Assembly (NCBI GenBank): GCA_021732415.1
Contig: JAKFVC010000182.1
Location: 1-39,041 of the forward strand
DNA length: 39,041 nt
From: Planctomycetaceae bacterium
GTDB taxonomy: Bacteria > Planctomycetota > Planctomycetia > Planctomycetales > Planctomycetaceae
Direction: 5' to 3'
The notes beneath the pieces were generated by a model. That model was not told the DNA's origin. It ran no database searches and worked only from the letters and a program-made list of their open reading frames with translations. The translations under genes and the position numbers were made by a program. Below, piece after piece: positions 1-39,041 of the stretch; the first letter of the stretch is position 1; each line of letters starts with the position of its first letter.

Positions 1-79
1 AGGCGACCGCAGGTCGGAGTCCGCCGGAGGCCGCCTTGTTGTTGAAATGCCTCCGGCGGACTCCGACCTGCGGTCGCCT
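1..79. repeat. 30-bp perfect inverted repeat
   Basis: Positions 1-30 and 50-79 are exact reverse complements, separated by a 19-base loop. The arms are GC-rich and contain the GGCGACCGC/CTCCGGCGG words that recur in the nested repeat near 1.2 kb. Positions 80-118 continue with a degenerate version of that element's outer arm (GGCTCGGCGGG followed by CGCCCTCCCA), so this is probably the right half of a larger element cut by the window edge. It lies downstream of the minus-strand sigma factor and may terminate it, although no T-tract follows. Confidence 0.85.
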
Positions 80-150
80 TAGGCTCGGCGGGGCACCCTC
101 TGGGTCCCTCGCCCTCCCATTTGGTTCGGGGACCTGTTTAGCTGCCCACT

Positions 151-957
151 TCACGTGGCCGACAGTGGTCCCGGGCTTTGAAACCGCGATGAGCCCGGTT
201 CCGCTTCCTGATACAACCGGCGGACCACAGCCTCTAGGCCGCCGAAGCGTTCCAGGAATGCCCCCAATTGAGTCCACTCGGCGGTGAACTCAGGCTCGAA
301 ATCCCCCTCGGCGGAATACCGCACGACATAAGTGCGGACGCTCTCCTGCAGGCGTTCGGTCAATTTCTGGCGCATATGCCGGAGATAGTTTTCCGCCGCA
401 GTCAACTTGATCTGCAAGGCCTCCGCGATCTCGGGCACCGTCAATTCATCGCAGATCCGGCCGTAGAGGACGCGAAAATAGTCGCCCCGCCCGGACCCGT
501 TGTACTCTGTCAGCAGCAACTCAAGAACCGACTGCAACAGATCATCGACCCACGCCGCATAAAATGCGTCGAGTTGATCGCGCGGTGCATCGGCCGCTTC
601 GATTTCGGACCACTCGAGGTACCGGTCCAGCTTGCCGCCATGCTCTTCTAACAGGTGCTCGCGACCGTGACTGACTCGGAAACGATTCGACAAGATGTTG
701 CGGACGACCGAGCACATCAGCGTCCTCAGTCGAGCCGACGGGACTTCGCTCCACCGCTCCAGGAGCCGGCTTTTCAGCAGGGCCTCAAACACGGCCGACG
801 CGACATCCTCAGCGTCTTCGTGGGAGAGGTTCCCCTTCCAGCGCGCAAATCGACAGACCGGTCCCCAATAATCGTCCATGAAATCCCGCCAATCTGCCTC
901 TTGACCGCCCGTTGCCAGGCGTTGAATCAGCGTATGTCGGGTCTTGGGGAAACTCAT
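151..957 (-). CDS. ECF-like RNA polymerase sigma factor
   Basis: This 268-residue protein is probably an extracytoplasmic-function-type sigma-70 factor that directs RNA polymerase to a small regulon. Region 2 is visible at about residues 25-95, including FMDDYWGPVCRFARW, an acidic HEDAEDVASAVFEALL stretch and RLRTLMCSVVRNILSNRFR. A region 4-like helix-turn-helix follows at about 170-205 (LTVPEIAEALQIKLTAAENYLRHMRQKL). The C-terminal 60 residues extend beyond a minimal ECF factor, as in several planctomycete families. No anti-sigma factor or kinase is adjacent, so the signal it answers is unknown. The start is the first ATG of the frame; no Shine-Dalgarno sequence is visible. Assignment to the sigma-70 superfamily is fairly secure, the subgroup is not. 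Confidence 0.8.
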   Translation of the reverse strand: MSFPKTRHTLIQRLATGGQEADWRDFMDDYWGPVCRFARWKGNLSHEDAEDVASAVFEALLKSRLLERWSEVPSARLRTLMCSVVRNILSNRFRVSHGREHLLEEHGGKLDRYLEWSEIEAADAPRDQLDAFYAAWVDDLLQSVLELLLTEYNGSGRGDYFRVLYGRICDELTVPEIAEALQIKLTAAENYLRHMRQKLTERLQESVRTYVVRYSAEGDFEPEFTAEWTQLGAFLERFGGLEAVVRRLYQEAEPGSSRFQSPGPLSAT

Positions 958-1390
958 CGGAAGACGATACCAATTTCTCGCACGTCGCTGTGCAGCAGTG
1001 ATCGAAACGCGCTGTCGCCAGATTCAATCATTCTGAATCGCGTAGCCACTCTAAGTCAAGCCGGCTAGGTCAGCTCCGGTGATCGCGCGCAACGACACAG
1101 GACAATGCGAGCGTCTTCCGCTTGCTTTCAGCATCTCTAGTGTGTTGTCAGCGCTTAATTTGTGGGTTGGCGCGCTGGGAGGGCGAGGCTCCCGCCGAGC
1201 CTAAGGCGAGCTTTAGCTCGGCGACCGCCGGAGGCTATTTTCCGAGCCTCCGGCGGTCGCCGACCTGCGGTCGTCATAGGCTCGGCGGGAGCCTCGCCCT
1301 CCCATCTGTCTCAATCCGTCTTTTTACCTTGGACAACGCACTAGATTCGAAAAAGTGGTCGAATGGCTCGGCAGACGGGCAGCCAGCCGT
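958..1390. other. Gene-free spacer holding a nested repeat
   Basis: This spacer separates two minus-strand genes. Apart from the nested inverted repeat at 1176-1304, I see no convincing gene. Open frames here read through the repeat and have its skewed composition. A short GATTCA...TGAATC dyad at 1021-1039 lies upstream of the sigma factor start but is too short to call an operator. Confidence 0.6.
1176..1304. repeat. Nested inverted repeat (REP/MITE-like)
   Basis: The outer arms 1176-1202 and 1278-1304 are a perfect 27-bp inverted repeat (TGGGAGGGCGAGGCTCCCGC start). Inside it, 1219-1236 and 1245-1262 form a second perfect 18-bp inverted repeat around an 8-base loop. The two-level cruciform design, small size and absence of coding potential suggest a non-autonomous mobile or REP-like element. 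A related, partly degraded copy occupies the left edge of the window. It lies downstream of the DUF1080 gene. Confidence 0.85.
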
Positions 1391-2956
1391 TTATTTCAGT
1401 TCTTGCACGCCTTGCTTGAGCCCATAGAGATGCTTGACCTCGCCGTCAGTAAGGGCACGATTAAAGACCGCTAGATCATCCATATAGCCCACATAAGACG
1501 CGCCCAGGACCAACTGCACCTGGGCCGGATCCCAGGCGAACGTCAGGTCCCAGTTTTCGATGGTCCCCTGCAGCTTGCCGTTCAGATAGAGCCGACCGAC
1601 TTGCGGTTTGCTTTTGTCGTTGACGTTTTCCAGGGTGAAGACGGCGTGCGTCCAGGTTTCTTGAGAAAAGGGTGCCTTGTCGACTTGGACCATCGGCCGT
1701 TTGTTGAAGGGAATGTCAGCCCACTGCACGTTGTCGGGGTTCCAGATGTGAAACAGGGGACGAATGGCATAGCGGAAGAACCGCGGCGTTTCGTCCTTGG
1801 ACCACTCCATGAAGATATAGCCCTTCTTGTTATCGTCACCCACGATCTGCACCGGGTCACAATAGCCGGGCTCGAGATCCTTATCCGGATTGAGACGCAG
1901 CCAGACACCTACCGAGGCATTCCAGTTCTTGGCGTTGTAGCCGAGCGCGCCCGTGTCCTTATACATCGGGCGAAAGTTGTTCTTCTTAGTGAAGTGCAGT
2001 GCACCACCAAACCGTCCCGCGTCGGGTACCAACCGTACTTCATCAGTGGGCGCAGCGGTCTTCAATTCTTTGCCCTGGGCATAACACGTCTTATCACCAC
2101 GCGCGAAATCAGCATCGAACCCCTTGTCGAACGACGCGTGCAAGGTCAGGGCCTGCACCAGTCGCTTCTGAGTTTCTGCATCGGCCTCACTGAGGATCTG
2201 CTTCGCTTCGTCAGGAGTGAAATTGCGAACGAAAATATTCCGCCAGCGGATCTCGCCGCCGTGCGTCTGCAACATGATCGGCCCCTTGGCGACCAGGGGT
2301 TGACTGCGATCATAGTAGTTCTCCATCACGGCACCGTCGACGACGAGCTTCTCGTTCAGCCAGACCCAGGTGCGATCGCTGACCTGGCGGATGCGGAACT
2401 GATTCCATTCTCCAAACGGTCGGTCGGCCGGCATCAATGGATCACGTCCGGTCGTCCCCGCCGTGTTATTGAACAGGCCGCCGGAACCCAAATGCGGCCG
2501 ACGCGTGGGATTCTTGGGATCGAAGACCTGATTCCAGTCCCAGATCTGCACTTGCGGAGTCCCCCGCAGATAGATGCCGCTGTCGGCCTTCGGCACCGTC
2601 TTGTAGTCGATCAACAGTTCAATATCACCAAATTCTTCGTCGGTCGTGGCATACGGCCCGTGTCCGTCATTGACCAGTTCGCCATTCTCGACAGTCCAAT
2701 GCTTGGGGAATTCCGCCCGCTGCTGCGCGAGATTGGCCTCTTTCTTCTCCCCCGTCAACTTTTCAACCCCATGCGGATTCAATCCATGCCAACCGGTGAG
2801 ATCGCGGCCATTCAGGATGGCACGAAACCCCGCAGGCGGTGCAGGATCCGCAGCGAGGCCGCTCTGCAACGGCCAGAGTCCGCAGAACGCAAAGCTGAGC
2901 AACAAGGCCTGGCCCATCATACGTCTGTTCAAATTACTCCGAGGCATCATCGTCAT
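1391..2956 (-). CDS. Secreted DUF1080 + LamG-like domain protein
   Basis: This 521-residue exported protein starts with a signal peptide (about residues 10-35, ending SGLAADP). A DUF1080 / 3-keto-disaccharide hydrolase-like domain covers about 40-250, with FRAILNGRDLTGWHG, DSGIYLRGTPQVQIWD and GPIMLQTHGGEIRWRNIFVRN typical of that jelly-roll family. A concanavalin/LamG-like lectin domain follows at about 270-515 (ASVGVWLRLNP, GRLYLNGKLQG, YVGYMDDLAVFNRALTDGEVKHLYG). The likely role is recognition or cleavage of extracellular or periplasmic glycans. Start codons at 2956, 2950 and 2947 are possible; a GGAG stands 8 bases before the ATG at 2950, which may be the true start. The enzymatic reaction in this organism is inferred from the family only. 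Confidence 0.88.
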   Translation of the reverse strand: MTMMPRSNLNRRMMGQALLLSFAFCGLWPLQSGLAADPAPPAGFRAILNGRDLTGWHGLNPHGVEKLTGEKKEANLAQQRAEFPKHWTVENGELVNDGHGPYATTDEEFGDIELLIDYKTVPKADSGIYLRGTPQVQIWDWNQVFDPKNPTRRPHLGSGGLFNNTAGTTGRDPLMPADRPFGEWNQFRIRQVSDRTWVWLNEKLVVDGAVMENYYDRSQPLVAKGPIMLQTHGGEIRWRNIFVRNFTPDEAKQILSEADAETQKRLVQALTLHASFDKGFDADFARGDKTCYAQGKELKTAAPTDEVRLVPDAGRFGGALHFTKKNNFRPMYKDTGALGYNAKNWNASVGVWLRLNPDKDLEPGYCDPVQIVGDDNKKGYIFMEWSKDETPRFFRYAIRPLFHIWNPDNVQWADIPFNKRPMVQVDKAPFSQETWTHAVFTLENVNDKSKPQVGRLYLNGKLQGTIENWDLTFAWDPAQVQLVLGASYVGYMDDLAVFNRALTDGEVKHLYGLKQGVQELK

Positions 2957-3037
2957 GTCTCCGACTATCGCATTGGTTCAAAGGTTTCTCGTCGACTCGC
3001 AGAAAGATATCCTAACGAAATCGCGATTTAAAACCCA

Positions 3038-3289
3038 TCAAACGCAGTCTGGCCCTCTTAAATCGCCAGGAGAGACGGTCGTTAGGGCAATGTCGAGGAA
3101 CTGCAAGCCCTGATGCATCACTTGATGTACGATCAAGGAGTCACGCCAGACCACGACAAGCACGGCGACCACGACAAGGACCGCCGCGGCCCCCCAGTCC
3201 TGCAAGAAGCCCTGCCGCCGCGCCGGTGATCGTTTGGAGGCACGGATCATTAACGATCGGGCAGTCAGGTCAGGTCTCTTTGGCCGCAT
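3038..3289 (-). CDS. Possible small membrane protein (uncertain)
   Basis: An open frame of 83 codons would encode a basic N-terminus, one hydrophobic segment at about residues 32-47 (WGAAAVLVVVAVLVVVW) and a short tail. I do not recognise it. The single membrane span is the only argument that it is real. Against it are the lack of a ribosome binding site and an upstream start that falls in the loop of the hairpin at 3270-3303. An internal ATG at 3249 would give a shorter product that keeps the membrane segment. Confidence 0.3.
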   Translation of the reverse strand: MRPKRPDLTARSLMIRASKRSPARRQGFLQDWGAAAVLVVVAVLVVVWRDSLIVHQVMHQGLQFLDIALTTVSPGDLRGPDCV

Positions 3290-3303
3290 GCAAAGAGACC
3301 TGA
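3270..3303. terminator. 13-bp perfect hairpin
   Basis: Positions 3270-3282 (TCAGGTCTCTTTG) and 3291-3303 pair perfectly around an 8-base loop, GCCGCATG. There is no U-run on either side, so intrinsic termination is not certain. It marks the left boundary of the AT-richer DUF2806/HEPN segment and could insulate it. Confidence 0.6.
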
Positions 3304-3441
3304 TCCCAAATTTCCCTCGAATCTAAGGCCTTTTTCAATGATTGCTCTAGTTCTGCGAGCGCACGCTTGAATTGTCTTTGGATGTCTGGTCAAGTATCCA
3401 TGTTAGCAAACGTCTACAACCGAATGTGGATTGGAATTGAT

Positions 3442-4473
3442 ATGCAGTGGCCAGGTGAGACATTACTTGGGCGAATGTGGGAAACTGTCACCGAAAAAGG
3501 TATCGGTGGGTTATTCAAGCCATGGCAATTGAAGCGCGAAGGCCGAGCCGCGATTGATGTCCGCCGCCATGAGCTCCTTGCGATGGCACAAGCTGAGAAA
3601 GAGGCTGAGGCGATCAAGTTGGGCCTCAAAGAATACGGTACAGATGGACGGATTCGTGCTTTGGCGTCCGACGCTACCGACCCGCCGGAGCCCATCCAAC
3701 CCTTGCTCGTCGAGCGACACGACTACAATCCATTCGAATCCCTGAAACTTGAAGTTAGCGAGCGTATGTTCGCTGAATCAGTCCGCTGCGAAGCAAATGT
3801 TTCAAATGCGCTTTTATCTGCAGCATTTGAATTAGAAACCGACTCAAGCCCCCCACCGATTGAGAAGCCTAACGACGACTGGTTGTATCGATGGAGAGAC
3901 GCCGCAAGTGAAGTTTCCGCTGAAGAAATTCAGGACTTGTGGGGACGGCTGCTTGTTGGCGAAATCAAGGCGCCTGGCACTTACTCGCTTCGCACCCTCG
4001 ACTTCCTTCGAAATATCTCTAAGGACGAGGCGGGTGTTATCGCTTCCCTTGCTCCGTTTGTCATCGCTGACAGGTTATTCCGAGCAAGTACCGAGCTTCT
4101 GGAAGAGGCCGGAATTGGGTTTGAGCAACTAATGCAGTTGCAAGACCTGTCTATTTTGAATGCTGTCGAATCCCTTAACGTGAACGTAACACTCGGCTCC
4201 ATTGCAAAAGACAGTTTCAATAGCGTCCTGGTGTCGCGAGGACGTGCGCTAGTGTTGACACACGTCGCACCTGGGAAGACACTCGATCTTGGAATTTATG
4301 CGATCTCTCGTATCGGCCTTGAGATCCTTTCACTTGTGTCGTCGAAACCACATGAAGGCAACTTGCGACTGATAGGATTGATGATCAAGGAGCAAGGTTT
4401 CGACGTAGAACTTGTGGATTGCCTGGATATTTCCGGTGACATAATTAAGTACAAACGTGGCGAAAAGCTCTAA
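3442..4473 (+). CDS. DUF2806 family protein
   Basis: This 343-residue protein belongs to the DUF2806 family, whose biochemical function is unknown. The opening MQWPGETLLGRMWETVTEKG, then LFKPWQLKREGRA, matches how family members begin, so I place the start at 3442; a GGA lies a few bases upstream. In-frame upstream ATGs at 3367-3424 would add an untypical extension. A helical, charged region follows (AMAQAEKEAEAIKLG). The diagnostic core is at about 146-195: DWLYRWRDAASEVSAEEIQDLWGRLL, then GEIKAPGTYSLRTLDFLRNIS. No signal peptide or membrane span is seen, so it is probably cytoplasmic. Base composition is clearly lower in GC than the neighbours, suggesting recent acquisition. The next gene, about 210 bases downstream on the same strand, encodes a HEPN-like protein, so the pair may act together. 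Confidence 0.82.
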   Translation: MQWPGETLLGRMWETVTEKGIGGLFKPWQLKREGRAAIDVRRHELLAMAQAEKEAEAIKLGLKEYGTDGRIRALASDATDPPEPIQPLLVERHDYNPFESLKLEVSERMFAESVRCEANVSNALLSAAFELETDSSPPPIEKPNDDWLYRWRDAASEVSAEEIQDLWGRLLVGEIKAPGTYSLRTLDFLRNISKDEAGVIASLAPFVIADRLFRASTELLEEAGIGFEQLMQLQDLSILNAVESLNVNVTLGSIAKDSFNSVLVSRGRALVLTHVAPGKTLDLGIYAISRIGLEILSLVSSKPHEGNLRLIGLMIKEQGFDVELVDCLDISGDIIKYKRGEKL

Positions 4474-4515
4474 GTCTTGCTGGTCGGTTTCTGCGGCCCA
4501 GTAGGCTCAGTCAAG

Positions 4516-4541
4516 GTCAGCCACGTCAGGCGATGGCTGAC
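4516..4541. repeat. Intergenic hairpin, 8-bp stem
   Basis: GTCAGCCA (4516-4523) and TGGCTGAC (4534-4541) form a perfect stem with a 10-base loop between the DUF2806 and HEPN-like genes. No U-tract follows, so it may be a weak terminator, an mRNA processing site or chance. Confidence 0.4.
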
Positions 4542-4686
4542 GAGGGGTGACTTTCGACAGCGGACCGAAATTCTCACCAGAGGGCCGGATCTGCGGTCGT
4601 CCGACACGTGCACTCCATCATCGCCCACAGCGCGAAGCACAGCCCGATCTATCTGGCTAATTCAACAAAACAAGGTCCAAGTAATC

Positions 4687-5439
4687 ATGATCGTCCAAAA
4701 TGGGTACGCATACATTCAAATCGGGTTGGTACTAAGGCTCCTGCGTAACGTCGTGGCGACAAATACTAAGGCTTTTGTTGAAACTTCATTTGATACTCTT
4801 CTTGAAAAGTTGGAGGAGGGGAATTTTCAGGTCACTATTGCTGCCACAATAGGCGACAGGTTCAGTGAGATGCAGGACGCCGTCAAAGCGGTGGCGAAAG
4901 CGGACGATGCAATTGGTGAGAAGGTCGCGAATGCCGTGCGCGCAGAGGCTGCGCAGCTAGAAACGGTTATCTTTCCCGAGTCCTTGATCAAGAAGTTATA
5001 CGTGCTACCAAACCGTCGATTTAATTCCGACTATCTTTTGAATAGTCCTGGAGCTCTATTGGGGGCAGGCCTGTTTGGAAAGCTCGAACTGATCGCACAG
5101 CAAGACGTGGCATCTGCCGGCAGATGTCTCCTTTTCGGGGAAGCCACCGCTTCCGCATTTCATATCTTACGTGCGACTGAGTCGGTGCTGAAGAGCTACT
5201 ATTTCCATCACAGGAAGCAGAAGCGGCTACCCCGCCCAATGTGGGGGCCGATGGTGGATCAGCTCAAAGCGAAGACTCGCAACCGTCCGCCTAACACACT
5301 ACTAAGTGCACTAGACCTAATACGCACGGCCTATCGGAATCCGACGCAGCACCCCGAAGCGCAGTACGAAATCATTGGGGCGGAAGATCTTTTTGGAGTC
5401 TGTTTGGACGCTATTGGGAAAATGGCCGCCGAACTCTAG
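4687..5439 (+). CDS. HEPN-like C-terminal domain protein
   Basis: I place the start at the ATG at 4687, giving 250 residues, because the open frame upstream (4477-4686) reads as basic, low-quality sequence from the intergenic region; AAGG at 4672-4675 is a weak ribosome binding site. The C-terminal half is all-helical. It has a helix resembling HEPN-type domains (GRCLLFGEATASAFHILRAT) and ends with RNPTQHPEAQYE. This contains an R-x4-H motif (R217, H222) where HEPN ribonucleases carry their catalytic Arg and His. The N-terminal ~115 residues are unrecognised and include a possible helical dimerisation or sensor stretch (MQDAVKAVAKADDAIGEKVANAV). HEPN proteins commonly act as RNases in toxin-antitoxin, abortive infection or CRISPR-linked systems; that role here is inferred. 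The same motif also occurs in non-catalytic HEPN-like domains, so the activity is unproven. Confidence 0.62.
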   Translation: MIVQNGYAYIQIGLVLRLLRNVVATNTKAFVETSFDTLLEKLEEGNFQVTIAATIGDRFSEMQDAVKAVAKADDAIGEKVANAVRAEAAQLETVIFPESLIKKLYVLPNRRFNSDYLLNSPGALLGAGLFGKLELIAQQDVASAGRCLLFGEATASAFHILRATESVLKSYYFHHRKQKRLPRPMWGPMVDQLKAKTRNRPPNTLLSALDLIRTAYRNPTQHPEAQYEIIGAEDLFGVCLDAIGKMAAEL

Positions 5440-5668
5440 CTGGCAATTCATCGCATCACGTGACGCTCGCATGCCTACCGGCGGGGTGGCACAGGTTCTT
5501 GACCTTGTGTGAGCGGAGCGAATAAGAGGCCGTTTCTCCTTCAGCGCTCGGTACTTCGCGAATCAGCTGGGCGGCCTGAGTTGCTTCTCACAAATGCCAG
5601 TAGCCGTACGACGCGGGATTCGGGGCTGGCGAACCTTTTTCAATGTTGATTTGTCTGTCCGCGAGACT

Positions 5669-6481
5669 ATGAAGATTATTGAATTCCAAACCTCGGCCAT
5701 TGCCGAATTTCCGTTTCTCAATGCTGGGCGTGGCCCCGGTCAGTTCTATGAGGACCGGATTCCCGTGCACCGCGCGCGAGTGGACCGGCTGCCGGATGGC
5801 GTTGCGGCGATTGTGGCCACGGCTGACCTGCAGGGACGGGAACGGTTTCAAGAGTCGGTGGGTGGTTCGCTCCGGCTGCTCGGGGAAGTGCTGCCCCAGC
5901 GACTGGTGAGCGAAGTGCTGCCCTCGCTGGGAATTCGTGGGTCACAGCAGGTGGGGGTCTTTCTCGCCGGTGATTTCTACACCGTCCCGGCACTCGACCA
6001 GCGGGGTGGAACTGGTGATGTCACCAGCGTCTGGCAGGCGTTTGCAGAGTCTTTCACCTGGGGCGCGGGTGTTGCCGGCAATCACGATACGTTTGGCGAC
6101 CCACCCCAGCGTCGACCCAGGCTGCCGAGTTGGATGCATTATCTGGATGGGGACTCGGTCAATGTGGCTGGATTGCGGGTCGCCGGGCTGGGTGGGATTA
6201 TCGGTCGGGCGAACCGAATCAATCGCCGTAGCGAAGAGGATTACCTGGCAACGCTGAAGCGCCTGATCGAGGCTCGTCCCGATGTTCTGTTGATGCATGA
6301 TGGGCCCGACGGCAGCCAAACCGCTCAACGCGGATTGCCGCGCATTCGTGAGCTGTTGATCGAGTCGGGGATGGGCCTGGTCATTCGCGGTCACGCCCAT
6401 TGGGATCAGCCATTCGCCGAATTCCCGAGCGGCTTGCAGGTCCTGAATGTCGACGGCCGCGTGGTGGTGCTCACGACGTGA
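5669..6481 (+). CDS. Calcineurin-like metallophosphoesterase
   Basis: This 270-residue protein has the ordered metal-binding motifs of calcineurin-like phosphoesterases: TADLQG (D53), LAGDF (D102), GNHD (137-140), LLMHDGP (H210) and GHAHW (241-245). They coordinate a two-metal centre that hydrolyses phosphomono- or diesters; the substrate cannot be read from the sequence. Spacing and total length fit a single catalytic domain with no fused module, signal peptide or membrane span, so it is probably cytoplasmic. The first motif is TADLQG rather than the more usual D-x-H, so the first metal site may be atypical. I chose the ATG at 5669 (MKIIEFQ) because upstream in-frame sequence is unlike a protein; no clear Shine-Dalgarno is present. 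It stands alone, with the HEPN-like gene upstream and repeats downstream. Confidence 0.85.
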   Translation: MKIIEFQTSAIAEFPFLNAGRGPGQFYEDRIPVHRARVDRLPDGVAAIVATADLQGRERFQESVGGSLRLLGEVLPQRLVSEVLPSLGIRGSQQVGVFLAGDFYTVPALDQRGGTGDVTSVWQAFAESFTWGAGVAGNHDTFGDPPQRRPRLPSWMHYLDGDSVNVAGLRVAGLGGIIGRANRINRRSEEDYLATLKRLIEARPDVLLMHDGPDGSQTAQRGLPRIRELLIESGMGLVIRGHAHWDQPFAEFPSGLQVLNVDGRVVVLTT

Positions 6482-6910
6482 GATCGCTTTGCGATCCCCC
6501 TACCGGGGTTGGCATAGATCGCATTACGCGGTCCGGGCACGCGGGTTCGCTCATCTCTGCTGAGTTCGACGCCATTCGAGTGTTTCGAACTCGACTCGTT
6601 CCAAGTCGCTGGTGGCTTCAGATTGCGCCGGCAGTTCGAGGGCGCACAGGGGATTGAATTTCGCCCAAGGTGTTTGGTGGCGTTTGTTTGGGAGCACTTT
6701 GAGACAGTTCGCCGATTTGAAAATCCTGGTTTTCCTGACATGGGCTGATTCAGTGATTGGTAACGGAGTGGATATCGTTGCTGGTGGGAAGAAGCGCGCC
6801 TGGCGGCGAGAGAGTAGATCGGAATGGGGACATCCGAGGGCGCGAAGGTGTTGAAGAGTTCAAAGAAGTCAAAGAAGTCGAAGGAGTCACGCCGTGACAA
6901 TCTATATCCG

Positions 6911-6974
6911 GCTCCCGTGGCAGACGCTGCCAGCGTCTGTGGCCGCCGACGCTAGCAGCGTCGGCCACGGGGGC
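6911..6974. repeat. Palindromic GTGGC...GCCAC element, copy 1
   Basis: The element has CCCGTGG/CCACGGGGG outer arms and two inner hairpins built on GACGCTGCCAGCGTC and GACGCTAGCAGCGTC. The 52-bp core, 6917-6968, is the reverse complement of the core of copy 2 except for one base. A related element lies at 27428-27489. Confidence 0.85.
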
Positions 6975-6983
6975 TTTGGGACT

Positions 6984-7077
6984 TTGGGCGTTCGAAGGGG
7001 TCAAAGAAGTCGAAGAGTTCAAAGAAGTCGCGGCAGAAAAATGTCGACCCGGCTCGCCTGATTTCTGGTGGGTGAAG
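6984..7077. repeat. 94-bp direct repeat, copy 1
   Basis: This unit begins TTGGGCGTTCGAAGGGG, contains two TCAAAGAAG-like words and ends CTGGTGGGTGAAG. It matches 7206-7299 in direct orientation with a single substitution (AAAAATG versus AAAAGTG), indicating a recent duplication. Confidence 0.9.
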
Positions 7078-7140
7078 GGTTCAAAGAAGTCAAAGAAGTC
7101 AAAGAAGTCAAAGAAGTCACGCTGTGACAATCCAGATCCG

Positions 7141-7205
7141 GCTCCCGTGGCCGACGCTGCCAGCGTCGGCGGCCACAGACGCTGGCAGCGTCTGCCACGG
7201 GGGCC
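7141..7205. repeat. Palindromic GTGGC...GCCAC element, copy 2
   Basis: Same family as copy 1, but the 52-bp core (7147-7198) is in the opposite orientation although the flanking sequence (GACAATC...ATCCGGCTCCC) is in direct orientation. Confidence 0.85.
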
Positions 7206-7299
7206 TTGGGCGTTCGAAGGGGTCAAAGAAGTCGAAGAGTTCAAAGAAGTCGCGGCAGAAAAGTGTCGACCCGGCTCGCCTGATTTCTGGTGGGTGAAG
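7206..7299. repeat. 94-bp direct repeat, copy 2
   Basis: Direct repeat of 6984-7077 with one base changed. It ends about 155 bases before the sigma factor start, so the promoter of that gene must lie in or just after this copy. Confidence 0.9.
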
Positions 7300-7454
7300 A
7301 ATTCAAAGATGCCGGACTGGATCGCAGGCGGGGAACGTGGCCGGTCTCTTCTGCTGGACGTCTGCTGTTGACTGCGAGGTGCAACCCTTCTGTCAGTCTG
7401 GGGTTGCTGGGATGCACGTTGTCGCTAGTTGCATCGTTTGATACACTAAAGGGA

Positions 7455-8018
7455 ATGCCCTCCGACATTTCCATACTCCTCTGCGCAATAAAACAGGGCG
7501 ACAGTCGCGCCGCTGATCAGTTGTTGCCAATGGTTTATGACGAGTTGCGCGAGCTGGCTCGGGCGAAGTTGGCCCAGGAGTCAGCCGGGCAGACATTGCA
7601 GGCGACCGATCTGGTCCATGAGGCCTACCTCCGGTTGGTCGATTCGCCGGTTGCTCAAGAATGGCACAGCCGCAAGTACTTCTTCGCGGCAGCGGCGGAA
7701 GCCATGCGGAGGATTCTGGTTGATAATGCCCGTCGCAAGCAGGCTCTCAAACGGGGCGGAAACCTGGGGCGTTTGCAGGCGTCGCTGGATGATCTGCCCG
7801 AAGTGGGTTCCGCTCCCAATCTGCTGGAAATTGACGAGGCGTTGACTCGATTGGCGGTGCAGGATGCCCAGGCTGCGGAACTCGTGAAACTGCGGTTTTT
7901 TACGGGTCTGCCGTTGTCCGAAGTTGCCGAGATGCTGGACATGTCCGAGCGGTCAGCTGCCCGCTTGTGGGCGTACGCGCGGTCGTTTTTAGTGATCGAG
8001 CTGTCACCCGACGCCTAG
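7455..8018 (+). CDS. ECF sigma factor, kinase-associated type
   Basis: This 187-residue ECF sigma factor resembles the TIGR02999-type subfamily common in planctomycetes. Region 2 includes QLLPMVYDELRELARAKL, the conserved LQATDLVHEAYLRLVD and FFAAAAEAMRRILVDNARR. Region 4 follows at about 130-180 (LRFFTGLPLSEVAEMLDMSERSAARLWAYAR), which should bind the -35 element. The start at 7455 (MPSDISILL) fits family length; the frame is open upstream to 7290 but that part is repeat DNA. Such factors often sit beside a Ser/Thr kinase and lack a classical anti-sigma factor, and here a kinase gene begins about 245 bases downstream on the same strand. Control by that kinase is inferred from context. Confidence 0.9.
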   Translation: MPSDISILLCAIKQGDSRAADQLLPMVYDELRELARAKLAQESAGQTLQATDLVHEAYLRLVDSPVAQEWHSRKYFFAAAAEAMRRILVDNARRKQALKRGGNLGRLQASLDDLPEVGSAPNLLEIDEALTRLAVQDAQAAELVKLRFFTGLPLSEVAEMLDMSERSAARLWAYARSFLVIELSPDA

Positions 8019-8262
8019 ACACCGAGTCTCTGGCTGGCAAAACACGCTATTTATCCGGGGCTGCTGGCATATTCCGCCCGGGTCTGTAGAGTCGAGTGGC
8101 ATCCCGCGAGGTCCACCGAGCCTCGTCGTCGAATTCGCAGGGACTAAGACAGTTCAGCAGGAATCGGATGTCACCTGACTTCCGATGGGTGGAAATTCTC
8201 GGTGAACGACTCGTGATTGGCGTCGATCAGAATCCTGTTACGCGAACTCCTGGCGACCGACC

Positions 8263-11200
8263 ATGCACGAACGAGACCTCTTCATTTCCGCTCTGGAATT
8301 CCAGGACCCGGCGCAGCGTCGGGCTCATCTGGATGCGGAGTGCGGTGGTGACCTGGTGCTGCGAGCACGGATGGAACAACTCCTGAGCTGTCCGCCCGAT
8401 GCCGGGGAGTTTTTAGACCGGCCCGCGGCGGAATTGTGCTCCAATATCGTCCCGGAGTTGCTCAGTGAACGCAACGAATCGGCGCACGCTGAGGGCGTTC
8501 TTCCAGTCGTGCCCCGCCAATCCAACGAGTCCGATCAGACTGCCCTCGTGAATGCTGTGGTTTCGGCAGAAGGGGTACCGAGGGCGGGGGATGCAGGCCT
8601 TTTACCGAATGGATTGGGCGAGCAGGCGTCGGCCGCGGGGACACTGTTCGGCCGGTATCAAGTGGAGCGGGTGCTGGGAACTGGGGGGATGGGAGTTGTC
8701 TATCTCGTTAAAGACCTGCGGTTGGGACGCCGAGTGGCTTTGAAAATTCCCCGGTTCGATGTGGATGGCCGATTTCGATTGGCTGACCGCTTTCGTCGAG
8801 AAGCGCGGATCATGGCTTCGGTGCAGCATCGCAATCTCTGCCCGATTTTCGATGTGGATGAGCAGGACGGTACGCACTATTTGACGATGGCGTTCATCGA
8901 CGGCACGCCTCTCTCACAAGCCATTAAGGAGGGGCAGTCCTTTACCGCGCGGCAAACGGCCGAATTGATTCGCAAGTTTGCCCTGGCACTCGATGCCGCG
9001 CACCGCGCAGGGGTCGTGCATCGCGATTTGAAGCCGGCTAACGTGATGCTCGACCACAGCGGCGAACCGATCCTGATGGACTTCGGACTCGCCTGGCTGG
9101 CGCACGAGACCGACGCCCGAGTGACTCAGCCGGGTGCGATCATCGGGACGCCGGCCTATATGGCTCCCGAGCAGGCTGATGGTGGATACGAACGAATTGG
9201 TGCTCCCTCCGACATTTACAGCCTGGGAGCCATCTTCTACGAACTGCTCACGGGCCGTCCCATTCGTGCCGGCAATATGTCGCGCGTGCTGTACGAGCTC
9301 ATGCATGACGATCCGGTTCGCCCCAGCAAAATTCGCAGTGACATCGATCCCCAGTTGGAAGAGATCTGTTGTCAGGCGATCTCACGCCGCCCCGAGGATC
9401 GGTTCGCTACGGCCGCGGATTTTGGAGAGGCACTCGCGAATTTTCTCGGCCGGAGCCAGTTTGATCAGCGATCCATTAAGAGTGAGGGCGAGGGGGCCGC
9501 AGGGCAGGCCACCGCATCGCCGCGTGTCGCGGAAAACGGCTTGACGGAAGCCCTGTCGCAACAAGGGCGAGTTGTGATCGGCGAGAGCACCGCAGTGCTG
9601 TCGCATCACCAAGCCACAATGAAGTCTCGGCAACTTCAGGTGAGTCGATGGAGCAAGTTGCGCATTGTGCTGGCGTGCTTGTTGGTGATCGGATTGCTGG
9701 GAGTCGTCTGGGCAACGCTGGGGCCGAAAAGGGAAGTCGAAACGCCGAAACCACTTGCCACCGTCGCCGTAAATCTCGCGCGGCCTGCCAACCAACCGAC
9801 GATCCATCCGCCCATTCAACCTCCCGGCCAACCAACCAAGCCGGCAAGACCTGTCGATTTGGGCAAGCCGTTCGCGGTCATCCACGATGGGCAGGAGCGG
9901 CGAACGTTCAAGACTCTGGCGGGAGCCATGGATGAGAGGCAGCCCGGCGAGATTGTCGAGATTCGTTCGAACGATCTCTTACGCATTCGCTGGGTCGAGC
10001 CGATCACCAAGCCGCTGGCGATTCGCGCTGGGGCGGGATATCGGCCCCGGCTCTCGTTTGTAGGACAAGGGGAAGTCATCCGGATCGAAGGCGAGTTTTC
10101 GGTCGAAGGCTGTGATCTCGACTTCCGCGCATTCCGAATTCCCTCCCCCAGTCGAACGGCGACCTGGCGCTTTCATCGCTGTCGCTTGTGGGGAGACTTG
10201 CCTGGATCTGTCCACAAGGTGCGCGTTAGTGACAGTGTTTACATCTCGATTTACGGCGTCGATGTGCCGCCCGATGGGATCTCATCGGACTATGAGTTCG
10301 ACAACTGCCTGATTCGCATGAACAACATCATGATTCGTTACGGAGGTGGCAGTAGGCATCTGCTACGCCTGCGCAACTGCACCGTTTACGCAGTCGCAGG
10401 AGGATTTGCACGCCTCGCTCATTTGAGGGAAGAGGCGAAACTGACGGTGGAAGCGACCGGAAATGTATTTCATTGTCAGTCGCAAGCCACCGAGTTGATC
10501 GACCCGCAGTCGCTGACCCGCGTGACCTGGAGCGGATCCGGCAACTGTTTCTCCGGATCCTGGTATCTGATCAGGGAGGGGTCTGTTCTGAAGGAGAAGG
10601 GACTGCCGGCTTGGAACAAGCTCTGGAAAGAGCCCGAGCGGGATTCTCGCGAAGTGGATTTTCTCGCGTTCGAATGGGGCCGGATTCAGCGTCTGCCCAA
10701 CCCCGAGCGATTTGTCGCAGTGCGAGCGGCGACGGAAAAGATGATTGCCGAGCACAAGCTGGCAGAGGTTGGACCAGATTGGAATCTCGTTGGACCAGGG
10801 GCCGCGTATGTGCGCGCGTTGGCCGCCGAGGGACGTGCCGTACCAGAAGCGGAGCTGCGGCCAGAACGGCTTGAAGATGGTCCCATCGTATTGCTCCGAG
10901 CCGGGAAAGAAGTTCGCGGCTACCTGACGCTCAAGGCCGCCGCGGACGCCGCTCAAGACAAAGACATCATCGAACTCCGGACGGACGGACTGCTCAAAGA
11001 CTGCCGTTGGACCGGCCAGGCCCGATTGCTCACGATCCGCGCCGGCGCCGGTTACTCACCGACGATCGACCCCGACTTGGAAAGCATTGGAACGGATCGT
11101 CTGATCTTGGAAGGACTGACGATCCGGCATGTCTTGCACGCCAGTGGTGGTTGGCTTGCGAACGATTTTGGGGATGCTAAGAAGCCCCTGTTTCCGTCCC

Positions 11201-12849
11201 GGGGCTCTCTTTTCAGAATGATGAATTGCACGGGACTATCGGACTCAGCGAATTGTATTGTCGACGCCTGGGTGATCGGAGACGGGGAATCGATCCCGGA
11301 GATCGTGAATTGCAACTTCGGTCTCGTGCGCATCGGCCTGCCATCGGGTGGCACGGTGCGGTTGCGCAATTCGGTATTTGGCGAGTGTCGTCCGAATATC
11401 GAAAGCCGAGCCGAACCGCCCGGCAAGCTGGAAATCGAACGTTGCGTCTTTTGGTTACCAGAGCCGGCGATCAATGTTTGGACTTCGTCCCTCGTATCGC
11501 TGTCTCCGATCGCTGCTCAGTCCCATCGGTCGATCTTTGTCTCGCCCACAGATTTGACGTACGGCCATCCGCGTCCGATCGATTGGACAGGCCACGGAAA
11601 CGTGTTCGTGAAACCGTACAGTTTCCGTTACGGGAAAGAACCACTTCAACTGGAACAACTCCAGACTGAAGCGGATTCGATCGAGCTACCGCCGTGGGAG
11701 TTCGACCCTGCCCAGTGGCGCATCCTGCGAGCCAAGTCCCCCGGATACCAGCCCCGCCCCGATGGAACGGATTATGGAGCCGATATCGACCTGCTAGTGA
11801 AAGCCGTCGGAACGAATGCCGATCATCAGGCCAAATCGCTGCCAGGCATTGCAGCGACCGGATGGCACGGCTGGCCAGTAGACGCTCCCCGCCCGGCAAT
11901 CGCTCCGTTTGACGCCCAGCAGGCGCGGGTTCATCAACAGGCTTGGGCCAGGCAGCTTGGTGTGCCGGTTGAGCACATCAGTGCCGTCGGTATCAAGCTG
12001 GTTCTCATTCCACCAGGCGAGTTCACGATGGGAAGCACCCCGGCGGACGTTACCGAGGCCCTCCGGTTCTTGGGCGGAAGCAAAGCCTGGCAGGAACACG
12101 TTCAGAGTGAAGGGCCCCAGCACAAGGTCATCCTGACGCAACCCTTCTTCCTGGGTGTCTACGAAGTCTCGCAAGCCGAGTATGAAAAGGTCATGGGGAG
12201 TGACCGAAATCTCTCGTGGTTCGCCCCGAACGGAACCGGAAAAGGCCATGTGGCGGGAATCGATGTCACGCAGCATCCGGTGGAAATGACCAGTTGGAAC
12301 GACGCGGCTGAATTCTGTGCGAGACTCAGCCAGTTCGAGAAGCTCCAGCCGTGCTGCGTGCGGGACGGCGAAACAGTAACACCACTGCCAGGCAATGGCT
12401 ACCGCCTGCCTACCGAGGCCCAATGGGAGTTTGCCTGCCGCGCGGGGACCGAATCCCGATACTGGTTTGGCGATAAGTATGAGGATTTGCCTCAGGCTGA
12501 TCGGTTTGACCTGAATTCCAATGCCCGCACGCACGCCGTAGGCGAGTTGAAAGCCAATCCGTTCGGGCTGCACGATCTCCATGGCAATGTCTGGGAGTGG
12601 GTAGAGGATTGGTGGGGACCGACCTACTACGGAACGCTGCCGGAAAAGGGGGCGATTGATCCGCTTGGCCCACCTTCCGCTGGTCTGCAGCGTGTTCTCC
12701 GGGGCGGTCATTGGCGTAGCACCGCGTCTATCAGCCGTGCGTCAAGTCGTTACAGCGCGCTCCCGACTGCCCTGCAGAATTGCGCTGGATTTCGTGTTGC
12801 AGTGCCGGTCGCTGCCGTGAAAGCGGCGATCGCAGCACGCACGCCCTGA
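8263..12849 (+). CDS. Membrane Ser/Thr kinase fused to FGE-like domain
   Basis: This 1528-residue multidomain protein starts with a cytoplasmic N-terminal segment (MHERDLFISALEFQDPAQRR) of the type preceding planctomycete kinases. A Hanks-type Ser/Thr kinase covers about 130-405: glycine loop GTGGMGVVY, catalytic Lys161 (VALKI), HRD at 253-255, DFG at 273-275, then GTPAYMAPEQ and DIYSLG. All catalytic residues are present. One membrane span lies at about 465-487, followed by a proline-rich linker. Two related probable beta-helix modules follow, near 535-800 and 880-1180, each opening with a similar block (AIRAGAGYRPRL; TIRAGAGYSPTI). The C-terminal FGE-sulfatase/SUMF1-like domain is at about 1247-1517 (VLIPPGEFTMGS, YRLPTEAQWEFACRAGTE, LHGNVWEWVEDWW, CAGFRVAV). 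The topology places kinase inside and sensor modules outside. It lacks the paired active-site cysteines of true formylglycine-generating enzyme. It probably phosphorylates proteins in response to an envelope cue, perhaps tied to the upstream sigma factor. Confidence 0.92.
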   Translation: MHERDLFISALEFQDPAQRRAHLDAECGGDLVLRARMEQLLSCPPDAGEFLDRPAAELCSNIVPELLSERNESAHAEGVLPVVPRQSNESDQTALVNAVVSAEGVPRAGDAGLLPNGLGEQASAAGTLFGRYQVERVLGTGGMGVVYLVKDLRLGRRVALKIPRFDVDGRFRLADRFRREARIMASVQHRNLCPIFDVDEQDGTHYLTMAFIDGTPLSQAIKEGQSFTARQTAELIRKFALALDAAHRAGVVHRDLKPANVMLDHSGEPILMDFGLAWLAHETDARVTQPGAIIGTPAYMAPEQADGGYERIGAPSDIYSLGAIFYELLTGRPIRAGNMSRVLYELMHDDPVRPSKIRSDIDPQLEEICCQAISRRPEDRFATAADFGEALANFLGRSQFDQRSIKSEGEGAAGQATASPRVAENGLTEALSQQGRVVIGESTAVLSHHQATMKSRQLQVSRWSKLRIVLACLLVIGLLGVVWATLGPKREVETPKPLATVAVNLARPANQPTIHPPIQPPGQPTKPARPVDLGKPFAVIHDGQERRTFKTLAGAMDERQPGEIVEIRSNDLLRIRWVEPITKPLAIRAGAGYRPRLSFVGQGEVIRIEGEFSVEGCDLDFRAFRIPSPSRTATWRFHRCRLWGDLPGSVHKVRVSDSVYISIYGVDVPPDGISSDYEFDNCLIRMNNIMIRYGGGSRHLLRLRNCTVYAVAGGFARLAHLREEAKLTVEATGNVFHCQSQATELIDPQSLTRVTWSGSGNCFSGSWYLIREGSVLKEKGLPAWNKLWKEPERDSREVDFLAFEWGRIQRLPNPERFVAVRAATEKMIAEHKLAEVGPDWNLVGPGAAYVRALAAEGRAVPEAELRPERLEDGPIVLLRAGKEVRGYLTLKAAADAAQDKDIIELRTDGLLKDCRWTGQARLLTIRAGAGYSPTIDPDLESIGTDRLILEGLTIRHVLHASGGWLANDFGDAKKPLFPSRGSLFRMMNCTGLSDSANCIVDAWVIGDGESIPEIVNCNFGLVRIGLPSGGTVRLRNSVFGECRPNIESRAEPPGKLEIERCVFWLPEPAINVWTSSLVSLSPIAAQSHRSIFVSPTDLTYGHPRPIDWTGHGNVFVKPYSFRYGKEPLQLEQLQTEADSIELPPWEFDPAQWRILRAKSPGYQPRPDGTDYGADIDLLVKAVGTNADHQAKSLPGIAATGWHGWPVDAPRPAIAPFDAQQARVHQQAWARQLGVPVEHISAVGIKLVLIPPGEFTMGSTPADVTEALRFLGGSKAWQEHVQSEGPQHKVILTQPFFLGVYEVSQAEYEKVMGSDRNLSWFAPNGTGKGHVAGIDVTQHPVEMTSWNDAAEFCARLSQFEKLQPCCVRDGETVTPLPGNGYRLPTEAQWEFACRAGTESRYWFGDKYEDLPQADRFDLNSNARTHAVGELKANPFGLHDLHGNVWEWVEDWWGPTYYGTLPEKGAIDPLGPPSAGLQRVLRGGHWRSTASISRASSRYSALPTALQNCAGFRVAVPVAAVKAAIAARTP

Positions 12850-13007
12850 GGGTTTCTTTAAAAAAACTTTCAGAATATTTGGCAGGGTTTGCGCCCAGAA
12901 TCCGCATGGGTGTTGTCCCGGTCTTGCTGTTCTGACCAGGCAATGCGTCGCCATGCTGGGTGCAGGTGGTATGGACTCCACCGCGACTTGGCCATTCAGG
13001 ATCTCCC

Positions 13008-16000
13008 ATGAAGCGCTTCAGCTTGAGTCAATGGTTCGAATGTTACCACATGCGGCCGAAAGTCACTCGACGCGGTCGCGCTGCGCGGCGACAGTTTGTG
13101 GAGGCGTTGGAAGACCGCCTGCTGCTGGCTGCGGCTCCCACGAGCACCCTCGACATGAACCTGGATCTGCCAGGAGACCAAACCAGCCGGCAAGTTCTTG
13201 TCGGCGAAGACACGATGTTTTCGGTCACCTTCGACAACACCGGGAACGCATTGGGCTACGGTCCGTTCGTCGATTTGATCGTCGACTACAAGGGAGCCGA
13301 CGGAGTCCCGCAGTTCCCCTCGAGCTATTTTTCTCCGGGCAGTCCTCCCTCGTTTGTGACTCCCTTCACTGGAAGTCCCGATGGATTGGGTGTCGATACG
13401 AGTGGAGCGGGGATCAATCAGTTGATTTCAGCGACGACGTACGGCCAGTCGCTGGAGCTGGAATTCGTGCAGTTTGACGCAACCGGCCACGCGACCCATC
13501 CGTTCGCCAAGGACAATGTCGGTAATCCGGTGATCGTGACGGGCCCGGCGGGTGACGTGCTCGTCGCGGCGCGGCTCCCGTTTGGATCATTCGCTGACGA
13601 CCAGCCCCCTGCCCCCGTGCTGTTCACCGCGCACGTCTCGTCGCTGGCGGACGTCGGGGTAAATCTCGCGGTGCAAGCTCGCAGCGGATTCGAATTCGGG
13701 ACGACTCCGGAGGACGATGCCGCAGCGGGTGACCTGTCGTTGCTCGAGGCCGGAGGGTTCCATCAAGGCTCGGTGACACCCGAAGTGTTTATCATTTCGA
13801 AGATCAATCTCGCCCACGAAGGCGAAACGGCAACAGGCCCCAACTTCGCGCAGCAGTGGCAAATCACCGTCGATGTTGCTGCGGGCCAGACAGTCACTAA
13901 CGTCGACGTCAGCGACTCGCTGCCCGGCAACGTGGTCTTCGTCAATGGTTCCCTGGTGGCATCGCCCGCCGCGGTGCTGACTCTACCGGGGCCCACACCG
14001 AGCACCACCGCTGTGCTGAAGGCGAAGTTTGCGAGCCTGACCGGAGTTGCCGGACCTGATGCGAGCGTCACGTTCTCGTTCTACGTACCCGAACTGGATG
14101 CCAGCATCAATCCGGTACTCGACCCCACGACGGGCGCACCGTCGGCATCGATCAACACGGCAACGGCGACCGGAAACTGGGTTCCGACCGATACTCGCGA
14201 CCACGCCAACCTCCCTGGTTCCGGCCTGCCGATCGCGGTTGCGAGCGGACCGGCGACGAATTCCTTGGCCGACAAGTCCATCGCGATTCAGAAATCGGTG
14301 GCCATTGTGACTGATGTCGGGGCGGCCGGGCCGACTCCGCTCGACATCCTGGAGTACTCGCTGGCGTTCCAGATCTCAGATTACTTCGGTTTCGAGGACC
14401 TGGTCATTGACGACTTCTACAGCGACGGCCAATTACTGAACGGGACGCCAACGTTGGACATCACCACTAATGGCTCCACAACTGCAGTACCGCTGAACTT
14501 TGTGTTGAACACGAACTACACCAACACATTCACTCCCGACGGCAATCCGGTCACGCATGATAGCCGTCATCTGCACTTTGACGTTTCCGGGTTGATGAAT
14601 TCAAGCAGCCTCGGCACGGGCCAGTTGCTGGGCGGCTTGTTCACGCCCAGTACCAGCAATGACGGGCCGACGACAGGCCTCTTGCGATTCCGGACCCAGA
14701 TCCAGGAATCGTATCAGGAATTCCAGCAGGGGGTCACTCCGTCTCTCGACGAACATGACGAACTCTTCAACGCGGTGGTCATTACAGGCGAGTTGCTCGA
14801 TGCGAGTCGCAGCGTGGCCGGCGCGACGCAGTCCGATGACAGCAGCGTGCTGTTCCAGGTCCCGGTAGGAACGTTCACTAAAACGATCTATGCGATTAAC
14901 GGCAACGTGCTGAGTCCTTCAGTTCCGCCCGGGCTGCCGCCGCATGTGTCGCCGGGCGATACTGTGACCTACCGCCTGCAATATCGGTTGACGACCGGCG
15001 ATTTCGAGGATTTCCATCTCCGCGATTTTCTGCCCCACCCGAAGCTGTTGGCCGATGATGCCGACGCCGATGGCGTGATTGGGCCGAACTGGACCCTGGT
15101 GAGCGGACTGCCGCTGCCCGGCCAGTACAGCACCTCCGGAACCGTCCCCGCGCCAGTGACCGTAAGTGTGGACTCGACGAGTAACTCCCTTGAATGGGAT
15201 TTCGGCACCCGCGTCGATTTAAACAATGCTCCCGACACGATTGATATTCTCTTTACGGTGACCGCCACCAGTCTGCTCTTCGCCGACGGCCTGTTCTTGA
15301 CGAACGAAGGCGAGTCGACCCATCACGATACGCACCTGCATACGGTTGATGCGACGTCGCTCGTGCAGATCATTTCCTCCGAACCCAACTTGCTGATCAC
15401 CAAGGGTGTGGTGGCCACCGACAATGACAATCTGGACCATGGCGTGTTCGCACCCGCCTTGCCGAATGCGTCGTTCTCCGATCCCGGTTCTGCGGGATTC
15501 CGATATACGGGTGGCAGTATCACGTCGGCCAATCTGCCGTCGTTGATCAACAGCAATCTGAGTAATGTCGATGCCAGTGATCTGGTCACGTTCGCCATTG
15601 CCGTGGAAAACATCGGGTCAGATCCGCAAGGTGCGTTCGATGTGATGCTGCAGGACGTAATCCCTGCCGGGTTCCATATTCCTGCCGGCGGACTGAATCT
15701 GACCGTTACTGATGGAACCAGTGCCGTGCTGACTTGGACCGGCGCCTTGTTCGGTGCGGGTCTGGAGCTTACCGATCCGAATTCCACGACGGGTGCCTTG
15801 GACAATTTCAATCCTTTCATCGCCGGCAAGAACATCCTGTTCATCACCTACGACTTGGAAGCCAACAGCGCTCCGCAGTCGCCGCTGGGAATGAGCCCCG
15901 TCGAAGCGTGCGAGACGATCACCAACACTGCCACCCTGTTGGCGTATTCGAGCCGCGATGGCGGTGCCGCGACGCCTGGTCAGAATTACGTCTCTGATTT

Positions 16001-19000
16001 GGTGACAGATAGCGCCACGGTGACGATCGCCTGCCCCACGGTGACCAAGTCTCTCGTTACCACGGGAATCGGACCGTTCGGCAACACGCAGGCCGTGATC
16101 GGCGAAAGCGCGACATTCATCATTCGGCTCATCGTACCCGAAGGTGTCACTTCCAACATCGCGCTGGTCGACCTGCTCCCTCCCGGAATGGCCTATCTCA
16201 GCAGCTTCTTTTTTGGCATGCCTTCCGACGTCAGCATTTCCGGCAGCACCACGGCCATCCCGAGCGGAACTGGGGCCACATTCTCGTTAGGCACCGTCAC
16301 CAACACCAATACGAACAACAATCAACCTGAAATCTTGATGTTCTCCCTCACGGCTGTGGTGCTCGATGTGGCCAGCAACCAGGACGGGACGTTGTTGGTC
16401 AATCAGGCCGCGTTCTCCGTGGACGGCGACCTCCACTCCCCGGTTTCGTCGGCACCGGTGACTGTGATCGAGCCGGTCCTCCAAGTAGACAAAATTGTCG
16501 ACCAGAGCAGCGGCGTTGACGCTGGCGATACGGTCACGTTCACGATCACGGTCTCCAACAACAGCCCCAGTTCGACCGATGCCTACGACGTCGTGTTGAG
16601 TGACGTGCTGCCGGTGGGTTTCACCTACGTGGCCAATTCGCTGACCTTCAGCGGCACCGCGCCGGCGCCCTCGGCGTCGGGCGTGTCCGGCGGAGCCATC
16701 ACAGTGAATTGGGCGTCGATTCCCCTGAATTCCAGCAGCATTTTTACCTTCCAGGCGACGCTGGATCTGAGCGTCACGCCGTGCGAGGAATTGACGAACA
16801 CGGCGGACGTGACGTGGACCAGTTTGCCCGGTCCACACGGCCTGCTCGTAGGCGGCAATCCCGACTCGACAGAGCGTGACGGAACGGGCGGCAGCAAGCC
16901 CTATAACGACTATTTCGCAGCCGATTCCGCCACGGAGATGGTGGATTGCCCGGTGCTCGAAAAGTCGATCGTGACCACCTCCGAAGCGAGTACCATCTGG
17001 AATAACGTGGCTGTCGGCGAGATCGTACGCTACCGCTTGCTAACCATTATCCCCGAAGGGACTTCGCCCAGCTTCCAGGTCATTGACAATCTGCCGGCCG
17101 GCATGATGTTCCTCGACGATGGCACGGCGAAGGCCTCGCTGGTATCCGACGCCGGATTCACGTCGGGCTTGATCGGTGCGAACGCCACCCTCATGTCGAC
17201 ACCGCTGACTTATGGGCTGCTCGATGGGGCGATCTCGACGAGTTCGACGATCAACGACGACACTTATTCGGACGGCACGGACGCGTATTTCAAGCTGGGG
17301 ACGCTCGTCAACAACGACAGCGATGCCAACTTGGAATTCGTGGTCGTGGAGTTCAATGCCCTGGTTCTGAATACCTTGAGTAATCAGGCGAGTGTCTCCC
17401 TGATGAACTGCTTCACCGTCACCATCCAGCCCTGCGTGGACTTCAAGCTGGGTGTGGAAGACACGTACTCGCTACGAAATATTAACGAAACAACCTCGCT
17501 GAGTGCGGGACTGCAACAGCGGCTGAGCAACCTGGGCGTGCTGCCAGTGAACGTGAAGGGCTACGACGACCTGACTCCCAACCAAGTCTTCGCCGATTCA
17601 TTCATAGGCTTGCCCACAGGGATTACCGGTGCTGAATTACGGATTGGCCTGAGGCCGCACGCCGACATTCCAGGCGACGATTCGCTCGTACTGGGTGTGT
17701 ATGATGCCGCTGGAATTCCAATCGTGGTCAGCGGCGCGGGGAACACCAGCCTCTTCAGTCCGTTCCTAGGGACGGGCAACGGCAGCCCAAGCTTGCTGAA
17801 TAATGCCTGGACTACTACTTCTTATCCCACCGGTACGGTGCTGACGCTGGATCTGGCGAATTTGCCTAACGGTATGTCGCTGCTGGCGGCACTCAATGCC
17901 GGCGGCAAGCTGGATATCTACACGCAAGATGACACGGCGGTAGATTTCATCGAGTTGTGTGTGACCTCAGATTTGAGTCCCGCGATTCAAGTGGGCGAGG
18001 AATCCAACTGCGTCGATGTCGTCGTAGTGGAACCCGAGCTCATCAACATCGGCAAGGAATACACTTCGCAGACAGCGCCCGACGGCACGTTTAGCGTGAA
18101 CTACGAGGTCTCGTTCACCAATGCCAGCGGCCCCTTCAGCAGTACGGCGTTTGATGTCCGCATCGATGATCCTCTCTCGCCGTTCTTTATCCTCGACACG
18201 GCCAACCTGGTCGTCAAACGGAATGGCTTGTATACGCTTGTTAATAATATCGACATGGTCAATGTTTCGACCAGTAATCATGTTGACTTGACGATCAATC
18301 AATTGGCCCCTGGCGATACCATCCAGTTGTTCTACACCGTGTTCGTCACGAGTGCCATTCAACCCTGCCAGCACATTACGAACACTGCCAACGTGACCTA
18401 CACCAGCCTCCCTGGAGATCAGGGATCGGTGCCGAATCCGACAGGTTCCGTAACACCAGGAGCATCCGGCAGCATGACGGGCGAACGGAACGGAACAGGC
18501 GCGCCGCTGAATGATTACTTCGACATGTCCGTCGCGACCATTACGGCCGATTGCCCTGAGATTTCCAAGACCATCGTCACCACGTCCAATCCATTGACGG
18601 GTTCTAACCAATACAACCCAGCCGTAACGGACCTGGATGTCGGCGAAGTGGTCACTTATCAGGTGACTTTTACCCTTCCAGTCGGCACCACTTCGCCAGC
18701 GATCCTGACGGATAATCTGCCCACGGGATTGGCGGGAATCATCAAGTATGTCACCTCGACGATCGTCTCAATCGGCAGCAGCATTAGTTCGGGTCCGGCG
18801 GTCGTTCCCGTTGTCAGTGACACGGATGGGGATCTGAATAACGATCGAGTGTCCTACAATTTCGGAACTCGTACCGTCATGGCCGGAGCACTGGCGACAC
18901 GTCAAGTTACGGTGCAAATCGTCGGACAAGTGGTGAACTCTGTGCTCAATCCACTGGGCAAAGTCTTGACTAACACCGCCAGCCTGTACTACGGTCTGGG

Positions 19001-19793
19001 CACGATGGCCGCGAGTGTCGACGCCGAACTCGCCAAGGCCCAGGTGAATGGGACACCTACAGACATCAAGCTTTCGGCAACCACCATCGCGGAGAATAAT
19101 CTCGTCAATGCCATGGTCGGGACGTTGAGTGCTACCGATCCAGATATCGGCGACACATTCACGTACACGCTCGTGCCTGGCGCGGGAGCTGTGGACAATG
19201 GCAACTTCTCCATCAGCGGTACCACCTTGATGGTCATCCCCCGCACGGACTTTGAAACCAAAAGCAGTTACTCCATCCGGGTTCAAGTCGAGGACCAGGG
19301 CGGGCTGATGTTCCAGAAAATGTTCACCATCACGGTGATTAATTTGAACGAAGCACCGACCATCGTCTTAAATGTGCAACCTCTTGTTTACCGTGTTTCA
19401 GCGAGGAAAGTCGCGACCATTGACAGCTTTGCCATGTTGTCGGACTTGGACGCCCCAACGCCGATGTTTGCCGGTTCCGTGCTGCGGGTGTCAGGTCAAT
19501 CGAGCAAGGACACGCTGTCGATTATGAAGCAGAACGGCATCAGCACCCGGGGGAAAAATGTGATGTTCGGTACGACCATCATTGGGACGGTGGCCGGTGG
19601 TACGAAGGGAGCTCCTCTCACAATTCAATTGAACGGAGCGGCAACGTCGAATTCAGTTCAGAATCTAATGCGGAGTCTGGGGTTCGAGTCCACCGATCAA
19701 GTTGCCGGCAACCGCATGATTCGAATCCAGATCACCAACATTGGCGGCGCGAATACAAACCAGGCCACAAAGCTCATCCAAGTGGCACGTTAA
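13008..19793 (+). CDS. Giant secreted surface protein with DUF11-like repeats
   Basis: This 2261-residue protein starts at 13008, where AGGA stands six bases upstream; the frame is open further 5' but that part is not needed. The N-terminus is basic and carries LEDRLLLA (34-41), an LEPRxLL-type motif found at the start of planctomycete exported proteins in place of a simple signal peptide. Most of the chain, about 270-2000, consists of Ig-like DUF11/isopeptide-type repeats (VDAGDTVTFTITVSNNSP, YDVVLSDVLPVGFTYV). Three modules open with a Cys-Pro-x4/5-Lys-(S/T)-(L/I)-V-T-T pattern, at about 16030, 16947 and 18550. A cadherin-like domain is at about 2015-2120 (TDIKLSATTIAENN, VINLNEAPT). The composition is Thr/Ser/Asn/Asp-rich with few Cys. 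It is probably anchored at or shed from the cell surface for adhesion or coat structure. No sortase motif is visible. Confidence 0.88.
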   Translation: MKRFSLSQWFECYHMRPKVTRRGRAARRQFVEALEDRLLLAAAPTSTLDMNLDLPGDQTSRQVLVGEDTMFSVTFDNTGNALGYGPFVDLIVDYKGADGVPQFPSSYFSPGSPPSFVTPFTGSPDGLGVDTSGAGINQLISATTYGQSLELEFVQFDATGHATHPFAKDNVGNPVIVTGPAGDVLVAARLPFGSFADDQPPAPVLFTAHVSSLADVGVNLAVQARSGFEFGTTPEDDAAAGDLSLLEAGGFHQGSVTPEVFIISKINLAHEGETATGPNFAQQWQITVDVAAGQTVTNVDVSDSLPGNVVFVNGSLVASPAAVLTLPGPTPSTTAVLKAKFASLTGVAGPDASVTFSFYVPELDASINPVLDPTTGAPSASINTATATGNWVPTDTRDHANLPGSGLPIAVASGPATNSLADKSIAIQKSVAIVTDVGAAGPTPLDILEYSLAFQISDYFGFEDLVIDDFYSDGQLLNGTPTLDITTNGSTTAVPLNFVLNTNYTNTFTPDGNPVTHDSRHLHFDVSGLMNSSSLGTGQLLGGLFTPSTSNDGPTTGLLRFRTQIQESYQEFQQGVTPSLDEHDELFNAVVITGELLDASRSVAGATQSDDSSVLFQVPVGTFTKTIYAINGNVLSPSVPPGLPPHVSPGDTVTYRLQYRLTTGDFEDFHLRDFLPHPKLLADDADADGVIGPNWTLVSGLPLPGQYSTSGTVPAPVTVSVDSTSNSLEWDFGTRVDLNNAPDTIDILFTVTATSLLFADGLFLTNEGESTHHDTHLHTVDATSLVQIISSEPNLLITKGVVATDNDNLDHGVFAPALPNASFSDPGSAGFRYTGGSITSANLPSLINSNLSNVDASDLVTFAIAVENIGSDPQGAFDVMLQDVIPAGFHIPAGGLNLTVTDGTSAVLTWTGALFGAGLELTDPNSTTGALDNFNPFIAGKNILFITYDLEANSAPQSPLGMSPVEACETITNTATLLAYSSRDGGAATPGQNYVSDLVTDSATVTIACPTVTKSLVTTGIGPFGNTQAVIGESATFIIRLIVPEGVTSNIALVDLLPPGMAYLSSFFFGMPSDVSISGSTTAIPSGTGATFSLGTVTNTNTNNNQPEILMFSLTAVVLDVASNQDGTLLVNQAAFSVDGDLHSPVSSAPVTVIEPVLQVDKIVDQSSGVDAGDTVTFTITVSNNSPSSTDAYDVVLSDVLPVGFTYVANSLTFSGTAPAPSASGVSGGAITVNWASIPLNSSSIFTFQATLDLSVTPCEELTNTADVTWTSLPGPHGLLVGGNPDSTERDGTGGSKPYNDYFAADSATEMVDCPVLEKSIVTTSEASTIWNNVAVGEIVRYRLLTIIPEGTSPSFQVIDNLPAGMMFLDDGTAKASLVSDAGFTSGLIGANATLMSTPLTYGLLDGAISTSSTINDDTYSDGTDAYFKLGTLVNNDSDANLEFVVVEFNALVLNTLSNQASVSLMNCFTVTIQPCVDFKLGVEDTYSLRNINETTSLSAGLQQRLSNLGVLPVNVKGYDDLTPNQVFADSFIGLPTGITGAELRIGLRPHADIPGDDSLVLGVYDAAGIPIVVSGAGNTSLFSPFLGTGNGSPSLLNNAWTTTSYPTGTVLTLDLANLPNGMSLLAALNAGGKLDIYTQDDTAVDFIELCVTSDLSPAIQVGEESNCVDVVVVEPELINIGKEYTSQTAPDGTFSVNYEVSFTNASGPFSSTAFDVRIDDPLSPFFILDTANLVVKRNGLYTLVNNIDMVNVSTSNHVDLTINQLAPGDTIQLFYTVFVTSAIQPCQHITNTANVTYTSLPGDQGSVPNPTGSVTPGASGSMTGERNGTGAPLNDYFDMSVATITADCPEISKTIVTTSNPLTGSNQYNPAVTDLDVGEVVTYQVTFTLPVGTTSPAILTDNLPTGLAGIIKYVTSTIVSIGSSISSGPAVVPVVSDTDGDLNNDRVSYNFGTRTVMAGALATRQVTVQIVGQVVNSVLNPLGKVLTNTASLYYGLGTMAASVDAELAKAQVNGTPTDIKLSATTIAENNLVNAMVGTLSATDPDIGDTFTYTLVPGAGAVDNGNFSISGTTLMVIPRTDFETKSSYSIRVQVEDQGGLMFQKMFTITVINLNEAPTIVLNVQPLVYRVSARKVATIDSFAMLSDLDAPTPMFAGSVLRVSGQSSKDTLSIMKQNGISTRGKNVMFGTTIIGTVAGGTKGAPLTIQLNGAATSNSVQNLMRSLGFESTDQVAGNRMIRIQITNIGGANTNQATKLIQVAR

Positions 19794-19859
19794 GATCCGC
19801 GAGGACCTGCACTCAACTTGCTTGTTCGAACCGGGAGCTGGATCGGCGTTACCCTGCGC

Positions 19860-20558
19860 TCACTTGATTACAGATGGCTGATGCTCATCAAGCTTTCGAC
19901 GAATCGCATCCGGCAGTTTTGGATTCCGTTTCAGACTCTTCCGAATCCATTCGTTCTCGAGATCGCGACCAACCGTCGCCAGATCATGATCAACCATCGC
20001 TTGCAAGACGTCCTCGGGAGTATCAGGCCTCCTGGCCAGGATCATGAGTGTTCCTGAATTCTGCCGATAGTAAAGTTCTCGCAAGAGCTCGGGTGGCGAA
20101 TGGGGGTTTGCCGCAATCCGGTTATCGAGTTCATAGCCCCCCATGTTGTCTGGAAATTGCAGCAACTGCTCCAACCGCTTGGGGGATGTTGAGGGATCCC
20201 GCGACTCGGCGAGTGCCTGCTGCTTGAGTTGGATTTTCCAGGTCTCCATATGAATTCCGTAGCCCCATCCCAACAGTAGAACTACGCCCAGCATGATTCT
20301 CCAACGTGGCTTCCATGCGAAGAACAACACCCCCACCGCCACGGCGCCGCCGACAAACCAATACAGCAGTTTCGCCACCAGAAACATGAACCAGATCCCC
20401 ATTTGGGGGTCTGACCCATACTCGTGCATCAAGGCCATTTCGCTGGTGATCCTGTGGACGACCAGAGCCACCATCCCTAGGAGCACGAGCAATCCGCCCC
20501 ATTTTCTGCTCAGGACAGAAGTTCGATCCGGAGTGTGTGCTGTCGTGGTTGCTGTCAT
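19860..20558 (-). CDS. Membrane protein with LRV-like repeats
   Basis: I place the start at the ATG at 20558 (232 residues) because GGAG lies eight bases upstream; the frame extends 40 codons further without protein-like character. Three hydrophobic segments lie at about 20-38, 54-82 and 87-103. The C-terminal cytoplasmic or periplasmic tail has four helical repeats with an x-P-x-x-(x)-P signature: D121-P to P126, N151-P to P155, R177-P to P181, N212-P to P216, each followed by a leucine-rich helix (ELLRELY, DVLQAMV). These resemble leucine-rich repeat variant (LRV) repeats, which are protein-binding solenoids. The gene is divergent from the TetR regulator about 200 bases away and may share its operators. 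The function is unknown. Confidence 0.72.
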   Translation of the reverse strand: MTATTTAHTPDRTSVLSRKWGGLLVLLGMVALVVHRITSEMALMHEYGSDPQMGIWFMFLVAKLLYWFVGGAVAVGVLFFAWKPRWRIMLGVVLLLGWGYGIHMETWKIQLKQQALAESRDPSTSPKRLEQLLQFPDNMGGYELDNRIAANPHSPPELLRELYYRQNSGTLMILARRPDTPEDVLQAMVDHDLATVGRDLENEWIRKSLKRNPKLPDAIRRKLDEHQPSVIK

Positions 20559-20689
20559 TGCAGATGTCTCCGGGAGAAAGCTTTCAGTTGGGACGCTGTC
20601 GGTCCCAAGGTGCCGCGGAACCAGTCGAGTGACCAGGGCAGATTTCCAGCGGAAAAGGCCGCTGAGATGGCGACTCACTCCAACGACTC

Positions 20690-20738
20690 AATGTTGACAG
20701 TCGCAACATTACATTCAGGAGTTGACACTGTCAACATT
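20690..20738. promoter_or_regulatory. Tandem TetR-type operators
   Basis: AATGTTGACAGT (20690-20701) and ACTGTCAACATT (20727-20738) form a perfect 12-bp inverted repeat. Each half also forms its own site: GTTGACA-C-TGTCAAC at 20721-20735 is a perfect 7-1-7 palindrome, and AATGTTG...CAACATT at 20690-20710 is a second dyad. The centres are about 28 bp apart. This is a plausible binding site for the TetR dimer encoded immediately downstream, controlling its own gene and possibly the divergent membrane protein gene. Confidence 0.75.
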
Positions 20739-20749
20739 GTTCCGATAAT
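20722..20749 (+). promoter_or_regulatory. Sigma70-like promoter of the TetR gene
   Basis: TTGACA (20722-20727) and GATAAT (20744-20749) are 16 bp apart and match the sigma70 consensus at 6/6 and 5/6. The -35 box lies inside the perfect palindrome at 20721-20735. Transcription would begin near 20756, about two bases before the ATG at 20758, implying a leaderless or nearly leaderless mRNA. Confidence 0.7.
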
Positions 20750-20757
20750 AATCTGAC

Positions 20758-21405
20758 ATGAAAACAACAAGGCCTGCCGCCGCTCCCGCCAAAGCGGCTT
20801 ATCATCACGGTGATCTCCGCCGGAGCCTGCTCGATGCGGCACTGGGGCTCGTCGCGTCACACGGTGTGCAGGGATTCACGCTGAGGGAAGCTGCCCGGGC
20901 GGCGAATGTCTCGCACAACGCCCCGTATCGACATTTTCCCAGTCGCACTCACCTGTTGGTCGAGCTGGCGACCGAAGGACAAGGCCATCTGCTGAACGCC
21001 CTGGAAGCCGCAGTTGCTCGAACTGCTGACCATCGCGACCGCATCGTCCGGATGGGGATCGCCTATATGGAATTTGCGATCTCGCACGCCGCCCACTTCC
21101 GCGTGATGTTTTCCAGCGACGTGGCCCGCAACCGCACCGCAGACCTGACGGCCGCCCAGAATGCGACATTTCAGTTTTTTGAAAGCGAATTGCTGGCCAG
21201 CGAGCAGGCTGGACTGATCCGTAAGGGGGCCGTGCAGCAACACGCCCTCGTCGGTTGGTCGGCGTTGCACGGGGCCGCGCTGCTGGTTCTCGACGGCGTC
21301 CTCGACAACACCGCGATTGCGGCGCGCCGGAAACCTCGTGAGATTGCCAGTCTGGTCCTGGAGTCGCTGCTTAAGGGGATTCTCAACCCCGGTGGAAACG
21401 CGTGA
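20758..21405 (+). CDS. TetR/AcrR family regulator, WHG-type C-terminus
   Basis: This 215-residue regulator has the TetR DNA-binding domain at about 14-75: YHHGDLRRSLLDAALGLVAS, then GFTLREAARAANVSHNAPYRHF, where the second helix is the recognition helix. The C-terminal ligand/dimer domain contains a W-x5-HG pattern (GWSALHGAALLVLDG, about 161-175), typical of TetR members with a WHG domain. The start at 20758 follows a consensus-like promoter so closely that no Shine-Dalgarno can be present. Two dyads overlap the promoter, so autorepression is likely. The divergent LRV membrane protein is the obvious second target. The ligand is unknown. Confidence 0.92.
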   Translation: MKTTRPAAAPAKAAYHHGDLRRSLLDAALGLVASHGVQGFTLREAARAANVSHNAPYRHFPSRTHLLVELATEGQGHLLNALEAAVARTADHRDRIVRMGIAYMEFAISHAAHFRVMFSSDVARNRTADLTAAQNATFQFFESELLASEQAGLIRKGAVQQHALVGWSALHGAALLVLDGVLDNTAIAARRKPREIASLVLESLLKGILNPGGNA

Positions 21406-21418
21406 AAGAGCAAGGTAG

Positions 21419-21435
21419 GTCAGGCTGTGCCTGAC
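21419..21435. terminator. Short hairpin between convergent genes
   Basis: GTCAGGC (21419-21425) and GCCTGAC (21429-21435) pair around a 3-base loop in the 38-bp space between the TetR gene and the convergent small membrane protein gene. No T-tract is present, so bidirectional termination is only suggested by position. Confidence 0.45.
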
Positions 21436-21443
21436 GCTATTGA

Positions 21444-21713
21444 TTACTGAGGCGATTGTTTCAACTTCCCGGCTGCATTAATGATCGCGTTGGCTTCTGC
21501 CATGGTTAGCACGCCGTCCGTCATCGCTCGGTCGAGCACAGGTTGGAGAGCCGGATTTCGCTGCACGATCGTTCGAATGCCTTGTTCAAGTCCCGGGTCG
21601 ACTGAACGATAAGCAACGCGATACGACACGAGCAACATGACTCCGGCAACAACCGCCACAAGCGCGATTGCAATCTTGCCGATCCATTGATTCACATGAT
21701 TCATACAAGTCAC
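21444..21713 (-). CDS. Small single-span membrane protein
   Basis: This 89-residue protein (GTG start at 21713, or 86 residues from the ATG at 21704) has one strong membrane segment at about 12-31 (IGKIAIALVAVVAGVMLLVSY). A soluble helical tail of some 55 residues follows, ending with GVLTMAEANAIINAAGKL. The tail has no recognised domain. The hydrophobic anchor, sensible composition and absence of an overlapping better frame support a real gene. It lies between the TetR gene (convergent) and the CBM9-like gene, which is on the same strand and ends upstream of it, so it could be cotranscribed with the latter. Function unknown. Confidence 0.6.
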   Translation of the reverse strand: MTCMNHVNQWIGKIAIALVAVVAGVMLLVSYRVAYRSVDPGLEQGIRTIVQRNPALQPVLDRAMTDGVLTMAEANAIINAAGKLKQSPQ

Positions 21714-21776
21714 GCTCGGATCACGTTGAAGCTGAATTGAGCCCGCCGGGTGTCCCAGAGTCGATCAACGCCTGGC

Positions 21777-22568
21777 TTATTCAAACGTAAGGGTTCCGAA
21801 ATACTTAGGGATGTGGAATTGGGGTTTGGCGTTGGTCACAGGGGACCACGTCAGCCAGTGGGGGTGGCTGGAGTCGTCCGCGCACTTGTAGAAATTGGCT
21901 CGCCAGGTGATGCCGGGCTTGGGGCGTTCAAATTTGGCGTGTTTTTCTAGCAGACTTAGAGGAATTTTGTATTCCAGGGTCCAGGTCGTCGCACCGGCGA
22001 TCTCGGGATCGATGGGGCCTTTCAAAGAGCTTGCCGTGACGATGCTGGAAAAGTCGTCGGCCGTGAACTTGTTGAATGTGGTGCCGGCGACATTCGCGTG
22101 CAGCAGTTTGAGCCCGGCACAATTGGTTTCGAGGTTGAAGTAGTCCAGCTCCTTCCCCGCGCCGCCGGGCGCGAAAAAGAACTCGACACAACTATCGCGC
22201 CAGATGTCCTGCTGATGCTCCGTGCGCTTCGCCAGCACATATTTGTCCTCGACCTTCCAGATGATGTAGATATGGTGGTCGTCGTAGGCGACCTTCGCCT
22301 GGGCTTTGGGCTGATGCGTCGGCGCGTCTCCCATGTAGTACTCGATGGTCAGCGGCGTCACACCCTTCCAGGCCGCTTTGTTCCAGTCGGCATCGATGGT
22401 CGGATTGTCTTTCATCCGCTGAGCACGATAGGTGTTCTGCTTGACCGGGGGCGAACTGGCCCAGCCGACGCGTTTCGTTTCGCCGGGCTTTGGAGGGTCC
22501 TCTCCCGCGTCCACCTGTGAAACATTCGCCGCCGCTAGTGCCAGTAGACTCACGATGATTTTTTGCAT
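21777..22568 (-). CDS. Secreted CBM9-like carbohydrate-binding protein
   Basis: This 263-residue protein has a signal peptide (residues 1-21, cleavage probably after VDA). A single domain resembling the carbohydrate-binding family 9 / DOMON-like fold follows: NPTIDADWNKAAWKGVTPL, KVAYDDHHIYIIWKVEDKYV, IWRDSCVEFFFAPGG, YFNLETNCAGLKLL and WTLEYKIPLSLLEKH, in the usual order of these beta-sandwich proteins. It probably binds a sugar or haem-like ligand outside the cytoplasm; ligand residues cannot be assigned by eye. It is divergent from the PSCyt1/DUF1549 gene, separated by a 339-base region, which suggests a shared role in polysaccharide or organic matter use. Confidence 0.82.
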   Translation of the reverse strand: MQKIIVSLLALAAANVSQVDAGEDPPKPGETKRVGWASSPPVKQNTYRAQRMKDNPTIDADWNKAAWKGVTPLTIEYYMGDAPTHQPKAQAKVAYDDHHIYIIWKVEDKYVLAKRTEHQQDIWRDSCVEFFFAPGGAGKELDYFNLETNCAGLKLLHANVAGTTFNKFTADDFSSIVTASSLKGPIDPEIAGATTWTLEYKIPLSLLEKHAKFERPKPGITWRANFYKCADDSSHPHWLTWSPVTNAKPQFHIPKYFGTLTFE

Positions 22569-22907
22569 TTCACACCTTGGTAAGAGCTTGTCGGTGCCGG
22601 TTCAATCAGAGAGACTCGCCGATTGCCTCGGCTGCCTACAGAGCAGACGGTAGACGCAGTTCAGACCAGACAATGGAGAGTCGAGTATAGCTTGAACTTA
22701 TTGAGACGATAGTCTTGCGGACTTTTGCAGTTTCGCGGGGTGGTCCGTTGTCGTGGTATGGCGATACACAAGCTGTTGTTCGGTAAACGGCTATGGTATT
22801 GTAAACGATCGTTCAAATTCAGAGGCAGGCGGAAGCTATCAATAGGGCAATTGATGGAGTACGAACTGCTGTGCCGTGGCCCGGAAGATGCAGTCAGTGA
22901 GTGACTT
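22569..22907. promoter_or_regulatory. Divergent intergenic region
   Basis: This region must carry promoters for both the CBM9-like gene (minus) and the PSCyt1 gene (plus). I find no consensus pair. A 10-bp perfect palindrome, AACGATCGTT, lies at 22804-22813, and GTAAACG occurs twice, at 22783-22789 and 22801-22807, which could be a regulator site. No small gene is evident. Confidence 0.3.
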
Positions 22908-25900
22908 GTGAAACTTCAACTCGCGCTCCAAAGAAACCTCCTTCGCGGTGCACTGCTGTGGACCGTATTGGGGGGCATGGTGCTCTCGCTCGCTGCGCCG
23001 AACCTCCGTAGTGGCGAGGATCTTCCGGCGAATGCTCCAACCTACGCGAAGACCATTCAACCGTTGCTGCAGAAGCGATGTTACTCGTGTCATAGCGGCA
23101 AAGGGACGAAGGGTGGGTTGCGTCTCGATTCTCGGACCGCCGCCCTGCAGGGAGGGAACTCGGGGCCGGTCATCGAACCCGGCAAGAGTGGCTCCAGCGA
23201 ATTGCTGGCCCGCGTGACCTCGGACGATGACGAGCTGCGGATGCCGCCCAAGGGGGAACGACTCTCGAAAGAGGAAATCGCCAGTCTGCGACAGTGGATC
23301 GACGCCGGTGCCGATTGGCCCGCCACGGGCGAAGTTGAAGTCGTGGAACAGCATTGGTCGCTGAAACCGCTCACGGCGGTTGCGGTGCCTCTACAAGCGG
23401 CCGGTGGTCATCCGCTCGATGCGTTTGTCGATGCGAAGCTCGCGCAGAAATCGCTCAAGCGGTCGCCGCCTGCGGATCGACGAACTTTGATCCGGAGGCT
23501 GACGTTTGACCTCACTGGATTGCCGCCCACTCCGGAAGAGACCAAGGCGTTCGTCGAGGACCCCGCCCCCCAGGCCTATGAGAAACTTGTTAATCGACTG
23601 CTGGCCAGCCCGCGCTACGGCGAACAGTGGGCGCGTCACTGGCTGGACGTCGCGCAGTACGCGGACACGCACGGCAACGACCACGACTACTACCGGCCCA
23701 ACGCCTGGCCGTACCGCGATTATGTCATCCAGGCGTTGAATGCTGACAAACCGTATTCGCGGTTCGTGGCGGAACAGATCGCGGGTGACGTGTTGTTTCC
23801 CGAGGATTCGCAGGCCACAGTGGCGCTCGGCTTCCTGGCCGCTGGTCCGTGGGATCAAACGTTGATCGCCGGGATTCGCGAGGACACCGTTGATCATCAG
23901 ATGGGCCGGAACCTGGATCGCGACAACATGGTCAGCACCGTGATGGGTACCTTCACGAGTCTGACGGTCCACTGTGCCCGCTGTCACAACCACAAGTTCG
24001 ACCCCATCACACAGCGCGAGTATTACGCCTTGCAAGCGGTCTTCGCGGGCGTGGACCGTGCCGATCGGCCGTTCGATGCAGATCCAAAGCTCCACGCGCG
24101 TCGGAGAGAACTTCTGACGCGCAAGCATCAGATCGCTGCGAAAGAAGTCGACAATCTGGCGACGCTCGATTCGCCCGAGATGGCGGCGAAGATCGTCGAA
24201 CTTGCGAAGCATTCGCGATGGGAGTTGCTCGAGGTGCTGAAGGTCGCAGCCGCCGAGGGGACGGTGTTCACGAGAGAAGACGATCAATCGTGGTTTGTCA
24301 GCGGCGCGCGTCCGGATAAGGACACGTTCACGATCGCGGCCAGGACAAAACTGAAGGGTGTGCGTGCCTTGCGACTAGAGGTCCTGCCCGACAAGCGATT
24401 GCCGCAAGGTGGGCCGGGGCGATACGACAATGGCAACTTCCACCTCTCTCAGTTGAGGGCGACAGCCCAGCCCGTCGACGCCGACTCCAAGGCTGCCGTG
24501 CCGCTGGAGCTATCGCGGGTGATTGCCGATCACTCGGATGCGGGCGACGTGGTCGCGAACGCACTGGATGGAAACCCCGACACCTTCTGGAGCATCAACC
24601 CGCAATACAACCAACCGCACGAGGCGGTCTTTGAACTTAAGGAGCCGGCTGGCTTCGACGCGGGAACAGAGCTCACAATTCAACTGGAATTCGCAGGCAA
24701 GCCGGGACACCAGATCGGTCGGTTCCGACTATCTGCGACCATGCAAGCGGTGCCCGCGACGCAGACCGCTCCGATGCGGAGCCTGCTGCCGCCGGCGATC
24801 GTGTCGATTCTGAACTTGCCTGCGGAACAGCAGACACTCGAACAGCGCCGCGAGTTGGCCTTCTACATTCTCGGCAGAGAAGTGGAGCAAGAACTCGCGG
24901 CATTGCCTCCGCCTCAAGTGGTCTATGCTGCCACGCGCGACTTCACACCGGCGGGCAGCTTTAAACCTTCGCTGAAGCCGCGACCGATTCATTTGCTGGC
25001 CCGCGGCGACATTACCAAACCGGGTGAGCTCATCGGTCCGGGGACGACCGCGTGCGTGCCCAATCTGCCGGGAGTGCTTACCATCCCGAATGCCGAGGAC
25101 GAATCACTGCGTCGCGCGGCGCTCGCCAGATGGCTGATTGACGACCGCAATGTACTCGTGTGGCGGAGTATTGTGAACCGTGTCTGGCACTACCACTTCG
25201 GCCGTGGCCTGTGCGACACGCCCAACGATTTCGGCAAGATGGGTGGCGTTCCCAGTCATCCGGAAATGCTTGACTGGTTGGCAATGTGGTTCCGTGATGA
25301 CGCCAAGGGTTCGCTGAAGTCACTGCACCGGTTGATCGTGACGAGCGCGACTTACCAGCAGAGTTCCCTCGCGAAAGATCAGGCGACCGCGGTGTCGCTG
25401 GACTCCGAAAATCGGCTGCTCTGGCGCATGAACCGTGCGAGGCTCACGGGCGAGATGGTTCGGGACGCAGTCGTGCAGATGAGCGGCAAGCTCGACCTGA
25501 AAATGGGAGGGCCGTCCGTGGTGCAGTTTAAGCATCAGGACATTGCGAAGACGTTCATGCCGGTCGACGGTTCACCGGCGTTCCTCGATTACGAACATTT
25601 CGATCCGGACGCGCCGGAAAATTATCGCCGTGCGGTGTACCGTTTCGTGTTTCGCACCGTTCCCGACCCGCTGCTCGACGCGCTCGACTGTCCGGACGGT
25701 GGAGCCGCGACACCCGTTCGCAATGCTTCGGCGACTGCACTCCAGGCGCTCGTTTTCCTCAATAATAAGTTTCTCATTCGGCAGTGTGAGCACGTTGCAG
25801 CGCGCATCGCGAAAGACGTGACCCGCCCGGAAGAGCTGGCCGCGTCGGCGTTTTGTCTGATGCTGCAGCGTGTGCCGGACGAACGAGAAACTAAAGCGTT

Positions 25901-25982
25901 CACTGAGTATATCCAGATGCACGGCTTGGCTAATGCGTGCCACGTATTGCTGAACAGTAACGAGTTCCTCTACATCGACTGA
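22908..25982 (+). CDS. PSCyt1/DUF1549/DUF1553 cytochrome-type protein
   Basis: This 1024-residue exported protein, with a probable GTG start at 22908, has a hydrophobic signal (about 12-30). A planctomycete cytochrome C domain (PSCyt1) has CYSCH at 58-62, a haem c attachment site. DUF1549 (PSCyt2) starts at about 168 (DLTGLPPTPEE, RYGEQWARHWLDVAQYADTH) and contains a second CARCH at 356-360 before NHKFDPI. A discoidin-like insert at about 440-640 (NALDGNPDTFWSI) and a C-terminal DUF1553 (PSD1) from about 730 (ARWLIDDRNVLVWRSIVNRV, VTSATYQQSS) complete it. Proteins of this architecture are multiplied in Planctomycetes; a role in oxidation or degradation of complex polymers is often proposed but not demonstrated here. 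The stop is four bases before the DUF1501 gene, its regular partner. Confidence 0.93.
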   Translation: MKLQLALQRNLLRGALLWTVLGGMVLSLAAPNLRSGEDLPANAPTYAKTIQPLLQKRCYSCHSGKGTKGGLRLDSRTAALQGGNSGPVIEPGKSGSSELLARVTSDDDELRMPPKGERLSKEEIASLRQWIDAGADWPATGEVEVVEQHWSLKPLTAVAVPLQAAGGHPLDAFVDAKLAQKSLKRSPPADRRTLIRRLTFDLTGLPPTPEETKAFVEDPAPQAYEKLVNRLLASPRYGEQWARHWLDVAQYADTHGNDHDYYRPNAWPYRDYVIQALNADKPYSRFVAEQIAGDVLFPEDSQATVALGFLAAGPWDQTLIAGIREDTVDHQMGRNLDRDNMVSTVMGTFTSLTVHCARCHNHKFDPITQREYYALQAVFAGVDRADRPFDADPKLHARRRELLTRKHQIAAKEVDNLATLDSPEMAAKIVELAKHSRWELLEVLKVAAAEGTVFTREDDQSWFVSGARPDKDTFTIAARTKLKGVRALRLEVLPDKRLPQGGPGRYDNGNFHLSQLRATAQPVDADSKAAVPLELSRVIADHSDAGDVVANALDGNPDTFWSINPQYNQPHEAVFELKEPAGFDAGTELTIQLEFAGKPGHQIGRFRLSATMQAVPATQTAPMRSLLPPAIVSILNLPAEQQTLEQRRELAFYILGREVEQELAALPPPQVVYAATRDFTPAGSFKPSLKPRPIHLLARGDITKPGELIGPGTTACVPNLPGVLTIPNAEDESLRRAALARWLIDDRNVLVWRSIVNRVWHYHFGRGLCDTPNDFGKMGGVPSHPEMLDWLAMWFRDDAKGSLKSLHRLIVTSATYQQSSLAKDQATAVSLDSENRLLWRMNRARLTGEMVRDAVVQMSGKLDLKMGGPSVVQFKHQDIAKTFMPVDGSPAFLDYEHFDPDAPENYRRAVYRFVFRTVPDPLLDALDCPDGGAATPVRNASATALQALVFLNNKFLIRQCEHVAARIAKDVTRPEELAASAFCLMLQRVPDERETKAFTEYIQMHGLANACHVLLNSNEFLYID

Positions 25983-25986
25983 CACC

Positions 25987-27396
25987 GTGAATAATCACTT
26001 GCTGCATCGTCGCGATTGTTTAAGCCACCTGGCGACCGGGCTGGGCGGGATCGCGCTGGCGTCACTCCTGCCAAGTACGACCACAGCCGAACCGCCGCCA
26101 CCCGGCCCGCCCGCCAAGGTCAAGCGGATCATCCAGTTGTTTATGAACGGCGGCGCCAGCCAGTGTGATCTGTTCGACTACAAACCGGAGTTGATTGCCC
26201 GCCACGGTCAAGCCTTCGATCCGGGAAACGGCGAACGTGTCGAAGCCAGTATCAGCGTGCCGGGCGCCGTGATGCAGAGTCCGTACACCTGGGCCAAGCA
26301 TGGGGAATGCGGGCGTTATGTCAGCAGTGCGTTGCCGCATCTCGCGAAATGCGTGGATGACATGGCATTCCTCATGGCGATGACGTCCAAGTCCAACGTG
26401 CACGGTCCGGCGACCTATCTCCAGAATACGGGCTTTCTGTTGCCGGGATTCCCGACCATGGGCGCGTGGGTCTCATATGGACTGGGCTCGCTGGCCGATA
26501 ACGTCCCCGCGTATGTTGTGCTGCCCGATCCGCGGGGGTTCCCTTATAACGGCCGCAGTGCATTCACGAGCGGCTTCCTGCCCGCGAACCACCAGGGAAC
26601 GATCATCAACGCGAGTGCTCCGCAACCGATCACGCACCTCACGATTCCCGAATCGGCGAAGCACATCACGCCACAGAGCCGCCAGGCAGGATTGAACCTG
26701 CTGCGCGAGCTGAACGCGTCACACGCTGCCGAACGCCAGGACGATTCGCGCTTGCAGGCACGCATCGAGAGCTACGAAATGGCGGCTCGATTCCAGCTTG
26801 CTGCTCCGGGGCTGCTCGATCTTTCCAGGGAAACGCAGATGACCCAGGAGAGTTACGGTCTCCATCAAACGGAGACCGCCGGCTTCGGTCGCAACTGTCT
26901 GCTGGCTCGGCGGATGATCGAACGGGGAGTGCGCTACGTGCAGGTCTGGAGCGGTCACGGTGGCGGCGCGGGGAACTGGGACAACCACTCGAGCATACCG
27001 CAAGAACTCGGCTTCATCGCACGCTCGATGGACCAGCCTGCGGCGGCGCTCTTAAGAGATCTCAAGCAGCGGGGCTTATTGGAAGACACACTTCTCATCT
27101 GGACCACAGAATTCGGGCGGATGCCATTCTCTCAGGGGAGCGTCGGCCGCGACCACAATGGCGGCACGTTTGCGTCGTGGTTTGCCGGCGCGGGAGTTAA
27201 GCCGGGGGTGGCTCATGGGGAGAGCGATCGCTGGTCCTGGAAGGCCGTGAACGGCGCGACGACGTGTTACGACTTCCACGCCACGATCCTGCATCTGCTC
27301 GGTATCGATCACACCCGCCTGACGTTCCGCCATAACGGTATTGACCGTCGGCTGACCGATGTCCACGGGCACGTGATATCGGAAATACTGGCCTAA
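25987..27396 (+). CDS. DUF1501 Tat-exported protein
   Basis: This 469-residue protein starts with GTG at 25987, four bases after the PSCyt1 gene, so the two are probably translated from one mRNA. The N-terminus carries a twin-arginine-type signal (RRDCLSHLATGLGGIALASLL). The DUF1501 domain fills the rest: LFMNGGASQCDLFDYKP, HGPATYLQNTGFLLPGFPTMGAW, ARRMIERGVRYVQVWSGHGG, WTTEFGRMPFSQGSVGRDHN and HLLGIDHTRLTFRHNGIDRRLTDVHG. The family has an alkaline-phosphatase/sulfatase-like fold; the metal-binding Asp and His residues are plausible within DNH and GRDHN. The substrate is unknown. The consistent genomic pairing with DUF1549/DUF1553 proteins suggests they work as one periplasmic module. Confidence 0.93.
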   Translation: MNNHLLHRRDCLSHLATGLGGIALASLLPSTTTAEPPPPGPPAKVKRIIQLFMNGGASQCDLFDYKPELIARHGQAFDPGNGERVEASISVPGAVMQSPYTWAKHGECGRYVSSALPHLAKCVDDMAFLMAMTSKSNVHGPATYLQNTGFLLPGFPTMGAWVSYGLGSLADNVPAYVVLPDPRGFPYNGRSAFTSGFLPANHQGTIINASAPQPITHLTIPESAKHITPQSRQAGLNLLRELNASHAAERQDDSRLQARIESYEMAARFQLAAPGLLDLSRETQMTQESYGLHQTETAGFGRNCLLARRMIERGVRYVQVWSGHGGGAGNWDNHSSIPQELGFIARSMDQPAAALLRDLKQRGLLEDTLLIWTTEFGRMPFSQGSVGRDHNGGTFASWFAGAGVKPGVAHGESDRWSWKAVNGATTCYDFHATILHLLGIDHTRLTFRHNGIDRRLTDVHGHVISEILA

Positions 27397-27427
27397 CTGC
27401 GGGGTTCATTTCTTGAGTCCGGATTCA

Positions 27428-27489
27428 GCCCCCGTGGCCGACGCTGCCAGCGTCGGAGTGCAGACGCTAGCAGCGTCTGCCACGGGGCC
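27428..27489. terminator. Palindromic repeat between convergent genes
   Basis: This is a third member of the 6.9/7.1 kb family: outer arms CCCCCGTGGC / GCCACGGGG, plus inner hairpins CGACGCTGCCAGCGTCG and CAGACGCTAGCAGCGTCTG. It occupies the 100-base space between the DUF1501 gene (plus) and uvrB (minus), so it can fold in both transcripts and probably ends both. Confidence 0.7.
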
Positions 27490-27496
27490 GCGATTG

Positions 27497-29587
27497 TCAG
27501 GTATTCCCTTTGAATGGCTTGGGCAATCCCTTGCCGCTTCCCTTCTTCCCTTTTCTTGGTTTACCGCGTTGCGGCTTCGATTGCTGAGCCGCCATTTCGG
27601 TGGTCGACAGCGACTGTCCCATTTCCTGCTTCAGCTTGAGAATGCGATCTCGCAACTGAGCTGCCCGTTCGAAGTCGAGTTCCTGGGCTGCGGACAGCAT
27701 TTCCTCTTCCAGTTCGTTGAGGAACTCCTGTGTCGAGAAATCCTTTTCGTCGACCTTTCCGATGGCGTCGCGGACGGTCCGACGGGCGTCGATTTCTTCT
27801 TCGATGCCGCGACGAATGGCCTTTTGGATTGTGGCCGGAGTAATCCCGTGCTCTTTATTGTAGGCCTCTTGCAACTTGCGGCGACGATTGGTTTCATCCA
27901 TCGCCCGCTGCATGCTCTCGGTGATCTTGTCGGCATACAAGTAGACTTGTGCATTCACATTTCTAGCCGTACGTCCGATCGTTTGAATCAGACTCGTTTC
28001 GCTGCGCAAGAAGCCTTCTTTGTCGGCATCCAGAATGGCGACCAGAGAAACTTCCGGCAGGTCGAGACCTTCTCGCAACAGATTCACCCCCACCACTGCG
28101 TCGTATTTGCCTTCTCGCAGCTCGCGGAGAATCTCAACGCGTTCGATGGCGTCAAGTTCCGAATGAAGCCAGGCGCACTTGATCCCCTCCTCCTGCAAAT
28201 AGGTTGTCAGATCTTCCGCCAGACGCTTGGTGAGAGTCGTGACCAGCGTTCGCTCGCCTTGCGAGGTCCGATAGCGAATCTGTTCCATCAAGTGGGGCAC
28301 CTGTCCCCGCGCGGGCATGATCTGGATAACCGGGTCGATCAGGCCCGTCGGGCGGATCACCTGTTCGACGACCGCCCCGCCCGTTTGTTCCAATTCCCAA
28401 TCTGCCGGCGTCGCCGAGACGAACAGACAACTCTTCGCCCGAGCTCGCCATTCGTCAAATTTCAGCGGGCGGTTGTCGAGCGCACACGGCAGACGGAAAC
28501 CGTGCTCAACGAGGGTCGTCTTCCGCGAAAAATCTCCCGCGTGCATCCCGCGAATCTGGGGGATCGTGACGTGCGATTCATCGACGAACAACAAGAAGTC
28601 TTCCGGGAAGAAGTCGTACAGCGTGAAGGGGGGCTCGCCCGGTTTGCGTCCGGCCAATGGACGGCTGTAGTTTTCAATGCCCGGACAATGCCCCACTTCC
28701 TGCAGCATTTCGAGGTCATAGCGGGTGCGGGCACTCAAACGCTGGGCCTCGAGCAGCTTGCCCTCTTTGCGGAAGAATTCGAGACGCTCTTCCAACTCGT
28801 TGCGGATTTCCTGCAGGGCGGAATCAATGCGCGATTGTGGGAGGACGAAGTGCTTTGCCGGATAGATGTAGGCTTCCTGGATTCGTTTGACTTCGTCTCC
28901 GGTCGTGGGATTGACGATCGACAGCCGCTCGATTTCATCGCCCCACAGTTCGATTCGGTAGGCGAATTCCTCGTACGCCGGCCAGACTTCGACAATGTCG
29001 CCCCGCACACGGAACCGGCTGCGTTCGAGCACAATATCATTGCGGTCGTACTGGATATCAATCAGCTTGCGGAGCAACAAGTCGCGGTCAATCTCACCCC
29101 CCACCGTCAGCGGGACCATCATCTCGAGGTAATCGCGGGGTGAACCCAGGCCATAAATGCAACTGACGCTGGCCACGACGATCACATCGCGGCGGCTCAT
29201 CAGGGCACTTGTCGAAAACAGCCGCAAGCGGTCGATCTCTTCATTGATCGACGAATCCTTTTCTATGTAGATATCGCGCTGCGGGATGTAGGCTTCCGGC
29301 TGGTAGTAGTCGTAGTAGCTGACGAAATACGTGACGGCGTTGTTCGGAAAGAATTCCTTGAACTCACCGTACAACTGAGCCGCCAGGGTCTTATTGTGCG
29401 ACAGGACAAGCGTCGGCCGCTGCAGTTCCTGGATGACATTGGCCATCGTAAACGTCTTGCCGGAACCGGTCACACCGAGCAACACCTGGTCTCGTTTCTT
29501 CTGCCGAAACCCTTCGATAATGCTCTTGATGGCCGCAGGCTGATCTCCAGCGGGTTCGAACGGACTGACGAGTTGAAACTCGGGCAT
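27497..29587 (-). CDS. uvrB: UvrABC excinuclease subunit B
   Basis: This 696-residue protein is the damage-verifying helicase-like subunit of nucleotide excision repair; it receives DNA from UvrA and positions UvrC for incision. Visible are Walker A ([14 protein letters not shown], about 39-52), the beta-hairpin region [15 protein letters not shown] with [15 protein letters not shown], the helicase DExH-type box (FVDESHVT), motifs V/VI ([28 protein letters not shown]), and a C-terminal UVR domain ([20 protein letters not shown]) that binds UvrC. Length fits the family (about 670-700), with a Lys/Gly-rich tail. The ATG at 29587 is preceded by AGGA (29594-29597) at a six-base spacing. No uvrA or uvrC is nearby, as usual in dispersed arrangements. 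Confidence 0.98.
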
Positions 29588-29620
29588 AATTAATCCTGTT
29601 GATACGTGGCGTTGCCGGAT

Positions 29621-29650
29621 ATTATACGCCAGTCAAAGAGTCCCTGTCAG
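29621..29650 (-). promoter_or_regulatory. Promoter of uvrB
   Basis: Reading the minus strand, CTGACA (29650-29645) and TATAAT (29626-29621) are 18 bp apart: a perfect -10 and a 5/6 -35. The predicted start near 29614 leaves a leader of about 27 bases with the AGGA ribosome site. I see no recognisable SOS box. Confidence 0.65.
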
Positions 29651-29693
29651 TCTGCCCGGGCGCAATCTGTTCGTCTGTTATCATGAGGCCGTA

Positions 29694-31265
29694 ATGCAAG
29701 CTTGTTATCGCAGCGTGGTGCTGTTGCTCTGGAGTGCGCTTGTGCCAGCGATCAGCCTGCCACTGACGATTCCCCGACGTCCACCGCAACCGCAACCGCT
29801 GCCGATACGATTCAAATTCGCCCCCGACACTACGGCCATCATGGGGCCACGCTATCCCAACGGCTATCCGAACTACCTGGCAGCATTGAATCTGCGAGCT
29901 CAGATGGGAGTGACCCATCGAAACAATGCCGCGCGGGCCATTTTCCTGACTATCGATCCCAATCAACGTGAATGGCGCATCTTCCGGAAGGAAGAAGTGG
30001 AATTCGGAATTAGTTGGTTCGAGCGGAGACACATCTTCGAAAACAGGGAGCCGGTCAAGGGGTCCAGTTTGGATGCGGCCGCACATCGCCCCTGGAAAGC
30101 GAATGAATTCCAGGCGCTGAAACTCTGGTTGGCGGTGAATGAAGACGCTCTGCGGGCCGTTCATCGGGCCTCGCGCTTGACCGGCTGGTACGATCCGAAA
30201 ATTTCGGATAAGCGGCCGTACTTGATGAATTCCAAGCTAATGATTGCCACGCAAATGCGGTCGATCGGCGAGGCCTTGCAGGTCCGCGTTTTGCTGCATC
30301 TTGGTGAGGGACGAGTGGAGCAGGCGTGGGAAGATGTCCTGGCGCTGCATCGACTGGCGGCATTGCAGGCCCGCGATTTCACCCTCGTGGCCCATGCGAT
30401 TGCCCACGACATGGAGAGCGGCGCGTTCATTTGTGAGCAAGCCTTATTTCAACATCCCCAACTCACTCCAGAGCTGATGGTCCGCATTCGTCGCGAGGTT
30501 GCCGCGTTGCCAACCATCCCCGACTTCATTCCGGCCCTGAATTATGGCGAGAGGTATAATCTTCTCGATACAATGATGTTCTGTGCACATATCAATACCT
30601 ATACAGGGCGACTCAACCCTACTTCGCCGCTCGAGCAATTCCGCAATTCGTTTACCGCGCGCAGCCTGGACTTCTGGTACATGCAATTTGTCAACTGGAA
30701 TACTGTCCTGCGGACGACGAACAAATGGTTTGATCGTGCCATCGCTGACGTGCAGATCAAAAGCGATTACCAACGTGCATGGGCTCTCGACGACTTTGCC
30801 CGAGACATCCGGAAGACAAGGGACAAATCGTTCGAATCCGAGTATTGGCTAATTCGAAATACAAACATGATCGTCAACTTGCCGCTATTGAGGCAAAAGG
30901 CGACGCAATGGACCGCCGATCAACTTGTCACGCTGTTTTTCCCCCTGCTCACGGAGGTTTCGTCGACGCGCAGTCGCTGCCTGATGGAGCGAGACATGAT
31001 CAATCTGGGCTGGGCACTGGCCGCGTACAAATTAGAGCACAAGACTTACCCGGCCAATTTAGAAATGCTTTGCCCTCAGTTTCTTCCCCGAATTCCAATC
31101 GACCGAATGAATGACAAGGAATTGAAATACGACTCTGACGGGAAGAGTTTTGTCCTCTCCAGCTCGGGGATGAACCAGTTGAATGAACAGGCACGTCTGA
31201 AGGTTGACGGATCGTCCGGCGATGATATCGTCCTGCGATCTCATCCTGTGGCACCGGCAGAATAG
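29694..31265 (+). CDS. Secreted protein of unknown function
   Basis: This 523-residue protein has a hydrophobic N-terminal signal (SVVLLLWSALVPAISL) followed by a proline-rich stretch (IPRRPPQPQPLP). The bulk is alpha-helical and I do not recognise it. Some helices recur as in tetratricopeptide-like proteins (EALQVRVLLHLGEGRVEQAW), but no clear repeat can be defined. The C-terminal ~80 residues (INLGWALAAYKLEHKTYPAN, LEMLCPQFLPRIPIDRM) resemble the globular end of type II pseudopilins, without a pilin N-terminus. GAGG five bases before the ATG supports the start. It is divergent from uvrB. Similar long secreted proteins are frequent in planctomycetes; no function is claimed. Confidence 0.8.
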   Translation: MQACYRSVVLLLWSALVPAISLPLTIPRRPPQPQPLPIRFKFAPDTTAIMGPRYPNGYPNYLAALNLRAQMGVTHRNNAARAIFLTIDPNQREWRIFRKEEVEFGISWFERRHIFENREPVKGSSLDAAAHRPWKANEFQALKLWLAVNEDALRAVHRASRLTGWYDPKISDKRPYLMNSKLMIATQMRSIGEALQVRVLLHLGEGRVEQAWEDVLALHRLAALQARDFTLVAHAIAHDMESGAFICEQALFQHPQLTPELMVRIRREVAALPTIPDFIPALNYGERYNLLDTMMFCAHINTYTGRLNPTSPLEQFRNSFTARSLDFWYMQFVNWNTVLRTTNKWFDRAIADVQIKSDYQRAWALDDFARDIRKTRDKSFESEYWLIRNTNMIVNLPLLRQKATQWTADQLVTLFFPLLTEVSSTRSRCLMERDMINLGWALAAYKLEHKTYPANLEMLCPQFLPRIPIDRMNDKELKYDSDGKSFVLSSSGMNQLNEQARLKVDGSSGDDIVLRSHPVAPAE

Positions 31266-31374
31266 ATCCAGAAAGCCCCCACCGCCTCGCTCGCATTTCA
31301 TCGGCTTACGAATTCGTGTTATCCTGAACCGCGACAGTCGCTCGTGTTGTCCTATTGAACTCCCGGAGATGCTG

Positions 31375-32772
31375 ATGTCCCTCGACTTTCCTCTGCTCAA
31401 CCGACGCGAGTTGATTCAAACCTCTTTGCTGGCCGCACTGGGCACCGGGCTGAGTTCCAGCCTGGCGGCTGAATCTGCGGCCCTGGAGATTTCCACTTTC
31501 ACTGTGGATGCTACGCCCCCCATTGGCCACCCGTGCTGCGGCGGGTGGATCACTCCGATTCAAGTGGTCGACGATCGGCAGTTGGCCTTGGGGATTATCT
31601 TAAGAGGTGCGGGTGCCCCGGTGGTCATCATCGCCGTCGATTGGACGGGCATCCTGAATGATTCGTACTTCCAACTGCAGAAGGCGGTGGCGGAGGCTGT
31701 CGGGACGACGCCTGAGCGTGTCGTTCCCCATTGCGTGCATCCGCATAACGCGCCGTTCGCGGATGGCAGTGCCCAGAAGTTGCTGGCGGCAGCGCCGGGA
31801 ACTCCCCCGCATACTCTCGACCTGGAGTTCTTCGACAAATTCGTGCAGAACGTGGCGACCGCCGCGAAGGCCAGTCTGGCTCAATCGCAGCCGTTGACGC
31901 ACGTTGGTGTAGGGCAAGCCAAAGTCGATCAAGTGGCCGCCAATCGTCGGATTAAGGGGCCGGATGGCAAGTTGCTCAATATGCGCGGGAGTGCCTGCAA
32001 AGACGAAAAACTGCGGGCCGAGCCGGAAGGTTTGATCGATCCGTACTTGAAGACCGTCAGCTTCTGGAACGGCGACCGGGCCGTCGCGGCGTTGCACTAC
32101 TATGCCTGTCATCCCATGAGCTACTACGGCGATGGCCATGCGACTCCTGATTTCTGCGGGCTGGCTCGCGAGAAGCGCCGGGCCGATGATCCGCAGGTCA
32201 TGCAGATGTATTTCGATGGCTGCGGTGGGAACATCGCGGCCGGCAAGTACAACGACGGTTCGCCCGCGATGCGTCCCATCCTGCGAGACCGCATTTACGA
32301 TGCGATGGTCGCCGCCTGGAAGGCCACGGAAAAACACCCGGTGACGCAGTACGTCTGGCGTTCAGAGCCGGTCAACTTTCCGCGGCGCACCGAAGCCGCT
32401 TATACCGAGGCGACTGCCCGCGAAATGCTGCAAGATGAGAAGCAATCGAAACCGATGCGCGGTCGCGGGGCGATGATTTTGTCCTGGCTGTCTCGGAGCC
32501 AGCGTCCCATCAACATCACTTGTCTGGAACTAGGGCCGGCGAAGATCGTCCATCTGCCGGGTGAACCGTTCATTGAGTATCAGTTGCACGCACAGCAGGC
32601 GAAGCCGAAGGATTTCGTGTGTGTGGCTGGCTATGGGGATGGCGGAACGTGGTATATCCCCACTGCAGCAGCCTATCCCGAAGGTGGGTATGAGGTCTCG
32701 GTGGCGTGGTGTGGCCCCGAGAGCGAGGCGATGTTGCACAAGGCGATGGAGAAAGTTATGGCAGTGAGTTAA
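31375..32772 (+). CDS. Neutral ceramidase-like Tat-secreted protein
   Basis: This 465-residue protein begins at the ATG at 31375, with GGAG at 31365-31368 (spacing six); an ATG at 31369 is also possible. The N-terminus is a Tat-type signal (NRRELIQTSLLAALGTGLSS). The mature part resembles the N-terminal catalytic region of neutral/alkaline ceramidase-like proteins: FTVDATPPIGHPCCGGW, VVIIAVDWTGI, VVPHCVHPHNAPFAD (candidate zinc His residues), ALHYYACHPMSYYGDGHATPDF and YFDGCGGNIAAGKYND. Such enzymes hydrolyse an amide in a sphingolipid or related substrate; the real substrate in a planctomycete is unknown. The C-terminal region includes an IVHLPGEPFIEYQL motif typical of the family. It is followed by a gene-poor stretch and not clearly part of an operon. 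Confidence 0.78.
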   Translation: MSLDFPLLNRRELIQTSLLAALGTGLSSSLAAESAALEISTFTVDATPPIGHPCCGGWITPIQVVDDRQLALGIILRGAGAPVVIIAVDWTGILNDSYFQLQKAVAEAVGTTPERVVPHCVHPHNAPFADGSAQKLLAAAPGTPPHTLDLEFFDKFVQNVATAAKASLAQSQPLTHVGVGQAKVDQVAANRRIKGPDGKLLNMRGSACKDEKLRAEPEGLIDPYLKTVSFWNGDRAVAALHYYACHPMSYYGDGHATPDFCGLAREKRRADDPQVMQMYFDGCGGNIAAGKYNDGSPAMRPILRDRIYDAMVAAWKATEKHPVTQYVWRSEPVNFPRRTEAAYTEATAREMLQDEKQSKPMRGRGAMILSWLSRSQRPINITCLELGPAKIVHLPGEPFIEYQLHAQQAKPKDFVCVAGYGDGGTWYIPTAAAYPEGGYEVSVAWCGPESEAMLHKAMEKVMAVS

Positions 32773-33171
32773 GCCGAGCTTGATGCATCCGATTAGCGGA
32801 ACCTGCGCCGTCAAGAATGTAGCGCCAGTGATTTCCGCAACTCAAGAAGAGTGCTTCGCAGCCACAGAAAGACACAGAAGAAACACAGAAAGGGAACTGT
32901 CTATTTTACACTTTTCTGTGTTCTTCTGTGTTCTTCTGTGGCTAAATCTCTTCATGAATTGTCCCCAATTAAACTCGTTAGACCCCGCTGTATTTGATTG
33001 ATTTGGGATCGAGGCCATTTCGACAGATTCGGCCCCGTAGTGGATCGCCTGACTCCGGACAGTCGGGCCACGCTTGGACGACAGAGTATTCGTTTTCAAC
33101 TTGCTTTACTTCGAGCACGAAACTACAAGGAAGTCTCCGAAACACGAGATCCTTTTATTGATCGCCTCGCC
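32773..33171. other. Spacer with a CACAGAAGAA repeat
   Basis: This stretch of nearly 400 bases separates the ceramidase-like gene from the TIM-barrel gene. Its only recognisable content is the inverted repeat at 32860-32943. The frame of the next gene is open back to 32998, but that extension does not look like protein. Confidence 0.6.
32860..32943. repeat. Imperfect inverted repeat of CACAGAAGAA units
   Basis: Positions 32860-32891 (AGCCACAGAAAGACACAGAA...) pair with 32913-32943 (TTTCTGTGTTCTTCTGTG...) around a 21-base loop. Each arm is itself a short tandem series of CACAGAAGAA-like words. Comparable repeats are scattered in many bacterial genomes. It probably forms a strong hairpin downstream of the ceramidase-like gene. 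Confidence 0.75.
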
Positions 33172-33960
33172 ATGCAACTGATCCGTTTTGCCGTCGCCAC
33201 TGCGAATTTCGACCAGCCCCTCAAGGACGCATTGAAGACCGCGCTCGACACAGGGGCCCAAGGGGTGCAATTAGCACTGCACAAGGAACTGCGGCCCGAC
33301 GAATTGACCGATACCGGACGCCGGCAATTCCTGCACTATCTGGATGAATTGAGCCTCAAGATCTCATCGTTGCATTTACCGATGCGACGCGAATTGATCG
33401 ATCTGGATCAACTCGACGAGCGACTCGCGGAAGTCCGCAAGATGCTCGATTTTGCCTGGTCCCTGAAGGTGCCGCACATCACGGTGCGGATCGGCCGCAT
33501 TCCGACTGATGTCGAATCGAAAGAGTACGAGATCCTGCGTCAGGTGCTGAATGACCTGGCGGCTTACAGCAATCATGTGGGGAGTACGCTCTGTCTCACC
33601 CCGACCAATGACTCGGCCGATTCGATGCTGCAGATGCTGACCGCGGTGACCACTGGCCCAATGGGAATCGATTTTGATCCGGCGGGGTTTGTGAATGCGG
33701 GGCAAAATCCGATCAAAGCTTTGCGGTTGCTGCACGCCCATGTCCTGCACTTTCAGGGACGAGATGGCATGCGCGATATCGATGGCACCGGGCTGGAGAC
33801 GTCGCTTGGCCGGGGTCAGGTGGCATGGGATGAAATGATGGCGTTGCTGCTGGAGATTCCTTACCGCGGTTGGATTACGATCAACCGTACGCAGGGCGAT
33901 CACCGCATTATGCAATCTGCCGACGCGATTAAATATCTCACGGAAATTGGGTATCAGTAG
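33172..33960 (+). CDS. Sugar isomerase/epimerase-like TIM barrel
   Basis: This 262-residue protein is of the xylose isomerase-like TIM barrel superfamily: FAVATANFDQPLKDAL, ALDTGAQGVQLAL, LSLKISSLHLPMRRELIDLD, VRKMLDFAWSLKVPHITVRIG, MGIDFDPAGFVNAGQNPIKA, HAHVLHFQGRDG, then YRGWITINRT. The start at 33172 (MQLIRFAVA) fits family N-termini. Two positions that usually carry metal-binding Glu appear changed: the first after the strand LCLTPTND, the second in WITINRT, where WITIE is usual. The Asp of GIDFDPA and the His residues of HAHVLHF are kept. The protein may therefore be a divergent or non-catalytic member. The aldo/keto reductase gene follows on the same strand after a hairpin repeat. Confidence 0.8.
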   Translation: MQLIRFAVATANFDQPLKDALKTALDTGAQGVQLALHKELRPDELTDTGRRQFLHYLDELSLKISSLHLPMRRELIDLDQLDERLAEVRKMLDFAWSLKVPHITVRIGRIPTDVESKEYEILRQVLNDLAAYSNHVGSTLCLTPTNDSADSMLQMLTAVTTGPMGIDFDPAGFVNAGQNPIKALRLLHAHVLHFQGRDGMRDIDGTGLETSLGRGQVAWDEMMALLLEIPYRGWITINRTQGDHRIMQSADAIKYLTEIGYQ

Positions 33961-33964
33961 TCTC

Positions 33965-34031
33965 GTAGCCCGACTCTCTGAGTCGGGTGCTCCTTGCTCT
34001 TAAATGCTCCCGACTCAGAGTGTCGGGCTAC
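33965..34031. repeat. 23-bp inverted repeat (GTAGCCCGAC family)
   Basis: Positions 33965-33987 (GTAGCCCGACTCTCTGAGTC...) and 34009-34031 are reverse complements with one mismatch, around a 21-base loop. It begins four bases after the TIM-barrel stop and ends 20 bases before the aldo/keto reductase start, so it may separate two transcripts or attenuate read-through. Confidence 0.8.
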
Positions 34032-34051
34032 AACATTTCAGGTCGTCAATT

Positions 34052-35002
34052 ATGGAATATCGTGTCCTCGGTCAAACGGGGCTCAAGCTGCCCGTGCTCA
34101 GTTTTGGGGCCTCCTCATTGGGGCAGGAATTTCGCCAGGTTGATCTGGGCGAAGCTCTCAAATCGGTGCGCGTCGCACTGGATCTGGGGATGAACTTCAT
34201 CGACACGTCGCCGTTCTATGGACGCGGAATGTCTGAGGTCCTGCTGGGAGTCGCGTTACGTGGTGTGCCGCGAGACAGCTACATCCTGGGCAGTAAGCTG
34301 GGGCGTTACGATTCCGCCCATTTCGATTTCTCGGCGAAGCGAGTCGTCGAAAGCGTTGACATCAGCCTGAAACGCATGGGAGTCGAGTACCTCGACATCT
34401 GCCTGTGCCACGATCTCGAATTTGTCGAGATGTCGCAGATCGTCGAGGAGACTCTGCCCGCGTTGCGTCGCGTGCAGGCCCAGGGGAAGGTGCGGTTCGT
34501 TGGAGTCTCTGGCTATCCGATGAAGATGTTCCGCTATGTCCTGGATCGCGCACCGCTCGATGTGATGCTGTCGTACAATCATTACACGTTGCAGAACACC
34601 ATGCTGGCCGACTTGATCCCCTACCTGGAAAGCAAGCAGGTCGGAATCATGAACGCGGCCCCGTTCTCGGCCCGGCTGCTGACGAATGCTCCGCTGCCGC
34701 CGTGGCATAAGGCGACACCCCTGGTCCGAGAGACCTGTCAGCGAGCAGCGGCACATTGTCAGAGCAAGGGTGTCGATATCGCGCAATTGGCCCTGCAGTT
34801 CTCACTGGCACATCCGAAGCTCACTACGTGCGTCACCGGTTCTGCCAGTCCGGAGCGAATCGCCGAATGGGCTCGTTGGGCCAGTTTGCCGCTGGATCAA
34901 CAGTTGCTGTCCGAGGTACAGGCGATTCTGAAGCCGATTCACAATTGGTTCTATATCGAAGGCCGTCCGGAGAATAACGATACGCCCGAGGAGAGTCGTT
35001 AA
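34052..35002 (+). CDS. Aldo/keto reductase
   Basis: This 316-residue NADPH-type oxidoreductase has the aldo/keto reductase barrel. The catalytic tetrad is present: D51 (FIDTSPFYG), Y56, K82 (GSKLG) and H120 (CLCHDLE). Further family signatures are GFVGVSGYP-like FVGVSGYP and VTGSASPERIAEW near the C-terminus, where the nucleotide phosphate is held. The overall pattern is closest to the L-galactose or L-fucose 1-dehydrogenase-like subgroup, but the sugar substrate is a guess. The start at 34052 (MEYRVLGQTGLKLP) fits the family; the 16 codons before it lie in the upstream hairpin. AGG at 34040-34042 is a plausible ribosome binding site. The HD-domain gene starts five bases after its stop. Confidence 0.92.
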   Translation: MEYRVLGQTGLKLPVLSFGASSLGQEFRQVDLGEALKSVRVALDLGMNFIDTSPFYGRGMSEVLLGVALRGVPRDSYILGSKLGRYDSAHFDFSAKRVVESVDISLKRMGVEYLDICLCHDLEFVEMSQIVEETLPALRRVQAQGKVRFVGVSGYPMKMFRYVLDRAPLDVMLSYNHYTLQNTMLADLIPYLESKQVGIMNAAPFSARLLTNAPLPPWHKATPLVRETCQRAAAHCQSKGVDIAQLALQFSLAHPKLTTCVTGSASPERIAEWARWASLPLDQQLLSEVQAILKPIHNWFYIEGRPENNDTPEESR

Positions 35003-35007
35003 TCCCG

Positions 35008-35628
35008 ATGACCACGCCTCTACCCGGCATTGCCCAGCTCCCCTCGCATCCGTTCTCGCCGCTGATTGAGCATGCGATTCGCGTCGCCGCGCGAGCCCAT
35101 CGTCACGATCTGCGGAAGGGGAGCGACATCCCGTATCTCTCGCATTCGGCGAGTGTCGCGCTCTTATTGGAACGGGTCGGGATCAGCGACGATCAGATTC
35201 TGGCAGCCGCCCTGCTCCACGATGTCGTCGAAGATACGGCCGTGACGCTGGAAGACCTGGCCCGTGATTTTCCCCGGACCGTCGTCGAATTGGTCAGCGG
35301 CCTCTCAGAGCGGAAACTGGACGAGCTCGGCAACTCGCGTCCGTGGCGCGATCGCAAAGTCGATCATCTGGCGGTGGTCGAAGTCGCGTCGTTCGGGGTG
35401 CGGGCCATCGTGCTCGCCGACAAGTTGCATAACCTGGGAACGATGGTCTTCGACATCGAACAAGGCGAACCGATCTGGGAGCGGTTCAATGCGTCGCGTG
35501 AAGATATCCTGTGGTATCAACAGTCGATGCTCAAAGCTGCAGACCATGGGGAACCGGAATTGGTGCCGCTGGTTGCAGCCTGCTTGCAGTTTATCGAACG
35601 CTTGCGTGCGCTACCGCTGGATAAGTGA
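35008..35628 (+). CDS. HD-domain hydrolase, SpoT/MESH1-like
   Basis: This 206-residue protein consists of one HD domain with metal ligands H46 (YLSHSASVA), H71-D72 followed by E75-D76-T77 (LLHDVVEDT), and D138 (ADKLHNL). HDVVEDT with downstream KLHNL is characteristic of the hydrolase domain of RelA/SpoT proteins and of small alarmone hydrolases, which remove pyrophosphate from (p)ppGpp. No synthetase, TGS or ACT domain follows, and the length fits a stand-alone hydrolase. Other HD-type phosphohydrolases share parts of this pattern, so the substrate is not certain. It is translationally close to the aldo/keto reductase gene (five-base gap), suggesting one operon, and is followed by a strong hairpin. 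Confidence 0.83.
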   Translation: MTTPLPGIAQLPSHPFSPLIEHAIRVAARAHRHDLRKGSDIPYLSHSASVALLLERVGISDDQILAAALLHDVVEDTAVTLEDLARDFPRTVVELVSGLSERKLDELGNSRPWRDRKVDHLAVVEVASFGVRAIVLADKLHNLGTMVFDIEQGEPIWERFNASREDILWYQQSMLKAADHGEPELVPLVAACLQFIERLRALPLDK

Positions 35629-35642
35629 TTCACGGACACTGG

Positions 35643-35716
35643 CGTAGCGGAATCTCGTAAGAGTTCCGCCCGGGCGTCTGGAGACTATCGCGGAACTCTT
35701 ACGAGATTCCGCTACG
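35643..35716. terminator. 27-bp perfect inverted repeat, convergent junction
   Basis: Positions 35643-35669 (CGTAGCGGAATCTCGTAAGA...) and 35690-35716 are exact reverse complements around a 20-base loop. It sits between the HD-domain gene (plus) and the E1 alpha gene (minus), so it can act as a bidirectional terminator. It is also a member of the dispersed-repeat type seen elsewhere in the window. Confidence 0.8.
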
Positions 35717-35763
35717 AACAGGCCGCAGGGCGACTTAAGTTAAAGTGCCTAAGCGTTTGCCAA

Positions 35764-36735
35764 TCAGACTTCGCAATACACATGTTTGGTCGCCGTGACA
35801 CCTTCCGGCCACGGGCTCTCCTCGGCGAATTTCATCGCCGCCGCAACCTCCGCCTGGACTTCCGCATCGACGGCCGCGAAGTCCTCCGCACTGGCCGTAT
35901 TCTGCGCTTCCGAGTTGGCCCGGAACTGCGCGATGGGATCTTTCTTCTTCCATTCCTCGACGTCTTCACGAGTCCGATAGGTGAAGTCTCCCATGCCTTC
36001 GGCGTGAGCCCGCGTACGATACGTCTTACACTCGATCAGCGTCGCACCACCACCCGAACGTGCCCGTCGGATGGCTTCGCCGGCGACGTCGTAGACGGCC
36101 AGGACGTCGTTGCCATCGACTTCGATTCCCGGCAGACCATAGGAGACTCCGCGAATGGCGATGGCGGGATTGCCCGACGCATACGAGCTGGGGACTTCGG
36201 TCGCAAACTGGTTGTTTTCGCACACAAACAACACCGGCAGCTTCCAGATGCTGGCCATGTTGAGACCTTCATGGAAGGCCGCGTTGTTGGCCGCACCGTC
36301 GCCGAAAAATGCGACGGCGACTTGATCGGTCTTCAACAGTTTGAAACTGTATCCGGCACCCGCCGCCTGCAAAATACAGGGACCGACGATGCCGCTGGTC
36401 CCCATCATGCCGACCGCCGGCGAAAACAAATGCATGCTGCCGCCGCGACCCAATGAACACCCTGTCGAGCGACCAAACAACTCGGCAATCAACTCGCGTG
36501 GAGGGACTCCCTTGGCGAGGGCATGACCATGACCGCGATGCGTGCTGAAGACGACATCCTTGTGCCCCAAATGAGCACACACGCCCGTCGCGATCGCCTC
36601 TTCGCCGACATATGTATGACATGCACCGTGGATCAGTCCCCGTTGATGCGATCGGGCAAGCTGTTCTTCGCACTGACGGATCACTTGCATCTGGCGGTAC
36701 AACGCGAGCACGGTTTCACGCGGCAGAGTGTTCAT
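35764..36735 (-). CDS. Thiamine-dependent dehydrogenase E1 alpha subunit
   Basis: This 323-residue protein is an E1 component alpha subunit of the pyruvate/acetoin dehydrogenase type, which uses thiamine diphosphate to decarboxylate a 2-oxo acid or cleave acetoin. The cofactor motif is at about 145-175 (FFGDGAANNAAFHEG, then VLFVCENNQFA). ARSHQRGLIHGACHTYVGEE, STHRGHGHALAKG and GRGGSMHLF are typical of the family. The flexible loop near residue 240 reads YRTRAHAEGMGDFTYR. The start at 36735 (MNTLPRETVLALYRQMQ) matches family N-termini; upstream codons lead into the MITE-like repeat. The beta subunit and E2 are not in this window, so its complex is unknown; acetoin-type E1 is a reasonable guess from the short length. 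Confidence 0.92.
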   Translation of the reverse strand: MNTLPRETVLALYRQMQVIRQCEEQLARSHQRGLIHGACHTYVGEEAIATGVCAHLGHKDVVFSTHRGHGHALAKGVPPRELIAELFGRSTGCSLGRGGSMHLFSPAVGMMGTSGIVGPCILQAAGAGYSFKLLKTDQVAVAFFGDGAANNAAFHEGLNMASIWKLPVLFVCENNQFATEVPSSYASGNPAIAIRGVSYGLPGIEVDGNDVLAVYDVAGEAIRRARSGGGATLIECKTYRTRAHAEGMGDFTYRTREDVEEWKKKDPIAQFRANSEAQNTASAEDFAAVDAEVQAEVAAAMKFAEESPWPEGVTATKHVYCEV

Positions 36736-36777
36736 GGTTGCGGTATCTCGGCGGTCGAAATGATGAGCGGTCATTAA

Positions 36778-37027
36778 GTATCGTGGGACGGGTCTCCAGG
36801 CCCGTCCGTCCAGCATTGTATCGTGATTTCACCAGTCCATTGCGGTATGAGGGTGTGAGGGTTTCGGAGTACGAGGGTGATGCCAGTTCGCTTATTGCGG
36901 GAGTGCAATATTACCCTGTCACTCTCACACCATCTAGTTCGCACAAGGACCGAGTGAAACCACTACTGCTACACTGTTTCCAAAGCAAATACGGGACGGA
37001 CGGGCCTGGAGACCCGTCCCACGATAC
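36778..37027. mobile_element. MITE-like element with 34-bp terminal inverted repeats
   Basis: Positions 36778-36811 and 36994-37027 are perfect 34-bp inverted repeats (GTATCGTGGGACGGGTCTCC start) enclosing 182 bp of AT-richer, non-coding DNA. Inside, a shorter dyad GGTGTGAG/CTCACACC (36852-36859 and 36924-36931) adds a second fold. Total length 250 bp, no coding capacity and perfect ends suggest a recently moved non-autonomous element. It fills the gap between the vWA gene and the E1 alpha gene; no target site duplication was identified with confidence. Confidence 0.75.
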
Positions 37028-37037
37028 TTTTCACGAA

Positions 37038-38852
37038 TCACTTCACCGGCCGGGGGCGTAACACCAACCAGTCGGCGAATAATAATGCCAGGATCAAGAT
37101 CGTACCGATCCAGATCGCCCACGTGTAGGGATTATCGAGTGTGATTCCCGAATCGGTCACGGCAATTTTCGGGCTGTGCCGTCCGGGGGCGAGGTTTCGC
37201 AGGTCGGATTCCGCCGGATCGAAGAAATTGATCGCGAATTGGCCCGCGGTTTTTTCACCCGCCTTGAGCTCATAGATTCCCGGATCCTGCAGGTCCCCGA
37301 TTTCGACGATACTTTCGCGAGTGATCTTCCGCGTGCCTGCTGCAGAGACCAGCGTCAATGGCTCAGCGGGAGTGGGATCGGCTCCCTCAAACAGACGGAA
37401 CTGGACGACCTCACCGACTCGATAGTTCCAACGTCGCAGGCCCGGTAAGGCGTCGCGCCGCTGTTCGACCAGATTGTCAATCAGCACCGGCCAGTCAGGA
37501 CTTTCGACGATATTGGATTTTTCGAGATCGATATTCAACAGGAAAGCCGTCGTCTGCGTGCCCCGCAGTTGAGCGAGCAACGGGGTCTGTCCGGCACTGA
37601 TGATCGGGATGACGTCGTACTTAACGGGCTGAACTCCACCCCAGACCACTCCCCCCAGGGCGACCCCATCGGTCAACGGATGCCGCTTGTCGATGAGATA
37701 AGGCCCCAGCAAATCTTTCGCGGCGTTGCGGTCGGCTTCCGCAGTACTGACCGGGCCGATTCCCAACCACCAGAGACTCGGCTTGGATTCCGGCAGCGCT
37801 CCGGCAGGACCAATAATCAGCTGTGCGTCCGCCAAACCGGTCAGGCTGACATCGGGGGTGATCTTCAGGACGCGTTGAATCTCCCGCTGAGATTCCCCTT
37901 TGGGCAGTTGAACCGTCAGTTTGACCGATCGCACCTTGGGTTCGACCAGTTGGATTTGATTGTCGAATCGTGATCCGTCCGAGGTTTTCTGAAGGGATAA
38001 CGTCAGCGCTCCCAATCCTCCCGGCACGGGGAGCTCCACCGCTTGTGCCTTTTCCGCGGCAATCGACAGCGGTTTCTTGAGGACCTCGTTCCCCTTGGCT
38101 ACGGCGACCAGCACGCATTCGGCAGCAGTGCGACCGTAGTTCTGAACGCGAACAAAAACGGAACCTTTGCCCGTAGTGGAATCAAACGTCCAACGGGCCG
38201 CATCGAAAGCCACATTATCCAGCTTCCGGCCCACGGAAACAATTTCGAGGTTCTTCGGGATCCGGTTCGGCTCCGGCATGTTATCGGTCAAAAAGAGGAT
38301 CGAACCCGATTCCTCGACCAACTGCTCGCCGAGTTCTTCCCAGGCCGAATCGATCCGATGCTGCGGAGCCGTCGGCTGCCAGGTCTTCAGTACCTCGCGG
38401 GCCTCGTCGAGTGTCCCTCGTCGAATCAACGTGACGGGTCTGGTTCCCGTCCGAATCAATGTCACAGCACTTTGCCGGGGAAGCTTGGTAAAACGCTCCT
38501 CCAGCTCTCGAATGGCCGAGTCTCGAAACGACGGCTCCCCATCGGCTTGACCTTGCATCGAAGCCGAGTGATCGAGAATGGCCACCAGATGGGTGGTTCG
38601 GTCCCATTCACCAAACCGCGGATCGGCCAGGACAAAAGACAGGATAAGAGCCGCGATCAGTTCGAGGATCAGCGTGTTGGTCACCGGCAGCCGATCGCGT
38701 CGCCGGCCGGGCATGCGAACCTGAGTTTCCGTAGCCCACAGGAACAATCCACCGACATACAGCGGCGGATACCGTCGCTGGTACAGATGAATAAACGCAA
38801 TCACCGGCAGCGCGAACAGCCCAAGTAATCCCCAGTGATTGGCAAAATACAT
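37038..38852 (-). CDS. BatA/vWA-domain membrane protein
   Basis: This 604-residue protein opens with an aerotolerance BatA-like N-terminal region (MYFANHWGLLGLFALPVIAF) with membrane spans at about 5-22 and 57-78. A von Willebrand A-like domain begins near residue 88. It has the MIDAS-type D-x-S-x-S as D94-H-S-A-S98 (VAILDHSASMQG) and a further strand ending FLTDNMPEPN. A large beta-rich periplasmic region follows, and a final membrane helix lies at about 575-597 (WAIWIGTILILALLFADWLVL), ending basic. Such proteins are usually linked to MoxR-type ATPases and act in envelope maturation or stress tolerance. The partner genes would lie to the right of the window if the cluster is complete. The start is supported by the family N-terminus. 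Confidence 0.88.
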   Translation of the reverse strand: MYFANHWGLLGLFALPVIAFIHLYQRRYPPLYVGGLFLWATETQVRMPGRRRDRLPVTNTLILELIAALILSFVLADPRFGEWDRTTHLVAILDHSASMQGQADGEPSFRDSAIRELEERFTKLPRQSAVTLIRTGTRPVTLIRRGTLDEAREVLKTWQPTAPQHRIDSAWEELGEQLVEESGSILFLTDNMPEPNRIPKNLEIVSVGRKLDNVAFDAARWTFDSTTGKGSVFVRVQNYGRTAAECVLVAVAKGNEVLKKPLSIAAEKAQAVELPVPGGLGALTLSLQKTSDGSRFDNQIQLVEPKVRSVKLTVQLPKGESQREIQRVLKITPDVSLTGLADAQLIIGPAGALPESKPSLWWLGIGPVSTAEADRNAAKDLLGPYLIDKRHPLTDGVALGGVVWGGVQPVKYDVIPIISAGQTPLLAQLRGTQTTAFLLNIDLEKSNIVESPDWPVLIDNLVEQRRDALPGLRRWNYRVGEVVQFRLFEGADPTPAEPLTLVSAAGTRKITRESIVEIGDLQDPGIYELKAGEKTAGQFAINFFDPAESDLRNLAPGRHSPKIAVTDSGITLDNPYTWAIWIGTILILALLFADWLVLRPRPVK

Positions 38853-39004
38853 AGCGAGGTCGGGCTGGAGGTGGAAGGAATGGACGACGTGATTGTAAAT
38901 GAGAGCGGTCTAGATGTTAATGACGAATGACGAAATCCGAATGGTGGGGACAAGCACCTGCCTGGTGTGTAATTGATTCGAAGTGACAAATTGGTGAAAA
39001 CTAC

Positions 39005-39041
39005 TCCCCTCGCCCTGGTACCTCGGGGAGAGGGGTTGGGG
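39005..39041. repeat. CCCCTC/GAGGGG repeat at window edge (partial)
   Basis: CCCCTCGCCC followed by GGGGAGAGGGG is the start of a dispersed CCCTC-type inverted repeat, cut by the end of the window. The 150 bases before it (38853-39004) hold no recognisable gene. Confidence 0.5.

Follow-up and report, generated by a model that had tools for sequence, protein, structure and literature searches.

HEPN domains are common effectors in toxin–antitoxin and abortive-infection systems, and are defined by an R-x4-6-H motif with a polar residue (Asn, Asp or His) after the Arg and by a second motif, Ex3[KR] (PMC3710099). Tha, a tail-activated HEPN anti-phage system of Staphylococcus aureus prophages, is described as a 301-residue protein with a C-terminal HEPN domain bearing R265NSIMH270, in which the H270A substitution abolishes defence (PMC11087260). 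Abi-alpha, from prophage 6 of Enterococcus faecalis V583, is reported as a validated abortive-infection protein encoded by a single gene, and is stated to resemble PF10987, the DUF2806 family (PMC6356687). The interval between gpA and gpQ of P2-like phages is described as an antiviral hotspot (PMC9122126).

The locus described here lies in a planctomycete genome, within a window (the whole stretch of DNA that was analysed) of 39,041 nucleotides. Its features are as follows.

3442–4473, + strand: gene 1, ATG to stop, a 343-residue DUF2806 protein of the long form with the N-terminus QWPGETLLGRMWETVTEKGIGGLFKPWQ (Pfam PF10987, 84.3 bits)
3763–4056, + strand: best PF10987 stretch of gene 1, residues 108–205 (Pfam match)
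4474–4686, no strand: 213-bp gap between genes 1 and 2 (promoter and terminator search, RNA folding)
4687–5439, + strand: gene 2, ATG to stop, a 250-residue HEPN protein of an unnamed family, whose members occur in scattered genomes as well as on predicted phage contigs
4687–5001, + strand: N-terminal helical region of gene 2, residues 1–105, a candidate sensor or autoinhibitory domain (AlphaFold2 helices)
5077–5436, + strand: C-terminal HEPN domain of gene 2, residues 131–250 (VIA structure matches; Pfam HEPN in relatives)
5179–5193, + strand: E165-x3-K169, the second HEPN motif, Ex3[KR] (alignment A5)
5335–5352, + strand: R217-N-P-T-Q-H222, the HEPN R-x4-6-H motif with a polar Asn after the Arg (alignment A5)

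An in-frame TTG at 4477 would make gene 2 320 residues long, but the start at 4687 is preferred because it is backed by the N-terminus of the family relatives. The two genes had been described in the original prediction as codirectional and as lying in an AT-richer segment. Both are indeed on the + strand, though 213 bp apart, and the GC content of 3442–5439 is 51.9%, compared with 57.9% for the window. A scan with 741 sliding windows of equal length gave a GC content as low as this, or lower, in 15, each of which overlaps the segment; at the scale of about 2 kb, no other part of the window is therefore as rich in AT. Further dips occur near 31 and 33 kb at the 500-bp scale. No promoter-like or terminator-like sites were found in the gap, and its predicted RNA folding is unremarkable (z of −0.93).

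By eye, the downstream gene encodes a metallophosphoesterase and the upstream gene is of the DUF1080/LamG type; inspection by eye of the larger open reading frames of the window revealed no integrase. Among the 81 genomes searched, six others carry relatives of the downstream gene, one of these being fragmented and another a weak match. Four such stretches were examined, one of them close to the end of its contig; a relative of the upstream gene was found in none, so that no empty site could be defined. Because no relative was found to share the order of the flanking genes, a recent insertion of the segment is not demonstrated. An integron-cassette reading was rejected, RYYYAAC sites being no commoner than chance. 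We infer that the segment was acquired horizontally, and the adjacency of two rare genes in a 9.87-Mb genome suggests that they were acquired jointly.

The alignment and structure comparisons support the view that gene 2 encodes a true HEPN protein with a canonical motif, as had been proposed. RNPTQH occupies residues 217–222 exactly as predicted and, together with E165 and K169, gives the protein both defining motifs. A bare R-x4-H in 250 residues proves nothing; RNPTQH stands above chance because R217, N218, P219, H222 and P223 are invariant across the family, in all 16 members that reach them in alignment A5 (17 rows; members 29–56% identical to gene 2). E165 is kept in 17 of 17 members, and residue 169 is Lys or Arg in each of the 16 having that column. 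Alignment A5 omits the broken pieces from Aeromonas caviae and a Pedobacter piece (L021), as well as L107, L109 and L110, which were found later; in L109 and L110, more distant relatives, the HEPN part follows a longer N-terminus in the open reading frames, with start codons unsettled. The Pfam HEPN model (PF05168) matches seven of 17 family members at E ≤ 0.01 (best 2.6e-5) and ten at E ≤ 5, and DUF4145 matches four (best 1.8e-5) and seven at the same thresholds. Gene 2 itself matches no Pfam HEPN model and no significant model in Pfam, NCBIfam or PADLOC, and when the PDB was searched by sequence with alignment A5, and likewise with A6, no match was better than E of 0.18.

The AlphaFold2 model of the gene 2 monomer (pLDDT of 90.5) is consistent with the all-helical HEPN fold. 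Among the 50 VIA matches listed, the seven rows confined to the C-terminal half (6y2p, RnlA, Z of 10.4; 1wol, 10.2; 4i8o, 10.0; 1ufb, 9.9; 4nqf, 8.9; 5yep, 8.8; 8jbc, 7.9) are all of HEPN type: two RnlA structures, the HEPN homologue 1wol, 1ufb, which we take to be a HEPN-type protein, the HEPN domain protein 4nqf, SO_3166–SO_3165 (5yep) and Csm6. These values fall below the level of about 13 under which the tool advises caution for helical bundles, and Z is as high as 9.5 for unrelated structures that match the N-terminal half. Foldseek returned nothing at E ≤ 0.001 for this model. Residues 1–105 are confidently modelled as helices, with structure matches that are generic helical only.

Relatives of gene 2 were found on seven IMG/VR contigs, in one of which (L015) the gene directly follows a phage repressor gene. 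Among 246 genomes of the phylum of the window, the family is present only in the window's own genome. A tblastn search of plasmids with gene 2 identified a single record, from A. caviae, and one of phage records gave no match.

The assignment of gene 1 to DUF2806 in the original prediction is borne out by its PF10987 score of 84.3 bits (curated cut-off of 24.5); it scores 63.8 bits against TIGR03899, under the cut-off of 155.65, and PADLOC offers no match for it. As a long form, it carries an additional N-terminal part. The family is rarely treated in the literature searched. The QWPGETLLGRMWETVTEKGIGGLFKPWQ-type N-terminus recurs in a relative from a different genus within the same taxonomic family (L046, 42% identity) and on a Paraburkholderia plasmid (34%). 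Counting the window's own genome, DUF2806 occurs in six of 246 genomes of the phylum and ten of 397 of the class, in samples that overlap. It also occurs on 303 plasmid records, 301 of which are typed as conjugative.

Profile searches with alignments identified 40 viral DUF2806 loci on predicted phage contigs; the viral loci of the two families together came from searches with alignments A1, A6 and A5. Scans of the viral contigs with single proteins (gene 1 or gene 2) or with a two-row DUF2806 alignment gave nothing, and a tblastn search of phage records with gene 1 gave two weak matches. The 22 of the 40 viral proteins taken into alignment A7 are 25–38% identical to gene 1. A gpQ-type portal gene adjoins DUF2806, or is one small gene away, in 11 of the 40 loci, and in eight of these gpA lies on the other side, placing DUF2806 between gpA and gpQ in 8/40; a phage-type repressor adjoins it in five of the 40 (neighbours were named by PHROGs for L054, L063, L068, L055 and L060). 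A Pfam search of ten chosen neighbours of DUF2806 genes revealed SMI1_KNR4, SIR2_2, DUF5131 and Mrr_cat, and no HEPN among those ten.

Sequence comparison indicates that DUF2806 is distantly related to Abi-alpha. At E ≤ 5, the Abi_alpha model (PF14337) matches four of 11 DUF2806 members in one set (best 6e-6) and two of 23 in another (best 9.6e-7), and three sisters taken singly score 14.9, 19.9 and 22.5 bits against a cut-off of 29. Gene 1 itself does not match PF14337. The AlphaFold2 model of gene 1 (pLDDT of 83.6) has no close structural match: Foldseek gave nothing at E ≤ 0.001, and the best VIA Z is 4.2, for a weak resemblance of residues 181–301 to winged-helix domains. The structure 3H35, named as similar to Abi-alpha (PMC6356687), is not among the VIA matches listed for gene 1, an absence that says little.

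That weak resemblance lends something to an explanation without any defensive role, in which gene 2 would be a nucleotide-binding or regulatory protein of HEPN fold rather than an RNase and gene 1 a regulator of winged-helix type; some HEPN families are indeed reported to have lost the motif and to serve as substrate-binding domains (PMC3710099). However, the catalytic motif is fully kept in the aligned members of the gene 2 family, and DUF2806 lies in the P2 hotspot in the eight viral loci described above. We regard this explanation as unlikely.

The original prediction had joined the two genes in a conflict module, with DUF2806 as the antitoxin or phage sensor of a HEPN RNase. Their adjacency, shared direction and common AT-richer composition favour such a module, as does the frequency of HEPN effectors in toxin–antitoxin and abortive-infection systems (PMC3710099), and one A. 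caviae record carries a DUF2806-type gene 3.5 kb from a gene 2 relative. Conserved linkage, the lack of which the original prediction had named as a refutation, is nevertheless absent: DUF2806 is adjacent in 0/20 other gene 2 loci and a gene 2 relative is present in 0/56 other DUF2806 loci, within the flanks examined (3 kb or more to either side in 14 of 21 gene 2 records and 37 of 56 DUF2806 loci). Those closest relatives of either gene that were inspected likewise stand without the other gene, and 213 bp separate the two genes here. The conserved adjacency of a type II toxin–antitoxin system is thus not seen within these flanks, and a toxin–antitoxin pairing was rejected on this ground. DUF2806 also needs no HEPN partner, since it is distantly related to a protein that works as a single gene. 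Both genes still look like conflict or defence genes, so this part of the original prediction stands, whereas the two-gene module is unsupported by the neighbourhoods and is, in our judgement, quite improbable. Strict independence is unproven, given the adjacency of two rare genes here and the A. caviae locus. The AT-richer segment and the lack of any element recognisable by eye around the genes might suggest that they are the non-functional remains of an ancient mobile element, but this is most improbable, as neither frame is disrupted, each has the length usual for its family and the motif residues are retained.

Taken together, the family identities, the HEPN motifs, the predicted fold, the phage-contig contexts of relatives and the absence of conserved linkage lead us to favour, with some confidence, a small islet carrying two separate genes of abortive-infection type. 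Gene 2 would be a self-contained HEPN protein, probably a sensor and HEPN RNase in one, working like staphylococcal Tha. Its HEPN domain (residues 131–250) would most likely dimerise and cut RNA via R217, H222 and E165, and its N-terminal helices (residues 1–105) would most likely hold this domain off until a phage component is met. By analogy with Tha, cleavage of cellular RNA could then stop growth before phage release. Gene 1 would be a single-gene, prophage-type abortive-infection factor of the Abi-alpha kind, acting alone. More tentatively, gene 2 may represent an unnamed family, spanning phyla, of prophage-borne RNases that are each encoded by a single gene and combine a conserved HEPN effector with interchangeable N-terminal phage sensors. 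Long DUF2806 may likewise be an abortive-infection family of the P2 hotspot that has gone unrecognised, and the window would then hold a planctomycete islet with one of each.

A speculative toxin–antitoxin pair is thereby replaced by two testable single-gene candidates. DUF2806 gains a concrete hypothesis, namely that it is a gene resembling Abi-alpha and belonging to the antiviral hotspot of P2, and gene 2, which drew no significant model from Pfam, NCBIfam or PADLOC, points to an unnamed HEPN family.

Compared with known systems, gene 1 shares with Abi-alpha (PF14337, formerly DUF4393) a distant sequence relation and a prophage habit, but has 343 residues rather than 272 and does not match the Abi_alpha model. 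Like old, tin and other genes of the P2 hotspot (PMC9122126), its relatives occupy the interval between gpA and gpQ (8/40 viral loci); gene 1, in contrast, is not within a recognised P2 prophage, no P2 gene having been recognised by eye in the window. RnlA (RNase LS) is the top VIA match for residues 106–249 of gene 2 (r.m.s.d. of 3.7 Å over 139 residues, Z of 10.4), although the sequence identity is 11%, and RnlA comes with the antitoxin RnlB, whereas no conserved partner was seen for gene 2 in the 20 other loci checked for an adjacent DUF2806. Gene 2 showed no significant sequence homology to Tha-1, the one Tha sequence compared (BLASTP E of 0.24 and hhalign probability of 0.2%), yet the motifs are in register in the hhalign alignment despite this probability. 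Both are prophage-type single proteins of 250–300 residues, with an N-terminal region followed by a C-terminal HEPN domain, and they share an RN-x3-H motif, which reads RNSIMH in Tha and RNPTQH in gene 2.

The segment that holds the DUF2806 gene (gene 1) and the HEPN-like gene (gene 2), 3442-5439, has a GC content of 51.9% against 57.9% for the window. It is the AT-richest 2 kb stretch of the window, and at 500 bp there are further dips elsewhere. The gene content fits a planctomycete, which is how the original prediction reads the DNA. The AT-richer segment, the DUF2806 identity of gene 1 and the presence of R217/H222 in gene 2, as put forward in the original prediction, are all borne out.

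3442-4473, forward strand: gene 1, 343-residue DUF2806 protein (PF10987, 84.3 bits)
4687-5439, forward strand: gene 2, 250-residue protein with RNPTQH at residues 217-222
Flanking genes, named by eye: sigma factor, kinase, DUF1080/LamG, metallophosphoesterase

The two genes are separated by 213 bp, in which promoter-like and terminator-like sites were sought and none were found; they may or may not be co-transcribed. Beyond the segment, both strands of 6750-7371 carry low-complexity repeats (ORFs of the KKSKKSKK and FFDFFDFF types) adjoining the sigma-factor-like gene.

Gene 2 has no match in PADLOC or NCBIfam at E ≤ 1; its sole Pfam match is a weak one to DUF6965, under the cut-off, and in PHROGs it matches one family of unknown function (E 4.5e-10). 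Across genomes from 84,980 species, a pattern-limited scan gave 13 gene-2 loci, in records that include deltaproteobacterial, Flavobacterium, Vibrio, Pedobacter (two pieces), Verrucomicrobia, Paceibacterota and Dehalococcoidales ones. Relatives were also found on predicted viral contigs (four in the first scan and seven in a later one, three of them new). The closest relatives share 46-56% identity across the aligned region, and the Pedobacter C-terminal piece is 74% identical. A further relative, in an Aeromonas caviae record (L002), is split by an insertion: its pieces (7788-8411 and 13593-13880) are separated by about 5.2 kb of DNA with transposase-like ORFs, identified by eye.

In the 17-row family alignment R217, N218, P219, H222 and P223 are invariant in all 16 rows that reach them, Glu165 is invariant in 17 of 17 and position 169 is Lys or Arg in 16 of 16. 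This motif pair corresponds to the two HEPN motifs described in Anantharaman et al. (2013; PMC3710099). When the 17 members were scanned singly at E ≤ 0.01, Pfam HEPN was matched by seven (best 2.6e-5) and DUF4145 by four (best 1.8e-5), gene 2 itself matching neither at this threshold; at E ≤ 5 the numbers rise to ten and seven.

The AlphaFold2 model of gene 2 (mean pLDDT 90.5, pTM 0.62) gave no Foldseek match in the PDB at E ≤ 0.001. The Foldseek candidates were re-examined with VIA-align 2, in which helical bundles at Z below about 13 may share just a common arrangement; the resulting table of 50 rows includes the following.

RnlA (6y2p): Z 10.4, r.m.s.d. 3.7, 139 aligned
Archaeal HEPN homologue (1wol): Z 10.2, r.m.s.d. 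2.7, 106 aligned
RnlA (4i8o): Z 10.0, r.m.s.d. 3.8, 129 aligned
1ufb, which we take to be a HEPN protein: Z 9.9, r.m.s.d. 3.0, 113 aligned
Lower rows: 4nqf, Z 8.9; 5yep, Z 8.8; Csm6 (8jbc), Z 7.9

All seven fall on residues ~106-250 and are the only rows among the 50 that are confined to the C-terminal half; rows on the N-terminal half are generic helical proteins, such as GPCR fusions and cytochrome b562, with Z up to 9.5. Because the motifs, the Pfam matches of sister proteins and the predicted fold concur, we trust the match of the modelled C-terminal half to HEPN. Two distant viral relatives (L109 5572-6558, a 328-residue ORF, and L110 5446-6384, of 312 residues), read unaligned, have a longer N-terminus before the C-terminal pattern (RNPVTH and RNRFAH, respectively). 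The like C-terminus behind a longer N-terminus hints that the front domain of the family may be replaceable and its sensor domains exchangeable.

The original prediction also joined the two genes in a conflict module, a pairing that did not recur when linkage was checked. Profiles for both families were run on all ORFs of at least 60 residues at every locus up to L090, with a separate later DUF2806 run covering L107, L109 and L110; short loci repeating longer ones (L007-L011, L035-L042) were left out of the counts. Within the flanks examined (3 kb or more on each side for 14 of the 21 gene-2 records and for 37 of the 56 DUF2806 loci), none of the 20 other gene-2 loci (L002, L013-L020, L021 with L022 as two pieces of one MAG, L023-L029, L107, L109, L110) has an adjacent DUF2806 gene, and none of the 56 DUF2806 loci besides the window and L002 (L003-L005, L012, L030-L034, L043-L049, L051-L090) has a gene-2 relative. 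In L033 and L034 the Pfam match is partial, in L034 also under the cut-off, and our own DUF2806 profile missed both. The sole approach to a pair is in the A. caviae locus, where a DUF2806-type gene (phmmer E 2.2e-10) lies 3.5 kb off, past a chemotaxis-receptor-like ORF. Of 246 genomes sampled from the window's phylum, six carry DUF2806 and one carries gene 2, and both numbers include the window's own genome.

Some other DUF2806 genes have defence genes nearby. In L031 (7472-9953), from a further genome of the family, the gene is followed after 148 bp by a SIR2_2 gene matching the PADLOC candidate PDC-S25, an Mrr-type endonuclease lies near the gene in L003, and a type IIG enzyme stands beside the below-cut-off match in L034; these three are examples picked by eye, not a measure of clustering. 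Joint acquisition, or the clustering of defence genes, best accounts for the adjacency of genes 1 and 2.

Gene 1 has no PADLOC match at E ≤ 1, and its likeness to TIGR03899 scores under the cut-off of that model. Its predicted model is fair (pLDDT 83.6, residues 75-93 under 50), and structural comparison gave at best a weak likeness to winged-helix domains (Z ≤ 4.2). Its N-terminus is shared with a protein from another genus of the family (L046, 42% identity) and with a Paraburkholderia plasmid relative (34%). At L046 7088-8929 this closest DUF2806 relative and a DUF5131 gene are arranged tail to tail. Relatives occur in 303 plasmid records, mostly from E. coli, Salmonella and Klebsiella, 301 of them typed as conjugative; the plasmid gene is possibly an anti-phage gene. 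In the one such record opened (L004 5833-6684; E. coli, IncX4) it is flanked by a MipZ-type gene and a replication gene. In the literature searched DUF2806 is named in two papers, which to judge by their titles are studies of mcr-carrying E. coli, PF10987 in one paper and TIGR03899 in none.

Forty viral contigs, possibly with duplicates among them, carry DUF2806 relatives, and the 22 proteins aligned to gene 1 are 25-38% identical. Neighbours were scored by phmmer with queries from L054, L068 and L060. A gpQ-type portal gene adjoins DUF2806, or lies one small Ogr-like gene away, in 11 of the 40 (L054, L056, L058, L061-L064, L068, L073, L076, L078), with gpA on the opposite side in eight of these 11, in some cases beyond small ORFs; in the other three (L056, L062, L068) the contig breaks off there. 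The gpA ORF of L058 is fused to a head-scaffold part. A phage-type repressor adjoins the gene in five of the 40 loci. PHROGs names a portal and a replication-nicking protein in L054, a replication-nicking protein in L063, a portal in L068 and repressors in L055 and L060. The gpA-gpQ interval of P2-like phages, the site of old and tin, is described as a hotspot of anti-phage genes (PMC9122126).

The known system proposed as a counterpart of gene 1 is Abi-alpha, a single E. faecalis prophage gene that causes abortive infection with premature lysis and whose likeness to PF10987 is stated in its naming paper (PMC6356687). Pfam Abi_alpha is matched at E ≤ 5 by four of 11 DUF2806 proteins (best 6e-6) and by two of 23 in a second set (best 9.6e-7), the three matches examined singly all being under the cut-off, whereas gene 1 itself has no match at E ≤ 5; the likeness comes from other DUF2806 proteins. 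The proposal for gene 1 is an Abi-alpha-type factor that acts alone. For gene 2, none of six papers listed on solo HEPN prophage systems is evidently about this family, to judge by titles and abstract openings; the DefensePredictor paper adds four more validated systems in which HEPN domains occur, one of them a single CBS-HEPN protein (PMC13092281). The staphylococcal prophage defence protein Tha has 301 residues and a C-terminal HEPN domain with R265NSIMH270, in which H270A abolishes defence, and it is an RNase that minor tail proteins of the infecting phage activate (PMC11087260). The plan of the 250-residue gene 2, with its C-terminal HEPN domain, is alike. Compared pairwise, the two show no significant homology (BLASTP E 0.24, hhalign probability 0.2%), but the motifs fall in register in the hhalign alignment; the proposal is therefore that gene 2 works like Tha rather than that it is a Tha, and by this analogy it would act in the Tha manner.
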